Shown here: positions 1 through 64,000 of the stretch, piece by piece | Layout of the letters: each line of letters opens with the position of its first letter | Numbering within the stretch: the first letter of the stretch is position 1 | Source: Candidatus Nitrosotenuis cloacae | GTDB taxonomy: Archaea; Thermoproteota; Nitrososphaeria; Nitrososphaerales; Nitrosopumilaceae | Reading direction: 5' to 3' | DNA: 64,000 nt | NCBI RefSeq assembly: GCF_026768455.1 | Contig: NZ_JAPPVQ010000006.1 | Coordinates: forward strand, 62,001-126,000 | Program-made: the position numbers and the translations under genes | Notes under the pieces: model-generated | What the model was told of the DNA's origin: nothing | What the model saw: the letters and a program-made list of their open reading frames with translations, nothing else | The model's database searches: none

Positions 1-2
1 TA

Positions 3-155
3 GGAAGGAGCAGGGAGCATACGTCAAGGCTCATGAAGCGGCTTTTCGAGGAGGGTTTGGTGGAAAGGAATGAGAAGAGAAAGCCTTTCACCTACAAGAT
101 CACCGAGAAGGGACGATCTAGGATAGGAACCTTGGAGCAGTCCGTTACGGCCTAA
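3..155 (+). CDS. C-terminal fragment of a winged-helix (MarR/ArsR-like) regulator
   Basis: This reading frame enters from the left edge and ends at TAA, leaving about 50 codons. The visible part has a helix with SRLMKRLFEEGLVER followed by a short beta wing with KPFTYKITEKGRSRI, which is the usual recognition-helix-plus-wing end of a MarR/ArsR/PadR-type DNA-binding protein. The N-terminus is outside the window, so the subfamily cannot be named. It is truncated by the window edge, not by mutation. Confidence 0.7.
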   Translation, partial: GRSREHTSRLMKRLFEEGLVERNEKRKPFTYKITEKGRSRIGTLEQSVTA

Positions 156-176
156 GCTGTAGTCGTTTCCACGTAT

Positions 177-231
177 TACTGGTATGCCATAACGTCATTT
201 TGTCAAAGTCAGCATGTCATGGATACCAGTA
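177..231. repeat. Inverted repeat with 9-bp perfect arms
   Basis: TACTGGTAT at 177-185 is matched by ATACCAGTA at 223-231. The match continues inward to CCAT/ATGG with one bulged base. The loop is about 28 nt. It lies just after the stop of the winged-helix fragment and before the AbrB-type gene, so it could be a transcript 3' hairpin or an operator. The sequence does not decide between these. Confidence 0.5.
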
Positions 232-279
232 TTTTGTACGGTTTTACCCTAATTTCATTATAGATTATAAAATTATAAA

Positions 280-303
280 TTCTTAAATATCTTAGATTAA
301 GAA
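280..303. promoter_or_regulatory. AT-rich palindrome before the AbrB-type gene
   Basis: TTCTTAA (280-286) and TTAAGAA (297-303) form a perfect 7-bp inverted repeat separated by 10 bp. It ends 8 bp before the ATG of the AbrB-like gene and overlaps an AT-rich tract that would also carry the TATA box. The position fits a dimeric autoregulatory operator, which is typical for AbrB-family antitoxin-like regulators; this role is inferred. Confidence 0.4.
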
Positions 304-311
304 ATTAATTC

Positions 312-470
312 ATGCTTACCGAGAACGACGAGTTGGTAAAGATCACTTCAGTCGGCACCATATCCATACCAAAGCAGTTCCGCAAATATCTAGGTATCCA
401 GAAGGGCGACTATGTCAAAGTCAGCCTGCAGGGCGACTCTATCGTAGTAAAGAGAGCAACAATAAGCTAG
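312..470 (+). CDS. AbrB/SpoVT-type DNA-binding protein
   Basis: A 52-residue protein starting at ATG 312. The fold signature is a swapped-hairpin AbrB domain: VKITSVGTISIPKQFRKYLG followed by KGDYVKV and SIVVKRA. This is the pattern of the MazE/SpoVT/AbrB family of small dimeric DNA-binding proteins. Archaea use such proteins as transcription regulators or antitoxins, but no toxin gene is adjacent here. An AT-rich palindrome lies immediately upstream. The last four bases overlap the end of the convergent gene at 467-853. The length is that of a complete single-domain family member. Confidence 0.8.
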   Translation: MLTENDELVKITSVGTISIPKQFRKYLGIQKGDYVKVSLQGDSIVVKRATIS

Positions 471-853
471 TCGGCTTTCTGGGTGATCTTTGCGAGTTGG
501 TAGACCCATTCTCTGCCGTTGCGTAGGCGGTTGATCCTACCCTTGGTATTGAATCTGGAAAGGTATGTCGAGATTACACTAAGTTTCACCGGCTCGTTGT
601 ACTCGTCTTCGTATTTTTCCAATATCTCAGTAGATGTAAAGCGGCCCATCGGGAAGTATTTGTCCACTATATGCCATATCTTGGCCCCTACCGAGTCCAG
701 TTGTGGTGCCTCTCCTTGGTCTTCTATGTTCATCAGATCCATCAGTTCGAATATCTTTAGGACCTTATCTCTAGTGATATTCCCCTCGAGGTTAAAGTTG
801 TATTTGGCACCATCCGTATCCTCAAGGTCTATTCGAATCCGCTTTCTAGCCAT
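467..853 (-). CDS. Conserved small protein with HTH-like C-terminal half
   Basis: A 128-residue soluble protein with no signal peptide. Residues 1-45 look like a small beta-alpha domain (RKRIRIDLEDTDGAKYNF). Residues about 55-120 look like a winged helix (GAKIWHIVDKY, then STEILEKYEDEYNEPVKLSVISTYLSRF, then a wing NGREWVYQL). I infer DNA binding from that pattern only and do not recognise a named family. It is transcribed away from the putative origin at 870-1285 and converges on the AbrB-like gene with a 4-bp overlap. Confidence 0.7.
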   Translation of the reverse strand: MARKRIRIDLEDTDGAKYNFNLEGNITRDKVLKIFELMDLMNIEDQGEAPQLDSVGAKIWHIVDKYFPMGRFTSTEILEKYEDEYNEPVKLSVISTYLSRFNTKGRINRLRNGREWVYQLAKITQKAD

Positions 854-1011
854 CGTGATCGATCGTGATAACTAGTTAACAGTTGAACTGATCCTCTGAG
901 ATTTGTTAACCTCCAGGGTTGTTAACGTTGACTGCCTAGCCCACGCCTAGCCCATTTTCTCATGTTAACAGGCGTCATCCAGTATGTTGGCCCCAAAACC
1001 CCCTATTTCAT

Positions 1012-1035
1012 GCCTGGAGTGGAAATAAAGGGGTC
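1012..1035 (+). repeat. Origin recognition box (ORB) copy 1
   Basis: The core GGAGTGGAAATAAAGGGGTC is at 1016-1035 and is preceded by GCCT. The pattern of a dyad-like TGGAAA core followed by a run of G matches the known archaeal ORB, in which Orc1/Cdc6 contacts the core with its winged helix and the G-string with its AAA+ domain. An identical copy lies 62 bp downstream in the same orientation. Confidence 0.75.
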
Positions 1036-1073
1036 CGATTTGCCCTGTTAACATTGTTAATGACCAACTTAAC

Positions 1074-1097
1074 GCCTGGAGTGGAAATAAAGGGGTC
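1074..1097 (+). repeat. Origin recognition box (ORB) copy 2
   Basis: Identical over 24 bp to the copy at 1012-1035, in direct orientation, with its G-string pointing toward the AT-rich tract and the cdc6 gene. The spacing is 62 bp, about six helical turns, which would put both Cdc6 proteins on the same DNA face. Confidence 0.75.
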
Positions 1098-1165
1098 AAA
1101 ATGGCCCTTTTCGGGCTCTTCCTTAACACCACATTAACAAACTGTGAACCAACCCACACACCATC

Positions 1166-1175
1166 ATTTCCACTC
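1166..1175 (-). repeat. Inverted partial ORB core
   Basis: ATTTCCACTC is the reverse complement of the GAGTGGAAAT core of the two full ORBs. Read on the minus strand it is followed by a weaker G-rich stretch (GGTGTGTGGG) instead of the AAAGGGG string. It flanks the AT-rich tract on its left side. It is only a 10-bp match, so a chance occurrence cannot be excluded. Confidence 0.4.
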
Positions 1176-1289
1176 TTTTTCTTTTCAAAAATTTTTTTTA
1201 TGAAAAATAAATTAAAAATAATTAATTACAAACTAAACTCCAACTACCATCCTATACTAAACACTATACATCTAATATCAAATCAATGA

Positions 1290-2522
1290 TTGACTGGAAA
1301 AGAAGGTGTGTCCGTTTTGGTTGAGGATCCGGTGGATCGCCTACTGGACGCAGTGGAGAGCGGCAAATCGATCATAAAAAACAGGAACGTTTTACATTTT
1401 ACATACCTTCCAGATACCATCCTACATAGAACGGAAGAGCAGGAAAAGATAACCCAATCACTACTTCCCATCCTAAAACAATCAAGACCGTCAAATCTCT
1501 TGGTGTATGGCAAGCCAGGCACCGGCAAGACCTTGGTGGTAAAGAAAATACTCTTAAAAATACAACAAAGGGCCGAAAAGACCAAGTTTCCAATAAAACT
1601 GATCTACACAAACTCAAAGGAGGAGACGACCCTGTACGGCCTACTTGTCAGCATCGGCAGGCAGCTTGGCCTGTCGGAAAAGGAACTTCCACCATCCGGC
1701 CTTGCAATAAGCGAGGTGTTCAAGAGGCTGCTAAAATCAATCGAGGAAAACCAATTCAACATAGTATTTGTCATAGACGAGATAGACTACCTAGCTCAAC
1801 TTGTATCAAAGACTGGAAAGGACGTCCTATACCAACTTACGAGGGCAAACGAGAGACTCAAGAAGGGCTCACTCACACTTGTCGGCATATCAAACGACCT
1901 CACCTTCAAGGAGAGGCTTGACCCGCGCGTAATCAGCTCACTTAGTGAGGAGGAGGCGGTATTTACCAATTACAGTGTAAATCAGCTAAAGGAGATTCTC
2001 CAAGACAGAATCAAGATGGCGTTCCTAGACGACGTGGTGGACGACTCGGCCCTGAACCTGTGCGCGGCCATGGCCGGAAGGGAGCACGGCGACGCAAGGA
2101 GGGCAATAGATCTGCTCAGGGTCGCAGGCGAGATTGCCGAGCGGGAGCAGTCGGACAAGGTCCGAGAGGAGCACATCAGGACTGCGTCGCAGACGATGGA
2201 GGAGGACAAGGAGGTAACGGCGCTTAGATCGTACCCGCTGCACGAAAAACTACTCATAGTTGCCGTGATGAAGGCATCCGGCCTTTCCACGGGGGAGATC
2301 TATTCTGCGTACAAGTCGCTCTGCAAAACCATACGACAAAAAGAGCTGACGCAGAGGCGCGTCACCCAGATGCTAAGCGAGATCGAGATGTCGGGGATAA
2401 TATCGGGAAAAATAATCCACCAGGGAATTCACGGAAGGACCAAAAAGTTCGCACTCACAATATCGTCTGATACAGTAAAGGAGACCTTCAAGGACGAGGC
2501 CACCCTGGAAGATATTATCTAG
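1290..2522 (+). CDS. cdc6: Orc1/Cdc6 replication initiator
   Basis: A 410-residue origin-binding AAA+ ATPase that recognises ORB sites and loads the MCM helicase. Walker A is GKPGTGKT at residues 74-81 and Walker B is VIDEID at 161-166. Sensor 1 lies in LTLVGISND and sensor 2/lid in HGDARRAIDLLRVAGEIAE. The last roughly 110 residues form the winged-helix DNA-binding domain. The length is normal for archaeal Orc1/Cdc6. The start used is TTG 1290; no in-frame ATG lies near, and GTG 1308 is the next alternative. The origin-like region is directly upstream. The 3' end overlaps the convergent PolD small-subunit gene by 8 bp. Confidence 0.95.
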   Translation: MTGKEGVSVLVEDPVDRLLDAVESGKSIIKNRNVLHFTYLPDTILHRTEEQEKITQSLLPILKQSRPSNLLVYGKPGTGKTLVVKKILLKIQQRAEKTKFPIKLIYTNSKEETTLYGLLVSIGRQLGLSEKELPPSGLAISEVFKRLLKSIEENQFNIVFVIDEIDYLAQLVSKTGKDVLYQLTRANERLKKGSLTLVGISNDLTFKERLDPRVISSLSEEEAVFTNYSVNQLKEILQDRIKMAFLDDVVDDSALNLCAAMAGREHGDARRAIDLLRVAGEIAEREQSDKVREEHIRTASQTMEEDKEVTALRSYPLHEKLLIVAVMKASGLSTGEIYSAYKSLCKTIRQKELTQRRVTQMLSEIEMSGIISGKIIHQGIHGRTKKFALTISSDTVKETFKDEATLEDII

Positions 2523-3948
2523 TAAAATCCTTCGTGTAGACCTTGAAGGTCTTTAGGTTGACCAGAATCGCCATCGCCGGAGTCGGCGTGATTCCCACGC
2601 CGGACTGGAACGGCGTCTGAGCCTGCCAGGCGCCTGAGTTTATCAAAAGCGTGCCGCGGTACAGATCCAAATCCACCACGTGGACATGACCCGTATGGAA
2701 GATGTCAGGCACCTCGTCAATCACCATCAGGTCCTCAGTCTCCGGCGCAATCGGCGTCTGGGCCCCGTATATCGGACTTAGGTGCCTTGCCTTTAGGAGC
2801 GCCTGCATGACCTTTGCTGGCTTGTCATAGCTGAGGCCAGGCGTGGTCTTGACAATATCATCGACGCTCTGCCCGTGGAAGATGAGCACCTTGACTCCGT
2901 TTAATGATATCATGGCCGGATTGCCCACCATGAAAAAGTTCTTTCTACCCCACAAACTGGGACAGTACTTTGCAGGAATTGCCGGCTGTGGAAGCGCCCT
3001 TCTACCCGGATCGTGGTTTCCAGGGGAGATGAATACCTTGATGTGCTGTGGTATCTTGTCTATTGCCTCAAAGAACAGCTTTAGCTGGTCGGCCGTATTC
3101 AGCGCCACCAGTTCCTTGTCCTGATTCGGGTAGATGCCAATTCCGTCCACCACATCACCGCCGATTACGACAAACCGTATCTTTCTTGCAGTCGGATCCT
3201 GGCTTGAGAGCCACTCAACCATCTCGGTGAACTCTTTTTCCATGAAATACTTGCTTCCTATGTGCATGTCCGACAGGAACAGGGCGTACGTCTCGGTCTT
3301 GGAGCGGTTCGGGGCGTGCTCTGGGACGTCCGGCATTATGATGTCCTTTACGATAAAGCCGCCGTTCTTGCTGGCGACTATCTTTTCCATGACAAACTGG
3401 TCCATCAAAAGGGACGAGGCCACCTTCTGCAGGTCCTCGTCAATGACTATGGTCTCAATCACTCCCGTGTCGTCCTCAACTGATATCCTAGTCACGTTTC
3501 GGTCCGTCTTCCTCTCGGTGACAAGGCCGCAGATGTAGATCTCGTCCTTTGACTTTACGGAGAGCACGGCGGAGACCGACTTGAGCATCTTGGCCTCCGG
3601 CCTGTTGGAGATGATCCTCTTCATCTTGGAAAACCTGCTAGTAAAAAGCGCGTTAAAGCCGGCGACGCCCTCTGCGGAAGCAATCTTGGGCGTGGGATCA
3701 AAGAGGATCTCTGCGTGGTCGTCGAGCACCTCGTCCTCGTCTATTCCCAAAAAGATCTCAAGGTCCTTCTGCGATATGAGGTACAGGCGCTGCCTCTCCT
3801 TTTCCTTTACTACCTGCTTGATTATCCTCTCCAGTTCCTTTACCTCTATCTGCTCCAAGATTCTGAGCGCGTCCGGGTGCACCTGGAAGCCCTTGTTCAG
3901 TGCAAAGTCAAGCGCAGCTCCGACATCCTTAATCATAACAAGGAACAC
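2515..3948 (-). CDS. polB: DNA polymerase D small subunit (DP1)
   Basis: A 477-residue exonuclease/regulatory subunit of the archaeal replicative polymerase PolD. The N-terminal part is helical, followed by an OB-like segment (about 145-215). The C-terminal calcineurin-like phosphodiesterase domain carries the complete metal-site series SDMHIG, GGDVVD, PGNHD, FHGQ and GHVHV, so proofreading chemistry should be intact. It must partner with the large subunit DP2, which is not in this window. The start is ATG 3948; ATG at residue 5 (MIKDVG) is a plausible alternative. It converges on cdc6 with an 8-bp overlap, which places a second replisome component at the putative origin. Confidence 0.95.
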   Translation of the reverse strand: MFLVMIKDVGAALDFALNKGFQVHPDALRILEQIEVKELERIIKQVVKEKERQRLYLISQKDLEIFLGIDEDEVLDDHAEILFDPTPKIASAEGVAGFNALFTSRFSKMKRIISNRPEAKMLKSVSAVLSVKSKDEIYICGLVTERKTDRNVTRISVEDDTGVIETIVIDEDLQKVASSLLMDQFVMEKIVASKNGGFIVKDIIMPDVPEHAPNRSKTETYALFLSDMHIGSKYFMEKEFTEMVEWLSSQDPTARKIRFVVIGGDVVDGIGIYPNQDKELVALNTADQLKLFFEAIDKIPQHIKVFISPGNHDPGRRALPQPAIPAKYCPSLWGRKNFFMVGNPAMISLNGVKVLIFHGQSVDDIVKTTPGLSYDKPAKVMQALLKARHLSPIYGAQTPIAPETEDLMVIDEVPDIFHTGHVHVVDLDLYRGTLLINSGAWQAQTPFQSGVGITPTPAMAILVNLKTFKVYTKDFTR

Positions 3949-4013
3949 TCGGACAAGTTTTAATTAAATCTGCGCAAACCAAGACTCAAATAATCACATT
4001 CGGAAGCTTTGCT

Positions 4014-4565
4014 GTGTTAAAGAAGAGAATCATATTCTTTTTCATCTTTCTGGCAGTGTTTTCCGCAGCGTTTTCTCTGGGCGCCGAGATGGAGGTTCCA
4101 GAACAGGAGGCCAAGATATTCCTTGACGAGTTCAACAAGCTTCTCACCGCGCTGCAATCTGGAAACTTTGGGCTTGAGATATTTCTGCACAACGTAGAGA
4201 TCGCACTTCCTATGTTCATACCGGGGTTCGGCATGGCCTGGGGCGTCTTTTCCGCATTCTCTACTGGCTTTGCGTTTGCCGCTCTTTCCACCACCGCACC
4301 GCAACTGATGCAGATTCCACCTCTTACGATGATCTTTGCCACACCGTTTGGGCTGATGGAGATTGCCGCCTACTCCCTTGGCATGTCGCGCAGCTTCCTC
4401 ATAATGGTGGCAATACTCAAAAAGTCGCAGCTAAAGCAGCAGTGGAAGCCGACTGTGATCGAGGTGGCAATTGTGGTGGGGCTGCTTCTGGCAGGAGGAA
4501 TAATCGAGGCGTACATGATTGAGACGTTCGCAGGCCCGGATCCGTTCCCAAAGATAAATCAGTGA
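4014..4565 (+). CDS. SpoIIM/DUF95-like integral membrane protein
   Basis: A 183-residue membrane protein with a GTG start (TTG at 4017 also possible). An N-terminal hydrophobic segment (residues 5-24) is followed by a short extracytoplasmic helix region. Two to three further membrane segments follow, with NVEIALPMFIPGFGMAWGVFS, a pattern I associate with the SpoIIM family (small N-F-x-N-N type first motif, then a G-rich helix). In archaea the role of this family is not established. It precedes, on the same strand but 70 bp away, a secreted cupredoxin-like gene; co-transcription is uncertain. Confidence 0.65.
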   Translation: MLKKRIIFFFIFLAVFSAAFSLGAEMEVPEQEAKIFLDEFNKLLTALQSGNFGLEIFLHNVEIALPMFIPGFGMAWGVFSAFSTGFAFAALSTTAPQLMQIPPLTMIFATPFGLMEIAAYSLGMSRSFLIMVAILKKSQLKQQWKPTVIEVAIVVGLLLAGGIIEAYMIETFAGPDPFPKINQ

Positions 4566-4636
4566 GAAAAATTTACTGACATTGACAAAAACAATTCAAT
4601 AGCAATCTATAAACAAAATCACGGGGTCATCATGTT

Positions 4637-5509
4637 GTGAAAAAAGCATACATTGCAGCCTCGATTCTGGCAGGATTTCTAATTATAATGACCCAGCAGG
4701 ACGCAAGCGCGCAGCTTGCGGCAAACAAGGGATACTCACTTACAGGCACCGGTTTTGCCGTCTCGCAGGATTCCATTGCCGATTCCACAATGGAGCTCAT
4801 GTTTACCACCAACTCAAAGAAGGCAGTAGTGACTCCGCTTTCCACCGCATCGGTTGTAATTGACGGAAACGATATCACTCTCTCCAATTTCAAGGCAAGC
4901 GTTCTGTACAACGGCCAGATAATCCGGCTCACATCCACGGCGACAAACGCGGACGGCGACGAGCTGTCGCTCAAGCTCACAGGAAGACAGTTCGGCAAGA
5001 CAAGCTCCGAGTCGGCATACAGCATCACCGGGACCATCACGGACTCGTCAAACAAGGCAACAAGACTGGTCTATACAGCAAAGATCTCCGAGTTTTCCAA
5101 ACTCTCCACAACCGACCAGAAATCCGACGTTACCGTAAAGATCCTAAAGGGCGCAGCAAACCCAAGCGAGCAGACGTACAAGGAAGCATCAGGTTTTAGG
5201 TTCAACTTTTTCTCAGATGCCAGGCTGACCATACTGCCAGGCACCACGGTCACGTTTGTCAATGAGGACACAGCGTTCCACTCCCTGAAGACGGGCACCG
5301 TCCACCACAAGTCCCAGGACAAATCGTTTGTTGCAGACGGCAGGATCTCAACTGGCGACATAGAGCCGGGCAAGTCAAAGTCAGTCAAATTCGACCAGCG
5401 GGGGTTCTACCAGCTGTACGACGAGAACTACAACTGGATGAACATCACGATATTTGTCTCCGACAGCACAACGGATCAGAACATCAAGCCGGCCAAGAAA
5501 CTCAACTAG
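4637..5509 (+). CDS. Secreted protein with C-terminal cupredoxin-like domain lacking Cys ligand
   Basis: A 290-residue exported protein starting at GTG 4637, with a signal peptide ending near ASA-QLAAN (residue 25). Residues 35-155 form a beta-rich domain with no recognised family. Residues 175-275 resemble a blue-copper/plastocyanin fold (LTILPGTTVTFVNEDTAFHSL, then GFYQLYDENYNWMNITIFV). His215 and Met268 sit where two copper ligands would be. The usual C-x2-H-P segment is replaced by YDENYNW, so a type 1 copper centre looks incomplete. It may bind copper differently or not at all. It ends convergently on cbiE with a 4-bp overlap. Confidence 0.75.
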   Translation: MKKAYIAASILAGFLIIMTQQDASAQLAANKGYSLTGTGFAVSQDSIADSTMELMFTTNSKKAVVTPLSTASVVIDGNDITLSNFKASVLYNGQIIRLTSTATNADGDELSLKLTGRQFGKTSSESAYSITGTITDSSNKATRLVYTAKISEFSKLSTTDQKSDVTVKILKGAANPSEQTYKEASGFRFNFFSDARLTILPGTTVTFVNEDTAFHSLKTGTVHHKSQDKSFVADGRISTGDIEPGKSKSVKFDQRGFYQLYDENYNWMNITIFVSDSTTDQNIKPAKKLN

Positions 5510-6210
5510 TCGTCAAAATTGATGTATGACTCCAGCTTTGTCTGGTTGATCACCATCACTGACAGGTCGGAAAACTCCCTTCCCTCCAAGTCCTGCACGG
5601 TTCCCACAAACTCCGTCTCCTTGTCCGTGGTGAGGAACTCAAAGACGTGAACCTTCAGGCTCGCCGTGTCAAAGCCGTGGGCCTTGAGGTACTTGGCAAT
5701 CTCCGACTGCATAAAGTGTTTTTCCGGAATTCTCGGCCAAGGCCTTGGCACCAAGACGACGCTGTACCCGTCGATGAGTGCCTTTTGCAGCTCCAGCTTT
5801 TTCTCCTCAATCGAGGTAGTCACGTGCATCGTGATCACGCGCGACTTGTCAAGCGGTACCCTTGCCTTTGATGCGGCCACCTGGACTGCGCTGATTCCCG
5901 GAATCACCTGCACCTCACCGAATATCTCAATTAGCCTGTCTACCACCTCGGACTCTGAAAAATTAACATCCCCGGTGAATGGTACTACCAGCTTCTTGTC
6001 ACCAAGAGTCCTTGCCACCCTCTGGTACGCATCCTCCTGGTCCTTCATTGTTATCTCGTGTACCTCCTTTCCTGCGAGCAGCGATTCGATCGTCTTGAGC
6101 GTGTACTTGTACCCAATCACAATGTCGCATCCGAGCACCACGTCCTTTACAATCTCGGTCACATACTTGCTCGATCCAGGACCCACACCGACTGCGTATA
6201 CGTGTGCCAA
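5506..6210 (-). CDS. cbiE: Cobalt-precorrin-7 C5-methyltransferase (CbiE-type)
   Basis: A 234-residue SAM-dependent tetrapyrrole methylase of the cobalamin corrin-ring pathway. The N-terminal GVGPGSSKYVT loop and the FTGDVNFS segment are typical of the CbiE branch (GDPxxx in other members). PGISAVQVAASKARVPLD follows at about 124. The length matches stand-alone CbiE without a fused CbiT. It abuts the gene at 6211-6696 (stop and start adjacent), so the two are probably one transcript. Other pathway genes in the window are cbiH (33765-34541) and bluB (21917-22633), far away. The exact step, CbiE versus a paralogous methylase, is recognised from motif only. Confidence 0.85.
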   Translation of the reverse strand: MAHVYAVGVGPGSSKYVTEIVKDVVLGCDIVIGYKYTLKTIESLLAGKEVHEITMKDQEDAYQRVARTLGDKKLVVPFTGDVNFSESEVVDRLIEIFGEVQVIPGISAVQVAASKARVPLDKSRVITMHVTTSIEEKKLELQKALIDGYSVVLVPRPWPRIPEKHFMQSEIAKYLKAHGFDTASLKVHVFEFLTTDKETEFVGTVQDLEGREFSDLSVMVINQTKLESYINFDD

Positions 6211-6696
6211 CTAGTTTGCAGCCCTTTTACTTTGTATTATTTCTATTACGGGACTCCAGTCGACCTTTAGGAACTTGACTGGATCCCTCATGGGGTACGT
6301 CACCCAGTCCCTTGCAACTGAGAGCTGGAACTTGCGCTCCTTTTCCCCATCCCTCAACTTTAACTTCAGCACTGTGCCCCACGCCTTTTCCTCGGATTCC
6401 GCAGATATTACATCGTCAAGCAAAAACACATCATTTTTCTCGTTTTCCAGATCTCGCTTCAGGTCGGCCTCACCATACCCGTCGTGAGTCAGCAGCGTGC
6501 TCGGCGACTTCATCAGTGTGAGGATCTGCCTTTGTACTGCCGACTTCCACCACTGCATCTTTGCCTCGGTCTTTGATACGAACATGATGTGCTTGTCGGT
6601 CAGAAACAGCATGCACTCTTTGCTTTTTGCAAACAGCTTTTTCTCCTCGCGCCAGATGGAAAGAAGATGTACCTTTATCCTCTCATCCGAGTCCAT
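6211..6696 (-). CDS. Unrecognised conserved soluble protein upstream of cbiE
   Basis: A 161-residue cytosolic protein without signal or membrane segment. The region LFLTDKHIMFVSK (about residues 30-42) followed by WW and then LLDDVISAESEEKAWGTVLKLKLRDGEKERKFQLSVARDW resembles the beta-strand rhythm of a PH/GRAM-like domain, but I do not recognise a family. Its stop codon directly adjoins the start of cbiE, which implies co-expression. Whether it serves cobalamin synthesis or is simply co-transcribed is unknown. Confidence 0.7.
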   Translation of the reverse strand: MDSDERIKVHLLSIWREEKKLFAKSKECMLFLTDKHIMFVSKTEAKMQWWKSAVQRQILTLMKSPSTLLTHDGYGEADLKRDLENEKNDVFLLDDVISAESEEKAWGTVLKLKLRDGEKERKFQLSVARDWVTYPMRDPVKFLKVDWSPVIEIIQSKRAAN

Positions 6697-6765
6697 GTCT
6701 GCCTTTTGGGAGAACTTGTTAAAAACTAATACAATCCGTTACGTCGCACCCCAATTGGCTTTTAT

Positions 6766-8316
6766 TTGAGAGTGAAAAATCATCACTTGTTGAAATTTAG
6801 CATAATCATATTCGCAATTTTTCTCATATCGGTGGTTCCGGCATTTGCCGAGACTGAGATCGCAGACGAGGTGGTCGTCTTGCACACACAGTCAGGCGAC
6901 ATGGTGATCGAGCTCTTTCCAGCCGACGCACCAATCACAGTTCAAAACTTCCTAAACCTCACGGAAAAGCAGTTCTACGACAGAACCGTCTTCCACAGAA
7001 TAATCAAGGACTTTATGATCCAAGGCGGTGACCCGAAGACAAAGCCCGGCGGCTACAAACAGCTGACCGAGTGGGGCACAGGCGACGCAGGGTACACGAT
7101 ACCGGGCGAGTTCAACACAATCAAGCACAAACGTGGCATCGTGTCCATGGCACGCGGCGCGGATCCCGACAGCGGCAGCTCCCAGTTCTTCATAGTGCAC
7201 AAGGACTCACCACATCTGGATCAAAACTATGCAGCATTTGGCAGACTTGCGACAAACTCTAGCTATGCCGTAATGGATACAATTGCCGACCTGAAAAACG
7301 AGGGAGAGGCGACCAACTACATCCCGTATGACTGGGGCAAGGCCGAGATACTAAAGGCCGAGGTGATGAAACGCTCGGACATCGCAGACCTGCTGGACCT
7401 CGGCGAGCCGGAAAGGGTCGCAGCACTTGTAAACCAGACAGGACAAAAATACTCTAATACAAAATTCGGATTCTCATTTGATGCACCTCCCGGATGGTTC
7501 GTCCAAGAGCCGCAAAAAAGAAACTCACAGACCCCTGACGTCGTGGCAGTCGGCTCAAAGGTGGGCGGATTCACACCTGCAATCTCCATTTCAGTAAAGA
7601 ACGCCAACGGAACGTCTACCGTACAGTATGCCGAGTCAGTAAAGCAGACCCTAAAGGACGCAATCGAGATGGGCAACCTAAAGATCACCGCAGAGGAGCA
7701 GACTGAAATCGGTGGCAATGAGGCGTTCGTAAGAGAGGTTGACGGAAAATTCAACATGAGCTCAACCATAATCAAGGTCAAGTTCAAGGAGGTCGTAATC
7801 AAAAACAACGACAAATTCTACATTCTCACATACACAAATAGCGAGAACGACTTTGCAAAGACTGCCCCAAAGTTCGAGGGCGTGGTGAACTCGTTCAGCC
7901 TGAAGCCTGAGCCGTTCAAACCGGATACGCCAAGCAACATAGGTGGCTGCCTGATTGCAACTGCAGCATACGGAACGGAGATGTCGTCGCAGGTCCAGCT
8001 CCTCAGGGAGGTCAGGGACAACGTGGTGTTCGGCACAAGCTCCGGGACTGCATTCATGACAGGATTCAACTCATTGTACTATTCGTTCAGCCCGACGGTT
8101 GCAGACTGGGAGCGACAGAGCCCCGCATTCAAGGAAACAGTAAAAATAGCAATCACACCGATGCTGTCTACACTATCCATACTAAACTACGCAGACATTG
8201 ACTCCGAGTCCGAGATGCTCGGATACGGAATCGGTATCATACTGCTGAACATCAGCATGTACTTTGTCGTACCTGCGATAGTTATAGTGAAAGCAAGGCA
8301 GTATCTTAGAAAATAA
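6766..8316 (+). CDS. Secreted cyclophilin fused to PsbP-like and CFI-box domains
   Basis: A 516-residue exported peptidyl-prolyl isomerase starting at TTG 6766 (GTG 6772 possible), with a signal peptide to about residue 29. Residues 32-190 are a complete cyclophilin domain with FHRIIKDFMIQGGDP and SSQFFIVHKDSPHLD. Residues about 225-380 form a PsbP/MOG1-like alpha-beta domain (FGFSFDAPPGWFVQEP). Near residue 392 there is GGCLIATAAYGTEMSSQVQ, the CFI-box C-terminal module seen in many archaeal surface proteins. The protein ends with a membrane helix (IGIILLNISMYFVVPAIVIV) and KARQYLRK. It probably acts as a membrane-anchored folding factor on the outer face. A second, cytosolic cyclophilin is at 24883. 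Confidence 0.9.
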   Translation: MRVKNHHLLKFSIIIFAIFLISVVPAFAETEIADEVVVLHTQSGDMVIELFPADAPITVQNFLNLTEKQFYDRTVFHRIIKDFMIQGGDPKTKPGGYKQLTEWGTGDAGYTIPGEFNTIKHKRGIVSMARGADPDSGSSQFFIVHKDSPHLDQNYAAFGRLATNSSYAVMDTIADLKNEGEATNYIPYDWGKAEILKAEVMKRSDIADLLDLGEPERVAALVNQTGQKYSNTKFGFSFDAPPGWFVQEPQKRNSQTPDVVAVGSKVGGFTPAISISVKNANGTSTVQYAESVKQTLKDAIEMGNLKITAEEQTEIGGNEAFVREVDGKFNMSSTIIKVKFKEVVIKNNDKFYILTYTNSENDFAKTAPKFEGVVNSFSLKPEPFKPDTPSNIGGCLIATAAYGTEMSSQVQLLREVRDNVVFGTSSGTAFMTGFNSLYYSFSPTVADWERQSPAFKETVKIAITPMLSTLSILNYADIDSESEMLGYGIGIILLNISMYFVVPAIVIVKARQYLRK

Positions 8317-8318
8317 TA

Positions 8319-8732
8319 TTACTGCAAAAATCTTGGAATCTTTTTTGCCACGTACGATATCGATACTCTGCCTGGGCCGAGCACGATTATTGTCAGGTTC
8401 GCCGCAAGAAGTATGAGGTCTATCTCGTATCCTCCCTGTCCCATCAGGTTTCCGGCCTTTTTGACGTAGAATATGGCACCGACCATTATTATCGCAAGAA
8501 TGGACGAGGCGATTCTAGTAAGCACGCCAAATATCAGCATTATTCCAGGAACGGTCTCTGCAAGCGCGATGGGAATCTGCATCTCTGCTGGAATGCCCAA
8601 CTGCGCAAGAAATCCGACAAAGCCTGGATCAAACTTGGCGGTTCCGTGCACGATAAAGATGACGCCCACTGCGAGCCTTACCCCAAAGTGAACTATGTCG
8701 TGTAGTTTGCCGGTCCTAATGCTTGCATCCAA
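8319..8732 (-). CDS. DoxX-family membrane protein
   Basis: A 137-residue four-helix membrane protein. The conserved start GVRLAVGVIFIVHGTAKF and the segment IALAETVPGIMLIFGVLTRIASSILAIIMVGAIF are characteristic of DoxX-like proteins. These proteins are linked in various organisms to quinone or redox chemistry, but no specific function is established for thaumarchaeal members. It converges on the cyclophilin fusion gene with a 2-bp gap and is divergent from the methyltransferase gene at 8795. Confidence 0.85.
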   Translation of the reverse strand: MDASIRTGKLHDIVHFGVRLAVGVIFIVHGTAKFDPGFVGFLAQLGIPAEMQIPIALAETVPGIMLIFGVLTRIASSILAIIMVGAIFYVKKAGNLMGQGGYEIDLILLAANLTIIVLGPGRVSISYVAKKIPRFLQ

Positions 8733-8794
8733 CAGTCTCTTTTGAATTTACGATATAATAAAGACTGTTGATCAAAGGCAGTAGATTGGCAAAG

Positions 8795-9637
8795 ATGATG
8801 GCTTCCAATTCCATGGAATACAAAAAGAGAATCATCAAGACATGGAACGAGATCGCACCAAGATACCATAACAGGTGGGCAAGGGGCGATGTAGGTCCGT
8901 TCAAGAGCACCTCGGAGCTTGTAAGCATGGCAGGCATCAAATCCGGAGATCACGTACTTGATCTTGCGTGCGGAACGGGCGTGGTGACAAAAAGGATCCT
9001 CTTGAAGGTGGGGCCTCGCGGCCACGTAGTCGGAGTCGACAGCTCATCCACAGCAATACGAATTGCAAAAAAGTGGACCAAGATGAAGAATCTGGATCTT
9101 GTCATCGCGGATGCAGAGCACATTGATTTTAACAAAAAGTTTGACGCAGTGACGTGTCAGTATGCAATCTTCTTTTTTCCAAATACGCAAAAGGCGCTGC
9201 AAAACGCAAAGCGCTGCCTGAAAAAGTGCGGCACAATCGCGCTGTCGGTGCATGGTAGCGGAAGTTCGGTGCCGTTTTTCAGCAGCATCCTGGACGTGGT
9301 GCCAAAATTCATCCCAGACTATGTGCCGGCGGGCCCGTCGTTTGACAGATTCGGCACGAGAGAGGAGCTTCGCAGGGCGGCAGCACGAGCCGGATTCTCA
9401 AGCATCAAAATAAGACAGTTCCAATTTGAGTACAGCCCTGGTACGTTTTCTAACTATTGGTCCAACTACATGCGGTATCTTGCAACGCCGCTAAAACAAA
9501 AGATCCGCAAGCTGACAGGGGCGCAGCTGGCACAAATGAGGGAGCAGATCAAGCAGAACACAATTCCCTATACCAGAAGGGACGGTAAGATCGTCTTCCC
9601 CTGGAAGGTACTCATACTCACTGCCAAAAAACCATAA
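8795..9637 (+). CDS. Class I SAM-dependent methyltransferase (UbiE-like)
   Basis: A roughly 280-residue Rossmann-fold methyltransferase. Motif I is VLDLACGTGVVT, followed by GVDSSSTAIRIAKK (motif II acidic end) and an AVTCQYAIFFFP motif IV region. The N-terminal YKKRIIKTWNEIAPRYHNRW resembles the UbiE/COQ5 branch that methylates quinones, but small-molecule specificity is not readable. The reading frame is open from TTG 8768. I prefer ATG 8795 or 8813 because a TATA-like GATATAATAAAG lies at about 8752-8763. It is divergent from the DoxX gene. Confidence 0.85.
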   Translation: MMASNSMEYKKRIIKTWNEIAPRYHNRWARGDVGPFKSTSELVSMAGIKSGDHVLDLACGTGVVTKRILLKVGPRGHVVGVDSSSTAIRIAKKWTKMKNLDLVIADAEHIDFNKKFDAVTCQYAIFFFPNTQKALQNAKRCLKKCGTIALSVHGSGSSVPFFSSILDVVPKFIPDYVPAGPSFDRFGTREELRRAAARAGFSSIKIRQFQFEYSPGTFSNYWSNYMRYLATPLKQKIRKLTGAQLAQMREQIKQNTIPYTRRDGKIVFPWKVLILTAKKP

Positions 9638-9755
9638 TTGTTGGGGTTTCCAATTTTTATTGGAAGCACATACCCAACAAATGACTCCACTGTATGTTGG
9701 CATGAATCGCTCTAATTAGGTGGATGTATGTGGAAAACGAACAGTCTGGGCTCGA

Positions 9756-10820
9756 CTATACCACTACAAGGTCCTTGGTGAACTTGTGCATGACAATCGG
9801 CCTGTCCCGCACAATCACCGAATCCTCGATGCGCACGCCGAATTTCTTTGGGATGTATATTCCAGGCTCCACCGTTATTGCCATGTTGTTCTGCAGGATG
9901 GTTTCACTTCTCTGACTGATCGTCGGCAACTCGTGGACCTCAAGTCCTATTCCGTGTCCCGTTGAATGGATAAAGTACTGTCCCAATTCTTTTTTGTTGA
10001 TGTAATCCCTGCACGCATCGTCCACTGACTTGCATGATGCACCAGGCCTTACTGCCTTCAACCCCGCCTTCTGCGACTCTTTGACAACTTCGTAAATCTG
10101 CTTTGCCTCGTCACTGATCCTGCCTAAACCAAAAGTTCTAGTGGCATCACTGACGTATCCCTTGTATCTTAATGTGAGATCCACTACTATGAGATCCCCG
10201 CTTGCAAACTTTCTGCCGGTGACCTGCGCATGCGGCAGCGCACCGTTGGGACCACCCGCAATTATCAGGGGGTTGAGAGTTGACCGGTATCCGGTACTGA
10301 ACATATCGTTTTCCATTGCAAACGACATCAGGATCGCCTGCAGCTCCGACTCTTTCTGCCCCTTTGTTATCTTGTCGGCGCAGATCTCGTACATTGCGTC
10401 AATGAGGCGGGACGCCTTTTTCAGTACGGCAATCTCTTTTTCGTCCTTGACTATCCTTGCCCCGTAGAACGGCTCTGTGGAATGTTTTATCGTGGGAATC
10501 AGCTTTTTGAGAGTCTCCATCGTGGAATAGCTCTGGCAGTCGGTGCAGACCTTCCTTCCCTGTACCATCTTGGCAAGGCCTGAAAGCAGCCCGACTCCCC
10601 GCTCTGCAGTGACCACGTCGCAGTCGGTAGACTCCTCCTTTGCCCGTCCAACCTCAAGCTCGGGTGCAATTATCGTAGTCCTACCGCCCTCAAGAACTCC
10701 TATTGCCTCGCCCCAAAACCCCGTCATGTAAAACAGGTTTTCTGGCTCAAATGAGACCAAAACGTCGCAGTCCGCGCTTTTTTGTGCGTGTTTTAACAGG
10801 CTTTTTCTTCTTTCTTGCAA
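9756..10820 (-). CDS. pepQ: M24-family metallopeptidase (Xaa-Pro dipeptidase type)
   Basis: A pita-bread-fold aminopeptidase/prolidase. The N-terminal creatinase-like domain is followed by the catalytic domain with metal ligands in VVDLTLRYKGYVSDATRTFGLG (two Asp), STGHGIGLEVHE (His), TVEPGIYI (Glu) and GVRIEDSVIV (Glu). The frame is open to 10919, but no ATG exists in the extra part. The TTG at 10820 (giving LQERRKSLLKHAQ) matches the usual family N-terminus and leaves room for the divergent promoter, giving about 354 residues. Substrate is probably X-Pro dipeptides or short peptides, inferred from the family. Confidence 0.88.
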   Translation of the reverse strand: MQERRKSLLKHAQKSADCDVLVSFEPENLFYMTGFWGEAIGVLEGGRTTIIAPELEVGRAKEESTDCDVVTAERGVGLLSGLAKMVQGRKVCTDCQSYSTMETLKKLIPTIKHSTEPFYGARIVKDEKEIAVLKKASRLIDAMYEICADKITKGQKESELQAILMSFAMENDMFSTGYRSTLNPLIIAGGPNGALPHAQVTGRKFASGDLIVVDLTLRYKGYVSDATRTFGLGRISDEAKQIYEVVKESQKAGLKAVRPGASCKSVDDACRDYINKKELGQYFIHSTGHGIGLEVHELPTISQRSETILQNNMAITVEPGIYIPKKFGVRIEDSVIVRDRPIVMHKFTKDLVVV

Positions 10821-10907
10821 GGCCGAATTGGGAAGCTTGCCTGCTACATTTATGATTGTTGCAAAAACCTTGGAAAGTTTGTATATAGTGAAACAAATTT
10901 TTACATC

Positions 10908-11921
10908 GTGGAAGAGCAAAAGAAAAAAGTCGTCGCACTGCTTTCTGGCGGACTTGATAGCCAGCTAGCCGTTAGAATGATGCAAAGCCAGGGCTTTGAG
11001 GTATCGGCGGTTGCAATCAAGACCCCGTTCTGCGACTTTGATTGCGGAAGGGGCTGCGGATTTGAGATACGAGAAAGGGCAGACGCACTTGGAGTGAACC
11101 TCAAGACGGTATATCTTGGCGACGAATACATCGAGATGCTCAAGCACCCAAAGCACGGATTTGGATCCGGAATGAACCCATGCATCGATTGCAGAGCAAT
11201 GATGTTCAAGGCCGCAAAAAAACACATGGATGAGATCGGAGCGGAATTCATCATATCCGGCGAGGTATTGGGCCAAAGGCCGATGAGCCAGCACGGCCCG
11301 GCACTAAAGACGATAGAGAAGGAATCCGAGCTTGAGGGCTACATAGTAAGACCACTGTCAGGCGCCCTGCTCCCAAAAACAATCCCTGAGGAATCGGGCC
11401 TGATAAAAAGAGAAAACCTCGGAATGATCAGGGGCCGAACCAGAAGATCACAATTACAATTGGCAAAGGAATACGGAATTGAAAACCCACCAAACGCAGG
11501 GGGCGGATGTCTGCTGACTGATCCGGCATTTGGAATCAGAGCAAAGGATCTCTTCAAGCACACGGAAACTCCGACTACAAACGACATTGATCTTTTAAAA
11601 ATTGGAAGACACTTCAGGCTGGACGAAAAAACAAAACTCATCGTCGGAAGAAACAAGGACGAAAACGACATGATCAAGGCGTTGGCGCTTCCAAACGATC
11701 TCGTGTTCTACGCAAAGGATCACGTCGGACCAAATGCCATACTTCGCGGAGACAACGCAGAATCCCACTCGAAATTCTGCGCGGGAATCACCCTGAGGTA
11801 CTCGGACGCCCCAAAAGAGTCACCGCAAGCTGTGGTCGTGGAAAAAAATAACGGCGCAGAAAAATCGGAAATCCTAACAAGCAGGGCAGAAGAGCAGGAC
11901 TATCTCAAATACCGAATTTAG
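10908..11921 (+). CDS. PP-loop ATP pyrophosphatase, MnmA/ThiI-like tRNA thiolation enzyme
   Basis: About 337 residues from GTG 10908 (open to 10815 but overlapping the divergent gene there). The PP-loop SGGLDS follows directly after the start, with CDFDCGRGCGF and NPCIDCRAMMFKAAKKHM, then IISGEVLGQRPMSQ. These are the adenylation loop and Cys residues of tRNA sulfurtransferases of the MnmA/TRMU and ThiI type. A zinc or Fe-S site is possible from the CxxC pairs. The C-terminal 120 residues (GRHFRL, KLIVGRNKDEN) resemble the domain often attached in archaeal members. The target base is not readable from sequence. GTATATAG about 25 nt before the GTG is a likely TATA box shared by the divergent pair. 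Confidence 0.8.
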   Translation: MEEQKKKVVALLSGGLDSQLAVRMMQSQGFEVSAVAIKTPFCDFDCGRGCGFEIRERADALGVNLKTVYLGDEYIEMLKHPKHGFGSGMNPCIDCRAMMFKAAKKHMDEIGAEFIISGEVLGQRPMSQHGPALKTIEKESELEGYIVRPLSGALLPKTIPEESGLIKRENLGMIRGRTRRSQLQLAKEYGIENPPNAGGGCLLTDPAFGIRAKDLFKHTETPTTNDIDLLKIGRHFRLDEKTKLIVGRNKDENDMIKALALPNDLVFYAKDHVGPNAILRGDNAESHSKFCAGITLRYSDAPKESPQAVVVEKNNGAEKSEILTSRAEEQDYLKYRI

Positions 11922-11993
11922 GAACAAACTCCCACTTTACGTTCATTTCACATGCGAAAGACTTTTTGAGGGAGTACTGGACATTCTTAATAG

Positions 11994-12272
11994 ATGCAAA
12001 AGCAGGAAAGCCCAACTTATCTGAAGGCAATCACGATTCGTGATCAGAGCGACATCCACTCAATCAAAGAGGACATGAAAAAGGACATGATACTCATACT
12101 CAGAGTGACGCCTCTTGCGCAAAAAGATGTCGAGCAGCTCAGAAAACTAGTTGAGGAACTTTATGCCCAGGCAAAAAATCACAATGCAGACATTGCAAGA
12201 CTCGGAGAGGAAAGGATCATCGTCACTCCGCCCGGAGTCAAAATCTGGAAACCAGAATACGATCTGAAATAA
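11994..12272 (+). CDS. sepF: SepF-like cell-division protein
   Basis: A 92-residue protein of the SepF (DUF552) family. The line YLKAITIRDQSDI, then MILILRVTPLAQKDVEQL, and the terminal DIARLGEERIIVTPPGVKIW are the conserved core of archaeal SepF. In other archaea SepF anchors FtsZ to the membrane. Ammonia-oxidising archaea divide mainly with Cdv (ESCRT-like) proteins, so its partner here is less obvious. No N-terminal amphipathic membrane helix is clear in MQKQESP. It stands alone between the PP-loop gene and a secreted-protein gene. Confidence 0.85.
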   Translation: MQKQESPTYLKAITIRDQSDIHSIKEDMKKDMILILRVTPLAQKDVEQLRKLVEELYAQAKNHNADIARLGEERIIVTPPGVKIWKPEYDLK

Positions 12273-12338
12273 TATTAAAACAAGACGTATCATTTCTACG
12301 CCTCTCTAATATCGCATCATCTGGAAAATCTTCCAAAG

Positions 12339-13415
12339 TTGAAGCTTGCAATCACTGTTTCTGTACTGTCACTGTTCTTTGTCTCGTACGGCACGGAATC
12401 GTTTGCACAGGCCGCAGACTCAAAGGTTGCCACCATACTGCACTGCGAGGAGATCTATCCAGACTTGGAGATATTGGGCAACACCAAGTTCAAGCAGCGA
12501 TACCAGTACGACAGGGATCTGAGAAACTGCATCTCGATGTACAACGACATGGCTTGGTACTCTACTAGCCCAGATCGCACTCAAAGACTGATCGCAATTC
12601 TGGAAGAGCAGACCCACTCCAAGGTGGTGCGAGATCGCAATACCGAGTCCGAGTCCATTCCGAAATGGATCAAAGATGACGCGATCAGGTGGCACCAGGG
12701 AAAGGAGCGGGACAGCATACTGTCCTACGGAATAAGACACATGATCAGCTCCGGCATGCTGCAGGTACCTTCAGGTACGGTCGATCAGAGACACTGCCAA
12801 GACGAGATCTGCGTCTCCAAGGGTGATTACATCACATACTCCATAACCGGCAGCGATCAGGACCAGCTCACAGTAAAGCACACCATACGGAACATCTCAG
12901 ATAAGGCCATGATAATCAGTGTGGACGGCGTCTCAAAACACGGAAGGACAAGCGATCAGATACAGGTAACCAAGGACGGGCTGGTGCAGAATGCGCACGC
13001 CAAGTGCTGCGCCGGGTACCAGTTCCTGCACAAGGTTCCCCTTGAGATCGGCTCAAAGATAAACTCAGTAAAGGATCTCGTAGTGGAAAGCCAGATCGTG
13101 TTCTCCTTCAAGGGCGCCCAGAGGCCCTCCTTTGTGGCCAAGGACGGCTCGGGAAGTTATTACGAGATAGTTGACGCAGGCACTGGAATAGTGCTGTTTG
13201 CCAAAAACCATGACAGAATCAAAAAAGAGACCGTTACCACAGAACTGACTGACACCAACGTGCTCTCAGAGGACCTCAAAATCCAGTATGGTGGCATGAA
13301 GATACCGTCGTGGTTTAGGACCCCCGTAAAGTGGTGGAGTGAGGGGCAGATCTCCGATGCGGAATACCTCTCCGGCATAAGCTACCTGCTAAAAAACAGC
13401 ATCCTTCGTATCTAA
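12339..13415 (+). CDS. Secreted protein with duplicated Trp-rich helical motif
   Basis: A 358-residue exported protein from TTG 12339 with a signal peptide ending about residue 24 (SFAQA). Residues 32-75 carry CEEIYPDLEILGNTKF with paired Cys, a segment that reappears in the secreted protein at 62279-62878. Residues 107-143 (IPKWIKDDAIRWHQGK, then SILSYGIRHMISSGML) and 320-358 (IPSWFRTPVKWWSEGQ, then AEYLSGISYLLKNSIL) are two copies of one motif. The C-terminal copy is widespread at the ends of archaeal surface proteins. The middle (150-310) looks like an immunoglobulin-like beta domain with two Cys near CCAGYQF. Function is unknown. Confidence 0.75.
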   Translation: MKLAITVSVLSLFFVSYGTESFAQAADSKVATILHCEEIYPDLEILGNTKFKQRYQYDRDLRNCISMYNDMAWYSTSPDRTQRLIAILEEQTHSKVVRDRNTESESIPKWIKDDAIRWHQGKERDSILSYGIRHMISSGMLQVPSGTVDQRHCQDEICVSKGDYITYSITGSDQDQLTVKHTIRNISDKAMIISVDGVSKHGRTSDQIQVTKDGLVQNAHAKCCAGYQFLHKVPLEIGSKINSVKDLVVESQIVFSFKGAQRPSFVAKDGSGSYYEIVDAGTGIVLFAKNHDRIKKETVTTELTDTNVLSEDLKIQYGGMKIPSWFRTPVKWWSEGQISDAEYLSGISYLLKNSILRI

Positions 13416-15349
13416 AACAGCCTGATTGCTTCTTGTACCTGCGGATAGTGGGCGGGGACTCTGAACATCCTTCGTATGTTCATTGCCAGGTTTTCGCACT
13501 TGCGCCTCTCGCCGTGGTTTATGAGCACGCGCCTCAACTTGGGCCTTAATTTGTGCACAAACGACATCAGCTGGTTGTAGTCGCTGTGGCCGCTAAAACC
13601 GTCAAGCTTTATCATGGAGCAGTTCACGCTTACCACCTCCACCTTGCCGTCTCGGCCCATTAGTGAGACCTGCTTTGATCCGTCTAGGACCCTGCGTCCC
13701 AGAGTCCCGTTTACCTGGTATGAGACAAAGATTATCTTGTTCTTGCTTCCCGGCGCGATGTTTCTAAAGTATTCAAGCACCGGCCCTCCCTCCAGCATAC
13801 CTGATGTTGCAAGTATGATGCATGGCGTGCCGTCCCGCAGCGGCTCCTCCCTCGAATCCGAGTGCTCTATGTTTGTGAAATATTCAGAATCAAACGGGTT
13901 GTCGTCCGTCTCTAGGATCTTCTGCCGCAGCTCGCGTGCCAGATATTCCGGATACGCCTCGTGAATTGCTGTTGCCTCCGAGATCATTCCCTCCATGAAC
14001 ACAGGCGCCTCTATCATCTGGCCGGCCTTCATGTAGTGATCAATTACCATCATTATCTCCTGCGCACGTCCGACTGCAGGAATTGGGATGAGCACTTTTC
14101 CTCCGTCGACTAGTGTGTTGTTCACCGCATTGATGAACGCCGACTCGACCTCCTGTCTTGTTGGCTGTATGTCCTCGCGCGCGCCGTAGGTGCTCTCAAT
14201 TAGCAGAGTCTCCACCCTCGGATAGTTCCAGGAGGCGCTCTCAAACAGGATGCTCTTGCCGAACTTTAGATCCCCTGTGTACACAAAGTTGTGATCGCCG
14301 TTTCCTATGTGGAAGTGGCATGTTGCAGAGCCGAGTATGTGACCTGCGTTTGAAAATACAAGTTTGATGTCCGGCGCAATGTCCGTGACTGTTCCGTACG
14401 GGATGGTGACCGTCTGTCTCATTATCTGCTTGACGTCCCTATCTGCGTATAACGCGACTCTTCCTTGGGCGGCTGCCACCTTTACTGCGTCCAGCTGAAT
14501 CAAGTTCATCATGGGCAGCGTCGGCTCTGTGCAGTAGATTGGTCCTTTGTATCCGTATTTGCAAAGTACCGGCAAAAATCCTGTGTGATCCAAATGCGCG
14601 TGGCTGATTACAATTGCGTCAAGCTCGTCAAGTGTTATGTTCGCCCAGTCAAGCCTCGGGTACGCCTCCATCGGGGTCCTAGCTCCTGGATTTACACCGC
14701 AGTCGATGAGAATCTTGCTTTCGGGCGTCGCAAGCAGCATGCATGACCTGCCCACCTGGCCAAATCCCCCAAGCGTCAGCAACGAGACCTCGGATTTCTG
14801 CGCAAGCCTGGTTCGGAATATGTTCTCACCAATAATCTTGAGCTGCTTTGCCCTCTCAGTCGATGATACCTTGAGGTTGTAGTTTATTGCCTGAATGGTG
14901 CTTGACTGAATCGTGGTGGCCTTTCTGATGCGCAGTCTCCAGCCGCAGCTTTCCGTCAGCTGCGCCACGTTGAACGCCGGGTTGTTGTGAAGCAGCCAGG
15001 GGCGCTTTACCTCTACTGACACCTCGCCTATTGCGGAATCAAAGAATGTTCCCTGAAGGTCTGCCTCCTTTGGAAGCGCCTTTGAGATCATCTGCCTTGC
15101 CTCCTCCTCCGTCTTCCTGATGGACTCCTCCGTCCTTACGACGATTCTTTTCTTGATGACATTTACTAAATCGGATATTATCTCATTGTGCTCCATGAGG
15201 TACAGCGGTGATTTTGTGTATAGCGCGATTCTTGGGCCCTCGTAGTCTATCTTGCTCACCTTTGCCTCCTTTGGAATACTTTGCAGTATGGTAGCCATTA
15301 CAGATTGGGCTGATGATTGTGGTTCCTTCTCCTGTTGTTTTCGTTGCAT
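13412..15349 (-). CDS. cpsf1: aCPSF1/FttA: KH-MBL-beta-CASP ribonuclease
   Basis: A 645-residue homologue of eukaryotic CPSF73. Archaeal aCPSF1 (FttA) cleaves nascent RNA and drives transcription termination. Two KH-like domains occupy about residues 20-150. The metallo-beta-lactamase domain follows with HAHLDH at 250-255 and FVYTGDLKFG further on. The beta-CASP insert and the GHSDYNQL and LRRVLINHGE motifs come next. Zinc ligands look complete. ATG 15349 or the internal ATG at residue 18 (MATILQSIPKEAKV) may be the true start. It lies 7 bp after the stop of psmB on the same strand, so the two are probably co-transcribed. Confidence 0.95.
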   Translation of the reverse strand: MQRKQQEKEPQSSAQSVMATILQSIPKEAKVSKIDYEGPRIALYTKSPLYLMEHNEIISDLVNVIKKRIVVRTEESIRKTEEEARQMISKALPKEADLQGTFFDSAIGEVSVEVKRPWLLHNNPAFNVAQLTESCGWRLRIRKATTIQSSTIQAINYNLKVSSTERAKQLKIIGENIFRTRLAQKSEVSLLTLGGFGQVGRSCMLLATPESKILIDCGVNPGARTPMEAYPRLDWANITLDELDAIVISHAHLDHTGFLPVLCKYGYKGPIYCTEPTLPMMNLIQLDAVKVAAAQGRVALYADRDVKQIMRQTVTIPYGTVTDIAPDIKLVFSNAGHILGSATCHFHIGNGDHNFVYTGDLKFGKSILFESASWNYPRVETLLIESTYGAREDIQPTRQEVESAFINAVNNTLVDGGKVLIPIPAVGRAQEIMMVIDHYMKAGQMIEAPVFMEGMISEATAIHEAYPEYLARELRQKILETDDNPFDSEYFTNIEHSDSREEPLRDGTPCIILATSGMLEGGPVLEYFRNIAPGSKNKIIFVSYQVNGTLGRRVLDGSKQVSLMGRDGKVEVVSVNCSMIKLDGFSGHSDYNQLMSFVHKLRPKLRRVLINHGERRKCENLAMNIRRMFRVPAHYPQVQEAIRLF

Positions 15350-15356
15350 TAAATCA

Positions 15357-15989
15357 CTACAATGCGATTATGGCTTTCTTTTGCTCTTTTGTCAAGAGAC
15401 GGAATCCGTTCTTGTCAATGATTGCAACATTGATACCATCGCCAGTACCGATGTTTCTCACTATGGCCGCCTTGACGGCGCGCAACGCAATAACCTTTGC
15501 CTCTTCGACTGTCAGATTGCTGCGGTATTCCTCTTCCAACAGGCCGTATGCTACAGGTGACCCACTGCCTGTCGTGACGTAGGTCTTCTCCTCGACGGAG
15601 CCGAACATGTCGACATTTGCCAATGCCGGGCCATTGCTGTCGTACCCGCCAATGAGGATGTCTGCCATGAACGGATACCCTCTGTTCTGGTGGAACAAAA
15701 GGGAGCATAGTCTTGTAAGAGTCTTAATTGGAATGTTCTCGTTTTTCTGCACCTTGTGTATGTTGGAATGATATCTTAGGACGTCCGTGATGTTTTGGGC
15801 ATCAGCAACTCCTCCTGCCATTGTCATACCTGCGTGCTGTGCTATCTGCTGGATCTTCATTGTGTTGTTGTTCGCAATAAAGTAGCCTGCGCTTGCACGC
15901 ATGTCTGCACACAATACGACACCGTCGCTTGCCTTGATACCTACAGTGGTCGTTCCGTGCAGAATCTTTTCTTCAATATTGGATGACAA
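15357..15989 (-). CDS. psmB: 20S proteasome beta subunit (catalytic)
   Basis: A 210-residue precursor with a 12-residue propeptide (ending ILHG) before the catalytic Thr13. Counting from that Thr as 1, Asp17 (CADMR) and Lys33 (TMKIQQ) are present, so this is an active Ntn hydrolase subunit. GGVADAQ and GSGSPVAYGLLEEEY also fit. It assembles with alpha rings and works with an AAA+ unfoldase; cdc48 is at 44965-47091. It is first in a probable operon with aCPSF1 and is divergent from the G1P dehydrogenase gene. Confidence 0.95.
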   Translation of the reverse strand: MSSNIEEKILHGTTTVGIKASDGVVLCADMRASAGYFIANNNTMKIQQIAQHAGMTMAGGVADAQNITDVLRYHSNIHKVQKNENIPIKTLTRLCSLLFHQNRGYPFMADILIGGYDSNGPALANVDMFGSVEEKTYVTTGSGSPVAYGLLEEEYRSNLTVEEAKVIALRAVKAAIVRNIGTGDGINVAIIDKNGFRLLTKEQKKAIIAL

Positions 15990-16024
15990 AAATGCTCCTA
16001 GATGATGTGGAGTGGTTTATCCCC

Positions 16025-16059
16025 TTTTAAATAACTTTTTGTTGGCAGGCAAGTTATAA
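16025..16059. promoter_or_regulatory. Divergent promoter region psmB / egsA
   Basis: TTATAA at 16054-16059 lies about 26 nt before the ATG of the G1P dehydrogenase gene, as expected for a leaderless archaeal transcript. TTTTAAATAA at 16025-16034 reads on the minus strand as a TATA box about 40 nt before the psmB start. Both are inferred from position and composition only. Confidence 0.45.
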
Positions 16060-16081
16060 GGCGTAAAACCATCATCACCTT

Positions 16082-17128
16082 ATGCCAAACACTCCGTCCC
16101 ATACCATGGAGCTTCCGCGCCTTATAGTGGTGGGCGAAAAAAACATCGATCAGATAGGCGACTTTCTAAGCTCCCTTGACTCGCCAAAAAAAGTTTCAAT
16201 AATCGCAGGAGGCCACGTCCAGAGGATAATCCAAGATAAAATTCAAAAATCATTGTCACGATCAAAGATACGCACATTCTGGCACAACCCAAAAGGCAAC
16301 GACGAAAAATCAATCAACTACATACAGAACAGGGTGCGGGCCGACAAGGGCGACCTTGTCATGGGAGTCGGCGGCGGCCGCTCAGTAGATGTTGCAAAGA
16401 TGGTAGCATTCAACCTCAAAAAGCCGTTTGTCTCCGTGCCGACTGCTGCGTCGCACGACGGGATTGCAAGCCCGTTTGTCTCCGTGCGGGGCGAAAAGCC
16501 GCACTCGATAGTGGCAACGGCGCCACTTGGCGTCTTTGTTGACATCGACGTGATAAAAAAGGCGCCAAAGAAGCTGCTGGCAAGCGGTTGCGGCGACCTG
16601 GTAGCAAAGATCACAGCAGTCAGGGATTGGGAGCTTGGCAGGGACAAAACCGGAGAGTACTATGGAAGATACTCGGCAAACCTGGCATCCATGAGCGCAA
16701 AGATACTCCTTGAGGCCACCGAAAAGAGAAAGATTCCGGACATTCGGGAGGTGGTCGAGGCACTGATCAGCGCCGGAGTCGCGTCATGCATAGCAGGAAG
16801 CAGCAGACCGTGTTCCGGATCAGAGCACCTGTTCTCGCACGCGCTGGACCAGATTGCCCCAAACGTTGGCCTTCATGGAGAAAAGTGCGGCATAGGTGCA
16901 ATCCTGATGGCAAAGCTACAGGGGCAGGACTGGAGGAAGATAGTAAAGACGCTAAAGAACGTCGGTGCCCCGACAACTGCAAAGCAGATCGGATTGAGCA
17001 GAGACGCACTCGTAAAAGCTCTTCTTGTGGCACAGTCTCTCAGGCCTCAAAGATACACGATACTAAAAGAAGTACAGATGACTGAAAAACTTGCGCTGTC
17101 TGTTGCAAAAACTACCGGCGTGCTCTAG
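16082..17128 (+). CDS. egsA: sn-Glycerol-1-phosphate dehydrogenase
   Basis: A 348-residue NAD(P)-dependent enzyme reducing dihydroxyacetone phosphate to sn-glycerol-1-phosphate, the backbone of archaeal ether lipids. The nucleotide loop GVGGGRSVDVAK is at 95-106. Metal ligands expected for the family are visible as Asp172 (GCGDLVAKIT), a His in SEHLFSHALD (249-256) and His265 in GLHGEKCG. Length and motif order are those of archaeal G1PDH and not of bacterial GldA. It converges on the FKBP gene with a 4-bp overlap. Confidence 0.95.
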   Translation: MPNTPSHTMELPRLIVVGEKNIDQIGDFLSSLDSPKKVSIIAGGHVQRIIQDKIQKSLSRSKIRTFWHNPKGNDEKSINYIQNRVRADKGDLVMGVGGGRSVDVAKMVAFNLKKPFVSVPTAASHDGIASPFVSVRGEKPHSIVATAPLGVFVDIDVIKKAPKKLLASGCGDLVAKITAVRDWELGRDKTGEYYGRYSANLASMSAKILLEATEKRKIPDIREVVEALISAGVASCIAGSSRPCSGSEHLFSHALDQIAPNVGLHGEKCGIGAILMAKLQGQDWRKIVKTLKNVGAPTTAKQIGLSRDALVKALLVAQSLRPQRYTILKEVQMTEKLALSVAKTTGVL

Positions 17129-17844
17129 GATTTAGCTTCTGCCGGCTTTGGCTTTTCGGCCTTTTTGTTAACGTACGTCTCGATGAAGTTTATCTTCTCA
17201 AGTGTAGGCACGAATTTGAACAGGTCGATCTGAATGAAGTGCTTGATGACTCTGAGGCCTTCTGCACCAAATATGTCCTCGGGAATTGTCACGTCCACCG
17301 TGTTGCCGCTTACCTTTGATGCGATCTTTTCGTCCTCAACTGGCATGTGTCGCTTTAGTATCGCAGTCACCTTGTCCTCGTTTGAGTCAAGTGACTTTAG
17401 CACGTTGACATCGTACACGATTGTCTTTCCTGCAAATCTGTGATTGAAATCAACCTGGACTCTTCCTGAGCCAATAAATCTGACGACACCTGTCTTCTGG
17501 TCCACCTCGATCACATCCCCGACTGAGACCTTTTCTGCGTCCTCTCCGAGCTTGCGAAGCGGAATCATCTTTACCTTGCCTGGATCCCTGTCGCCGAATC
17601 CCTTGTCCGGCGTGACATCTACTGTGAGCTTGTCGCCAGTCTTTGCGTTTGCAAGTGCGTCGTCAAGTCCCTTGATGACCCACGATTCTCCAACTGATAC
17701 CAGCTTTGGTTGATACTTTACATTTGCCTCAAAGATGGAGTGCTTTTTTGCATCCTCAGTGATGGTGGTTTCAAAGACCTCGTTTGTGTCCTTGACCTTT
17801 GCAGTATAGTCAATTAAGATCAGTGTGCCTTTGGTGAAAGTCAA
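17125..17844 (-). CDS. FKBP-type peptidyl-prolyl isomerase, SlyD-like
   Basis: A 239-residue cytosolic folding enzyme. The FKBP core comprises GTLILIDYTAKVKDTNEVFETT and GESWVIKGLDDAL, with an insert-in-flap (IF) chaperone domain around DFNHRFAGKTIVYDVNVLKS. The region after 150 is an extra C-terminal domain common in archaeal long FKBPs, ending in a Lys/Pro/Ala tail (EKPKPAEAKS). It has no signal peptide. Its 3' end overlaps egsA by 4 bp. Confidence 0.93.
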   Translation of the reverse strand: MTFTKGTLILIDYTAKVKDTNEVFETTITEDAKKHSIFEANVKYQPKLVSVGESWVIKGLDDALANAKTGDKLTVDVTPDKGFGDRDPGKVKMIPLRKLGEDAEKVSVGDVIEVDQKTGVVRFIGSGRVQVDFNHRFAGKTIVYDVNVLKSLDSNEDKVTAILKRHMPVEDEKIASKVSGNTVDVTIPEDIFGAEGLRVIKHFIQIDLFKFVPTLEKINFIETYVNKKAEKPKPAEAKS

Positions 17845-17898
17845 CGCGATCCGTCTTCGAATTTCCTTATATTAAGTTAAGGTAGTGTTGTGGGATAA

Positions 17899-19044
17899 CT
17901 AGAGTGCCTTTAGTTTTTCATCGGCAATCTTGAGTGCTTCGACTGACTTGGTCTTGTAACCCATCATGTCCAGTGTCGAGCCGATTGCAGATATTGTTCT
18001 CATTACGTGGTATCTGTTTACCTCGCCCATGCATCCGACTCGGAAGACCTTGCCCTTGAGATTGCCAAATCCGCCTGCCACCAGAACTCGGAACTTTTCT
18101 GCAAGCGTGTTGCGGAACGTCTTGTCCTCCAATCCATCCAGGTAATTCAGCGCGACCACTACTGTGGAGCGGGCGTCCTCTTTTGCAAACGGCGTCAGGC
18201 CGATTGCGCTAAGTCCTGAGTACAATGCGTCAGAGCAGATTCTGTGGCGTCGTATTCTCTTGTCAAGTCCTTCCTCCAAGATGACATTCATTGCCTCCCT
18301 GTACGCATACAGCAGCGGCAGTGCCGGAGTGAACGGCGTGTGCTTTGCCTCCTCGTAGTACTTGAAGTATCTTGACAGGTTAAAGTACATCGTGCTCGGC
18401 GGGTTTGCGTTCATGTATTTCTGCGTGCGCGCATTTACCACAATCGGTGATATTCCTGGCGGCGCTGCAAATGCCTTCTGTGCGCCAGTCATTGCAACGT
18501 CGACTCCCCACTTGTCCATTGGGAACTCTTCGCCGCCGATAATTGATACGCCATCCACCACATAGTACGCGTCGTTTCTTGCGGTGAGGTTCTTGATTTT
18601 ATCCAGATACTTTATCATGGTGCCAGTCGAGGTCTCGTTCCATACGCAGTAGAATGCCTTTACGTCCTTGTTGTTGTCAAATGCCTCCTTGATGGAGTCA
18701 AACGTTGCGTTCTCCCCAGGTTTTGTCTCCAGCTTTACTACCGATGCGCCTGCTCCCTCCAGCACCTGCGCCAGCCTTCCGCTGAACTCGCCGTTTACCG
18801 GGATGATTACCTTGTCTCCCTTTTTGATTAGATTAATTACACTTGCTTCCACCGCACCGGTTCCGGAAGCAGACAGCAACACTGCCTCTCCCTCGCTCTG
18901 AAACACCTTCTTTGTCTTTTCCACTGCATCCTCGTACAACTCTACAAAGTCGTCGCTTCTGTGGTTGATCATAGGAGTGATCATTGCGCGCATTACGCGT
19001 TCTGGTACGTTTGTTGGACCTGGAAGCATCACTAAATATTCCAA
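17899..19044 (-). CDS. Class V aminotransferase (alanine/serine-glyoxylate type)
   Basis: A 381-residue PLP enzyme. It shows the signature N-terminus LPGPTNVPERVMRAM, then SASGTGAVEASV, the Asp of VVDGVSIIGG, and the PLP lysine in MTGAQKAFAAPPG. This is the AGXT/SPT subgroup, which transfers amino groups between serine or alanine and glyoxylate or pyruvate. The precise pair is not decidable from sequence. About 40 bp separates its start from the stop of nadM, which lies upstream on the same strand and may be in the same transcript. Confidence 0.9.
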   Translation of the reverse strand: MEYLVMLPGPTNVPERVMRAMITPMINHRSDDFVELYEDAVEKTKKVFQSEGEAVLLSASGTGAVEASVINLIKKGDKVIIPVNGEFSGRLAQVLEGAGASVVKLETKPGENATFDSIKEAFDNNKDVKAFYCVWNETSTGTMIKYLDKIKNLTARNDAYYVVDGVSIIGGEEFPMDKWGVDVAMTGAQKAFAAPPGISPIVVNARTQKYMNANPPSTMYFNLSRYFKYYEEAKHTPFTPALPLLYAYREAMNVILEEGLDKRIRRHRICSDALYSGLSAIGLTPFAKEDARSTVVVALNYLDGLEDKTFRNTLAEKFRVLVAGGFGNLKGKVFRVGCMGEVNRYHVMRTISAIGSTLDMMGYKTKSVEALKIADEKLKAL

Positions 19045-19086
19045 ATAAGTTCGCCTGAAGGTCTGTTTTGACGGCGCTATTTATAA

Positions 19087-19581
19087 TTAGAGATTTTTCA
19101 GGCGATCTCCGGCGTTGATTTTCAGCAAGACCTTCTTGGTTCCCTCCGGTACAAGCTCGCCCCAATTTTGATCGCCTGCAATCATTGCGCGTATGTCCGT
19201 GCCAGAGAGGATCTCTCTTTGCTTTAGCGGCACAGCAACCACCCTGATCCCCCGTTTTCCATACAGTTCGTGTGTGAAATCATCGTTTGAGAATACAACG
19301 TCGTATTCTGGAACTATCTCGTCTACGTGGTACGTCCATCTTGCGTGGTCGTCTACATCCGGAATGTAGTAGATTGCAATCCTTTCCATATCCGATCTGT
19401 CAAGCGAGGACGTGATCATCTCCCTTCTTTCATCCGCAGTAAACGGATTTCTCTTTTCGCCGGACTTGTTTGAGCTGCCAATTCCAATTGACAGCCTGTC
19501 CACGTTGGAGAGCGCAAACTTGACTGCGGCCAGGTGCCCTAGGTGGAACGGCTGGAATCGGCCTATCAGAAGACCATTCAT
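19087..19581 (-). CDS. nadM: Nicotinamide-nucleotide adenylyltransferase (archaeal NadM)
   Basis: A 164-residue enzyme making NAD+ from NMN and ATP. GRFQPFHLGHL at residues 7-17 is the nucleotidylyltransferase HxGH motif, and ISxT appears as LSGTDIRAMI near 136. Other archaeal NadM features, such as GSSNKSGEKRNPFTADERREMI, are present. The length is typical. It is divergent from rtcA with a 57-bp spacer. Confidence 0.93.
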   Translation of the reverse strand: MNGLLIGRFQPFHLGHLAAVKFALSNVDRLSIGIGSSNKSGEKRNPFTADERREMITSSLDRSDMERIAIYYIPDVDDHARWTYHVDEIVPEYDVVFSNDDFTHELYGKRGIRVVAVPLKQREILSGTDIRAMIAGDQNWGELVPEGTKKVLLKINAGDRLKNL

Positions 19582-19638
19582 GTGCTCTTTGCCTGCAGTT
19601 CATTTAAAAAACTATCACAGGTCTTACAATAGCAAATT

Positions 19639-20664
19639 ATGAATCTCTTGGAAATAGACGGCTCGTTCGGAGAGGGGGGCGGACAAATTCTCAGGTCAGC
19701 AACAACTCTTGCATGCATCACGCAAACTCCAATCCGAGTGAACAACATCCGAAGCAACAGAAAGATCCCGGGGCTGCGGCCGTCGCACCTTACAGCAATA
19801 AAGATACTTGCAAAGATGTGCAACGCGCACGTGGACGGTCTTTCGGTGGGCTCTACATCAGTCGAGTTCCACCCCGATCGCATCGACAATGTTTTTCTTG
19901 AGGAGGATGTAGGCACAGCTGGAAGCATCCCGCTCATCATGCAGACGGTAATACCTCTTGCGCTTGCCGGAAAAAAACTGCAAGTATCGATAAGAGGCGG
20001 AACGGATGTGCCATGGAGTCCGACTACAAATTATACCAAGTACGTACTGGCGGAGGCGTATTCCAGAATGGGACTCGACTTTGCAATGAAGATACAAAAG
20101 CGCGGATACTATCCAAGGGGCGGCGGACTGGTACACCTAACAGTCAATCCGTGCACGGAACTGTCGCCTGTCCACCTCATAAAGAGGGCAGAAAAAAAGG
20201 CAAACCTTGTGTGCTGCTACACCGACGAGGACCGTATATCGGATTCCATAGGATGCGCAAGAGATCTGCTTGAGAGCAACGGATTTGCAACAAGCACTGA
20301 GAAAAGCCAGGAGAAGGCAGATAACTCCGGTGCATCAATGCTGATCTTCTCGCACGATTCCAACTCCATCATTGGTGCGGACGAGCTCTTGGATCTAAAG
20401 AACAGATCTGACTTTGGCAAGAGATGCGCACGCGACTTTGTCGGCTATGGCATGGGGGTGGATGCAAACCTGTCCGACATGTTGGTGACCCCACTGAGTC
20501 TCTGCAAGGAACTTTCCATATTCACGGTGCCATCGATATCAAAGCACCTTGAGACTAATCTGTACATCACCTCAAAGCTGACTGGCTGCAAATACGGGAT
20601 AGGCAAGATTGACGGCGGATACGAGGTAAGATTGCAGGGAAGCTCAGATTCCTGCATCAAGTAG
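19639..20664 (+). CDS. rtcA: RNA 3'-terminal phosphate cyclase
   Basis: A 341-residue enzyme converting RNA 3'-phosphates to 2',3'-cyclic phosphates with ATP. The N-terminus IDGSFGEGGGQILRS and the RGGTDVPWSPTTNY segment are diagnostic. The adenylated histidine of the family corresponds to His303 in SKHLETNL. The partner ligase RtcB is not in the window. The final 21 bp overlap the convergent CopD-like gene. Confidence 0.93.
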   Translation: MNLLEIDGSFGEGGGQILRSATTLACITQTPIRVNNIRSNRKIPGLRPSHLTAIKILAKMCNAHVDGLSVGSTSVEFHPDRIDNVFLEEDVGTAGSIPLIMQTVIPLALAGKKLQVSIRGGTDVPWSPTTNYTKYVLAEAYSRMGLDFAMKIQKRGYYPRGGGLVHLTVNPCTELSPVHLIKRAEKKANLVCCYTDEDRISDSIGCARDLLESNGFATSTEKSQEKADNSGASMLIFSHDSNSIIGADELLDLKNRSDFGKRCARDFVGYGMGVDANLSDMLVTPLSLCKELSIFTVPSISKHLETNLYITSKLTGCKYGIGKIDGGYEVRLQGSSDSCIK

Positions 20665-21138
20665 CGCCGCAACAAACATGGTTGCAACTGAGATCACCAC
20701 CGTCACCTCGCCCACTATTATGATCTTCTTTCGGAGCCTTGCAATCTGTTTTTCGGAGAGCTGCTTTTGCGTTATCTGCTGCTCCACCTCCTTTCTGATT
20801 ATTCTCACATGCACTGCAAACGATGCAAGCAGCGCTAAAACCAGCAGTATCTTGATCACAACCAGCATGCCGTAGCTGGTTGAAAGTAAAAAGTCCGGCC
20901 TCATGAGCATCTGGTGCACATTGAATATCCCGGTTGCAATCAGAATTACCAGAGCTGGAATCGCAACCTTGTTGAATCTTCTTCCCACCTTGATCATTAT
21001 CTGCAGTCGATCCTCAACTGTTGGTGCCATTGTCTTGAGGATTGGGGCAAATACTATTGCAATGAATAACGAGCCACCGACCCAGATTGCGGAACAAATC
21101 AGATGAATCCAGGTAATGATAGCTTGCTCTAGGGCCAT
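20644..21138 (-). CDS. CopD/DUF2269-like integral membrane protein
   Basis: About 164 residues from ATG 21138 (frame open to 21225, but MALEQAIITWIHLICSAIWVGG is the natural N-terminus). Four hydrophobic helices are visible: about 5-30, 50-72, 85-110 and 138-160. The HxxxxxxWVGG start and a later His-containing loop resemble the CopD copper-resistance membrane domain. Copper transport is possible given the many cupredoxins in this genome type, but it is not shown by the sequence. Confidence 0.8.
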   Translation of the reverse strand: MALEQAIITWIHLICSAIWVGGSLFIAIVFAPILKTMAPTVEDRLQIMIKVGRRFNKVAIPALVILIATGIFNVHQMLMRPDFLLSTSYGMLVVIKILLVLALLASFAVHVRIIRKEVEQQITQKQLSEKQIARLRKKIIIVGEVTVVISVATMFVAALLDAGI

Positions 21139-21217
21139 CACAGTATCGGATCGGTGTTCAAATATTATCTTTTGAATTAAAGAACATTTTTTAGTTGTAA
21201 GAATTTGGTAGATGTGA

Positions 21218-21712
21218 TTGGTCAACCAAGGAAGAATGATAATTTACGCCGCAATAGCAGGACTGCTAGCTATGCTGGGAGGCATCACGTGGTACGCGAG
21301 CCTAGATAATCCAAAGCTAGAGACTGCAGAGATTGATCTTGGTGACGTGGCAATAGTCAACGTGAACAGCATCGACAGAAGAGCAAGCCTCGACGTCGGA
21401 TTCAAGATAAAGAACCCAAGCGACAAGCCGTTCACCATATCTAACATCAGCTACGAGCTGTACGGCAACGGGAAGCTGCTTGGAAAGGGCCAGTACTCAA
21501 ACGAGGATGTCCCACTACCTGGCAGGGCAATCTTTAGCACCAATGTGGAAATTGAGCTGCCATCCAGATTCCAGCTTATTCCGACAACTGAGAACTCTGA
21601 CGTATACGATGCGATAGTGAACAGGGAGCCCGTGCAATACAGCGCAAAGGGAGTCGTAACAGTAGAGTCGGCCTGGAGTCTCGTTGAGAAACAGTTCGAC
21701 GTATCGCAATAA
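21218..21712 (+). CDS. LEA14-like (WHy domain) membrane-anchored protein
   Basis: A 164-residue protein from TTG 21218 (ATG 21236 possible) with a single N-terminal membrane anchor (IIYAAIAGLLAMLGGITWYA). The rest is a beta-sandwich with the WHy/LEA14 rhythm: VNVNSIDRRASLDVGFKIKNPSDKPFTISNISYELYGNGKLLGKG. These domains are desiccation- or stress-associated in other organisms; in archaea the role is unknown. A second gene of the same architecture is at 27294-27737. The stop is followed closely by tRNA-Val on the opposite strand. Confidence 0.75.
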   Translation: MVNQGRMIIYAAIAGLLAMLGGITWYASLDNPKLETAEIDLGDVAIVNVNSIDRRASLDVGFKIKNPSDKPFTISNISYELYGNGKLLGKGQYSNEDVPLPGRAIFSTNVEIELPSRFQLIPTTENSDVYDAIVNREPVQYSAKGVVTVESAWSLVEKQFDVSQ

Positions 21713-21730
21713 TTTTAGGGTGATTTTAGG

Positions 21731-21804
21731 TGGGCCGAGAGAGATTCGAACTCTCGATCACTGCCGTGTCGAGGCAGTATCCTAACCGACTAGACTACCG
21801 GCCC
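21731..21804 (-). tRNA. tRNA-Val (anticodon GAC), with C at position 33
   Basis: All four arms fold without intron: a 7-bp acceptor GGGCCGG/UCGGCCC, D stem GUCU/GGAU, anticodon stem CUGCC/GGCAG, and T stem GAGAG/CUCUC with loop UUCGAAU. Discriminator is A. The seven-base anticodon loop is UCGACAC, so 34-36 read GAC (Val) and position 33 is C instead of the near-universal U. CCA is not fully encoded (CCT follows). The gene lies between the LEA14-like and bluB genes. Confidence 0.9.
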
Positions 21805-21916
21805 AATGAAGTACAAGACTTGGCGTCTACATTATTAATCTTGACTATTCAAAATTCGCACCAAGTACCTGATCTGCCTGAATCTTTAAACGACAACTAC
21901 GACAGAGTATAGTAAA

Positions 21917-22633
21917 ATGAGCGAGTTCTCCGACCAAGAAAAGTCCGGGCTATACAAGGCAATCTACACGCGACGCGATGTGAGATCCCACTTTAACACA
22001 AAGCCGATAGATGATGAGGCTCTGGCAAGAATTCTAAGCGCTGCCCATCACGCCCCGTCGGTGGGATTTTCGCAACCATGGAACTTTGTGCTGATTCGCG
22101 ACTCTGCTACAAAGGAGCAGGTGAAAAAATCATTCGAGGAGGAGAGACTTAGATCCTCAAAACAGGTGGAGGAGGAAAAAAAGGACAAGTACATGTCACT
22201 TAAGCTCGAGGGAATATCCGAGTCGGACGTAAACATCTGCATCACGTACGATCCTACAAGATTCGGCCCGTTTGTGATAGGAAGATCCAGCATACCTGAG
22301 ACTGGCATCTACAGCGTCTGCTGTGCCGTACAGAATCTGTGGCTTGCCGCCCGCTCCGAGGAGATCGGCGTGGGCTGGGTGAGCATCCTCTCAAATGAGG
22401 CGCTAAAGAAGGTGCTAGGACTGCCTGAACACATAATCCCGGTGGCATACCTGTGCCTTGGACACGTAAGCGAGTTTGCGGAAAGGCCGGACCTTGAGAC
22501 GGCAAAGTGGCTGCCGCGACTTGAGCTAAAGGATGTGGTATACTTTGAAAAATGGGGCCAGACCAAGCCAAATCCAATCTGGGAACAGATTTACGAGCTG
22601 GTCAGGGCGAATTTTGATTATGCTTTTAAGTGA
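21917..22633 (+). CDS. bluB: 5,6-Dimethylbenzimidazole synthase (BluB)
   Basis: A 238-residue flavin-destructase that converts reduced FMN to dimethylbenzimidazole, the lower ligand of vitamin B12. The nitroreductase-fold features are YTRRDVRSHFNTKPIDDEAL, HHAPSVGFSQPWNFVLI and the C-terminal GWVSILS. The combination TRRDVR plus PSVGFSQPW is typical of BluB and not of generic nitroreductases. Its presence implies this archaeon makes true cobalamin de novo. A TATA-like CTTTAAAC lies about 30 nt before the ATG. Just downstream on the same strand is the tRNA-Arg gene. Confidence 0.9.
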   Translation: MSEFSDQEKSGLYKAIYTRRDVRSHFNTKPIDDEALARILSAAHHAPSVGFSQPWNFVLIRDSATKEQVKKSFEEERLRSSKQVEEEKKDKYMSLKLEGISESDVNICITYDPTRFGPFVIGRSSIPETGIYSVCCAVQNLWLAARSEEIGVGWVSILSNEALKKVLGLPEHIIPVAYLCLGHVSEFAERPDLETAKWLPRLELKDVVYFEKWGQTKPNPIWEQIYELVRANFDYAFK

Positions 22634-22654
22634 ATGGTAGGCTGAATTTTACAA

Positions 22655-22750
22655 GGGCTTGTAGCGCAGAGTCAAATCATTGACGCGAAATCTGGATAGC
22701 GTGGCAGCCTCCTAAGTTGCAGGTCGAGGGATCGAAGCCCTCCAAGCCCG
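22655..22750 (+). tRNA. tRNA-Arg (anticodon CCU) with non-canonical D-loop intron
   Basis: The acceptor GGGCUUG/CAAGCCC, anticodon stem GCAGC/GUUGC with loop CUCCUAA (CCU, Arg) and T stem GAGGG/CCCUC are clear; discriminator is G. The D arm only folds (GCGC...GCGU with loop AGUCUGGAUA) after removing about 21 nt at roughly 22670-22690. That insert holds a GUCAA/UUGAC hairpin flanked by unpaired bases, like a relaxed bulge-helix-bulge splice site. The exact splice points are ambiguous by one or two bases. Confidence 0.85.
22670..22690 (+). other. Probable 21-nt tRNA intron in the D-loop
   Basis: The insert between GCGCAG and TCTGGATAGCG restores a standard 10-nt D-loop when removed. GTCAA (22671-22675) pairs with TTGAC (22680-22684) to form the central helix, with short bulges on both sides. 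Introns at such non-37/38 positions are known from Crenarchaeota and Thaumarchaeota and are cut by the tRNA splicing endonuclease. Confidence 0.75.
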
Positions 22751-22792
22751 CTTTCAATTTCAATTTAAATAGAGAATTTACTCTGGAAAATC

Positions 22793-23317
22793 ATGAAGGT
22801 TGTAGTAATCTCCGGCAGTCCAAGAAAGACTGCTAGCACGCAGGTGATGATGAGATTTGTTTACGAGTACGCAAAATCAAAGCACCCTGACACCAAGTTC
22901 ATCAACTTGTCAGACGGCGGAGTCGACTATTACCGGGGGCCGACTGAGACCTACTCTCAGACCACCATGCAGGCAATAAAGGACATCACGGACGCAGATG
23001 TGTGGCTTGTAGGCACGCCAATCTACAACTCGTTTTTCAGCTCTGCACTCAAAAACCTGTTTGAGTTCATAAACTACAAAAGCACTGCTGGAAAGACTGC
23101 AGGTCTTGCAATCCTGGCCTCAGGAAGCATAGGGTTTACTGACGTGCAGACTTTGCTGACGCAGCTGATGAGCTATTTCAGAGTGGTAACCAACCCCAAG
23201 GCGGCGTATCTCACTGCGGACGTGATCCAGGACGGACAAATCGCAAATGAGGATCAAAAGGCACGTCTAAGGGAGCTTGTTGATGAAACTATGCTCTTGG
23301 CGTCTAGGCAGAAGTAG
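22793..23317 (+). CDS. NADPH-dependent FMN reductase-like flavoprotein
   Basis: A 174-residue flavodoxin-fold protein. The FMN-phosphate loop is SGSPRKTASTQVMM (residues 7-20), and GTPIYNSFFSSALKNLFEFI is the second conserved flavin loop of the NADPH:FMN reductase family. It could supply reduced FMN, the substrate of BluB encoded 160 bp upstream; that link is inference from proximity. The last 14 bp overlap the convergent gene at 23304-23723. Confidence 0.88.
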   Translation: MKVVVISGSPRKTASTQVMMRFVYEYAKSKHPDTKFINLSDGGVDYYRGPTETYSQTTMQAIKDITDADVWLVGTPIYNSFFSSALKNLFEFINYKSTAGKTAGLAILASGSIGFTDVQTLLTQLMSYFRVVTNPKAAYLTADVIQDGQIANEDQKARLRELVDETMLLASRQK

Positions 23318-23723
23318 TGTCTTTGTCTAGGTAAACTACTTTGAAGATCTTTACGATATAGTCACCCTCGAATATCTTGGTGACACGGCTGTCTGTGAAA
23401 TCGCGTACCCTGAACTTGTACTCGTATGTCCCATCGTCGTTGACTGTTGTCTGCGCAAAGTGGATCGCCTCACCGTTTTTGTAAATCTGAATTATTACTG
23501 GATGTCCCTCTACCGGGTTTGCAATCTTTCCTTCAACAAATCCCCACGGCAGCTTGTTTTCTTTAGGTGCGTGGAACGGGACGACTGTCTTTTCGATTCC
23601 AACTGAGGAGTTGATTGGTGTAACTGTGGTCTGAGACTCGCCAGTTTCTGCAAATGCTGTTACTGAAAATGCCATAACAAGAACCAAGCTTGCCAAGACT
23701 GTTTTTAGAAACATCATCATCAT
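23304..23723 (-). CDS. Secreted beta-sandwich protein
   Basis: A 139-residue exported protein. The signal peptide is residues 4-25 (TVLASLVLVMAFSVTAFAE). The mature part has VEGKIANPVEGHPVIIQIYKNGEAI, then DDGTYEYKFRVRDF, a typical Ig-like repeat found in thaumarchaeal surface proteins (NPVxGxPVxIQ). No membrane anchor or sorting signal follows, so it may be free or bound to another envelope protein. Function is unknown. Confidence 0.75.
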   Translation of the reverse strand: MMMMFLKTVLASLVLVMAFSVTAFAETGESQTTVTPINSSVGIEKTVVPFHAPKENKLPWGFVEGKIANPVEGHPVIIQIYKNGEAIHFAQTTVNDDGTYEYKFRVRDFTDSRVTKIFEGDYIVKIFKVVYLDKDTTSA

Positions 23724-23768
23724 TTTTCAACAGTCAAATATTAACATGACGTATGAATAATCTGTACC

Positions 23769-23885
23769 ATGGAAGAGCCGACCTTGAATGATGGATGCGT
23801 TTGCAAATGTCACTTTGGAGGAGCAGTGAGCTGTCCTGGATGCAAGAGAAACCACAAATCGCACGGCTGTGCGCATTGTCACTAG
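23769..23885 (+). CDS. 38-residue Cys/His-rich mini-protein
   Basis: A short ORF from ATG 23769 with the sequence pattern DGCVCKCH, then SCPGCKRNHKSHGCAHCH. Seven Cys and five His in 38 residues strongly suggest one or two zinc sites. The stop codon abuts the end of the convergent gene at 23886. Size and composition recur in other mini-proteins of this window (26484, 50206, 51325, 56400). No function is known. Confidence 0.6.
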   Translation: MEEPTLNDGCVCKCHFGGAVSCPGCKRNHKSHGCAHCH

Positions 23886-24329
23886 CTATTTTCTGTCCTT
23901 TGCCGCTAAGACCTTCAAATTCGCAAGCTCCGCCTTTAGCGCCTCGATCTGAACGAGCGTCTCTAGGTTTGCAATCTGCTGACGAAGCTTTGCAATCTCG
24001 TCGTCCTTGAGCTTTACCTCGCCCTTTATCTCGTTTAACTGTGCAGTAAACGACTCTTTGAACTTTGAAAGCTCGTCCACTGAGACCGACGAATGCGTGA
24101 CTAGCCTAGTTGAGCTTTTTTTTTCCTCGTGGCTGTGGCTGCCGTGCTTGTGCGCGTAATCTGCGCTCTTTTGGGCCATCCAGCATATGAAGGCCAAAAA
24201 CCAAGTCACTATGGTAGATACCAAAAGCAGTTGGCCTAGCGCTGCGGGCATGACAAAATACATGCCTGTAAGGAATGCTGCGAATATAGAAACCACCACT
24301 GTAGCTAAATGGTTTCCCAGATAACCCAT
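23886..24329 (-). CDS. Two-helix membrane protein with C-terminal coiled coil
   Basis: A 147-residue protein. Hydrophobic helices are at about 9-30 and 33-53, and a His-rich linker (YAHKHGSHSHEE) follows. Residues about 80-140 are a heptad-like coiled coil (LSKFKESFTAQLNEIKGEVKLKDDEIAKLRQQIANLETLVQIEALKAELANLKVL). The His-rich stretch could bind metal. No family is recognised. It lies head-on with the Cys/His mini-protein gene. Confidence 0.7.
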   Translation of the reverse strand: MGYLGNHLATVVVSIFAAFLTGMYFVMPAALGQLLLVSTIVTWFLAFICWMAQKSADYAHKHGSHSHEEKKSSTRLVTHSSVSVDELSKFKESFTAQLNEIKGEVKLKDDEIAKLRQQIANLETLVQIEALKAELANLKVLAAKDRK

Positions 24330-24403
24330 ATTCTGTGCAGCTCAAACGTCGAATATAACAGTAGTGTTAGATTTCAAATAATAAAAGAAAAGATAAACGA
24401 AAT

Positions 24404-24637
24404 TTATTCGTCTTTCTCTTGGATTTCAGATGTTTCCTGGGTGCTCTCGGATTGTAAAATCTTAATTTTTGTCAGCAACTCGTTTCTCAGGTCGCGTGCA
24501 ACACGTCGTACTGTTGGTCTTGGAACTCCTAGCTCCTCGACAACTTTGCTGTAAATGTCTTGCTTGTCTGTCAATCCCTTTTCGAGATAAGTATTGATTG
24601 CTTGTTTGATGACTGTACTTTGATTTGTACGATTCAC
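24404..24637 (-). CDS. Small helix-turn-helix DNA-binding protein
   Basis: A 77-residue protein. A helix-turn-helix is seen in DKQDIYSKVVEELGVPRPTVRRVARDLRNELLTKIKIL (about residues 24-61), with an acidic C-terminal tail. The compact size and basic recognition helix suggest a chromatin-like or transcription regulator conserved in thaumarchaea. I cannot name a target. The 245-bp AT-rich gap before the next gene contains a perfect AAACCGGTTT palindrome that could be its site or that of another regulator. Confidence 0.75.
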   Translation of the reverse strand: MNRTNQSTVIKQAINTYLEKGLTDKQDIYSKVVEELGVPRPTVRRVARDLRNELLTKIKILQSESTQETSEIQEKDE

Positions 24638-24813
24638 AACCTGTAATTTTTCTCGTTCTATATAAGACTATAACTTTTTACAGTAAAATTTGTGATCCCA
24701 TTTGAGCTGCAAAAAATTATTATAGATAAAATTTTTTTTGGCTGATCTCGTACAAACAAAAATTTTCTTGCAGACCAGTCCAGCTCGGAATGCGGAAACT
24801 ATGTAATTTTTAC

Positions 24814-24823
24814 AAACCGGTTT
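24814..24823. promoter_or_regulatory. Palindrome AAACCGGTTT
   Basis: A perfect 10-bp palindrome about 60 bp before the cyclophilin start and 177 bp before the divergent HTH gene start. The gap otherwise holds A/T runs and no ORF. An operator role is speculative. Confidence 0.25.
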
Positions 24824-24882
24824 CAAAATAATCTATCAGAGAATAGCAAGACTCTTATGGTAATGTTGACGTTTGGCAGTAA

Positions 24883-25362
24883 TTGGCACAGGTCGCTATA
24901 GACACCAAATTTGGAAAGATTGTATTTAAATTACTGCCTGAAATTGCGCCGGAGACTGTGCGAAACTTTACCAGCCTCGCAAAGTCTGGATTTTACGACG
25001 GCACCGCGTTCCACAGGGTGATTCCCGGATTCATGATTCAGGGAGGAGACCCAAACACAAAGAGTCCTGACAAAAGCAAATGGGGCTTTGGCGGGCCTGG
25101 ATACACAGTCAAAGCAGAGTTCAACTCTCGCTCACACCTACGCGGCATAGTATCGATGGCAAGGGCGGCCGACCCGAACAGCGCCGGCTCGCAGTTCTTC
25201 ATAGTTACCTCTGATAGCACATTCCTTGACAGGCAGTATACAGTATTTGGCGAGGTGCTAGAGGGAATGAACGTGGCTGATTCTATCGTGAACCAGCCAA
25301 GGGACAGGAACGACTGCCCGCTGGACGAAGTCAGAATGACAAAGGTCACCGTATCAGAATAG
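24883..25362 (+). CDS. ppiB: Cytosolic cyclophilin-type peptidyl-prolyl isomerase
   Basis: A 159-residue single-domain cyclophilin from TTG 24883, without signal peptide. Catalytic landmarks are FHRVIPGFMIQGGDP, the Arg and Gln of GSQFFIVTSDSTFLD, and the absence of a Trp insertion, as in bacterial/archaeal PpiB. Together with the exported cyclophilin fusion at 6766 and the FKBP at 17125 it gives three prolyl isomerases in 20 kb. The next gene starts 9 bp downstream and may be translationally linked. Confidence 0.93.
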   Translation: MAQVAIDTKFGKIVFKLLPEIAPETVRNFTSLAKSGFYDGTAFHRVIPGFMIQGGDPNTKSPDKSKWGFGGPGYTVKAEFNSRSHLRGIVSMARAADPNSAGSQFFIVTSDSTFLDRQYTVFGEVLEGMNVADSIVNQPRDRNDCPLDEVRMTKVTVSE

Positions 25363-25371
25363 GTGCGCTGA

Positions 25372-26265
25372 TTGCAAAAAATAATCTTTGGAATATTCAT
25401 CACATCATTGCTGCTCTCAAGTGCCGCATATGCGCAAGAGGTGAACTTTGGAAAACCCGCTCTACAGACAGTCAAGATAGAGCTTGACGAAAATGGAAAT
25501 GCGCACGTCACGCACATAGTGGAGGAAAGCAGAGAGTCGCAACAGATCAGCGTACTCAGGGACGACTTTACCAATCTGAATATAGCCGACGAGGACGGCG
25601 GTTCCACACAGTATGCGGAGACAAGCGGGGAGCGACTCGGATTTCTGATATTTCCGTCAAACGACCGCGTCCTTGTGCAGTATGATCTGGCCAATGCGGC
25701 AACGGAAAAGAACGGACTTTGGGTCTGGGACTATATCTATCTCGCAAGTACCACTTTCTATCTTCCAGAGAACACCAGCATCGTGTTTGTAAACAGCAAC
25801 CCGATACTTCTTGGGGAAATTCAGGGAGTCAGGTGCCACGGATGCCAGGTCATGTTGGAGTATGAGCTGAACAGCGAAGAAAGAACCCAGCAGGTAAAAT
25901 GGGAGGACAAAACATTCGACGTCAAGATACTTGCCACCGGGGAGATATCTGATCTGAGATTTGATCAACCAAACAAGAAGATCAGCTTTGACATAATGGA
26001 AAAAGACCAGTACGTAACACTGGTGATTCCAAAGGAACTTCTCTGGAATCCATATGAGGTCCTGCTGGACGAGGACAAGCTCCTAAAGCACGAGTTCTAC
26101 AAGACGGACGACGCGGTGTGGCTAAACTTCAGGGCAAACCAGACAGGCACGGTAGACATAATCGGAGTATCCGCAGTACCAGAGTTTCCGCTTGCAGGGA
26201 TATTGGTGCTAGGCGCCGCGATGATCTTTGCGGCAAAATTCGGAAGCAGGCTCAGTCGCCGCTAG
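25372..26265 (+). CDS. Secreted protein with C-terminal PEF-type sorting/anchor signal
   Basis: A 297-residue exported protein from TTG 25372 with a signal peptide to about residue 22 (SSAAYAQ). The mature region is beta-rich (VKIELDENGNAHVTHIVEES) and has a CHGC pair near residue 165. The end VPEFPLAGILVLGAAMIFAAKFGSRLSRR is a PEF motif, hydrophobic helix and basic tail, which corresponds to the thaumarchaeal PEFG-CTERM archaeosortase signal with PEFP in place of PEFG. It is therefore probably processed and attached at the cell surface. Co-transcription with ppiB is likely from the 9-bp gap. Confidence 0.8.
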   Translation: MQKIIFGIFITSLLLSSAAYAQEVNFGKPALQTVKIELDENGNAHVTHIVEESRESQQISVLRDDFTNLNIADEDGGSTQYAETSGERLGFLIFPSNDRVLVQYDLANAATEKNGLWVWDYIYLASTTFYLPENTSIVFVNSNPILLGEIQGVRCHGCQVMLEYELNSEERTQQVKWEDKTFDVKILATGEISDLRFDQPNKKISFDIMEKDQYVTLVIPKELLWNPYEVLLDEDKLLKHEFYKTDDAVWLNFRANQTGTVDIIGVSAVPEFPLAGILVLGAAMIFAAKFGSRLSRR

Positions 26266-26440
26266 AGCCGCAAGAGCAGAACCCATACTCATCTATTCTC
26301 ACATTGCATATGGGGCACTTTTCCCCATAGTCTACCTCCCATGGCTCCTTGCCAAACATTCTGTAGTGATCATCAATCTCGATTGGGATCTCGCGCTTTT
26401 TTTCCAACAATACGCCGCACACCTTATGATATAATAGCAT
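26252..26440 (-). CDS. Small protein with zinc-ribbon-like Cys pairs
   Basis: A 62-residue protein. The C-terminal half contains CPICNVRIDEYGFCSCGSSGD, giving a CxxC plus CxC arrangement compatible with one zinc ion. The N-terminal half has CGVLLEKKREIPIEIDDHYRMFG. It overlaps the preceding convergent gene by 14 bp and is divergent from the next Cys-rich gene across 43 bp. Family unknown. Confidence 0.6.
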   Translation of the reverse strand: MLLYHKVCGVLLEKKREIPIEIDDHYRMFGKEPWEVDYGEKCPICNVRIDEYGFCSCGSSGD

Positions 26441-26483
26441 TAGTTAAAATAAAATTATTAACGCAACCGGCGCACTAGAACTC

Positions 26484-26672
26484 ATGAAGTGTGATTGCGG
26501 ATGTCATTGCATACAATGCAAGAGCACTGACCTTGAGTCGTTCCAAGTGGGTAAGACGGAGGACGACGGATATTTTGACATGCACCACACATGCAACAAA
26601 TGCAAGGCGCACTTTGATCACCTGGACGGAACGATGTTTGCAAAATGCGAGATCTGCAGATACGGTATTTAG
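26484..26672 (+). CDS. Small Cys/His-rich protein
   Basis: A 62-residue protein with KCDCGCHCIQCKS at the N-terminus, CNKCKAHFDHLDG in the middle and CEICRYGI at the end. Nine Cys and four His indicate two zinc-knuckle-like sites. It ends with a 4-bp overlap onto the convergent gene 26669-27160. No functional family recognised. Confidence 0.65.
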   Translation: MKCDCGCHCIQCKSTDLESFQVGKTEDDGYFDMHHTCNKCKAHFDHLDGTMFAKCEICRYGI

Positions 26673-27160
26673 CTGATTAGCTGCTCTTTGAAATAATACG
26701 TCTTGTTTTCCTGCAGATTCTTTGCCAGACTCTTGTGGAATGCCAATCTTGCAAGTGCCTTTGATACCTCCAACGGGCTTGCGATGAATCCGTAGTCACG
26801 CAGCTGTTCCACCGTTTCCAAGACCGTTCTTGGCTTTGCAAAGAACAAGTCGCGATCAAGCAGCTCTATCTTGCTTGGCAGTTCGTCCTCTGTAATGGGA
26901 GTTGCGGCGGTAAATTCTGGTTCGTGGAACTCGGCATCCCTGAGATTCTTTAGGTAATCTAGATTCGTCTGGTATACCGCGGTAATGTCTTGCGGTGCTG
27001 CAAATGAACGCTCGTCTGATTCGATCACTTTGGCGGAGTTCTCGCCCAAGGTCCTAGCAAGATCGGAGATCACCTGCAGTGACGTGTCATTGTCTACGTA
27101 AAAGTCCCGCGAGTCAATCTCAACTTCATTTTCCCCTAACTTGAGCCTGATTCTTGCCAT
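26669..27160 (-). CDS. Conserved soluble protein, possibly winged-helix at C-terminus
   Basis: A 163-residue protein, no signal or membrane segment. The N-terminus RIRLKLGENEVEIDSRDFYVDNDTSL resembles that of the gene at 467-853 (RKRIRIDLEDTDGAKYNF). A middle acidic linker is followed by a helical region, TVLETVEQLRDYGFIASPLEVSKALARLAFHKSLAKNL, that could form a winged helix. I infer a two-domain regulator type shared by these thaumarchaeal proteins, but I have no named family. Confidence 0.65.
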   Translation of the reverse strand: MARIRLKLGENEVEIDSRDFYVDNDTSLQVISDLARTLGENSAKVIESDERSFAAPQDITAVYQTNLDYLKNLRDAEFHEPEFTAATPITEDELPSKIELLDRDLFFAKPRTVLETVEQLRDYGFIASPLEVSKALARLAFHKSLAKNLQENKTYYFKEQLIS

Positions 27161-27293
27161 TTACAGTTAGATTGGTGGATTTCGATTTATTCTGTTAGCT
27201 TAAAGTCGCTTGAAGATCGGATCAAAAACTTTACACATGTTATGGGAAAATTTTTCGCCCCGTGGCACAAAAGGCGATTTTTCATCTAATGGT

Positions 27294-27737
27294 GTGAATA
27301 AAAAGGCACTTGCAGCAGTAATCGTTGCAGTTGGGATAGTCGCGTTTGGGTACACGCAGTACGCATCGGCGACACAAATCAACGCAAAAATCACCGACAG
27401 CAAGCTGCTTGAGAAAACCGACAAAGGATCTCTGTACAACCTACAGCTGGAATTTGACAACCCGTCGCTTTTGCTTCTTAACGCGGGAAAGACAGAGTTT
27501 ACCATACTTGCTAACGACAACACGATAGGAGGCGGAACACTGGATCCGTTCATGCTCCCATCACTTGGAAAGGCTACTACTGCAGGCACGTTCCTCAGGG
27601 AGCAGCAGGCAGACGACAACGCAGAGGTAAAGATCTCTGGAGTGACAAAGTACCAACTACTGTTTGCATCAATTGATGTACCATTTACGTACTATCCAAC
27701 ATACGACCAGACTAGAGAATTTATACAAGACTCTTAG
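27294..27737 (+). CDS. LEA14-like membrane-anchored protein, second copy
   Basis: About 147 residues from GTG 27294; the frame is open to 27210, but the upstream part lacks features. A single N-terminal anchor (ALAAVIVAVGIVAFGYTQYA) precedes a beta-sandwich (KLLEKTDKGSLYNLQLEFDNPSLLLLNAGKTEFTILANDNTIGGG). Organisation and size match the WHy/LEA14-like gene at 21218-21712, though residue identity is low. The PfkB kinase gene starts 12 bp downstream, so co-transcription is likely. Confidence 0.7.
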   Translation: MNKKALAAVIVAVGIVAFGYTQYASATQINAKITDSKLLEKTDKGSLYNLQLEFDNPSLLLLNAGKTEFTILANDNTIGGGTLDPFMLPSLGKATTAGTFLREQQADDNAEVKISGVTKYQLLFASIDVPFTYYPTYDQTREFIQDS

Positions 27738-27749
27738 TTTTCCAAATCA

Positions 27750-28643
27750 TTGCTCACCGTTTTTGGATCCACAGCACTGGACACAATTAGGACGCCTACC
27801 AGAGTACTCAAGGACGTACTTGGGGGAGCCGCCACCTTTGCGGGAGTGTCGGCAAGCTTTTTTGTTGATACCGGTCTGATTGCAGTAGTCGGCACCGACT
27901 TTCCAAAGAAATACCATGACCTTCTTGCAAAATATCTTGATCTGTCCGGCTTTGTCATACAAAAGGGGAAGACGTTCCGGTATGATGGAAGCTACGATGA
28001 CACGCTAAGCAAGAGGACGACAAACAAAACAGAGCTGAATGTACTGGGCTCGTTTAAGCCGCAGGTGCCCGACGAGTACAGAAAGTCACAGTTTGTGTAC
28101 CTGGCAAACAACGACCCAGACCAGAACTCCGCGTTAATCAGGGAATTTGACAACGTAAAATTCTCCATGTGCGACACCATAGAGTACTGGATTGCGACAA
28201 AACGCGCATCAGTAATCAAGATGATCAAGGCAGTCGATGCGGTAGTGATTAACGACGAGGAGGCAAAGCTCCTCACAAAGGAGCACAACCTGATAAAATG
28301 CGCAAAGAAGATGATGGAGTGGGGGGCAAAATACGTGATAATCAAAAAGGGAGAGCACGGCTCGCTTCTCTTCTTTGACGATGTGATATTTCCGTCAGTT
28401 GCCTTCTCGCTTGAGGATATAGTGGATCCTACCGGGGCCGGGGACTCTTTTGCAGGCGCGATGATCGGATACCTTGCAAGCAAAAACAAGACCAGCCTGT
28501 CTGAGATCAAAAAGGCAGTAGTGTACGGCAATGTGCTCGGATCTTTTGCGGTGGAGCGATGGGGGCTAGACGGGCTTACCAAGATCACAAAATCGCAGAT
28601 TGAGAAGCGAATAAACCAGTACCAAAAAATGGTCGACTTTTAA
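27750..28643 (+). CDS. PfkB-family carbohydrate/nucleoside kinase
   Basis: A 297-residue ribokinase-fold kinase from TTG 27750. Substrate-side GGAATFAGVSASFF near residues 25-38 and the catalytic signature DPTGAGDSFAGAMIGYLAS (Asp base in GAGD) near 230 are intact. The phosphate donor is presumably ATP. Specificity (sugar, adenosine or other) cannot be read. It follows the LEA14-like gene by 12 bp. Confidence 0.88.
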   Translation: MLTVFGSTALDTIRTPTRVLKDVLGGAATFAGVSASFFVDTGLIAVVGTDFPKKYHDLLAKYLDLSGFVIQKGKTFRYDGSYDDTLSKRTTNKTELNVLGSFKPQVPDEYRKSQFVYLANNDPDQNSALIREFDNVKFSMCDTIEYWIATKRASVIKMIKAVDAVVINDEEAKLLTKEHNLIKCAKKMMEWGAKYVIIKKGEHGSLLFFDDVIFPSVAFSLEDIVDPTGAGDSFAGAMIGYLASKNKTSLSEIKKAVVYGNVLGSFAVERWGLDGLTKITKSQIEKRINQYQKMVDF

Positions 28644-28682
28644 AATAATTTGTACTTCAACATTCGTCATTTGGGAAACTGG

Positions 28683-28692
28683 GTGTCGACAC
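28683..28692. promoter_or_regulatory. Palindrome GTGTCGACAC
   Basis: A perfect 10-bp palindrome in the gap between the PfkB kinase and the winged-helix gene, 54 bp before the latter's TTG. It is a possible operator for that regulator; no second copy was seen nearby. Confidence 0.25.
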
Positions 28693-28745
28693 AACAAATT
28701 CCACTGCTATTACAAGTTATTTACTAGAATGCACTACAAAAAATA

Positions 28746-29069
28746 TTGGTAAGCAAGATCTACCGTGACAGAATTTACATCATAAAGGACGTCATCACGC
28801 TTCTCATCGAATACGGGGAACTAAACCAGACTGCCCTGTTTAGCTACAGCGGACTTAATCTGAAAAAACACAAAAAGATACTTGACGACCTAGAATCTCA
28901 CGGTTTCATCTCGAGATCGACCTTACAAGACGGCAAGCGGACAATCACAATGTATCGGGCAACCACGAAGGGACTGGAGTTCTGCAGAACCATAATTGAG
29001 CCGTATGAGGAGCTTTTCCCACGTAAATCCGCATCTGATACCAATCTAGGACTTCTCATCTTCGTCTAA
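28746..29069 (+). CDS. Winged-helix transcription regulator
   Basis: A 107-residue protein from TTG 28746. The pattern IIKDVITLLIEYGELNQTALFSYSGLNLKKHKKILDDLESHGFISRSTLQDGKRTITMYRATTKGLEFCRTI is a complete winged helix with wing and a final dimerisation helix, like the small archaeal regulators often annotated as predicted transcriptional regulators. Its end overlaps by 24 bp the convergent membrane-protein gene. A GTGTCGACAC palindrome lies 54 bp upstream of the start. Confidence 0.8.
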   Translation: MVSKIYRDRIYIIKDVITLLIEYGELNQTALFSYSGLNLKKHKKILDDLESHGFISRSTLQDGKRTITMYRATTKGLEFCRTIIEPYEELFPRKSASDTNLGLLIFV

Positions 29070-29447
29070 GGCAAACTCGGATGAGATCTTGCTGTCTATC
29101 TCATCTCTCTTTTTCGTATAGTTGGAATATTTCGCATTCCACGACTTTAGCATAATATACTGCCGCATCCCGAGAGCAAGCCAAGTCAGCGATATTATTA
29201 TGATCATCCCAAGAAAGACCGACAGATAAGCACCAAACTCATCAAACTCATCAAGTATGAAGTAAAATTGTGGATGAGTGATCAGGTACGCGGAAAGCCC
29301 GATTGCGATTGGAGCTAAAATCAGGGCGGAAAGCGATATGCCCAACAGAGTCATTCGTATCTGGTTTATCTTGTCTACAAAACCATCTATTACTGCAACC
29401 AGGCTGAGACGCGAACTTTCAATGTCAGAGTTTTCCACGTCATCCAT
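29046..29447 (-). CDS. Two-helix membrane protein with charged tail
   Basis: A 133-residue protein. Membrane helices lie at about 33-57 (TLLGISLSALILAPIAIGLSAYLI) and 75-98 (LSVFLGMIIIISLTWLALGM). The N-terminal 30 residues and the C-terminal KKRDEIDSKISSEFALDEDEKS are hydrophilic. No family recognised. It is probably independent of the cupredoxin gene 30 bp upstream on the same strand, although a shared transcript is possible. Confidence 0.65.
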   Translation of the reverse strand: MDDVENSDIESSRLSLVAVIDGFVDKINQIRMTLLGISLSALILAPIAIGLSAYLITHPQFYFILDEFDEFGAYLSVFLGMIIIISLTWLALGMRQYIMLKSWNAKYSNYTKKRDEIDSKISSEFALDEDEKS

Positions 29448-29476
29448 GCCCTAAGCCATTTTAATAACATTTGAAG

Positions 29477-29953
29477 TCACTGCACGATCAGCCTGCCATT
29501 CATCTCTGGGTGTATTGTACAGTAATACCTAAACGAACCTTCCTTGTCTGCGACAAATGTGACCGTCTGAGTCTCAAAGTAATTCAGATCCTTTGTATGA
29601 ACGTTAAACTCGTCTATGTTCAGATTGTGCTTGGAATCGGTATCCTCGTTGATCATATGTATGGAACCAAGCTGATCTTGCGTTACGTGAATCTCCGGCA
29701 TTATGTGCATTGAGCCCATGCTCTTCTTGCCGCTTGTTGTTCCCTTTGACGCAAACACGTAACCGTTCTGTGAGTCGTGTTTTGTGACAAGGTATGTATT
29801 CTCTGGAACGCCTAGAACTGGAAAACTCCTGTTTGTTGGAATCATGGAGTTGAACACGGCATATCCTATGGCAGCTGATACTAAGGTAAATCCTATGATT
29901 GCTAGGATCTTCTTATTACTCATTCTGCGCGAAGTGCGCCTCTGCTTTGACAC
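29477..29953 (-). CDS. Membrane-anchored type 1 copper protein (cupredoxin)
   Basis: A 158-residue plastocyanin/nitrosocyanin-like electron carrier starting at GTG 29953. The N-terminal helix (ILAIIGFTLVSAAIGYAVF) serves as an uncleaved anchor. All four type 1 copper ligands are present: His109 (SKHNLNI), Cys145, His148 and Met151 in YYCTIHPEM. It probably carries electrons on the outer membrane face, as expected for copper-based respiration in ammonia-oxidising archaea. Contrast the incomplete site in the 4637-5509 protein. Confidence 0.88.
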   Translation of the reverse strand: MSKQRRTSRRMSNKKILAIIGFTLVSAAIGYAVFNSMIPTNRSFPVLGVPENTYLVTKHDSQNGYVFASKGTTSGKKSMGSMHIMPEIHVTQDQLGSIHMINEDTDSKHNLNIDEFNVHTKDLNYFETQTVTFVADKEGSFRYYCTIHPEMNGRLIVQ

Positions 29954-29975
29954 AACCTAATGACTGCCGTTCTGT

Positions 29976-30100
29976 ATTTAGGACATGATTAACAATGTTA
30001 AGCAGCTCCTAAATGCAAAAATCACACAATCACAGTGAACGAGAATGCAAATTATCTGATTGCAGCTATACCCACTGTTCTTCCTGCATTCTCGTTTACT
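29976..30100. ncRNA. Candidate structured RNA or regulatory element (two stem-loops)
   Basis: The 219-bp gap between the divergent cupredoxin and dUTPase genes contains ATTTAGGA (29976-29983) paired with TCCTAAAT (30007-30014). It also contains a 16-bp arm, 30034-30049, pairing with 30085-30100 with a single G-U and otherwise full complementarity. No ORF fits. It could be a small RNA, a transcript-end structure or a protein-binding site. The strand is not determined and no family was recognised. Confidence 0.4.
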
Positions 30101-30172
30101 TTATCTCAACAATCTACTGCGGCAATCAAATATTTTCTGAAAGGTTATAGAGTAGAATGAAAAACCCCACTC

Positions 30173-30502
30173 ATGGACAGACTCGAGTCAATCTTTTCCA
30201 TGCAGAAGGGACTTGCAGAAATGATGAACCTTGACCGGTACTCCAAGGATACGGAGGGACGTGTGTCCGCTCTCTGCACTGCAATAATTCATGAGGCGGT
30301 GGAGCTGCAGCGCACAACCAACTGGAAGTGGTGGAAAAAGCCGACACCGTTCAATGTGGACGATGCAAGAGAGGAGCTCATCGACATCTGGCATTTCGTA
30401 GTTCAGGCCTCACTTGAGCTGAACCTGACGCCGGACGATATCATGGAAGAATACAAGAGAAAAAACGAGATAAACCGAGACAGGCAGCGAAACGGCTACT
30501 AG
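30173..30502 (+). CDS. All-alpha NTP pyrophosphatase, dimeric dUTPase/MazG-like
   Basis: A 109-residue helical enzyme. The EAVELQRTTNWKWWKK segment and REELIDIWHFVVQASLELNLTPDDIMEEYKRKNEINRDRQ reproduce the metal-binding ExxE...ExxD pattern and the conserved KWWK and KNExNxxRQ signatures of dimeric dUTP diphosphatases. It most likely hydrolyses dUTP or a related nucleotide to keep uracil out of DNA. It is a compact single-domain version. The stop overlaps the convergent MtrA-like gene by 4 bp. Confidence 0.8.
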   Translation: MDRLESIFSMQKGLAEMMNLDRYSKDTEGRVSALCTAIIHEAVELQRTTNWKWWKKPTPFNVDDAREELIDIWHFVVQASLELNLTPDDIMEEYKRKNEINRDRQRNGY

Positions 30503-30957
30503 TCCAGTATGCGGTACGGTCGCGTCTCTCCAATTTTGTCTATTATACTGATCTGTCTTTGAAACTGGGCAACCTCCGACTCTGTCACGGTAAGGACCGG
30601 ATCTGGGCTTACCGAGTTGATTATCCTGCCATCACCATCTATTCCATGTCTGTGCACCAATAGCAGTGAGTGCCCCGCCCGGTGGCCGCTCACCTCCTTT
30701 CCGCAAAGGATTATGGTAGTTATGTTCGGGTTTTTGTTCACATGTCGGATCAGCGCGTCTATCCCCTTATTCTCCGACAGCAGCCTTCCCGCAAGAGCTA
30801 TTCTTTCCATCATGACAGATGATGCAATCTCCCTTAGCAGATTCATGCTGGACAGCGTGCAGACTGCAACCGAGGATGAGGGGTTCCCATAGAACACGTC
30901 GTCTGGTATGGGAAGAAGAACCTTGCACAGCCTTCCCGCAACCTCGAGCAGATTCAT
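30499..30957 (-). CDS. Free-standing MtrA-like corrinoid-binding protein
   Basis: A 152-residue soluble protein from ATG 30957 (frame open further but upstream of the coupled start). IPDDVFYGNPSSSVAVCTLSS, ERIALAGRLLSENKGIDALI and TIILCGKEVSGHRAGHSLLLVHRHGID match the cytoplasmic domain of subunit A of tetrahydromethanopterin S-methyltransferase. His92 or His96 in the GHRAGH segment is the candidate cobalt ligand. The C-terminal membrane anchor of methanogen MtrA is missing, and no other Mtr subunit is in the window. The ATG overlaps the stop of the DegT aminotransferase gene (ATGA), so the two are translationally coupled. Confidence 0.8.
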   Translation of the reverse strand: MNLLEVAGRLCKVLLPIPDDVFYGNPSSSVAVCTLSSMNLLREIASSVMMERIALAGRLLSENKGIDALIRHVNKNPNITTIILCGKEVSGHRAGHSLLLVHRHGIDGDGRIINSVSPDPVLTVTESEVAQFQRQISIIDKIGETRPYRILD

Positions 30958-32036
30958 GCCATGTCGTGAATTATCCTTGCAGTGGTTTCCAGATGACTCT
31001 GTTTTACCATCGGCTGGACTGGTAGGGACAGCACGTTTGATGCGGCCCACTCTGTGTTTGGCAGCGAGATCTTTTTGTTGTGATACGGAGTCTTGTGTGC
31101 CGGTATGGAATAGTAGACCGTAGCGCCGATTCCAGAGTCGTTGAGTTTTTTCATTATACCGTTGCGCATCTTGGTGGCTATCGTGTACAGGTACCAGTTT
31201 ACCTGCACCCCCTTCCTCTCTTCTGGAAGTGTCACATTTGCACCTGAGAGCAACTCTGTTAGGATTCTTGCATTCTTCTTTCTTGCGGCAAGGAACTTGG
31301 GCAGCTTTTTCATCTGCACCTTTGCGATTGCCGCATTAATCTCCGGCAGCCTGAAATTCAGTCCAAGTATCCTCGTGTCGTATCCGTGAACCATTCCGTG
31401 ATTTCTAATCATCAGCAGTTTTTCCCAGAGCTTCTTATCCGAGGTAACTATCACACCACCCTCGCCCGATGTCATCACCTTTGCCGCATACAGCGAAAAA
31501 CATCCAAGTTTGGAGAACGTACCTGTCTGCTTTCCCTTGTAGGTCGAGCCCATCGACTGCGCAGCATCCTCAATTACATCCAAGTTCTGCTTGTCTGCAA
31601 TCTCTGATATCTCGTCCATGTACGCGACATTTCCGTACAGATGCACCGGGATGATCGCCTTTGTCCTCCTTGTTATCTTTCTTTTGAGGTCAACAGGATC
31701 CATGGTATAATTCTGCTTTAGAATGTCAACAAAGACCGGCTTTGCTCCAACTGAGACCACAGCGTTTGCGGTTGCAACAAAGGTAAATGATGGCAGCAGG
31801 ACCTCGTCGCCGTGCTTTACATCCAAGGCGTACAGTGCCGCCTGCAGTGCCGCAGTGCCAGAGTTTACCGCAACCGCATATTTTGATTTGATAAATGAGC
31901 ATACGTTTCTCTCAAATTCCTGCACGTTCCTTCCGCCCAGGCTCGCAGACGATGTGAGTGCCCCACCTTTTAGTACCGCGTTTACCTCAGCAATCTCCTC
32001 TCGCCCAATATACGGCACGTTTACAGGAATTTTCAT
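30954..32036 (-). CDS. DegT/DnrJ/EryC1-type sugar aminotransferase
   Basis: A 360-residue PLP enzyme that usually forms amino sugars from nucleotide-linked keto sugars. It has the N-terminal NVPYIGREEIAEVNAVLKGG, the VNSGTAALQAAL cofactor loop, EDAAQSMGSTYKGKQTG, and the PLP Lys in KVMTSGEGGVIVT. Its usual context is surface glycan synthesis, but here it is coupled by ATGA to an MtrA-like gene, which is unexpected. Length and motifs are normal, so the protein is probably functional. Confidence 0.9.
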   Translation of the reverse strand: MKIPVNVPYIGREEIAEVNAVLKGGALTSSASLGGRNVQEFERNVCSFIKSKYAVAVNSGTAALQAALYALDVKHGDEVLLPSFTFVATANAVVSVGAKPVFVDILKQNYTMDPVDLKRKITRRTKAIIPVHLYGNVAYMDEISEIADKQNLDVIEDAAQSMGSTYKGKQTGTFSKLGCFSLYAAKVMTSGEGGVIVTSDKKLWEKLLMIRNHGMVHGYDTRILGLNFRLPEINAAIAKVQMKKLPKFLAARKKNARILTELLSGANVTLPEERKGVQVNWYLYTIATKMRNGIMKKLNDSGIGATVYYSIPAHKTPYHNKKISLPNTEWAASNVLSLPVQPMVKQSHLETTARIIHDMA

Positions 32037-32118
32037 GAGCTGTATTTTTGTACAACTCTAATAAACCTCATCAATCTTTTTGATAATTTTTATACTCAAC
32101 TCTGATTCGTGACGTTAC

Positions 32119-32691
32119 ATGAAGTCACAACACCTGCAGGAAGACGAGGTAGGCTACAAGGTGTTCCTCTACATATTCTACGTCTGCGCATTTCTGATGG
32201 TCTCAATTACTGCATACTCTGCATACGCAATGATTCTGGACTGGCAGGAGGATGGCATGTACGTGATGGGCGAGGTACTAGTGACCACCGAGGTCCCCTT
32301 TGAGAACTTTGCCAAACTGATCACGTGGCTGTTCTTTGCGTGCATAATCGGATGGTACTGCGTCTCAAGAATCGGATGGAAGAAGGCAGTCAGGCTCCAC
32401 TCGTGGAAGATGTCTCTCTTGCAGCTGATGCTTCTGGGATTTACCATAATCTGCTTTTACGAGGTATTGTACAACTTTACGGTCCTTAATGCGCACATCG
32501 GAGCAGGAATCCGAGACGGCCAACTACCGGACATTGACATGCTTACTGTCGCATATCCTGATCCAAACCGCCCGTGGAATCTGATATTTGCAACAAAGAT
32601 CTTTCTTGTGGGATTCTTGATCTCCGCGCACGCATTCTATCTTTCCACAAGACCAAGAAAGTCGCTTGATGAGCTAGAGCCGCAAAGCTAG
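32119..32691 (+). CDS. Four-helix membrane protein of unknown function
   Basis: A 190-residue integral membrane protein. Hydrophobic segments are at about 14-42 (KVFLYIFYVCAFLMVSITAYSAYAMIL), 66-84, 98-120 and 160-182. Between helices are GRL-like loops with conserved-looking Trp and Tyr. The C-terminus is hydrophilic (STRPRKSLDELEPQS). I do not recognise a family. The upstream region has a TATA-like TTTTTATACT about 28 nt before the start, so expression may be substantial. Confidence 0.7.
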   Translation: MKSQHLQEDEVGYKVFLYIFYVCAFLMVSITAYSAYAMILDWQEDGMYVMGEVLVTTEVPFENFAKLITWLFFACIIGWYCVSRIGWKKAVRLHSWKMSLLQLMLLGFTIICFYEVLYNFTVLNAHIGAGIRDGQLPDIDMLTVAYPDPNRPWNLIFATKIFLVGFLISAHAFYLSTRPRKSLDELEPQS

Positions 32692-32724
32692 CTTTATAGA
32701 GTTTAAAGTAAGAGTTCAACCAAA

Positions 32725-33768
32725 TTGGATGTAACAGAAAAGGTAGAACTGATTGCCAAGCCGCCGACCGAAGAAATTGTCACAAAAGAAGAACTGGTGC
32801 ATCTGTTTGAGACAAACTCCAAACCAAAACACTACATCGGTCTTGAGATATCCGGCTTTCTGCATCTTGGCAGCCTGATCAGCACAGGTTTCAAAATTAA
32901 CGATTTCATCAAGGCAGGCGTTCAGTGCAATGTATTTCTGGCAGACTGGCACACACTCATCAACGACAAGCTGGGAGGAAACTGGGAGACCATATCCAAA
33001 GTATCAAACTACTACGAAAAGGCATTCAAGCTTGTCTGCCCAGGCGTGCAGATAATCCGTGGAACCGAGCTGTACGAGTCGAAAAAGGACTACTGGAAGG
33101 ACCTAGTCCAAGCCACAAAGCACATGACGCTTGCAAGAACCATGCGAACCCTTACCATAATGGGAAGGTCCGAGGCCGAGGACAAGATAGACCTTGCCAA
33201 GCTGCTGTACCCACCCATGCAGGCAGTGGACATACATGCAATGGACATCGACATTGCCCACGCAGGAATGGACCAAAGAAAAATCCACATGCTTGTGCGC
33301 GAAATATTCCCAAAGATGAAGTGGAAGGTGCCGGTGGCAGTACATCACTCCCTCCTGCCCGGACTCACCGAGCCAGTATCGCAGGATGAGGAGGGTGCCG
33401 GAACAAAGATGAGCAAGTCAAAGCCGGCATCCGGCATTTTCATACACGACTCCGACGACGAGATAAGATCAAAAATCAAGAAGGGCTGGTGCGAGGTGGG
33501 AAATGTCAACAACCCGATCCTGCAGATCGCAAGGCACATCGTGTTCAACCAGTTCCCAGAAATCTCGGTGGAAAGGCCAGAAAAGTTCGGCGGAAATGTC
33601 ACATATTCAAATTACCCACAATTAGAGGCAGACTTTGCGGCAGGAAAGCTGCATCCCACAGACCTAAAGCAGATGGTGGGGAACTATCTTGTCAAGATAA
33701 TCGCGCCAATCCGGGACAAGCTGGGAATTGATGAAGAGCTAAGCAACGCAATAAAGAACAGCGTCTAG
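32725..33768 (+). CDS. tyrS: Tyrosyl-tRNA synthetase
   Basis: A 347-residue class I aminoacyl-tRNA synthetase, TTG start at 32725. The HIGH-like motif is HLGSL (near residue 52) and the KMSKS motif is KMSKSKP (near 229). The compact archaeal/eukaryotic TyrRS architecture lacks a bacterial S4 domain. It charges tRNA-Tyr. A TTTAAAG box lies about 22 nt before the TTG. It converges with cbiH, overlapping by 4 bp. Confidence 0.95.
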   Translation: MDVTEKVELIAKPPTEEIVTKEELVHLFETNSKPKHYIGLEISGFLHLGSLISTGFKINDFIKAGVQCNVFLADWHTLINDKLGGNWETISKVSNYYEKAFKLVCPGVQIIRGTELYESKKDYWKDLVQATKHMTLARTMRTLTIMGRSEAEDKIDLAKLLYPPMQAVDIHAMDIDIAHAGMDQRKIHMLVREIFPKMKWKVPVAVHHSLLPGLTEPVSQDEEGAGTKMSKSKPASGIFIHDSDDEIRSKIKKGWCEVGNVNNPILQIARHIVFNQFPEISVERPEKFGGNVTYSNYPQLEADFAAGKLHPTDLKQMVGNYLVKIIAPIRDKLGIDEELSNAIKNSV

Positions 33769-34541
33769 GACTTGCTTTCCAGATTGTATTTTGAGGTGTA
33801 GCCCCTCGGATTTATCATCAAGTTCTTGAAGTTATACGTAGACGAATTTCCTATGATCACAGTGCTGATCATGCCAAGCTGGTCCGCAAAGTTCTCCATG
33901 TTCTCCAAGTCAGTCATCACTATGGACTGGGAGTCGCGATATGCGCCCTTGATGATTGCTACGGGCGTGGTCGGCTTGCGGTATTTTAGCAGGATCTTTC
34001 GTGTGTCCTGCAGCTGGTGAATCCTTTTCTTGCTTGCGGGATTGTAAATTACAATCACATAGTCTCCCTGGGCTGCCGCCTCCACCCTCTTTACTATTAT
34101 CTCCCATGGAACCAAAAGGTCACTCATGCTTACTACTGCAAAATCTGTCATTAACGGCGATCCGATAAGCGACGCGCAAGAGTTCAGCGCGGACACGCCT
34201 GGAATGATCTCTACCTGCAGTCCTGTCTTTGGGTCCCAGCCAGACTCTGCGAGCACCTCGTAAATCAGTCCTGCCATGCCGTAAATTCCAGGATCGCCAC
34301 TTGACACCAGAGACACTATTCTTCCCTCCCTTGCCAGATCAACGCATTGTTTTGCGCGCTCCACCTCTTGGGTCATTGCGTAGCGGTGAATCTCTTTTCC
34401 GGCGATCAGATCCTCTACCAGTGTGACATAGGTGTCATATCCGACTATGGTGTCGCTTTCTTCTATGACCTGCTTTGCCCTAAACGTCATGTGGTCGTGG
34501 CTGCCAGGCCCGACACCGACGATGTATAATTTTCCTTCCAA
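33765..34541 (-). CDS. cbiH: Precorrin-3B / cobalt-precorrin-3 C17-methyltransferase
   Basis: A 258-residue SAM-dependent tetrapyrrole methylase. N-terminal GVGPGSHDHMTFRAKQVIEESD, VSSGDPGIYGMAGLIYEVL and IPGVSALNSCASLIGSPLMTDFAVVSMSD define the CbiH/CobJ clade, which performs ring contraction with C17 methylation. It is the second cobalamin corrin enzyme in this window and lies at the downstream end of a minus-strand block that begins with rpoL. Confidence 0.93.
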   Translation of the reverse strand: MEGKLYIVGVGPGSHDHMTFRAKQVIEESDTIVGYDTYVTLVEDLIAGKEIHRYAMTQEVERAKQCVDLAREGRIVSLVSSGDPGIYGMAGLIYEVLAESGWDPKTGLQVEIIPGVSALNSCASLIGSPLMTDFAVVSMSDLLVPWEIIVKRVEAAAQGDYVIVIYNPASKKRIHQLQDTRKILLKYRKPTTPVAIIKGAYRDSQSIVMTDLENMENFADQLGMISTVIIGNSSTYNFKNLMINPRGYTSKYNLESKS

Positions 34542-34567
34542 GCGATCCTCGTCGCTTCTAAGACAAT

Positions 34568-36010
34568 TTATCTTTTGGGTAGATCAATCACTGGGCAGTT
34601 AATCACGTGGTCGCTGCTCAGCGGCCTTGCAAGCGTGACAAAAATACTGCCGTCGGATTTCTTGCTGTCGATGTCTGACATTGTTTCCAAGATCATCGCG
34701 GCACCCTCATTCTTCCATTCAGCAATTGATACGCGACACAGCGGGGCATAGCTTTCGTCCGGTTTTACATCTATGACGCTCTGCTGGAATCCAAGCGGTC
34801 CTGCCCCCTTTATGCCGTTTTTGAACTGGTACATGTCCGAAAATACCGGCGACGACAGCGCTTGCGCAATCTTTGATGCGGCCGGCACACCGATTACCTG
34901 CGCTGGGCCGGTCGGAGTCGCGTCTGTGACTATGTAATAGAGTGTTCTTCCGTCCGCACCCCACGCCCTGTGCGCAATAAACGTGACCTTCTTTGAATCC
35001 CTGTCAATCTCCGTAACCTGCCCCTTGTCAAACGATGCGTCCGATGCGTTTGTCACGTTCTTGACCAGCATCTGCCCGCCAGGCCAGGAGATCTGGGGCG
35101 CGTTAATTGTCACGTTTGTATTTGTGATCTTTACCCTGCTGTCCCTTGCGGCCTTTAGCACGTCGTCTGCAGAGTCCAGTACCTGCGGCTTTTGCCCGTT
35201 CTTCCATGACACCAATGACACGCTACGAAGCGGGCTGTATTTTTCCGGCTGCGCCGGCGTGCTTGCAAACACCTCGCCCTGAAAACCATACAACCCGTCA
35301 CCCTTTATGCCGTTTGTGAACATGTATACGGGATCCTGCGACGCGGCCGGCGCCCACCTCAGCTTTGGCGCAAACTGTACTGCCGCACCCTGTTTGTCTG
35401 CAATCCTTTCTGCCAGCGTCTTGTTGCTCGAATCGGTAATGATGTAGTACACGGAATCCTTGCCAAAAAATCCCGAGTGCATCGAAAGCGTCACTTTTAC
35501 GTGCGAGTCGGGAAGCGTAAACGACCTGTCCCCTGCCTCAAACGTCTGCACCATCACCTCGGTTGGCTGCCCCCTGATCCAGCCGTCTACACTCACCGTG
35601 ACAGTAAACGGGCCCGCGCTCCGGAAACCAAGTGCCGCACCTGTGAACTCGACAGAGTCTGCAGTTTTAGCAGGCTCCAACGCGGAGATACCGTATACGG
35701 TATTCCTGTCAACACTCCATGTCGGCTGCCCCTTCGAGTCGTCTCTTCCCAACTCGTGCAGCACTACCACCTCTACCGGTTGATTTGCAGTGTATGTGAG
35801 CGAGCCGGCGTAGATGCTCCCCCTGTTTGGCGACAGAATCAGGGCAAGCTGGCCTTTTCCGGTTGCGGGATCTGGTGACGACGTGACCGTCTTTGTAAAC
35901 TGGATCTTGCTCTGCGGCTTTGCAGTTGCAAACTGGTCGGAGAATATGGAAAATGAAATGGTGGCAGTCGAGACTGCAACAACTAGTGCCACAATGAGCA
36001 GTTTTCTCAA
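34568..36010 (-). CDS. Secreted protein with tandem repeated beta domain
   Basis: A 480-residue exported protein; signal peptide to about residue 29 (FATAKPQ). Residues about 190-310 and 345-475 are two copies of one domain. Each starts with YYIITD or YYIVTD, then MFTNGIKGDGLYGFQ or QFKNGIKGAGPLGFQ, then a YxPLxxVS and W-K-N line. The first 185 residues are a separate beta domain (VEVVVLHELGR). I know this repeat only as an uncharacterised archaeal extracellular domain. No membrane anchor is visible at the C-terminus. Confidence 0.75.
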   Translation of the reverse strand: MRKLLIVALVVAVSTATISFSIFSDQFATAKPQSKIQFTKTVTSSPDPATGKGQLALILSPNRGSIYAGSLTYTANQPVEVVVLHELGRDDSKGQPTWSVDRNTVYGISALEPAKTADSVEFTGAALGFRSAGPFTVTVSVDGWIRGQPTEVMVQTFEAGDRSFTLPDSHVKVTLSMHSGFFGKDSVYYIITDSSNKTLAERIADKQGAAVQFAPKLRWAPAASQDPVYMFTNGIKGDGLYGFQGEVFASTPAQPEKYSPLRSVSLVSWKNGQKPQVLDSADDVLKAARDSRVKITNTNVTINAPQISWPGGQMLVKNVTNASDASFDKGQVTEIDRDSKKVTFIAHRAWGADGRTLYYIVTDATPTGPAQVIGVPAASKIAQALSSPVFSDMYQFKNGIKGAGPLGFQQSVIDVKPDESYAPLCRVSIAEWKNEGAAMILETMSDIDSKKSDGSIFVTLARPLSSDHVINCPVIDLPKR

Positions 36011-36046
36011 CGTGCTTTCTGACTCGATAATCCCTTTAAGTTTAAC

Positions 36047-37447
36047 TTAGGTGCTTGCGAGCTCGAACTCGTCGTGCAGAGCTTGCATTGCAGCTTGGCA
36101 GTCGCTGTCCTTGACCACAAACGCCAAGTTGAGCTCCGACGATCCCTGAGCTATCATCACCACGTTCACCTCGTTCCTTGCGGCTGCGCCAAACACCTTT
36201 GATGCGACGCCGACGGTTCCACGCATACCAGAACCAATCAGCGCAATTATGGACACGTCCGTTGTGACGTCTATCTTCTTTATCATCTTCCCAAGCAGAT
36301 TCATCTCAAGGGTATTCACCGCCCTGTCCAAGTCGTGCTTTTTTACCACTATCGTGATGCTTGACTCCGACGGGCTCTGCGAGATCATCATTATGTTGAT
36401 TCCCGCCTTTGCGAGGGTTGAAAATATCGTAGCTGCGGTACCTGGAGCGCCGACCATGCTGCCTCCGCGCATGTCGATAAGGCCGTTGTGGCGGATCACG
36501 CTGACGCACTTTACAGTGCGCATCGTCTCCTCGCTTGGGTCCGCTGTGACAAGCGTCCCAGGATTATCCACGTTGAAGCTGTTGCGTATGCGCATTGGTA
36601 TCTTTTTGCTCAGCAGCGGCTCAAATGAGCGCGGGTGGATCTGTTTTGCGCCAAACAGGGCCATCTCCATTGCCTCTACATACGACACCTCCGGGATAAC
36701 TCGCGCGTCCTTGACCATCTTCGGGTCCGCAGTCATCAACCCATCCACATCACTCATCAGCCAGACCTCATCTGCCCTGATGCAGGACGCAATGATCGTG
36801 GCAGTGTAATCCGATCCCCCCCTTCCAAACGTGGTGATGTGCCCGTGCTGGTCAGCGCCGGCAAATCCTCCTATTACCGGGATGATCTTCTTTGATAGCA
36901 TCGGATCCAGCTTTGCGGACACACGCAACCTCGTCGTGTCCATCAGCGGCTTTGATGAACCAAAGTTAGAGTCGGTCACTATTCCGACCTCTTTTCCCGT
37001 GAGCGCAACTGACCTTCCCCGGAGGTCGATTATTGCGTGCGATACAATTGCAATTGAAAGCCTCTCTCCAAACGAGATCAGGTAGTCAAGTGATCTTGGG
37101 GTGACCTCGCCTAGCAAAGACATGCCGTGGAGCAGCCCCTCAAGCTCGGCAAGATCGGAGTCGAGCTTTTGCAGAAGCTGCTTGCGGGTCTTTGCGCCCA
37201 GCACCGACTCCCTCGCCAGCTGCATGTGCTGCTTTTTCAGCTTGGCAAGCTGCGCCTTTGCCGCATCCTTGTTTCCCTTCTGAACAAATCCTGAAATATC
37301 TAAAAGCTGGTCCGTGACGTCGTTTACCGCCGAGCATACCACTACCACCTGGTTCTTTTTCCCAATGTCGCCGACAAACTTTGCAACCTCCCTGATCTCC
37401 TTTGCCGCAGCAAGTGAGGTGCCTCCAAATTTTACTACAAGTCTCAA
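36047..37447 (-). CDS. lysC: Aspartate kinase
   Basis: A 466-residue enzyme phosphorylating aspartate, the first step to Lys, Thr and Met. The N-terminal KFGGTS (residues 5-10), the substrate loop FGRGGSDYTA, and two C-terminal ACT domains (RGTVGVASKVFGAAARNEVNVVMIAQGSSELN being the last) are in standard order. The ACT domains indicate feedback control by an end-product amino acid. It lies in the same direction as pcn, 35 bp downstream. Confidence 0.95.
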   Translation of the reverse strand: MRLVVKFGGTSLAAAKEIREVAKFVGDIGKKNQVVVVCSAVNDVTDQLLDISGFVQKGNKDAAKAQLAKLKKQHMQLARESVLGAKTRKQLLQKLDSDLAELEGLLHGMSLLGEVTPRSLDYLISFGERLSIAIVSHAIIDLRGRSVALTGKEVGIVTDSNFGSSKPLMDTTRLRVSAKLDPMLSKKIIPVIGGFAGADQHGHITTFGRGGSDYTATIIASCIRADEVWLMSDVDGLMTADPKMVKDARVIPEVSYVEAMEMALFGAKQIHPRSFEPLLSKKIPMRIRNSFNVDNPGTLVTADPSEETMRTVKCVSVIRHNGLIDMRGGSMVGAPGTAATIFSTLAKAGINIMMISQSPSESSITIVVKKHDLDRAVNTLEMNLLGKMIKKIDVTTDVSIIALIGSGMRGTVGVASKVFGAAARNEVNVVMIAQGSSELNLAFVVKDSDCQAAMQALHDEFELAST

Positions 37448-37482
37448 GTCAGATGTCCTCTAGAGTCTAAACCTTAAATGCT

Positions 37483-38226
37483 TTAACTTTCGACTCGCGG
37501 CGCCAAGTAGAAGTGTATCCTGCCCATGTTTGCCACCTTGAATTCTATCCTAAGTGGCTTGGCAGAAGAGTATTCGCAAACAATTGAACCTGAAGTTGAG
37601 CCTACCGCCTTGACTATAGGATTGAGGTATTCCAAGCTGTAGGTGCCCACGCTCTCCTCCTTTACGGCAATCTCAGACAGCTCGTCCGGCTGCTTTTGTA
37701 ATGATATGAGAACCTCGCCAGAGTCGCCCTTTCCCGAAAACTCTGACTTGTCCTGTGTGGTCTTCATGGTAAGGTAGTCAGACACCACCTGCACGTCGCC
37801 TAATATCTTGTCAAACAGGGTGGTTCCAAGCACTATCTTTGTGTCGTATGGGATCTTTGGCAGCGGCGTGTCCGTAGCGGAGCTCTCAATTAGCCTCATC
37901 TTGTATTGCTTGTTCTTTCCGATGGAGATCTCAAGCAGCGTGTCTGCCACGCTGATTGTGATGTTGTCGCTTTTGTCGGCACGCTTGATCAATTTTGAAA
38001 ACTCGTCGATTCTTACACCGAACTTTATGTCACCATCGCATTCGTATTTCTCAAATGCAGAGTTCGGCCAGGAGATATCAATTAGTGCAACGTGTGATGG
38101 ATCCATTCCGCGAAAAGATATTCCCTCCGCAGTAGCTTCGAACGTGGCCTCCTCTACAAGAGTGGAGATTGCAGAAAGTATTGCCTTCCATTCGTCTGAT
38201 CCGCTTGTCTTAGCTGAAAACACCAT
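37483..38226 (-). CDS. pcn: PCNA sliding clamp
   Basis: A 247-residue DNA polymerase sliding clamp. EATFEATAEGISFRGMDPSHVALIDISWP matches the N-terminal PCNA fold, and the C-terminal RIEFKVANMGRIHFYLAPRVES resembles the archaeal PCNA tail, which contacts PIP-box partners. It is one of two or three PCNA types in archaea; here only one gene is in the window. It is the third gene of the rpoL-tfs-pcn block. Confidence 0.95.
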   Translation of the reverse strand: MVFSAKTSGSDEWKAILSAISTLVEEATFEATAEGISFRGMDPSHVALIDISWPNSAFEKYECDGDIKFGVRIDEFSKLIKRADKSDNITISVADTLLEISIGKNKQYKMRLIESSATDTPLPKIPYDTKIVLGTTLFDKILGDVQVVSDYLTMKTTQDKSEFSGKGDSGEVLISLQKQPDELSEIAVKEESVGTYSLEYLNPIVKAVGSTSGSIVCEYSSAKPLRIEFKVANMGRIHFYLAPRVES

Positions 38227-38279
38227 GAGCTAAATGAAATGTCTTCGTGCTTCCAGTTAAACGTTATCACGATGAAAAA

Positions 38280-38579
38280 CTATGCATAATTGCGCCAAGT
38301 GTGATTGCAACTTGAGCATCGGTAAAATTGCGTAGTCGGTTCGTCTGCGCTTCTTGTCTGCAGCATCCACCACACAGCTTCGTCATGTCCGCACTTTTCG
38401 CATTCTATTTTGATTGTAGGTAACGTTTCCTTTCCGTCGTTTTCCTCAAGCACGGTAAATGATTTGTCTATTCCGTCAGATGCCTTTTTGATCTCCTGCT
38501 TTGCCTCCCCCTCGGAATGGCCGCACTTGGGGCAGGAACCTTTCTTTAGGCGGATGCCGCACTTGGGGCAAAATTGCAT
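38280..38579 (-). CDS. tfs: Transcription factor S (TFS, RpoM-like)
   Basis: A 99-residue homologue of eukaryotic TFIIS and Pol II Rpb9. N-terminal zinc ribbon: Cys4, Cys7, Cys16 and Cys19. C-terminal zinc ribbon: CEKCGHDE and CSSCNHTW. The catalytic acidic loop RSADEPTTQFYRC, which stimulates RNA cleavage by stalled RNA polymerase, is intact. Its start directly follows the stop of rpoL (1-bp spacing). Confidence 0.95.
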   Translation of the reverse strand: MQFCPKCGIRLKKGSCPKCGHSEGEAKQEIKKASDGIDKSFTVLEENDGKETLPTIKIECEKCGHDEAVWWMLQTRSADEPTTQFYRCSSCNHTWRNYA

Positions 38580-38861
38580 CTAAACACCTTTTAGCTTTGA
38601 GTGGATTAGTTTTTTCAGCTCTGCTGCGGTCTCGATTGCAGCACTTGTTGCCTTTTCGATCTCCTTAATTGGGTTGCCCTTTGAGGAGTTGACTCGCATC
38701 GAGTAGTCGTTTGTAAGGGGATGTCTGAGAATTACCCCCGCAAAATCAACCTGTTGGTCCTTTAGCAGTTCGTGCTGCACGATGTATAGGGTGCCGATGT
38801 CGGATCCCTTGATTGACAGGTCTGCCTCCTTTGATGAGGATTTTACGACTCGGGCATTCAT
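38580..38861 (-). CDS. rpoL: RNA polymerase subunit L (Rpb11-like)
   Basis: A roughly 93-residue alpha-like subunit of archaeal RNA polymerase that pairs with RpoD. The frame is open to 38897, but ATG 38861 (MNARVVKSSSKEAD) gives the natural start. DIGTLYIVQHELLKDQQVDFAGVILRHPLTNDYSMRV is the dimerisation core. It begins the operon rpoL-tfs-pcn and continues, with short gaps, to lysC and further minus-strand genes. Confidence 0.93.
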   Translation of the reverse strand: MNARVVKSSSKEADLSIKGSDIGTLYIVQHELLKDQQVDFAGVILRHPLTNDYSMRVNSSKGNPIKEIEKATSAAIETAAELKKLIHSKLKGV

Positions 38862-38905
38862 TATGTCGGAAAACAACTTATTGTGGATATAAATCATGAT
38901 GCATT

Positions 38906-39445
38906 ATGGCAAGCGAAAAGACAGTAATTCCGGAGGTAAGCCTTACCCTGGACAAAGAACAATATTCCAAAGATGACGATGTCACAGTCAGCGTTAGATT
39001 TTCAATCAGCGGGGCACTGCGAGACGCCTTTAACGAAAAAAACTGGACCGAATCGTACAACAAGTACGACAACCTGTTCAAGCTAAAGTACGGCGTCAAG
39101 CTGTTCTCAGGCGGATTTCGAAAGAAGGAACTCAAGGAGATAGACACGTACCGCAAGGCGTCCATATTCTGGACCAGAAACCCAAAGCTGGTCAATCCGA
39201 TGAAGGAGAAGAGAGTGTGGGTGCAGGTTGCAAAAAACTTTGAGCCGTTCATACGCCTGACCGAGGACGAGGTCCGAGCGGAGCTCTTTGACTTTGATGA
39301 AAAGCTCACATTCAAGGCATCCGAGCTTGGAGCAGGCAAGCACAAGATCGCAGCAGAGGTGTACTCATCGTGGCAAAAGCACCACTTTACTGAGACCGGC
39401 GACGCAAAGTCCGTCTCAAAGGAAATCGAGATAACCATCAATTAG
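38906..39445 (+). CDS. Unrecognised soluble beta-sandwich protein
   Basis: A 179-residue cytosolic protein. PEVSLTLDKEQYSKDDDVTVSVRFSISGALRDAFNEKNW at the start resembles an Ig-like/arrestin-type beta-sandwich strand order. The end GAGKHKIAAEVYSSWQKHHFTETGDAKSVSKEIEITIN gives the last strands. No signal peptide or membrane helix. It is divergent from rpoL with a 44-bp spacer and is followed by a 50-residue gene at 39477. Confidence 0.65.
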   Translation: MASEKTVIPEVSLTLDKEQYSKDDDVTVSVRFSISGALRDAFNEKNWTESYNKYDNLFKLKYGVKLFSGGFRKKELKEIDTYRKASIFWTRNPKLVNPMKEKRVWVQVAKNFEPFIRLTEDEVRAELFDFDEKLTFKASELGAGKHKIAAEVYSSWQKHHFTETGDAKSVSKEIEITIN

Positions 39446-39476
39446 GCATATAAGCCAGCTGAGCCGGAGAAAAAAC

Positions 39477-39629
39477 ATGGCAAAATACGACGGACTTTTG
39501 GGTCAGCCAGTACTTGAGGTGGAAGAGCCGGACGCAGAGGGAGGCGTGACCATCATATTCAAGGACAACCGATTTCTGTTTGTCAAGGCAGTAGACGGGA
39601 AAATAGAGACCATCTCGATCCCAGAATAG
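39477..39629 (+). CDS. 50-residue conserved-looking small protein
   Basis: An ORF from ATG 39477 to TAG 39629 with a good purine-rich context (GGAGAAAAAAC) before the ATG. The translation has MAKYDGLLGQPVLEVEEPDAE, then VTIIFKDNRFLFVKAVDGKIETISIPE, a typical small beta-barrel rhythm. Codon usage matches neighbours. It is likely co-transcribed with the gene 31 bp upstream. Confidence 0.6.
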   Translation: MAKYDGLLGQPVLEVEEPDAEGGVTIIFKDNRFLFVKAVDGKIETISIPE

Positions 39630-39638
39630 ACTGCAAAA

Positions 39639-40136
39639 TTATTTTTGCTTTAGATATTTCTCATACACCGAGACGGCAGTCTCCTGCGACTGCGATTGAA
39701 TGGAGCCCGGCCTCTGCTCCCTTACCATCTCTATTGCATCCTTTGCGGACATTTTTTGGTACTTTATCAGGTAGCTGGCAAGAATTGTGCCGGTCCTTCC
39801 GATTCCGGCCGCGCAGTGCACAACAACTGGCTCCTTATTCTGTATCCTCTCCCGTATGAACTCGACTGCCGCATCTATCTTGTCGATGTCAGGTGCAGTC
39901 ATGTCCTCTGTTGGGACGTGGAGGTACTCCAGTCCGTTGACCCACGAGTCGGGCAGGCCCTCCTCGGTCATCGTCACGATCGATTTCACACCCTGCTTGC
40001 GGATCCAAGTTATCTCCTCAAAGCTTGTGGGCATCCCGGATCCTGCAAGTGTGCCGTCAAGCAACCATGAAAAATTGGTGGGCCTCTTTGCGATTGCGCC
40101 GTGAATTTTGCGCCAGAGATTTCCGGGCTTGCTCAT
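39639..40136 (-). CDS. Dual-specificity / Tyr protein phosphatase
   Basis: A 165-residue cysteine phosphatase. P-loop VVHCAAGIGRTG (His107, Cys108, Arg114) and the Asp-bearing loop PTEDMTAPD near residue 76 are intact. The small size and WPD-like position fit the DSP/PRL-like group that acts on protein Tyr/Ser/Thr phosphates or other phosphoesters. It is divergent from the AmrS gene. Confidence 0.9.
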   Translation of the reverse strand: MSKPGNLWRKIHGAIAKRPTNFSWLLDGTLAGSGMPTSFEEITWIRKQGVKSIVTMTEEGLPDSWVNGLEYLHVPTEDMTAPDIDKIDAAVEFIRERIQNKEPVVVHCAAGIGRTGTILASYLIKYQKMSAKDAIEMVREQRPGSIQSQSQETAVSVYEKYLKQK

Positions 40137-40211
40137 TTGTAGTTCCGTATGATTTTCAGATATTTAGACGGTGGGGATTGTTTATATTAGAAAAACGCGT
40201 AACGGTACGGT

Positions 40212-41270
40212 TTGAACAAGGAAGCCATTCTGTATGACAAGCTGCCCGGCAACAAGGTCCGCTGTACTGCGTGCGCAAGATACTGCGAGATAAAGGACGG
40301 CCAGATCGGCCTTTGCGGCGTGAGGGCAAACGAGGCAGGCAAGCTGGATCTTCTGGTGTACGGAAAGGTGATCACAGGCAACGTGGATCCCATTGAGAAA
40401 AAACCCGTAGTCCACTACCGACCGGGAACTAGGATATTTTCCATAGCCACAACCGGCTGCAGCTGGCTCTGCAAGTACTGCCAGAACTATGACATCTCGC
40501 AGCGAAGAAAGATCGAGGGGAGAGACATGACGCCTGCGCAGGTAGCCCAGATGGCAGTTGACAGCAAATCCGACGGCATCGCTTACACCTACAACGAGCC
40601 GTCAATATTCATCGAGTTTGCAAGAGACTGCGGAATCGAGGCCCACAAAAAAGGACTCTTCAACGTGTTTGTCTCAAACGGATACGACACGCCGCAGTCG
40701 GTAAAGATGATGGGCGAGTTCTTGGACTGCATAACAGTTGACTTTAAGGGAAGCGCAGAGCCCGGGTTCACAAGAAAATACATCGGAGTGCCCGACCCAA
40801 AACCAATCTTTGACACATTACTTGAGATAAAGGACAAGACGAAGATCCACGTAGAAATCACCGATCTGATAGTCCCACAAGCAGGTGACAGCCTGGAACA
40901 CGCAAGAAAGCTTGCCAAGTTTCTGTACGACAACTTTGGACCGGAAATACCGATTCACTTCCTGAGATTCCACCCGGACTACAAGATGATGGAGTTCCCG
41001 TCAACGCCGGTGGAAACCCTGGAAAAACATTACGAGGTTGCAAAAAAGGAGGGACTGCAATACGTGTACCTTGGAAACGTCCCCGGACACAAATACGAGC
41101 ACACTTACTGCCCTGGGTGCAACAGCATGGCAGTGGGCAGGTACGGCTTTGACATCACACAGTGGAACCTTGACGCAGACAACAAGTGCAATACGTGCGG
41201 CCACAAAATACCCATCGTGGGAGCACTAGATCCGAAATACAGGCGCAACAGATTCCAAGTTCTAGTCTAG
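40212..41270 (+). CDS. amrS: AmmeMemoRadiSam system radical SAM enzyme
   Basis: A 352-residue radical SAM protein from TTG 40212. The cluster motif is C83-x3-C87-x2-C90 in TGCSWLCKYCQN. N-terminal CTACARYCEIKDGQIGLCGVR and C-terminal YCPGCNSMAVGRYG plus CNTCGHKI are the extra Cys pairs of the AmrS/PflA-like group. AmrS is normally found with AMMECR1 and Memo proteins, which are not in this window. Substrate unknown. A TTTATATTA box 25-33 nt before the TTG suggests a leaderless mRNA. Confidence 0.9.
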   Translation: MNKEAILYDKLPGNKVRCTACARYCEIKDGQIGLCGVRANEAGKLDLLVYGKVITGNVDPIEKKPVVHYRPGTRIFSIATTGCSWLCKYCQNYDISQRRKIEGRDMTPAQVAQMAVDSKSDGIAYTYNEPSIFIEFARDCGIEAHKKGLFNVFVSNGYDTPQSVKMMGEFLDCITVDFKGSAEPGFTRKYIGVPDPKPIFDTLLEIKDKTKIHVEITDLIVPQAGDSLEHARKLAKFLYDNFGPEIPIHFLRFHPDYKMMEFPSTPVETLEKHYEVAKKEGLQYVYLGNVPGHKYEHTYCPGCNSMAVGRYGFDITQWNLDADNKCNTCGHKIPIVGALDPKYRRNRFQVLV

Positions 41271-41908
41271 AACGCAACTGCTCGCACAGGTGAGCCTGTC
41301 GCATTATGCAGCTTTAGCGGCAGGGCGGCAATCTTGAATGTGCGGCTCTTTATTCTGGACAGATTGCATAGGTTCTCCAGTATCAGTACGTCTTTTTTTA
41401 GCAGTATGTGGTGGGCAGAAAACCTCTTGTTGCTTCCAACGTCGATGCTCGGCGAATCTATTCCTACCAGGCTGGGCTTTTTGGATGCCAGATATTCCGC
41501 TGCAGATTCGGCTAATCCTGGATTTTGATCAAAAAAGTTCCTTCTGTTTATCTGGTCGTTCCATCCGGTTGCAAATATTATTGCACCGCCCCTTGGAATT
41601 GCGCCGTGCCTTTTCTCATGATCTACTATGTCAGACTTTGTTATGGAGTGGTTCGGCCCCGATCTTGCCCTGACCAGTACGGCGTCGCACAAAAACCTGC
41701 CCGGGTCTATCTGGTGAATCTTCTTGCCGCCCTGCACAAAGTGAAAGGGGGCGTCGATGTGAGTTCCTGTATGGGAGCTGAAAAAAAGCATCTCCAGATT
41801 ATATCCGTCTTTTTTCAGACTGTTCCACGGAATGGACATGGGCCGGGGTGAGCCGGGAAACGTCGGGATGTCCTGAGTTATTGTAAGAGTTAGATCTACT
41901 GGTTTCAC
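41267..41908 (-). CDS. Cyclase-family hydrolase (kynurenine-formamidase-like)
   Basis: A 213-residue metal hydrolase. TGTHIDAPFHF carries the HxGTHxDxPxH metal motif of the cyclase/arylformamidase family, and ATGWNDQ and GIDSPSIDVG belong to the same core. Family members act on formylkynurenine, isatin or mandelamide-type amides, so substrate here is open. It overlaps amrS by 4 bp at their convergent ends. Confidence 0.88.
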   Translation of the reverse strand: MKPVDLTLTITQDIPTFPGSPRPMSIPWNSLKKDGYNLEMLFFSSHTGTHIDAPFHFVQGGKKIHQIDPGRFLCDAVLVRARSGPNHSITKSDIVDHEKRHGAIPRGGAIIFATGWNDQINRRNFFDQNPGLAESAAEYLASKKPSLVGIDSPSIDVGSNKRFSAHHILLKKDVLILENLCNLSRIKSRTFKIAALPLKLHNATGSPVRAVAF

Positions 41909-41982
41909 AACGATCTTATTTGCAACTGGTATTTTTTTGTGATCAAAGATATTAAATAGATCCCACTCAAAGTAGTTCTACC

Positions 41983-42243
41983 TTGCCTATAGCGTTCATT
42001 CTCCTGAACTCTGATCTAGGTTCAGACCAGGAAATAGTCACAAAGATCAAGGAGATTCTCAACGTAGAGAAGGGACTAAAGTTCGACGTGCAGGGTGTCT
42101 ACGGAATATACGACATTGTGGTCAAAATAGAGGCAGACAACGCAGACCATCTGAGAAGCGTCATCACAAACAAGATACGAAAGATCGAAAAGGTCCAGTC
42201 CACGCTCACAATGATGGTAATTGAAGAGCAAGAAGGGCTATAG
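41983..42243 (+). CDS. Lrp/AsnC-type RAM-domain protein without DNA-binding domain
   Basis: An 86-residue protein from TTG 41983 consisting only of the ligand-binding RAM (regulation of amino acid metabolism) domain: AFILLNSDLGSDQEIVTKIKE, VQGVYGIYDIVVKIEADNADHLRSVITNKIRKIEKVQSTLTMMVI. Stand-alone RAM proteins form oligomers and can modulate full Lrp regulators. The stop overlaps the convergent aminotransferase gene by 6 bp. Confidence 0.88.
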   Translation: MPIAFILLNSDLGSDQEIVTKIKEILNVEKGLKFDVQGVYGIYDIVVKIEADNADHLRSVITNKIRKIEKVQSTLTMMVIEEQEGL

Positions 42244-43401
42244 CTGCCTGATCGCGTCGACGGTTTTCTGAATATCTGATTCTGTATTGAATATGTGGGG
42301 CGATGCTCGCACTATCTTCACATCTGAGATCTCCCTTAGCGCAAGAACGATTCCGCGCCTTTCCATCCTCTCTACAATTTCCTTTGCGTTGCCGCCCTGC
42401 ACTGCAAACGACACGATGCTGGTCCTTTTTTGCGCATCCTCCGGCCCGTACAATATGACACCTGGAATCCCTGACAGTTCCTCTCGCAGCATGCCGGACA
42501 AGCCTGCCAGTCTCTGCCTGATGTTCTGCAACCCGATGCGCAGCAAAAGCGAGATAGATGTGTCAAGTCCCACAATCGCCGCATAGTTTCTGTAGCTTGC
42601 CTGGAACCTGTCCGGGATGTCCTTGTATGCTAGTTTGTCGCCGTCGTACAGCATTGCCGACTCTCCTGCAATCTGCATCGGCTCCAAAAGATCGGCCGAC
42701 TCTTTTTTGCATATGAAAACACCTATGCCCATCGGACCGCACAACCACTTGTAGCCGTTAAACGCAAGAAAATCACAACTGGTACTCCCAAAGTCATAAT
42801 CGCCGATGCATCCTACAGTCTGCGCGGCATCAAGAAAATACGGAACGCCCCTCTCCTTTAGCACCTTTCCTATTTCGGCGGCAGGCAGTATGGAGCCTGT
42901 GTTGTACAGGCCGTGACTTAGGGCCACAAGCTTTGTGTCCTTGTCAAGCAGCTTTTCAAGATCCGAAATATGGAAAAACCCGTTCTGGTCATGCGGTATG
43001 CTCTGCAGTCTGGTCTTTTTTGCAAGGCGAAGCCACGGAAAATAATTTGCGTGATGCTCGTGTGTCGTTCCACGAATCACAACATTGGAATCCTTTCCAA
43101 GCGAGATGCCGTTTGCAACAAGGTTTATCCCGTCGGTGACGCTCTGCGTGAGAATCACCTCCTCTTGTCTGCATCCGACCAATCTTGCAATTGTGTTTCT
43201 GAGGCTGACGGTCTTTTCTGCGAGCAGCGCGGCAAAGTCAAGTGAGTCGGGGCCCAGATTATTGTAGTGTGCAGTAAACTCTGCCATTGCGTTTATTGCC
43301 TGCTTGGGAATCAGTGACGACGACGCGCTGTTGAGATAGATTCTGGAGCTCGAAAAAGATTCCGAGACGAGCCCTTGATCTAAATTCATTATATACCTCA
43401 T
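42238..43401 (-). CDS. Class V aminotransferase (cysteine desulfurase-like)
   Basis: A 387-residue PLP enzyme; ATG at residue 5 (43389, MNLDQGLVSE) is an equally good start. It has SVTDGINLVANGI, THEHHANYFPWLRLA, DAAQTVGCIGDYDF and the PLP Lys in AFNGYKWLCGPMG. The pattern fits the NifS/CsdA branch, but a catalytic Cys loop is not evident, so the true reaction (desulfuration, kynureninase-like or other) is open. It is divergent from the gene at 43418. Confidence 0.88.
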   Translation of the reverse strand: MRYIMNLDQGLVSESFSSSRIYLNSASSSLIPKQAINAMAEFTAHYNNLGPDSLDFAALLAEKTVSLRNTIARLVGCRQEEVILTQSVTDGINLVANGISLGKDSNVVIRGTTHEHHANYFPWLRLAKKTRLQSIPHDQNGFFHISDLEKLLDKDTKLVALSHGLYNTGSILPAAEIGKVLKERGVPYFLDAAQTVGCIGDYDFGSTSCDFLAFNGYKWLCGPMGIGVFICKKESADLLEPMQIAGESAMLYDGDKLAYKDIPDRFQASYRNYAAIVGLDTSISLLLRIGLQNIRQRLAGLSGMLREELSGIPGVILYGPEDAQKRTSIVSFAVQGGNAKEIVERMERRGIVLALREISDVKIVRASPHIFNTESDIQKTVDAIRQL

Positions 43402-43417
43402 ACCAAGTAACTATCTG

Positions 43418-44029
43418 TTGCATAAAAACCAACACGGCTCCGATGCGACAGAGGAGATCAGAAAAATAATCTCCACACAAACTCTGAGCTCAATATCGTT
43501 TGATGACGCAGTAGCAAAGACGTATTTCTTCCACAAGGTCGCATCCATACTGCAGCTTCCGACAATCTACCTTGACTTTGACGTGCTGTACAGCGGGTAC
43601 GTGGTATCCGGCATGCTGCAGAAAAGCGACGACGTCGAACTGCTACAGCCCACGCCAGAGGCGATGAGCGACATGACAGTTGCGGTGCTTGAGAGAATCT
43701 CGCTGCAAAAACATTTGGTGATAATCGACTCACTCAACGGGCTGTTCACCATGCTAAACGAAAAAGATGCAGGCAGGCTGGTCAACAGCATGATAATGAT
43801 GCTTACAAGCGCAGGACAAAAGACTGGATCGCACGTGCTGGTCGGCAGCATATCCAAGTTCCGCCAAAATGACGGATGGACCCTGACTGCGCTGGGGCGC
43901 AAAGTGATTGATGTTGATAGGATGAACATTCTCTCCGTGAAAAAACAGGACTCACAATTTCAGATGTCCGTTTTGGATCGCAACAACTTGCAAAAATCCA
44001 CAGTCCTGTTTGATCTTGATCTGATCTAG
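43418..44029 (+). CDS. RecA/KaiC-like fold protein without Walker A
   Basis: A 203-residue protein from TTG 43418. LVIIDSLNGLFTML (about residues 99-112) looks like a RecA-superfamily Walker B strand, and GSHVLVGSISKFR and GRKVIDVDRMNILSVKKQ fit later strands. No GxxxxGKT/S loop exists, because the N-terminus begins just where the first strand would be. It may therefore be a degenerate, non-hydrolysing relative. No function known. An ATTATATAC box lies 21-29 nt upstream. Confidence 0.6.
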   Translation: MHKNQHGSDATEEIRKIISTQTLSSISFDDAVAKTYFFHKVASILQLPTIYLDFDVLYSGYVVSGMLQKSDDVELLQPTPEAMSDMTVAVLERISLQKHLVIIDSLNGLFTMLNEKDAGRLVNSMIMMLTSAGQKTGSHVLVGSISKFRQNDGWTLTALGRKVIDVDRMNILSVKKQDSQFQMSVLDRNNLQKSTVLFDLDLI

Positions 44030-44050
44030 AAACTGGATGCGATCAGAATT

Positions 44051-44087
44051 TTATAACAGCGTTAAAAATTTGCTAACGCCGTTATAA
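44051..44087. promoter_or_regulatory. Strong inverted repeat before the ferredoxin gene
   Basis: TTATAACAGCGTTA (44051-44064) and TAACGCCGTTATAA (44074-44087) are complementary at 13 of 14 positions, with a 9-nt loop. It lies after the RecA-like gene and about 20 bp before the ferredoxin TATA box. It may be a dimeric operator or a 3' hairpin of the upstream transcript; the sequence alone cannot decide. Confidence 0.5.
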
Positions 44088-44106
44088 TTCGCAGTTTTTA
44101 GGGAAA

Positions 44107-44114
44107 TTATATTA
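44107..44114 (+). promoter_or_regulatory. TATA box of the ferredoxin gene
   Basis: TTATATTA is centred about 25 nt before 44135 and 33 nt before ATG 44144. AGGGAAA just upstream could be the BRE. The expected transcript would carry a leader of roughly 9 nt. Confidence 0.5.
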
Positions 44115-44143
44115 AGATCCGAACGGTAGTTAGTTTGATAAAA

Positions 44144-44443
44144 ATGCCAGTAGCAATTTTACCTGACATTGGTGAACAGATGTGCATTGGATGCGCACTA
44201 TGCGTTGAAATCTGCACAACACTGGGACCAGATGTACTTAGAGTAAAACCAGTCGAAGGCTGGAAGAGAGGTAAGGCATTTGTCTTTTACCCAGAAAGAT
44301 GCATCTCCGACGGAGCATGCATCGGCGTTTGCCCAACAAAGGCAATCTTCTGGATGAGACCAATGGACTTCACAGTAGGTCAACCAGTTCCTCTATACAA
44401 AAACTCAGTCTTCGTTAAGGGCTGGACTGAACTCATCGATTAA
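44144..44443 (+). CDS. Di-cluster (2 x 4Fe-4S) ferredoxin
   Basis: About 99 residues from ATG 44144 (TTG 44135 possible). The Cys patterns are CIGCALCVEIC and, further on, CISDGACIGVCPTKAIF, enough for two [4Fe-4S] clusters with a three-residue insert in the second motif. The C-terminal 30 residues (FTVGQPVPLYKNSVFVKGWTELID) are specific to this family. It is a soluble low-potential electron carrier for oxidoreductases. The AT-rich promoter and optimal-looking codons suggest strong expression. Confidence 0.92.
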   Translation: MPVAILPDIGEQMCIGCALCVEICTTLGPDVLRVKPVEGWKRGKAFVFYPERCISDGACIGVCPTKAIFWMRPMDFTVGQPVPLYKNSVFVKGWTELID

Positions 44444-44529
44444 GTTCAGTCACAAAAATTTCTTTTTCATCATTTTGTTCCAGTGGACACTCCGCTGTGG
44501 TTTTATTTTCGAATCCGTAATACGGTACA

Positions 44530-44973
44530 ATGATAACTGTAAGCAAAGCCACACACAAGAACAAGGCTGCCATACAACACCTCCTGTTGGAGCTTGGACG
44601 GCCGCAGGCAGACGGCAAAAAGCAAATGGCGTTCTTTGAGGATCTGATCCGCCTCTACACTACAGGCCCCGACAAACATATTCTAGTTGCGCACGATGCA
44701 GCAGACGTGGTGGGACTGGCAAGCGCAGTCGTGCTGCCAAGGCTGAACCGCGTCCGCCCCGAGCTCTGGATTCCGGAGCTGGTGGTGTCAAAGAAACACC
44801 GGAACAAGGGCGTCGGAAAAAAGCTGATAATCTCATGCATTGCTCTGGCGAAAAGAAAAAATTGTTTTAGGATACGACTAGAGTCTGGAAAAAATAGAAA
44901 GTCGGCCCACAAGTTTTACAAAAAGATGGGACTTGAGGCCTACGCCGTCAGCTTCAGCTTGGGACTAGGCTAG
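44530..44973 (+). CDS. GNAT-family N-acetyltransferase
   Basis: A 147-residue acyl-CoA-dependent acetyltransferase. Motif A with the acetyl-CoA pyrophosphate loop is [28 protein letters not shown] (about residues 88-115), and [29 protein letters not shown] is the C-terminal motif B. Substrate cannot be inferred. It converges on cdc48 with a 9-bp overlap. Confidence 0.88.
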
Positions 44974-47091
44974 ATACGTCGCAGTAGTTGGGACGCGGAC
45001 TTTTTTTAGCGCATCCTCCAAATCCTGCTGAGTTATCTTGATGTCCTTGTGACTTGTCGCCTGACCGTTGATGTGTCTCTTTAGTGCTGCAATTGCGGCC
45101 CTTGAACACACCGCGGAAATCTCTGCACCCGTGTATCCGTCTGTCTGCTCGACAAGTTTGTCCAAGTTGACGTCGGAGGCAAGCGGCTTCTTCCTCGTGT
45201 GTATCTCAAAGATGTGCCTTCTCGACTTTGCGTCCGGCTTTGGCACCTCGATGATTCTGTCGAATCGTCCGGGTCTTAGCAGGGCCGAGTCCACTATGTC
45301 CAGTCTGTTTGTGGCGCCGATTATCAGCACCCCGTGCAGCTCCTCTAGACCGTCTATCTCGGTGAGTATCTGCGATACCACACTCTCCGTCACATGCGAC
45401 GAATCTCCGCCTCCCCTTCTTGGTACCAGCGCGTCGATCTCGTCGAAGAAGATTATGCACGGTGCTGCCTGTCTTGCCTTTCTGAACACCTCTCTTACTC
45501 CCTTCTCCGATTCGCCGACCCACTTTGATAGCAACTCGGGGCCCTTGACGCTGATAAAGTTCGATTCCGTCATCTTTGCAAGTGCCTTTGCGATGAGCGT
45601 CTTTCCGGTTCCAGGTGGGCCGTACAAGAGTACGCCCTTTGGCGGTGAGACGTCGACATACTCGAATGCCTCCTTGTGTTTTAGCGGCCATTCGACTGCC
45701 TCCTTCAACTCCTCTTTGAGCTGCTCCAAGCCGCCGACGTCGTCCCATGTCACGTTTGGAACCTCGACTAGCACCTCTCTTAGTGCAGATGGCTTTACGT
45801 CCTTTAGTGCATCCCTGAAATCCTCATCGACTATCTTTATTTTCTGCAGAATCTCAGCTGAGATCTTTTCCTGGTTTAGGTCGACGTCTGGAAGTATTCT
45901 GCGCAGTGACCTCATTGCGGCCTCCTTTGTCAGCGATTCCAAATCCGCTCCGACAAATCCGTGCGTCACCTTTGCAAACTGCTCGAGGTTCACCTTCTCG
46001 TCGATTGGCATTCCGCGTGTGTGGATGTTGAGGATCTCAGCTCGCCCTTCTGCGTCGGGAATTCCTATCTCTATCTCCCGATCAAAGCGTCCGGGTCTTC
46101 TGAGTGCCTGGTCGATAGAGTCCGGCCTGTTCGTGGCAGCAATGACTACCACTTTTCCCCTGGCATTCATTCCGTCCATCAGTGTGAGAAGCTGCGAGAC
46201 GATTCTCTTTTCCACCTCGCCTGTCACCTCGTCACGCTTTGGAGCGATCGAGTCGATCTCGTCAATGAATATGATACTCGGAGTGTTCTCCTCTGCCTGC
46301 TTGAATATCTCCCTTAGTCGCTCCTCCGACTCGCCGTAGTATTTTCCCATTATCTCCGGACCTGAAATTGCCGTAAAGTGAGCGTGTGTCTCGCCTGCTA
46401 CTGCCTTTGCTAGGAGCGTCTTTCCGGTTCCAGGTGGGCCGTACAAGAGTACGCCCTTTGGAGCCTCGATTCCAAGCTTGTCAAACAGTTCCGGATGGCG
46501 CATTGGAAGCTCGACCATCTCGCGGATCTTCTGGACCTCCTTTTTGAGGCCCCCGAGGTCGTCGTACGTGATCCTTGGGATGGTGTTGTCCACCGCCTTT
46601 GTCATGCCTCCAAGCTTGAACTTTGTCTTGGGGGTGATGATTACCGGCTTTGCCGGGGTTGTGGATGTTACTATCAGCTGTGTCTTTCCTCCAAGGTGCG
46701 TGTTTACCACTATGGTGTCGCCTGTGGTAAAGACATGTCCCTCGTACAGAGATGACATGTATTCCTGCAGTCCCTCCACTGAAATCTTTTCCACCGGGGA
46801 AAGTACTACCTGCTCTGCCTCGGCCGAGTCGACCGTCTTGATCTGCACCTTCTCCCCAATTCCGGCACCGATGTTATGCCTTGTCAGCCCGTCGATTCGT
46901 ATTACTCCAGAGCCAAAATCGTCTGCGGATCCCGGCCAGATCTTTACGTGGGTCTTTTTATTTGCCAGCAGTTCTACTATCTGGCCCGTCTGAAGCTTGT
47001 TGTCCTTTGCTACCTTTGGATCTATTACCGCAATTCCCTTCCCAACATGTCGTTGGGCTATCTCATCAATCTTTAGTGTAATTTCGCTCAT
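44965..47091 (-). CDS. cdc48: Cdc48/p97 AAA+ unfoldase
   Basis: A 708-residue double-ring ATPase. The N-terminal substrate/cofactor domain (about 1-180) is followed by D1 with [17 protein letters not shown] and [13 protein letters not shown]2 follows with [32 protein letters not shown] and the arginine finger region [12 protein letters not shown]. Both ATPase sites look functional. It probably unfolds proteins for the proteasome (psmB at 15357). It lies 24 bp after hsp20 on the same strand, consistent with a shared protein-quality-control transcript. Confidence 0.97.
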
Positions 47092-47115
47092 ATCTGATCA
47101 CCAAAAATTGAAGGT

Positions 47116-47613
47116 TTAGGAAACCTCCACCGTCTTTCCCTTGGGTTTCTCTTCCTTTTTGTAGCTGAACTGGACTTCCAAAATTCCGTTTGTGTATGAT
47201 GCCTTTACAGAGTCTACGTCCACCTTCTGCTTGATTGGGACCCTGGTTTGGTACTTTTTCTCTCCATGCTGCGCATCAATATTTACGGTGTTCCCCTCCA
47301 CTACCACCTTGATGTCTTTTTTCTCGACTCCCGGCATCTCTGCTACCAGCTTGAGGATTCCGTCCTTTTCGTCCACCAGTGTGTCAACTAGCGGCTCTCG
47401 CGTATCTGCCGTCGGGAGCAAACTTGGGTTTACATTTCCGTATTCCCTCACTTGCGGCTTGCCATCGGGTCCAACGGTCATTGAATAACCGTAATAATAT
47501 GGCCCATACGTCACGCCGTCGGCTCTTTTGACATCGTCAAAGATGTCATCTATGTCCATGAATGATCTGGACATTCTTTTGAAGAGCCTATCGAATTCTT
47601 CATCGAATAACAT
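47116..47613 (-). CDS. hsp20: Small heat-shock protein (Hsp20)
   Basis: A 165-residue holdase. The N-terminal Phe/Met/Asp-rich part (FDRLFKRMSRSFMDIDDIF) and Tyr-rich YGPYYYGYS are followed by the alpha-crystallin domain (about 75-160: LVDEKDGILKLVAEMPGVEKKDIKVVVEGNTVNIDA). The GVL-type hydrophobic motif is present as NGILEVQF. It heads a probable hsp20-cdc48 operon. A perfect ATGTAATA/TATTACAT palindrome about 20 bp before its start may be a heat-shock operator. Confidence 0.93.
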   Translation of the reverse strand: MLFDEEFDRLFKRMSRSFMDIDDIFDDVKRADGVTYGPYYYGYSMTVGPDGKPQVREYGNVNPSLLPTADTREPLVDTLVDEKDGILKLVAEMPGVEKKDIKVVVEGNTVNIDAQHGEKKYQTRVPIKQKVDVDSVKASYTNGILEVQFSYKKEEKPKGKTVEVS

Positions 47614-47631
47614 GTAATATTCACCTATGGT

Positions 47632-47649
47632 ATGTAATAGATATTACAT
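47632..47649. promoter_or_regulatory. Palindrome between hsp20 and the divergent gene
   Basis: ATGTAATA-GA-TATTACAT is an 18-bp palindrome with perfect 8-bp arms. A third ATGTAAT lies at 47612-47618, overlapping the hsp20 start codon. Placement 19-36 bp upstream of the start (on the minus strand) suits a repressor site that overlaps the TATA/TSS region of hsp20. Confidence 0.45.
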
Positions 47650-47721
47650 TATATAAATATTTATGATATTTGTCCGAAAAATGACATAAAGCTATTATAT
47701 ATGACATGGTATAACGCAGGT

Positions 47722-48378
47722 ATGAAGACCGGTCTTTCCGTGCCTGAGGCTGTGCGCGAGATAATCACGAAGAATCGTTCCATCTATGACTGCATGAAGA
47801 TGGATGTCATCAACTATACTGCGCTTGCAGTAAAGATCCAACCTGACGTGGAAAAGCAGATCGGCGGCCAGGTCAATCTCAATACGATTGTGGTGGCAAT
47901 AAAGCGCTATGCGGACTCGTTTGCAGAAAAAGAGGAGATCAGGTCAGAGTCGGTCCTCAAAAATGCTCGACTGTCGCTGACAGACGGAATACTGGACATC
48001 AAGTTCACCTCAAATGACGCCGACACGAATGCAGCGTCGCTTTTGAACAAGTTTGAGCAGTACGATTCGGATTACGAGTTTTTCAGGCTGGCAGACTCGA
48101 CATTTAGGATACTGACCGAGGATCTGGTGGATATCAGAAAGCTCTTCGAGTCACTCCCGTCCGAGAAGAACTTTCTCAACTCGGGTCTTGCAAAGATAAA
48201 GATCAGAATGCCGGAACAGCACAGATCCGACGGGGCATCATACGTGGCGGAGCTTCTTCACAACAATGGCATCGAGCTTCAGAACGCGTTCTTCTCACAG
48301 GACGATATAGTACTGGTGTTGCGTGAGGAAGACGCGTCAAAGGCGTACGAGATCCTAAGGGCAGAGATCTCCAGATAG
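47722..48378 (+). CDS. Unrecognised protein with possible ACT-like domains
   Basis: About 218 residues from ATG 47722 (frame open to ATG 47701, but TATTATATA at 47693-47701 would be its TATA box, giving a leaderless start at 47722). The N-terminal helix-turn-helix-like segment is VPEAVREIITKNRSIYDCMKM, and ALAVKIQPDVEKQIGGQVNLNTIVVAIKRYADSF follows. The C-terminal half has paired beta-alpha-beta units (LAKIKIRMPEQ..., IVLVLREEDASKAYEIL) like ACT domains. A small-molecule sensing regulator is possible. It is divergent from hsp20. Confidence 0.6.
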   Translation: MKTGLSVPEAVREIITKNRSIYDCMKMDVINYTALAVKIQPDVEKQIGGQVNLNTIVVAIKRYADSFAEKEEIRSESVLKNARLSLTDGILDIKFTSNDADTNAASLLNKFEQYDSDYEFFRLADSTFRILTEDLVDIRKLFESLPSEKNFLNSGLAKIKIRMPEQHRSDGASYVAELLHNNGIELQNAFFSQDDIVLVLREEDASKAYEILRAEISR

Positions 48379-48699
48379 CTATACGCCGAGCGTCTCGGCT
48401 TTAGAGATGTCCAAGAACACCTTGTCCCCAACCGAAATTGCCAAATCCTTGTACTCTCTGATGTCAAGCTTCAGGCTTGTGAGGTTTGCAGACATTCCAA
48501 AAGCGCCCCCTGAAAGCATCTTGTTTAGGTTCTTCATCATGTCGTCCATGTTTGTGAATCCCATGACACCTGCTCCAAACGGCGACTGCGGAACGGACTG
48601 ACTTTCCTTAAAGTCCTTTGTAGGGGAAAGTGACAGAATCACGTATGGTGCGCCATCCGGTGCTGCGTCGATGCGGACTACGACATACTCCTTTTTCAT
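48379..48699 (-). CDS. Unrecognised small soluble protein
   Basis: A 106-residue protein without signal or membrane segment. The strands VVVRIDAAPDGAPYVILSLSP and LTSLKLDIREYKDLAISVGDKVFLDISK flank a flexible Gly/Met/Asn-rich middle (SPFGAGVMGFTNMDDMMKNLNKMLSGGAFGM). The split-domain layout suggests a small beta-barrel with an inserted loop. It directly abuts the stop of the convergent gene at 47722-48378. No family recognised. Confidence 0.65.
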   Translation of the reverse strand: MKKEYVVVRIDAAPDGAPYVILSLSPTKDFKESQSVPQSPFGAGVMGFTNMDDMMKNLNKMLSGGAFGMSANLTSLKLDIREYKDLAISVGDKVFLDISKAETLGV

Positions 48700-48820
48700 G
48701 AAAAACTGACCCTAAATGTGATATTTTAACTGTAGCTGTGTGCGTGAATGATAAAATCCGCCCAAATGTCAGCGACTTTTGGGAATCAACTGTTATATCA
48801 AAAGAATTTAGAGTATACGG

Positions 48821-50170
48821 ATGACTAAGAGGATTCTTGTTCTGGGCGGAGGCTTTGCCGGAGTAGCATGCACGCGCAAGCTGGAATCCCACTTCAAGCA
48901 CTTTTCCGAAGTCGAGATTAGCCTCGTCTCCGAGGACAATTTTCTGCTTTTTACACCAATGCTGCCGCAGGTCGCATCTGGTACCATTGAGACCCGACAT
49001 ATCGTCATACCTATCAGGACCATCTGCAAAAAGGCCACCTTCTACGAAGGCAGGGTAAAGAACATCGATCCGTATGGAAAACGGGTAGCACTGTACGGCA
49101 CAAACGAAAAGCGCGGCATCAACTTAGAGTATGACTACCTGGTGGTCGCACTAGGCAGCCAGACCAACTTCTTTGGGAATCAGTCGGTGGAGTCAAACGC
49201 GTATACGATGAAGACACTCAACGACGCAGTTGTGTTGCGCAACAGGATAATCGACATGCTGGAGCAGGCTGAAAACGAAAGAGATCCAATTCTAAAACAG
49301 TCGCTCTTGACTTTTGTAGTGGTAGGTGCAGGGTTTGCGGGAATAGAGACCGCAGGGGAGATCCTGGATTTTTTGCATGATGCAAAGAAGCACTATCCGC
49401 ACATCTCCGAGAACGACATCAAGGTGGTAGTGCTTGAGGCACTCTCTATTGTGCTTCCAGGATTCTCAGAAAGGCTCGCTAGGTTTACCCGTGACAAGCT
49501 GATTCAGAGGGGAGTAGACATAATGCTCAACACGATGGTGGTGAGCTTTGACGGCTCGGAGGTTTTGATAAAGGACGCAGTGGATCCGACAAGAACCGCA
49601 GTAAAGGACCCCAACATGCGCTCACTGCAGACAAAGACTCTGATCTGGACTGCGGGCGTGACTCCAGTTGATACCATCAAAAACTCGATGTTCAAGACGG
49701 ACAGGGGCAGGGTGATGGTCAACGAGTACCTTGAGGTGCCGGATTTTCCGGGAGTCTACGTGATAGGGGACTGCTCGCTTACCATTGATCCAAGTACTGG
49801 CAAGCCGTATCCGCCTACTGCGCAGAACGCAGAGGCGGAGGCAAAGACTGCCGCATACAACCTGCATGCCACGATTAGCGGGAAAACCAAGTCGAAGATC
49901 GACCATGTCTCAAAGGGCCAGATGGCAATCATCGGAAAAAGGACGGCGATTGCCCACATTGGTGGGATGAACATCCACGGCTTTGTCGCCTGGTGCATCT
50001 GGAGGACTGTGTATCTGCGAAAGATTCCAAAGCTGAACAAAAGGCTGAGGGTACTGCTTGACTGGACTGCCGATCTGCTGTTTGACAGGGACATCTCCAG
50101 ACTGAAGATCATCCGAAAGGATCAGCCGATCGACTACAAGGAGCTTGACGAAGTAGATGATGTATGGTAA
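48821..50170 (+). CDS. ndh: Type II NADH dehydrogenase-like flavoprotein (NDH-2)
   Basis: A 449-residue FAD/NAD(P)-dependent oxidoreductase. FAD-binding GGGFAGVACTRKLE (residues 8-21) and the second GAGFAGIETAGEI are both Rossmann motifs. IGDCS with the adjacent PPTAQNAEAEAK is the quinone-side NDH-2 pattern. The C-terminal region includes an amphipathic helix (WCIWRTVYLRKIPKLNKRLRVLLDWTADLLF) suitable for monotopic membrane binding. It probably oxidises NADH and passes electrons to quinones, without proton pumping. Confidence 0.9.
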   Translation: MTKRILVLGGGFAGVACTRKLESHFKHFSEVEISLVSEDNFLLFTPMLPQVASGTIETRHIVIPIRTICKKATFYEGRVKNIDPYGKRVALYGTNEKRGINLEYDYLVVALGSQTNFFGNQSVESNAYTMKTLNDAVVLRNRIIDMLEQAENERDPILKQSLLTFVVVGAGFAGIETAGEILDFLHDAKKHYPHISENDIKVVVLEALSIVLPGFSERLARFTRDKLIQRGVDIMLNTMVVSFDGSEVLIKDAVDPTRTAVKDPNMRSLQTKTLIWTAGVTPVDTIKNSMFKTDRGRVMVNEYLEVPDFPGVYVIGDCSLTIDPSTGKPYPPTAQNAEAEAKTAAYNLHATISGKTKSKIDHVSKGQMAIIGKRTAIAHIGGMNIHGFVAWCIWRTVYLRKIPKLNKRLRVLLDWTADLLFDRDISRLKIIRKDQPIDYKELDEVDDVW

Positions 50171-50205
50171 AATGGACGCCAGATATTATGACGTGCCGGC
50201 TCGAA

Positions 50206-50334
50206 CTATTTTCCGTACGTCTTCTTAAATTCGCATTTGGTGCAGTATAGCACCTTTTGGCTCAAGCCTACATCGTCTGAAATATCTTCAATCTCCAAAT
50301 GTGAGCCGCACTTGGGGCAGAATATGAATGGCAT
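50206..50334 (-). CDS. 42-residue zinc-ribbon mini-protein
   Basis: An ORF from ATG 50334 to TAG at 50206. It has MPFIFCPKCGSHLEIEDI and VLYCTKCEFKKTYGK, i.e. CPxCG...CxxC, a minimal one-zinc ribbon resembling the N-terminal ribbon of RpoM/TFS-type proteins. No second domain. Partner and function unknown. Confidence 0.65.
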   Translation of the reverse strand: MPFIFCPKCGSHLEIEDISDDVGLSQKVLYCTKCEFKKTYGK

Positions 50335-50450
50335 GCTATGTGCAATAACTCGTCTTTAAATTATCTTACTGAACAATCCTAGAATTCATGTTGTCTGGAT
50401 CATATCTCATTAACAAAAAAAGGGGGATGCTATGGTCGATGCCTAGCAAA

Positions 50451-50582
50451 CTAGAACTCGATCACCGATCCCTCGTCTAAGGAATATTGCTGTGTGTGGG
50501 ATTCACCATGGACGTCATACCAGCTCACGCTCATAGCCAGCTTTCTTCTAATCGCACTGTGAATTTCGATTGTATGTGCCAT
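50451..50582 (-). CDS. 43-residue mini-protein
   Basis: ATG 50582 to TAG 50451. The translation starts MAHTIEIHSAIRRKLAMSVSW and continues with a His-containing segment and an acidic end. It is not Cys-rich. The frame is intact and codon use is unremarkable, but with so few residues it could be a chance ORF. It sits in a run of mini-genes from 50.2 to 51.5 kb. Confidence 0.4.
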   Translation of the reverse strand: MAHTIEIHSAIRRKLAMSVSWYDVHGESHTQQYSLDEGSVIEF

Positions 50583-50714
50583 TTTGATTCTGTCACTTAG
50601 TTTTGCTTCACTCATGCGGATGAATTTTCGAAAACGAATTTAGCGGCGCAGGTGAAAAATAATTTTTGATCGCTTGAGCTATTTTGACCGTTATTAATGC
50701 AGATCACTGTCCAT

Positions 50715-50852
50715 ATGTCTGAAAATCTTGACAACAAACAAATCAAAGAATTGACTAGCTCTGGCAGAAGATTTGTAATGATCAGCTCGATCAGATGTAG
50801 GATGTGGAACATTCCGTCATTTTCGTCTCATTTTCCGCATCTTGGAGTATAA
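50715..50852 (+). CDS. Possible 45-residue mini-protein
   Basis: ATG 50715 to TAA 50852. The translation MSENLDNKQIKELTSSGRRF begins helical and the second half is rich in Ser, Phe and Pro. The start context is fair. Gene status is uncertain. Confidence 0.3.
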   Translation: MSENLDNKQIKELTSSGRRFVMISSIRCRMWNIPSFSSHFPHLGV

Positions 50853-50883
50853 TTTATAACGGATTTTCAAATCTTACCGTACA

Positions 50884-51048
50884 ATGGGCCTGTTCAAAAA
50901 AAAGTCCGATGAAAACGAGACAAAATGCAAGACATGCGGACTGGAACTCCATGACCCTGAGCGCCTAAAGAGGCACACGAAAAAGGCACACGGACACCTG
51001 CCTGCCAAGAAAATGGATCCTCAGGGCAGCGAAGGCAGCCTCTGGTAA
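50884..51048 (+). CDS. C2H2 zinc-finger mini-protein
   Basis: A 54-residue protein from ATG 50884. CKTCGLELHDPERLKRHTKKAH is a textbook C-x2-C-x12-H-x4-H finger (residues 15-36), preceded by basic GLFKKKSDENE and followed by a Lys/Gly tail. Single C2H2 fingers occur in archaea as nucleic-acid or protein binders. Its stop abuts the convergent gene at 51049. Confidence 0.75.
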   Translation: MGLFKKKSDENETKCKTCGLELHDPERLKRHTKKAHGHLPAKKMDPQGSEGSLW

Positions 51049-51264
51049 TCACTTTAGGTCTTGTTCTTTTATACCGCTGGTCTCTATCTCAAATCTCAGC
51101 GGTGCCGGAAGATCCGCATACGCCTTTTCTATCAAAACCTTGATCTGGTCGTCTGGCACTTGGACCTTTCTTAGAAGGTTTCCGCGCTGGTGCGCAAACG
51201 CATTCTTCCAGAATCTGGCCCCGTCGAACGTCCCAATCTTTGGCAGGTACTTTGAAGACCTCAA
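51049..51264 (-). CDS. 71-residue unrecognised protein
   Basis: ATG 51264 to TGA 51049. RSSKYLPKIGTFDGARFWKNAFAHQRGNLLRKVQVPDDQIKVLIEKAYADLPAPLRFEIET is a mixed, well-composed soluble sequence with basic N-terminal half, unlike random translation. No family recognised. Converges exactly on the C2H2 gene. Confidence 0.55.
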   Translation of the reverse strand: MRSSKYLPKIGTFDGARFWKNAFAHQRGNLLRKVQVPDDQIKVLIEKAYADLPAPLRFEIETSGIKEQDLK

Positions 51265-51324
51265 GTTCCTCTGGCTTTATCTTTCCTCATTAAAAACACT
51301 CACACAGACGTGATTTTTGCGGTA

Positions 51325-51447
51325 TCAGGGATAAACTGCAGCCTCTGTGAAGCTAGGCAGGCCATAAGTGCACTCTATGGAGCAATATTTCGTGTCCGGT
51401 GGCATGTTTGACAAGTCTTTTCCGCATGTCTTGCATCTGCCTTCCAT
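51325..51447 (-). CDS. 40-residue Cys4 zinc-finger mini-protein
   Basis: ATG 51447 to TGA 51325. MEGRCKTCGKDLSNMPPDTKYCSIECTYGLP shows CxxC-x13-CxxxC spacing, like the small FCS/TRASH-type zinc fingers found in archaea and ribosome-associated proteins. Function unknown; it belongs to the mini-protein run of this region. Confidence 0.65.
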   Translation of the reverse strand: MEGRCKTCGKDLSNMPPDTKYCSIECTYGLPSFTEAAVYP

Positions 51448-51535
51448 GAGTGTGTGTCATTTTGTAAATCTATAATCTGATCTTATTTTGAAATGAACAT
51501 ACAGCATGATGGTCTTACGCTCATAACTTTACGTT

Positions 51536-53053
51536 CTACGACAAAAAGCCGAACAGTCCGGAGCCTATTGCGGAAAACGCGCTTCCGATCTGATCAAAAA
51601 TGCTCTTTTCTTCCTTCTCCTTACTGTACTTGATTTCCGGCGGCTCTTGTACTACTTTTTGTGGGTGCTCTATTTTCACCGGCTCTGGTTTTTCTGTCTC
51701 ATCCTTGTGGAGCTCTACGTATTTTGCCCTTACCTTCTCAAGATTGTTCTGAGCTACTGAAAATGTCGGATCATCTTCTAGAATCGAATTGTAGACTGTG
51801 ATCGCCTTGTCAATCTCCCCAAGATGCACCAGCGCATTTGCCTTGTTGTTCAGCGCCGGCATATATTCTGGGTCTATCTCCAGTGCGGATTCATAATACG
51901 CAATTGCCATCTCGTACTGACCCATCTTTGATAGTGCGGCCCCCTTGTTGGCATAGATCTCCGCCCGTTCCGGATTTTCAATCAATGCCTTGTCAAAATA
52001 TGATATTGCCTGATCGTATTTGCACAGTCTCATGAGAGCAGGACCCATTCCATCGTAGTATGCTATCGAATCTGCAAGCTCGCTTGCGTCGCAGTTTAGC
52101 GTGATCTCGTTTAGCATTATTCCCAACTGCTTGTCCTCAACTGAGAGATTGTCCGTAATGCGAGGCTCTGGTTCTATCTGCCTTGCCGGCTCCTGTCTTG
52201 GCTCGGGTTTCGGGATTGGCTCAGCTTTCGGCGTTGTCTTTGGCTCAGCCTTTGCCGGCTGATACGTCTCTGCCTTTTTTGGTGCAGGCTTTGACTCGTC
52301 TTGTTTTACGACTATCTGCGGTTGCACTGGAGTATCAGCTTTTGGTGCAGTCTGAGGCGCATTTACAAAATCAAATGTCGTGATCAGCTTTGTGTTTGCA
52401 TAGTGAGCCTTTACCGAGTATGTTCCGGCCGTCTTGAAGTTAACTCCCTCCTTTGCCAGAAACGACGTGGAGAATCTGAGATCAGGCCCGATATTTGCAA
52501 TGTAAAATCCACCGGGGGAGTCGTCCGGATTGTGTATTCCGATCAGGACGGTCGGCTCGGAGACTGCAGACACTGCGCCCGATATCGTGACGAAATCGTC
52601 GTTTTTGTACGACTTTTTGTCCGTGTCCAAGGCTACAACCTTCGGAATTGTCTGCGGAATCTCCGGGACAAGATCCGGCACATCGTCTGCTATGACGTCA
52701 AATGTGGTATATGCACTGTCCTGACCGTACTCTACTGTAATCAGATAGACGCCGGATTTGTCGTAGAATGCAGAATCAAGCGTTATTATCTTCGTAAATG
52801 TGCCGTCCCCGTCAATCTCTATGTTGTTTGCAGACAGGATCTCCCCATCCGGATCAAAGATGCTCATTGCGACCACCGGCATCTTCCAGTTCTCTACGTA
52901 TCCTGAAACCACCATGGTATCATCCGTGAAATACTCGACGTTGTCTGTTTCCACGATGATGGAAACACCTTCTGCAAATATTGGAATTGTGACAAACAGT
53001 AGCAACAGTAATACTAGAACTGGTGGTAGTAGCTGTCCTCGTCTGAGGCTCAA
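51536..53053 (-). CDS. Secreted Ig-like and TPR protein
   Basis: About 505 residues starting at TTG 53053 (MSLRRGQLLPPVLVLLLLLF, a good signal peptide); the frame is open to 53173 but the extra 40 residues add nothing recognisable. Two Ig-like domains follow (VETDNVEYFTDDTMVVSGYV and ALDTDKKSYKNDDFVTISGA starts). A Pro/Lys/Glu-rich linker (repeated KPAPK-like units) precedes three TPR repeats (AIYANKGAALSKMGQYEMAIAYYESALEIDP type). A hydrophobic Gly/Phe end (AFSAIGSGLFGFLS) could tether it. It probably mediates protein contacts at the cell surface. Confidence 0.8.
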   Translation of the reverse strand: MSLRRGQLLPPVLVLLLLLFVTIPIFAEGVSIIVETDNVEYFTDDTMVVSGYVENWKMPVVAMSIFDPDGEILSANNIEIDGDGTFTKIITLDSAFYDKSGVYLITVEYGQDSAYTTFDVIADDVPDLVPEIPQTIPKVVALDTDKKSYKNDDFVTISGAVSAVSEPTVLIGIHNPDDSPGGFYIANIGPDLRFSTSFLAKEGVNFKTAGTYSVKAHYANTKLITTFDFVNAPQTAPKADTPVQPQIVVKQDESKPAPKKAETYQPAKAEPKTTPKAEPIPKPEPRQEPARQIEPEPRITDNLSVEDKQLGIMLNEITLNCDASELADSIAYYDGMGPALMRLCKYDQAISYFDKALIENPERAEIYANKGAALSKMGQYEMAIAYYESALEIDPEYMPALNNKANALVHLGEIDKAITVYNSILEDDPTFSVAQNNLEKVRAKYVELHKDETEKPEPVKIEHPQKVVQEPPEIKYSKEKEEKSIFDQIGSAFSAIGSGLFGFLS

Positions 53054-53230
53054 TTCTGATTGCCGTGACCTAAATTTTGTATTTAACAATCTCGTATAAT
53101 TTGTACCTGTTTCTTTTATCTGTCCAAATTCGATCATACTCGACAGGTCAGGAACGTGCTTAGCTTGGCTCATAAACTGGAAAGATCACGATCACAAGGC
53201 TTATTGTACGTAAAATACAACTCCGCATGT

Positions 53231-53617
53231 TTGAATCGCATCATGCTCCTCAGCTGTGCGGCGCTGCTGTGTGTCTGCCTTGTCTCTGACAAGGCGTTTG
53301 CAAAGGAGTTTACCATCAATCTTAAAGAATCGCTCACCGTGGATTCTAACGACAAAAAACCGCAGGACTCCAAGAACAAGGATGCAAAAAAACAAACAAA
53401 GGACACCAAAGCAAAGGTTGTAAAAAAGACAGTCAAAGACAAGGGCGCAAAAAAAGATACCAATCTTGACAAAAAGGATCCAGCAAAGAAGGCAAAGCCC
53501 GACAAGGCAAAAACCGCCAAGGACATAAAGGAAAAATCCGTGAAACCAAAGCCGCTCAAGACGCCAAGCAAGACAAAACATGATGCGGCAAAGAATTCTA
53601 TTAGTAACGTACGATAA
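53231..53617 (+). CDS. Lys-rich low-complexity secreted protein
   Basis: About 128 residues from TTG 53231 with a lipoprotein-like signal (IMLLSCAALLCVCLVSDKAFAK). The mature part is almost entirely Lys/Asp/Ala/Thr/Pro repeats (KDAKKQTKDTKAKVVKKTVKDK...). Such highly cationic tails bind polyanions or nucleic acids, or act as flexible spacers. No fold is expected. The frame is open upstream to 53156. Confidence 0.6.
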   Translation: MNRIMLLSCAALLCVCLVSDKAFAKEFTINLKESLTVDSNDKKPQDSKNKDAKKQTKDTKAKVVKKTVKDKGAKKDTNLDKKDPAKKAKPDKAKTAKDIKEKSVKPKPLKTPSKTKHDAAKNSISNVR

Positions 53618-53629
53618 CCAGAATAACAG

Positions 53630-54403
53630 TTGAAGATCCGCCACGTAAAAAACAGCGACAGGGAACAGGTACTCGCATTCTGCCAGAACACATTCTCATG
53701 GGGTGACTATATCCAAAATGTCTGGGACATGTGGATCAGAAAAGGCATGTTCATTGCAGCCGAGAACAAAAAGACACCCGTTGGAATTTGTCACGCCACA
53801 TTTTCAAAAAACCAGGTCTGGATTGAGGGTCTGCGAGTCAATCCTGATTTCAGGAGGATGCGGTACGCAAGCAGCCTGGTACTATACACAGAAGAGGCAG
53901 CAAAAATGCGCAGATGCAGAATCTCCAGAATGCTCATAGCACAGGAAAACCTTCGTTCCCTCAAGCTTGCCAAGTCGCTTGGATATCGCACCGAGGAAAA
54001 ATGGTGGCTGTACTATGTTGCGCCAAAAAAGAAGGCATCCAAGGCAAGGGTTGCAACAAGATACGTCAAAGACTTGGAAGGCAAAACATTTACCGAGTCG
54101 TGGAAGTGGTACACATTGGACAAAAGCACCATAACAAAACTACTGAGAGAAAAACGAATCATCACGTATGAAAACGCAGTCGGCATATGGAACAAATCCA
54201 AAATAGACAGGGACGTCCTACAGATAGGATATCTGAGCGGGACAACACCGCACATTGCGCAAATACTTCACTTCATCCAGAACAAGGGATACCATCTCAA
54301 GCCAAAGCGCATTCAGATACTTGCGCAGGACGGAATAGCCCTTGTAGGAAAGGATGTGGACAAAAGAATGCAGTTCTGCCTTATGCGAAAGGAGCTACTT
54401 TGA
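53630..54403 (+). CDS. GNAT-family acetyltransferase with C-terminal extension
   Basis: A 257-residue protein from TTG 53630, 12 bp after the Lys-rich gene. The GNAT core has IAAENKKTPVGICHATFSKNQVWIEGLRVNPDFRRMRYASSLVLYTEEAAKMRRCRISRMLIAQENLRSLKLAKSLGY with the acetyl-CoA loop RRMRYAS. The C-terminal 120 residues form a second, less recognisable alpha/beta region. Substrate unknown. It overlaps the convergent helicase gene by 9 bp. Confidence 0.85.
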   Translation: MKIRHVKNSDREQVLAFCQNTFSWGDYIQNVWDMWIRKGMFIAAENKKTPVGICHATFSKNQVWIEGLRVNPDFRRMRYASSLVLYTEEAAKMRRCRISRMLIAQENLRSLKLAKSLGYRTEEKWWLYYVAPKKKASKARVATRYVKDLEGKTFTESWKWYTLDKSTITKLLREKRIITYENAVGIWNKSKIDRDVLQIGYLSGTTPHIAQILHFIQNKGYHLKPKRIQILAQDGIALVGKDVDKRMQFCLMRKELL

Positions 54404-56284
54404 GATTCCCTCACATGCGTCTATGAACCATTTTGGCAGATCTTTTCTCTGGTGGTAAATCATCCTCTCCGCCTTTGAATCAAGGACGTATGTGGTGGCA
54501 TAGTCACCCATGTGTCTTATGCTTCTGCCCGCCATCTGCAGCAGCCTGAATGCGGACTTGAGGAAGTATCTGCGGTGATCCGGCTCAGAATCGTAGATCT
54601 TTTTCATTCTCAAGTCGTCCACGGTGGGATAGTATGGAGCCTTTACTATTATCTGGAATCTGCTGTCGTCGTCCGGCAGGTTGACGCCGGACTCGAGCCC
54701 AGGCGATATCAGAACAGAGTTCTTTGACCTTCTGTGTATCTCTAAAACCTCGTATTTGTCCTGCCCGCGAGACACCGGAAGCAGTCTTCCCCTGTGCTCC
54801 TCTGAGATGTTCTGCAGTATGTGCTCCATCTGAGAGTAACTGGTAAGCAGGATCACGCCCCTCTGCTCCGGGCGGATCTTCAGAATCGTCTCTATCTGGG
54901 ATATGATGCTCTTTGGAAGCGCGTCGGATGCCTCTATGTACTCTGTCTTTAGAAATATGACCTTCCTGTTCTGCAGCGGGATGTTAGAGTCCTCGTCGAT
55001 AAAGTAGATCTCGTCCTCCCTGAAGCCCGTCTCCTTGCAGAACAGTTCACGGTTTATTGTGGCTGACATGAACAGCGTAAGGTCAAAGTCTTGCGTGAGG
55101 CCGTCGATGAACCAGTTTATCTTCCACGGTTTTATCGTCAGTTCGTCAAAGTTGTGGGCCCTCCTGTCGTACTGGCTCTTTGTCTGCACGTCAGTGATGA
55201 TGTAGTTCTGGTCCGACGAGTGCAGCCCCTTCTGGAGTATCTTCATCTTTGTGGAATAGTTCTTCAAATCGTTTAGCACGAAATGGTTCACGAATTTGTG
55301 GTCGTTCTTGCAGTTCACGTGGTCGGTACACTTGAGGAACTCCTTGCTCCTGATGTATTCACGTACCTTGGAGCAGCTTGCGCAGTCGCGGCTCATCTTC
55401 AGTCCGTGACGGATGCAGTGTGCGTGCTTTCTGATGTGGTCCTCGGACTGTAATTCAAGCGTGTGCTCTGCGCACACCTTCAGGGTGGACTGGCGCATCT
55501 TGTAACTTTCAGAAATGGAATCGACGTATTCCCGTATGGACTCTAGCTTGGAGCTTGCGGAAAACTTTGGCATGTCTACTCCTAATATGGCGCCGTAAAA
55601 CCCGGACAGATTGGTTGCAAGCTGACTTGATATCTCCTCGTCCAGCTCATGCGCCTCATCGCAGACCAGAAGCTTTCTCTTTGGCATCTCCTCGTCTGAG
55701 AGCATGTGGGACAGGTACGACGCGTACGAGTATACCGCAAAGCTCGACTTTTTTCCAATCTCTATTTGGTCATAGTACTTGCACTTTCTTGGCATGTCCG
55801 GGCCCTGGATGGACTCGGCAATCGTGCCCTTCTTGGAGATGGTGTAAGACTCGGGATCCGGCTTGTACTGGCAGTCGTTACAGTATCCCTGTGTGCAGTC
55901 AAATATCAGATTGGACTGCTCGCACAAAAACCTCTTCTTTCCGCGAACAGTGTTGATAAAGCCGAACTCGTTTCGGTACTGGTCCTGTAACAGTACGGTG
56001 GATGTGAGAATCGTGGCGGATTTTAGGTATATTGATAGCGCAATTGCAATCCACGATTTGCCAGTCCCGGTGGGCGCAGAAAGGAGGATCTTTTTGTATC
56101 CTGACTCTATTGCGTGCTGGATCTTTTTTATGATATCGCGCTGCTTCTGTGTGGGCTCCTTTCCCGCAAAACTTCCAACCATCTCCAGTGCCTCCATGAG
56201 GGATATGGGCTCCCTGGCCCTTCTTGACTCAATTGACGGCTTTGAGCCTACTGTGACTCTCATTCCGGAGGAATCGAACTGCAA
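54395..56284 (-). CDS. XPD/DinG-like Fe-S DNA helicase with Cys/His-rich insert
   Basis: A 629-residue SF2 helicase. Walker A APTGTGKS is at 70-77, a Fe-S-type Cys set (Cys121, 130, 135, 138 and 168) follows, and the DEAH box is at 209-212. The arch-domain position (about 270-330) contains an unusual set of Cys271, 290, 301, 304, 319, 325 and His274, 287, 289, 293, 322, 329. Motif VI is QMAGRSIRHMGDYA. It is probably a 5'-3' helicase for repair or R-loop/G4 removal. ATG at residue 8 is an alternative start. Confidence 0.9.
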   Translation of the reverse strand: MQFDSSGMRVTVGSKPSIESRRAREPISLMEALEMVGSFAGKEPTQKQRDIIKKIQHAIESGYKKILLSAPTGTGKSWIAIALSIYLKSATILTSTVLLQDQYRNEFGFINTVRGKKRFLCEQSNLIFDCTQGYCNDCQYKPDPESYTISKKGTIAESIQGPDMPRKCKYYDQIEIGKKSSFAVYSYASYLSHMLSDEEMPKRKLLVCDEAHELDEEISSQLATNLSGFYGAILGVDMPKFSASSKLESIREYVDSISESYKMRQSTLKVCAEHTLELQSEDHIRKHAHCIRHGLKMSRDCASCSKVREYIRSKEFLKCTDHVNCKNDHKFVNHFVLNDLKNYSTKMKILQKGLHSSDQNYIITDVQTKSQYDRRAHNFDELTIKPWKINWFIDGLTQDFDLTLFMSATINRELFCKETGFREDEIYFIDEDSNIPLQNRKVIFLKTEYIEASDALPKSIISQIETILKIRPEQRGVILLTSYSQMEHILQNISEEHRGRLLPVSRGQDKYEVLEIHRRSKNSVLISPGLESGVNLPDDDSRFQIIVKAPYYPTVDDLRMKKIYDSEPDHRRYFLKSAFRLLQMAGRSIRHMGDYATTYVLDSKAERMIYHQRKDLPKWFIDACEGISK

Positions 56285-56399
56285 TGATGACTGGCAATCA
56301 TGTTTTCCTTATAACTGTAGATTGAATGAATTTCAGCTAACTGGAGCTCAACGTTGATTCAATGAAATTGTTGATTAACTGTAATGCCATACTGATTTT

Positions 56400-56528
56400 A
56401 TGAAAGCAAAATTCGCAACCTCGTGCATAGCATGCGGTGACAAGATCTCGCCTGGAAAGGAAATATCAAAGAACGATTCAGGCAAGTGGGTTCACAAGCA
56501 CTGCGCGCCAGAAGCAGAACTACTGTAA
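56400..56528 (+). CDS. 42-residue Cys-pair mini-protein
   Basis: ATG 56400 to TAA 56528. SCIACGDKISPGKEIS...WVHKHCAPEAELL contains CxxC and a HxxHC end, a possible single-zinc site resembling a minimal PARP-like or LIM-like knuckle. It lies between the helicase (divergent) and the aldehyde dehydrogenase. Confidence 0.55.
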   Translation: MKAKFATSCIACGDKISPGKEISKNDSGKWVHKHCAPEAELL

Positions 56529-56573
56529 TTCAATACCAATCGTTTTATTTGATTATACACTATACTGTTTGTC

Positions 56574-58145
56574 TTGATTGAAAATGAGAACACTTGGGGC
56601 AGGGCAGTACAGGCCAACTCCACAGACGAGTTTCACAAAAGGTTTGATCAGGCGCTTGAATTACTAAAAAAAGATCTAGGAAAGGCATATCCTCTCATAA
56701 TTGGCGGAAAAAAGATCCAGCCCGAGCAGACATTTGATGTAAGGTCTCCATCGGATACCAGAATTATTCTTGCAAAATTTCCGCTTGCCACAAAGGAGCA
56801 GGCGCAGGAGGCAATCAGGTGCGCAAAGGAGGCGTTCTATGAGTGGGGTCAGAGCCCGTATGAAAATCAGGTGTCGCTGTTCCGCGATGTAGCAGGCCGG
56901 TTTTCGGCACAAAAGTTCAGACTGGCCGCAATAATATCGATGGAAAATGGAAAAAACAGGCTTGAGGCTATGGGCGAAATAGATGAGACAATAGACTTTC
57001 TGAGGTTTTACGCAGACCAGCTTGAGGCAAACCACGGATTCGTCCGGCCCACCAAGAGCGTAAATCCAAACGAAAAGACACAGTCCGTGCTAAAGCCTTA
57101 CGGAGTATGGGGAATAATCCCACCGTTCAACTTTCCGTCGGCAATCGCAATTGGGATGAGCAGCGGCGCACTGATTACGGCAAACACCGTGGTACTAAAG
57201 CCTGCAACCGACACCCCGCTGTCGGCATTTCAGTTTGTCGACATGATATACGACAAAGTCCCGGCAGGCGCAATCAATCTAGTCACCGGCAGGGGAGGAG
57301 TGGTAGGGCAGGCAATAATCGAGGATCCGCGTGTGTCGGGAATAGCATTCACCGGATCAAAAGAAGTGGGGCTGTCTGGATTTAGGACGTTCACAAGAGA
57401 ATCCGCAAAGCCGTTCATCTCCGAGATGGGCGGAAAAAATCCAGTCATAGTGACAGAGTCTGCTGACTTGGAAAAGGCAACAGACGGAGTTCTACGCGCG
57501 GCGTTCGGGTATGGCGGACAGAAATGCAGCGCGTGCTCGCGGGTATATGTGCAAAAAAACATTGCAAACCAGTTCATGGACAAGCTGGTGTCAAAGACCA
57601 AAAATCTGAAGATCGGACTCCCATGGGAGAGGGACACGTACCTAGGACCTGTCATCAACGAGTCTGCAAAATCAAAATATGAAAAGGCAGTTGAGCTTGC
57701 AAGAAAGGACGGCAAGATAGTCTTTGGTGGCTCCGTGCTAAGGGATGGAATGTACCAGAACGGGTATTATGTAGAGCCCACAATAGTCACAGACCTGCCC
57801 AACGACCACTTGCTGGTAAAGGACGAGCTGTTCCTTCCGTTTTTGTGCGTGCAGGAGTTTGAGAGCTTTGACGACGCCATAAGACAGGCAAACGACTCCG
57901 AATACGGCCTCACGGCAGGCATATTCAGCCAGGACAAAAAACAGGTCGACGAGTTCTTTTCAAAGATCGAGGCGGGAGTCACATATGCAAACAGGGCGCA
58001 GAGTGCTACAACTGGAGCAGCGGTTCAGGCGCAGCCGTTCGTAGGGTGGAAGAACTCTGGAATATCCGGCAAGGGAGCAGGCGGCGCATACTACCTGACG
58101 CAATTCCTGCGTGAGCAAACGCAGACCATCTGTAACGAAAGCTGA
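56574..58145 (+). CDS. 1-Pyrroline-5-carboxylate dehydrogenase (RocA/PutA-type ALDH)
   Basis: A 523-residue NAD-dependent aldehyde dehydrogenase from TTG 56574. GIAFTGSKEVG, SEMGGKNPVIV (catalytic Glu) and GYGGQKCSACSR (catalytic Cys) are intact. The long N-terminal extension and C-terminal GAAVQAQPFVGWKNSGISGKGAGG match the L-glutamate-gamma-semialdehyde subgroup. It would oxidise proline- or ornithine-derived P5C to glutamate. Substrate assignment is family inference. A hairpin plus T-tract lies just after the stop. Confidence 0.9.
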   Translation: MIENENTWGRAVQANSTDEFHKRFDQALELLKKDLGKAYPLIIGGKKIQPEQTFDVRSPSDTRIILAKFPLATKEQAQEAIRCAKEAFYEWGQSPYENQVSLFRDVAGRFSAQKFRLAAIISMENGKNRLEAMGEIDETIDFLRFYADQLEANHGFVRPTKSVNPNEKTQSVLKPYGVWGIIPPFNFPSAIAIGMSSGALITANTVVLKPATDTPLSAFQFVDMIYDKVPAGAINLVTGRGGVVGQAIIEDPRVSGIAFTGSKEVGLSGFRTFTRESAKPFISEMGGKNPVIVTESADLEKATDGVLRAAFGYGGQKCSACSRVYVQKNIANQFMDKLVSKTKNLKIGLPWERDTYLGPVINESAKSKYEKAVELARKDGKIVFGGSVLRDGMYQNGYYVEPTIVTDLPNDHLLVKDELFLPFLCVQEFESFDDAIRQANDSEYGLTAGIFSQDKKQVDEFFSKIEAGVTYANRAQSATTGAAVQAQPFVGWKNSGISGKGAGGAYYLTQFLREQTQTICNES

Positions 58146-58166
58146 ACGCCTGTATTGGTTCAATCT

Positions 58167-58196
58167 AGGTTTAATCAAACCTGATATAGTTTTTTG
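58167..58196 (+). terminator. Hairpin with following T-run after the ALDH gene
   Basis: AGGTTT-AATC-AAACCT (58167-58182) folds as a six-bp stem, followed by GATATAG and TTTTTT at about 58190-58195. The combination resembles an intrinsic-type terminator; archaeal termination depends more on U-tracts and aCPSF1, so either element could be used. Confidence 0.5.
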
Positions 58197-58259
58197 ATTA
58201 TCTCATAACCAGATGATCACTGCGCAAAACTTAATTGCAATTTTCAGGGGCGTCACATA

Positions 58260-60446
58260 TTGAACACTAAGCTCCTTATCGGAATAGTAGCAATCATCTC
58301 CGTTGCGGGATCTTTTGGAGTGTTTGTATTCCTGATTCCGACCAGCCAGCCATCTGTTCCATATGTGTTTCCACCAGTAGAGTTTGAGGAACCAAAGCAG
58401 GTCCCTCTGTCGGATTCCCAAGACGTAAAAAAATTCTCCTCGTATGGAGAGATTGAGGAATTCATACTGAATGCACAATCTTCAAGCTATGCATACCCGA
58501 CACACGGTGGGATAAGAGAGCCATTTGTAAGAGTCGATGCACAGTGGAACGGCAGAGAGATGATGGAGACCGACTCTGCACTATCTCCACCGCCGCCAAT
58601 GCAGCCAACCTCATATGAGGACTGGGGCGAGGAATACTCCACTACTAACGTCCAAGTCGAAAACGTCGACGAGCCAGATTTTCTAAAAAATGACAACAAG
58701 TACGCATACATCGTATCGGGGGACAAGCTCACAATAATTGAGGCATACCCGGCAGAATCTGCCAAGATAATACTAAAAATCGGCTTGGACATACCGCAGG
58801 GACAGTACCTGCAGAATATCTTTCTAAACAAGGACAGGTTGGTCGTATTCTATCAGGACCACAAGGAAACGGACTACATACAAGAGTACGGATTTGCCCC
58901 ATCAAAGATGTATTCCGCACTGTCACACGCAGTCATCTTGGACGTATCTGACAAGGAGAACCCGAAGATAGTCAAGGACTATTCCATAAACGGTTACTAC
59001 AACGGCGCAAGGATGATCGGTGACAACGTCTACCTTGTCACAGTAAACGAGGTCAACTATCCAAGACCGATAGTGCCGCTGATTCGCGAGGCATCGGACG
59101 TTATAGTCAGGCCCGACGTGTTCTACTTTGACAACCCGGAACAGTACTACAACTTTAACACGGTAACTGCGTTTGACATATTCGAGGACAGGATAAGCGC
59201 GGAAACATTCCTTATGTCCGGCTCCGGAACAATTTACGTATCTGAAGACAACATCTACATCACATATCAGAAAAATCTCCCATACAACTACTACCAGATG
59301 CAAGAAAAGGACCGATTCCTTACCGCGATACTGCCTGTCATGCCGTCAGATGTGCAGCAAAAGGTGACTGCCATCATGCAGGACAACACAATCTCAGAGC
59401 AGGAAAGATGGGGCAAGGTATCTGATCTGTTGCAGGAGACGTACAACAGGATGTCCCAATCAGAAAAGTCTGCACTTTTTGAAAAGATCCAGGACGCCGT
59501 CTCAAAATACGACGACAAGATCCAGCAGCAGACACTCAAAACGGTGGTGCACAAAATCGCGATGAACGACATTGCGCTAAAATACGTGGCAAAGGCCGAG
59601 GTGCCAGGAAGGCTGCTCAACCAGTTTTCCATGGATGAATCGGGGAACCGCTTTAGGATTGCCACTACCATGGAGTATTACTCATACAAGCCGGTTCTGT
59701 ACAACAACGTGTACGTGCTGGACCCAGGCATGAACATAGTAGGAAGTCTTGAAAAGATCGCCCCAGACGAGTCAATCTATTCCACCAGATTCATGGAGGA
59801 CAGACTGTACATGGTCACATTCAAGAGAATCGATCCGTTCTTTGTAATAGACATGTCCACTGACACCCCGAAGGTGCTTGGCGCGCTAAAGATTCCAGGA
59901 TACTCTAACTACCTGCACCCATATGACGAAAACCACGTAATCGGAATCGGCAAGGACACAAAGGAAAACCAGTACGGGGGAACAGAGGTGCTGGGAGTCA
60001 AGGTTGCACTGTTTGACGTAACCGACGTGACAAATCCTGTGGAACTTGACGTGGAGACCATAGGAAAACAGGGAACCGAGTCAGAAGTATTGTCCGATCA
60101 CAAGGCACTACTCTTTGACAGGGAAAAGAACATACTCTCAATTCCAATCTGGGAGCACAACCAGATGGTGTATGACTCTGGCAGACCATATGTGGAGCCA
60201 AATGTGTGGCGCGGATTCTACGTGTATGGGATAAGCACGGACAGCGGATTTGCACTAAAAGGAAAGGTGGTCCACTCCAATTCGACTGGATACGACTATT
60301 CCATGGCAAGCAGATCGTTTTACATCGGAGACGTTCTGTATACAGTCACGTCAAATTTGATGAAGATGAACGACATCTCGGATCTGCACGAGATAAACCA
60401 GCTGAAGCTTCGAGATGAAGCAAAGATAATTCGGTACATCGACTAG
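58260..60446 (+). CDS. Secreted C-terminal beta-propeller protein
   Basis: A 728-residue exported protein from TTG 58260 with an N-terminal hydrophobic anchor (LLIGIVAIISVAGSFGVFVFLIP). The module YSTTNVQVENVDEPDFLKNDNKYAYIVSGDKLTIIEAYP is the family signature of archaeal secreted proteins with a beta-propeller distantly related to WD40 repeats. Blade-like repeats continue, such as NRLVVFYQD, ARMIGDNVYLVTVNE, GSGTIYVSEDNIYITYQK and RFMEDRLYMVTFKRID. It is probably an extracellular scaffold or enzyme; no catalytic residues are readable. Confidence 0.85.
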   Translation: MNTKLLIGIVAIISVAGSFGVFVFLIPTSQPSVPYVFPPVEFEEPKQVPLSDSQDVKKFSSYGEIEEFILNAQSSSYAYPTHGGIREPFVRVDAQWNGREMMETDSALSPPPPMQPTSYEDWGEEYSTTNVQVENVDEPDFLKNDNKYAYIVSGDKLTIIEAYPAESAKIILKIGLDIPQGQYLQNIFLNKDRLVVFYQDHKETDYIQEYGFAPSKMYSALSHAVILDVSDKENPKIVKDYSINGYYNGARMIGDNVYLVTVNEVNYPRPIVPLIREASDVIVRPDVFYFDNPEQYYNFNTVTAFDIFEDRISAETFLMSGSGTIYVSEDNIYITYQKNLPYNYYQMQEKDRFLTAILPVMPSDVQQKVTAIMQDNTISEQERWGKVSDLLQETYNRMSQSEKSALFEKIQDAVSKYDDKIQQQTLKTVVHKIAMNDIALKYVAKAEVPGRLLNQFSMDESGNRFRIATTMEYYSYKPVLYNNVYVLDPGMNIVGSLEKIAPDESIYSTRFMEDRLYMVTFKRIDPFFVIDMSTDTPKVLGALKIPGYSNYLHPYDENHVIGIGKDTKENQYGGTEVLGVKVALFDVTDVTNPVELDVETIGKQGTESEVLSDHKALLFDREKNILSIPIWEHNQMVYDSGRPYVEPNVWRGFYVYGISTDSGFALKGKVVHSNSTGYDYSMASRSFYIGDVLYTVTSNLMKMNDISDLHEINQLKLRDEAKIIRYID

Positions 60447-60520
60447 CCTCCCACGCGTAATGCATTCATCAACTCGACATACGTAGAAATAGTGTTTTTT
60501 CAGTATGTCATTACAAGTCT

Positions 60521-61384
60521 TTGGACAAATCAAAAGTATTTGCAGAAGCCCGTCGCGCTGCGTGGCTTTCGGTCTGGACGTTATTTGGAATAGGCATAGC
60601 TGAAGTCACGATATCGATATACACAGGAAGCCTGACCCTGTTTGCGGACGGTCTTGACTCCATGGCAGATTCCTTGGTGTCGTTTATAGTCTGGTTTGGA
60701 ATCAGAATGCTGCACAAGCCAAAAAGCAGACTCTTCCACTTTGGCTATGCAAAAATAGAAAGCTTTGCGGCATTTGTGGCGGCAATAATTATTGCGATAC
60801 TTGGGATCTTCATCATTTATCATGCGTACGAGAGAATCATACACCCAACTGAGACTACGCATCCTGAAATTACAATGATTACACTGCTTGCGGCGGGCTG
60901 CGTCTCGTTGCACCGCGCATTCAGAGTAAGAAAGATTGCCAAAAAACACAACCTCATATCACTTAACCTAGATGCAAAAAACTCCATAAAAGACGGCTCT
61001 GCATCATTTGTCGGATTCGCAAGCGTCCTTGCAGGATATTTCGGTGTTCCCTACATGGACTCGATAGGCGGTATCATAATAGCAATTTACATATTCTTTA
61101 TGGCGTATACTGCAATTCGGGAATCTGCACTAGTACTGCTTGACGCAATAAAAAATCCGGAACTACAAGACGGTATAACAAAGTTTGTCGAAGAGAAATT
61201 TCAGATTAATGTAAACGATGTGCTGCTCAGGCCAATGGGACATGCATTGTCGATTCAGGTCCACATCCTACTTGACAGGAACATGACGCTTGACAAGGTA
61301 GATGTCATAGTAAACACAATGCAGAAGGCAATCGCAGAAAAATTTGAAGCAGAAGAGATACTCATAATCCCGGAACCAAAATAG
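60521..61384 (+). CDS. Cation diffusion facilitator (CDF) metal transporter
   Basis: A 287-residue inner-membrane antiporter exporting Zn2+, Co2+, Fe2+ or similar metals in exchange for protons. TTG start at 60521. Six membrane helices. The metal site is visible as DGLDSMADSL in TM2 (two Asp) and SIKDGSASFVGF in TM5; the second helix pair has HFGYAKIESFAAFVAAI. The cytosolic C-terminal domain (HALSIQVHILLDRNM and VDVIVNTMQKAI) completes the CDF layout. Confidence 0.93.
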   Translation: MDKSKVFAEARRAAWLSVWTLFGIGIAEVTISIYTGSLTLFADGLDSMADSLVSFIVWFGIRMLHKPKSRLFHFGYAKIESFAAFVAAIIIAILGIFIIYHAYERIIHPTETTHPEITMITLLAAGCVSLHRAFRVRKIAKKHNLISLNLDAKNSIKDGSASFVGFASVLAGYFGVPYMDSIGGIIIAIYIFFMAYTAIRESALVLLDAIKNPELQDGITKFVEEKFQINVNDVLLRPMGHALSIQVHILLDRNMTLDKVDVIVNTMQKAIAEKFEAEEILIIPEPK

Positions 61385-61435
61385 TTAAAATCAGATACTA
61401 TTGCGATCTGTAATGAATAAAAAATCATCCGGATT

Positions 61436-61885
61436 CTAATAGAATCCTAGGATGAATTTGTATCGCATTATCTCTGGCCAGCTACTTCCATTCAATTTTC
61501 CTTGCTTTGAATCAAGTATTTTTTGTGCCGCTTCGTGCGTCTGAGTGATCTTGTATCCCATAGTGTTACCATTCTTTGCTTTCATTACTGCGCCATAGTG
61601 GGAACATTCTCCTTTTGGAATTACCTTGTGTACTCCCTGATACAGTATCTCTGTGTCTGAACTAAGGACAACTTCTGCAATTGCTAGGCTGTGATCGTCT
61701 GCACATACTTTGATCAGGTACTTCCACCAAGTGGATTTTCCAGGCATGGGTTCAACAATCCTTTCTTTTACATACTTGAAATTAGATTGATTAGCCTCAT
61801 AACTCACAGCCTCTATCTGCTGATTTGCTGTAAAGACGCTCGTAAATAATGCCGCAAAAAGCCCTATTGCTACTATTTTTTTCAT
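61436..61885 (-). CDS. Secreted protein of unknown function
   Basis: A 149-residue exported protein with a signal peptide (IVAIGLFAALFTSVFTA, cleavage near residue 20). One Cys pair (VCADD and GECSHYG) could form a disulfide. The mature region KVCADDHSLAIAEVVLSSDTEILYQGVHKVIPKGE is beta-rich. It shares a TAATG overlap with the gene above it, so they are translationally coupled. Base composition is AT-richer than most of the window. Confidence 0.65.
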   Translation of the reverse strand: MKKIVAIGLFAALFTSVFTANQQIEAVSYEANQSNFKYVKERIVEPMPGKSTWWKYLIKVCADDHSLAIAEVVLSSDTEILYQGVHKVIPKGECSHYGAVMKAKNGNTMGYKITQTHEAAQKILDSKQGKLNGSSWPEIMRYKFILGFY

Positions 61886-62226
61886 TAGATTTTCACCTCC
61901 ATACGATTTGAGTTTGTCAAATGATTGTCATCCACTAAGCTCCTGCACATCGCATGTGAAGTCCTGATCTCAAAGTTACAGTTTTGACACGATCTAACTA
62001 CTGACCTCTTGCACACAATACATGATGCCAACTGAATTAACGCGCCGTCACAATAATCGCATGCGTATAACAATCGCTTCATCACATTTTGATATTCATT
62101 TAGCGTGGAACCAAAGGAATGTGAGTAAACCGATTGACAACTTCCGGTTTCTTTTCCAATATCTTTGTAATTCATACTATGTAAACTACAATTTATTATT
62201 AGACAATAGCTAACCGTTTGCGGCAT
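61885..62226 (-). CDS. Cys-rich zinc-binding-like protein
   Basis: A 113-residue frame from ATG 62226; ATG 62175 (MNYKDIGKE) is an alternative. The second half holds CDYCDGALIQLASCIVCKRSVVRSCQNCNFEI and a final CRS, giving three CxxC pairs for one or two zinc ions, in a pattern similar to the 64-residue gene at 63080. The ATG at 62226 lies inside the repeated GGCATGCC palindrome, consistent with a leaderless start there. It is coupled (TAATG) to the secreted gene 61436-61885. Confidence 0.55.
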   Translation of the reverse strand: MPQTVSYCLIINCSLHSMNYKDIGKETGSCQSVYSHSFGSTLNEYQNVMKRLLYACDYCDGALIQLASCIVCKRSVVRSCQNCNFEIRTSHAMCRSLVDDNHLTNSNRMEVKI

Positions 62227-62231
62227 GCCTT
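62221..62231. repeat. Repeated palindromic motif CGGCATGCCTT, copy 1
   Basis: The 8-bp palindrome GGCATGCC in the context CGGCATGCCTT. A TATA-like TTTATTAT lies about 25 nt upstream on the plus strand (62192-62199), and a minus-strand TATA-like tract (TATTAATT, 62238-62245) also lies nearby. The ATG of the Cys-rich gene is inside it. Confidence 0.45.
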
Positions 62232-62278
62232 TGACTCAATTAATACAAACAAATCCTATACTGTAGTTGCAATACAAT

Positions 62279-62878
62279 CTACATCAGTTGTAGTTTCTTC
62301 AATTTGAGAGCTCTTTCTTGATCAAAGCTCTTTACATATTCGATTTGTATACTGGATGGAGATTTTGCGTTTATCTCGGCTCTAAATAGAGTACACTTTC
62401 CACTTTGTAATGCTGTATTTGAGTATCCTACATATCTGTCTCCATCAGATCTGATCAAAAATTGTGAGCCCTGCATTGCTTTGTTTGAGCACACTTCAAA
62501 TTTTACAATGTGTTTTAGCTTTCCTATTGGAGATTTTCCAAGTATGTTTACATTCACCTGCGTAGATTCCGATTGTTGTTCTTTTACATGTAATGAGTCA
62601 AAGTACTTGTCCACTTTGCCTTTTCCAACAAAATTCCAGTGAGGATTCTTGTACAGTTTTATGCAATCTATGATGTTGGTCCTTTTATCGTATTTTTCTC
62701 TGAATTTTGTTTCTCCAATTTCTTTGTATATGTCGTATAGTATTATGCAGTTTTGCTGTTCCAGCCTTGTTTTTTGCTGGCCAAAAGCATCCTGGTTAAA
62801 CAACACAGAAAACATCACCATGGCACTGACTGTTATCATGACTATACAGTTTCTTGAAATTACGCCTGAGAGTACCAT
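62279..62878 (-). CDS. Secreted protein related to the N-terminal domain of the 12339 protein
   Basis: A 199-residue exported protein; signal peptide to about residue 33 (VLFNQDAFGQ). Residues 43-95 (NCIILYDIYKEIGETKFREKY, then DCIKLYKNPHW) align in spacing of Cys, TKF and CI-x-LY/MY with residues 32-80 of the secreted protein at 12339-13415. The C-terminal half is a beta domain (FEVCSNKAMQGSQFLIRSDGDRYVGYSN) with extra Cys. Function unknown. Confidence 0.65.
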   Translation of the reverse strand: MVLSGVISRNCIVMITVSAMVMFSVLFNQDAFGQQKTRLEQQNCIILYDIYKEIGETKFREKYDKRTNIIDCIKLYKNPHWNFVGKGKVDKYFDSLHVKEQQSESTQVNVNILGKSPIGKLKHIVKFEVCSNKAMQGSQFLIRSDGDRYVGYSNTALQSGKCTLFRAEINAKSPSSIQIEYVKSFDQERALKLKKLQLM

Positions 62879-62884
62879 TTTACC

Positions 62885-63061
62885 TCAAAAAAAAGTGGAA
62901 CACAAACCATTGATAGTCGATGATTTCCAGATACTTAACGAAGGTAGGATTGAAGACACATTCGTTTCGGAATCGGGCATGTCTGGGGGAATTGTCCGGT
63001 TTGTGTTCACAATTTCGTTACTTGATGATGTTATTAGTGCATAATTGCTGATCTGCGGCAT
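62885..63061 (-). CDS. Low-confidence 58-residue ORF
   Basis: Frame ATG 63061 to TGA 62885, ending 7 bp before the start of the secreted gene at 62279-62878. The ATG sits in the second GGCATGCC palindrome, as does that of the Cys-rich gene at 62226, and the first ten codons resemble that gene (MPQISNYALI versus MPQTVSYCLI). The rest is Ser/Thr/Asn-rich and looks like non-coding translation. It may be a decayed duplicate leader. Confidence 0.2.
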   Translation of the reverse strand: MPQISNYALITSSSNEIVNTNRTIPPDMPDSETNVSSILPSLSIWKSSTINGLCSTFF

Positions 63062-63066
63062 GCCTT
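63056..63066. repeat. Repeated palindromic motif CGGCATGCCTT, copy 2
   Basis: Identical 11-bp word to the copies at 62221 and 63328. TTATTAG begins 25 bp upstream at 63031. Read on the minus strand, the sequence after the palindrome (GCAGATCAGCAATTATGCAC) resembles that of copy 1. Confidence 0.45.
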
Positions 63067-63079
63067 CCTGTATGATGAA

Positions 63080-63274
63080 TTAAACAAACTGTTCCATCTT
63101 CCTTGTACTGATCATCTGAATGAACTCGAGATCATAAAAGCACGAGTAATGAAAATGTTCCAAGGTCTTATGGCCGCACTTGATGCATATCCTCTGTATG
63201 TCTTTTCTGCATTGCGAGCACAACGCACACACCATTTGTCTATTTCCACACTTTCTACAATGTTCGTCAGGCAT
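63080..63274 (-). CDS. 64-residue Cys-rich protein
   Basis: ATG 63274. Seven Cys pairs or singles in order: CRKCGNRQMVCALCSQCRKDIQRICIKCGHKTLEHFHYSCFYDLEF. This is a zinc-ribbon/knuckle repeat of about 12 residues that also appears in the protein at 61885. Likely binds two or more zinc ions. No family known to me. Confidence 0.6.
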   Translation of the reverse strand: MPDEHCRKCGNRQMVCALCSQCRKDIQRICIKCGHKTLEHFHYSCFYDLEFIQMISTRKMEQFV

Positions 63275-63327
63275 TTCTTTTCAATATCATATCGTGATAA
63301 CATTATAAAATAACAGGTGCTACACTA

Positions 63328-63338
63328 CGGCATGCCTT
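63328..63338. repeat. Repeated palindromic motif CGGCATGCCTT, copy 3
   Basis: Same 11-bp word. TTATAAAATA lies about 22-25 nt upstream (63303-63312), and the first ATG of the terminal gene (63332) is inside the palindrome. Confidence 0.45.
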
Positions 63339-64000
63339 CTATAATTATTTACGGTAATATGCAATCATACAAAACATACATTCTCCCAAAAGCAAAGAAA
63401 CTTTTTGGAAGTTACTCGTTTAGAAGAAAATCAACAATAAAACATCACAAAAATGTCCAAAAAATGCTGGAAATTCTTGCACTAAATGGCCCACTGACCA
63501 CATGGGGAATGGCAAAGGTGGATTACCAAAATGACATTTCTGGAATAAGGACAAAGGAAAAAGACTACCGAAGATTGCTTAAGGGAAGAAAAGATCGTGG
63601 AAAACACTCTCCGGGAGTTTTAGATGTGGGACTGGTAGTTGTTGATGGAAAGAACTACGAAAGAGGTCCATCTGATATATACCGACTATCGTTGCATGGG
63701 ATATTGTACTGCTTGGATGTATTGGATCTGACAAACAAAGAAATCGATGTAATGGCCAGCAAGTATTCCGACGTACTTCCGTGGCTGTTTGGTAGGTGGA
63801 ACCATATAAAATCCGTAATAGGTAACGATGTCTACCGCCTAAAGACACTGGCCGGAGGAATCTTTGTTGACAACATTCAGGTAACAAAAATGACAAAATT
63901 CCCGGTATTTGAACTACTGACATATCTTTCGATAAAATACCAGAACAATTTTGAATCAATCAAGGAAAATGATCTCTCTGATCAGATCTCGTGTTGGTTC
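63332..64000 (+). CDS. Partial gene: unrecognised protein with possible winged-helix N-terminus
   Basis: Runs off the right edge; at least 223 residues from ATG 63332 (ATG 63359 possible). Residues about 38-100 resemble a winged helix: HHKNVQKMLEILALNGPLTTWGMAK, then DYRRLLKGRKDRGKHSPGVLDVGLVV. The next part is alpha/beta (IYRLSLHGILYCLDVLDLTNKEIDVMASKYSDVLPWLFGRW). Accessory transcription-regulator-like proteins of this kind occur in multiple copies in thaumarchaeal genomes; that is general knowledge, not shown here. The AT-rich composition fits the accessory stretch. Confidence 0.6.
   Translation, partial: MPSIIIYGNMQSYKTYILPKAKKLFGSYSFRRKSTIKHHKNVQKMLEILALNGPLTTWGMAKVDYQNDISGIRTKEKDYRRLLKGRKDRGKHSPGVLDVGLVVVDGKNYERGPSDIYRLSLHGILYCLDVLDLTNKEIDVMASKYSDVLPWLFGRWNHIKSVIGNDVYRLKTLAGGIFVDNIQVTKMTKFPVFELLTYLSIKYQNNFESIKENDLSDQISCWF

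Follow-up and report, generated by a model that had tools for sequence, protein, structure and literature searches.

The window analyzed here is a 64,000-nucleotide stretch of Candidatus Nitrosotenuis cloacae DNA (positions 62,001 to 126,000 of contig NZ_JAPPVQ010000006.1), numbered from its first base. It contains the following features.

21917-22633, plus strand: BluB (5,6-dimethylbenzimidazole synthase), context only
30173-30502, plus strand: MazG-like dUTPase_2 protein, convergent neighbor of the MtrA-like gene
30499-30957, minus strand: soluble MtrA-domain protein of 152 aa, ATG start, PF04208 match
30682-30684, minus strand: codon of the axial His92 of the MtrA-like gene
30772-30774, minus strand: codon of Glu62 of the MtrA-like gene
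30954-32036, minus strand: DegT/DnrJ/EryC1/StrS aminotransferase (PLP, sugar-type) of 360 aa, profile score 378 bits
33765-34541, minus strand: CbiH (precorrin-3B C17-methyltransferase), nearest B12 gene, context only

The MtrA-like and DegT genes share bases 30954-30957, which read ATGA on the minus strand. This confirmed the coupling of an MtrA domain to a DegT aminotransferase described in an earlier note on this DNA, and the bluB and cbiH genes that it reported are also present, ~8 kb and ~3 kb from the MtrA-like gene, respectively. A longer frame for the MtrA-like gene, with a GTG start and extending to 31050, overlaps the aminotransferase gene without orthologue support and was dropped. 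A DUF7482 protein encoded at 34568-36010 adjoins CbiH and is kept in Nitrosopumilaceae synteny.

The predicted protein matched the Pfam MtrA family (PF04208) at 79.9 bits (curated cut-off, 25; E = 2.2e-22) and MtrA chains in the PDB at E values of 3e-18 to 8e-12. NCBIfam MtrA models were also matched, with scores under their curated cut-offs, as expected for a divergent relative. The AlphaFold (AF2) model had a mean pLDDT of 85.5, with low values for the first 18 residues, and TM scores of 0.74-0.78 against apo and cobalamin-bound MtrA structures (5l8x, 5laa, and 9qtr). Differences at the three codon positions (0.33/0.18/0.53) indicated that the gene is real and under selection. The 152-aa protein stops after the domain, without the C-terminal juxtamembrane segment and transmembrane helix, and no transmembrane-like stretch was found in it (maximum 19-residue hydropathy, 1.1). 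The genome has one PF04208 gene, and MtrH was not found in this genome or in any of 19 genomes of ammonia-oxidizing archaea (AOA) tested. No gene for MtrB-MtrG was noticed beside it. The gene is thus a stand-alone relative of the B12-carrying subunit of methanogens, lacking MtrH and the anchor, and the earlier description of a solitary soluble MtrA holds. A literature search of limited extent returned no paper on the AOA MtrA-like gene.

In methanogen MtrA, His84 is the cobalt ligand and is bonded to Glu54, Asn55 and Gly57 touch the cofactor, and next comes a meander, GAIPF(Y/F)xEN (PMC4915002); the segment around residues 112-116 has been modeled against MtrD and MtrE (PMC10998594). The AOA protein, about 26-35% identical to methanogen Mtr-complex MtrA (PDB 5l8x, 8q3v, and 9qtr), resembles it in fold (TM 0.75-0.78) and carries equivalents of all four residues: His92 (His84), Glu62 (Glu54), Asn63 (Asn55), and Gly65 (Gly57). 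Among 124 distinct AOA sequences, His92, Glu62, and Asn63 were invariant (124/124) and Gly65 was also kept in all, within a motif reading SEN.G in 119 and TEN.G in five. The earlier note had singled out both His92 and His96 as residues to be retained in orthologues; His92, which occupies the cobalt-ligand position, is retained throughout, and His96 is variable. Some relatives elsewhere in the phylum carry TAN and Phe/Tyr at the Glu and His places, so the motif is able to decay and the conserved site residues are not simply structural. In contrast, the meander modeled against MtrD/MtrE, GAIP(F/Y)xEN, is replaced in the AOA sequences by SPDPxL-T and similar stretches. Together, the retained His, Glu, and Asn, the fold match, and the replaced meander make it likely that the AOA protein binds a corrinoid and unlikely that it couples to MtrCDE.

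Soluble, anchorless MtrA domains also occur in methanogens. Like the AOA protein, the cytoplasmic homologue of M. fervidus (PDB 5laa) is a soluble single domain that keeps the His ligand. The methanogen cytoplasmic homologues, however, share 60-97% identity with truncated membrane MtrA and are found beside a full Mtr complex, whereas the AOA sequences have diverged much further and carry a short GxxCxxxxPI extension at the N terminus. The portion of PMC4915002 that treats these anchorless homologues assigns them no separate function. MtrA-like domains outside Mtr are also found in other Thermoproteota, as fusions to thymidylate synthase or to a pterin-binding DUF4346 domain. These differ from the AOA protein in having a second domain and a replaced Glu54, and sometimes a replaced His.

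Such fusions, together with the dUTPase gene, which is a conserved convergent neighbor in Nitrosopumilaceae and several Nitrososphaeraceae genera, would suit a relic domain that has given up corrinoid binding and is kept for a structural or a pterin- or nucleotide-related role, as would the dispensability of the gene and its decay in some genomes. We consider this improbable: all cobalamin contacts examined are retained in the AOA protein, whereas many fused relatives have replaced Glu54 and some have replaced His84. A thymidylate link was rejected, as the tandem ThyX of AOA is present with or without MtrA.

Distribution was surveyed in 300 genomes of the order, for which family names were inferred (f1, Nitrosopumilaceae; f8, Nitrososphaeraceae; f2, probably Nitrosocaldaceae). 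The MtrA-like gene was present in 177 genomes, including 111 of the 131 listed Nitrosopumilaceae, most listed Nitrososphaeraceae, and members of AOA families f2 and f3. The AOA sequences form one clade (support 100/99), to which the nearest protein is an MtrA-DUF4346 protein (L194) with TEN and the His kept (99/79). Lineages without the gene include small genomes (genera g9 and g15) that nevertheless carry cbiC. Loss of the MtrA-like gene together with B12 synthesis was ruled out, as CbiC was present in 35/35 genomes; cobalamin synthesis therefore does not need MtrA. The apparent loss in genome G290 reflects a contig end.

Linkage to DegT is a feature of one family. The aminotransferase gene was adjacent to the MtrA-like gene in 77/80 named Nitrosopumilaceae-type loci, with the -4 overlap in 64 of the 80. 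Outside Nitrosopumilaceae the two genes lie apart: they are unlinked in Nitrososphaeraceae, DegT is 1.9 kb upstream in f3 locus L053, and DegT was not detected in two f2 genomes tested, both with MtrA. Within Nitrosopumilaceae, DegT is kept where MtrA has been deleted (L074, L078, and L080) or is a pseudogene (L075), and MtrA is kept where DegT has been cleanly deleted (L119 and L171). Joint inheritance thus fails, and DegT was rejected as a functional partner; we take the overlap to reflect how the operon is organized in this family and not a shared pathway. The earlier note had proposed mapping co-occurrence of the pair across thaumarchaeal genomes; tight linkage of the two genes holds in Nitrosopumilaceae and not in the other families. 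The pseudogene in L075 (positions 4083-4532; genome G177) is decaying between the dUTPase gene and an intact DegT gene.

The earlier note had suggested a corrinoid-dependent methyl transfer or carrier function, possibly tied to the modification of amino sugars or surface glycans. Its corrinoid part is borne out by the site residues. Its glycan part is not: even with the translational overlap conserved in Nitrosopumilaceae, each gene survives loss of the other and no glycan gene was found among the identified neighbors of the MtrA-like gene, which makes a shared sugar-modifying role very improbable.

The gene neighbors instead point to B12 handling. Directly upstream of the MtrA-like gene in f2 (5/5), f3 (2/2), and several Nitrososphaeraceae genera (g27, 3/3; g39, 1/1; g49, 6/6; g51, 2/3 loci) is a gene for a PNPOx-like split-barrel protein (PF01243); Rv2991 and FMN-binding proteins are among its closest matches of solved structure. 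CobA is the divergent neighbor in Nitrososphaeraceae genera g27 (3/3), g51 (3/3), g58 (2/2), and g42 (2/4 loci). In g27, g49, and g51, MetK and CbiD are encoded 1.7-6.2 kb downstream, and CbiG, CbiX/CbiC, CobB, and CobA lie beyond MetK/CbiD in genome G089. None of these linkages was found in genus g55. By a rough estimate, a random gene in a 3-Mb genome has a ~1% chance of having CobA or CbiD no more than 6 kb away; the Nitrososphaeraceae neighborhood may represent one ancestral arrangement and not several independent events. In Nitrosopumilaceae, the split-barrel gene and MtrA are not neighbors; the genome studied here, for example, has its split-barrel gene on contig C14. Its orthologue occurred in 86/111 Nitrosopumilaceae genomes with MtrA versus 6/20 without it (Fisher p = 6e-5, phylogeny ignored), and one of those six is a contig-end case. 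A close orthologue was lacking in the other 25 of the 111, so that co-occurrence is not strict and the association in this family is loose.

We tentatively favor a role for the MtrA-like protein as a B12 carrier that takes part in the reduction, adenosylation, or delivery of corrinoid, although the odds are somewhat against this specific assignment. It would be a stand-alone cytosolic corrinoid carrier that descends from MtrA's soluble domain. Cobalamin would be bound base-off/His-on through His92, with Glu62 in support, and the protein would most likely hold the organism's own cobalamin during cobalt reduction and adenosylation or hand it on. The candidate electron donor is the flavin/F420-type split-barrel protein and the candidate client is CobA, each of which would contact the MtrA-like protein. 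A role in the sodium-pumping methyltransferase can be set aside because the anchor and the MtrD/E-contacting segment have been lost. The more specific proposal, that in AOA an MtrA domain became a dedicated cobalamin carrier for flavin/F420-dependent reduction and CobA adenosylation, and so a B12-handling protein whose fold has no relation to those known, is more doubtful. Cobalamin trafficking proteins such as MMACHC/CblC offer a likeness in the proposed holding of cobalamin during reduction before it is handed on; their fold differs from that of the MtrA-like protein, and no sequence relation is claimed.

A serious rival, if on balance an unlikely one, is a methyl-carrying corrinoid protein that works with an unrecognized methyltransferase pair, as MtrA does with MtrH but with other partners. 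Moving a methyl group is the known job of MtrA, the AOA protein retains the bond between His and Glu by which Co(I)/Co(III) is tuned, and MetK is nearby in Nitrososphaeraceae, but MtrH was missing from the AOA genomes tested and no methyltransferase is a conserved direct neighbor. Nor was a free methyl-pterin methyltransferase found, as the PF00809 matches are accounted for by a DHPS-type protein and MetH. With MtrH and such a methyltransferase not found, and with MetH, which is split in this genome, available for methionine, we prefer the carrier role over a methyl shuttle. MetE, absent from most genomes, was ruled out as a partner.

AOA have been proposed as major cobalamin producers in water, and methionine synthase, ribonucleotide reductase, and methylmalonyl-CoA mutase are named as their B12 enzymes (PMC4303638). 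A widely conserved predicted corrinoid protein without the methanogenesis partners would extend this picture of B12 handling, and it would show the job of an Mtr part in a non-methanogen.

Other observations concern ThyX and more distant MtrA relatives. The genome studied here, like other AOA, encodes a tandem two-domain ThyX-like protein of ~545 aa with low ThyX-model scores (G000, contig C14, 147870-149207). In other Thermoproteota, L193 joins an MtrA-like domain to thymidylate synthase (PF00303), as L187 and L199-L202 probably do, judging by sequence; two genomes with MtrA-thymidylate synthase (G605 and G582) have no ThyX. Phe replaces the axial His and Ala replaces Glu54 in L190, L197, and L198, the first of which is fused to a pterin-binding DUF4346 domain. 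A 256-aa MtrA relative (L061-L063, families f12/f13, and L002-L006) is clustered with genes for an ArsR-type regulator, an ArsP_1 permease, and DUF169 and thioredoxin-like proteins, and in G037 an MtrH lies ~7.5 kb from it. This relative could belong to metalloid methyl chemistry.
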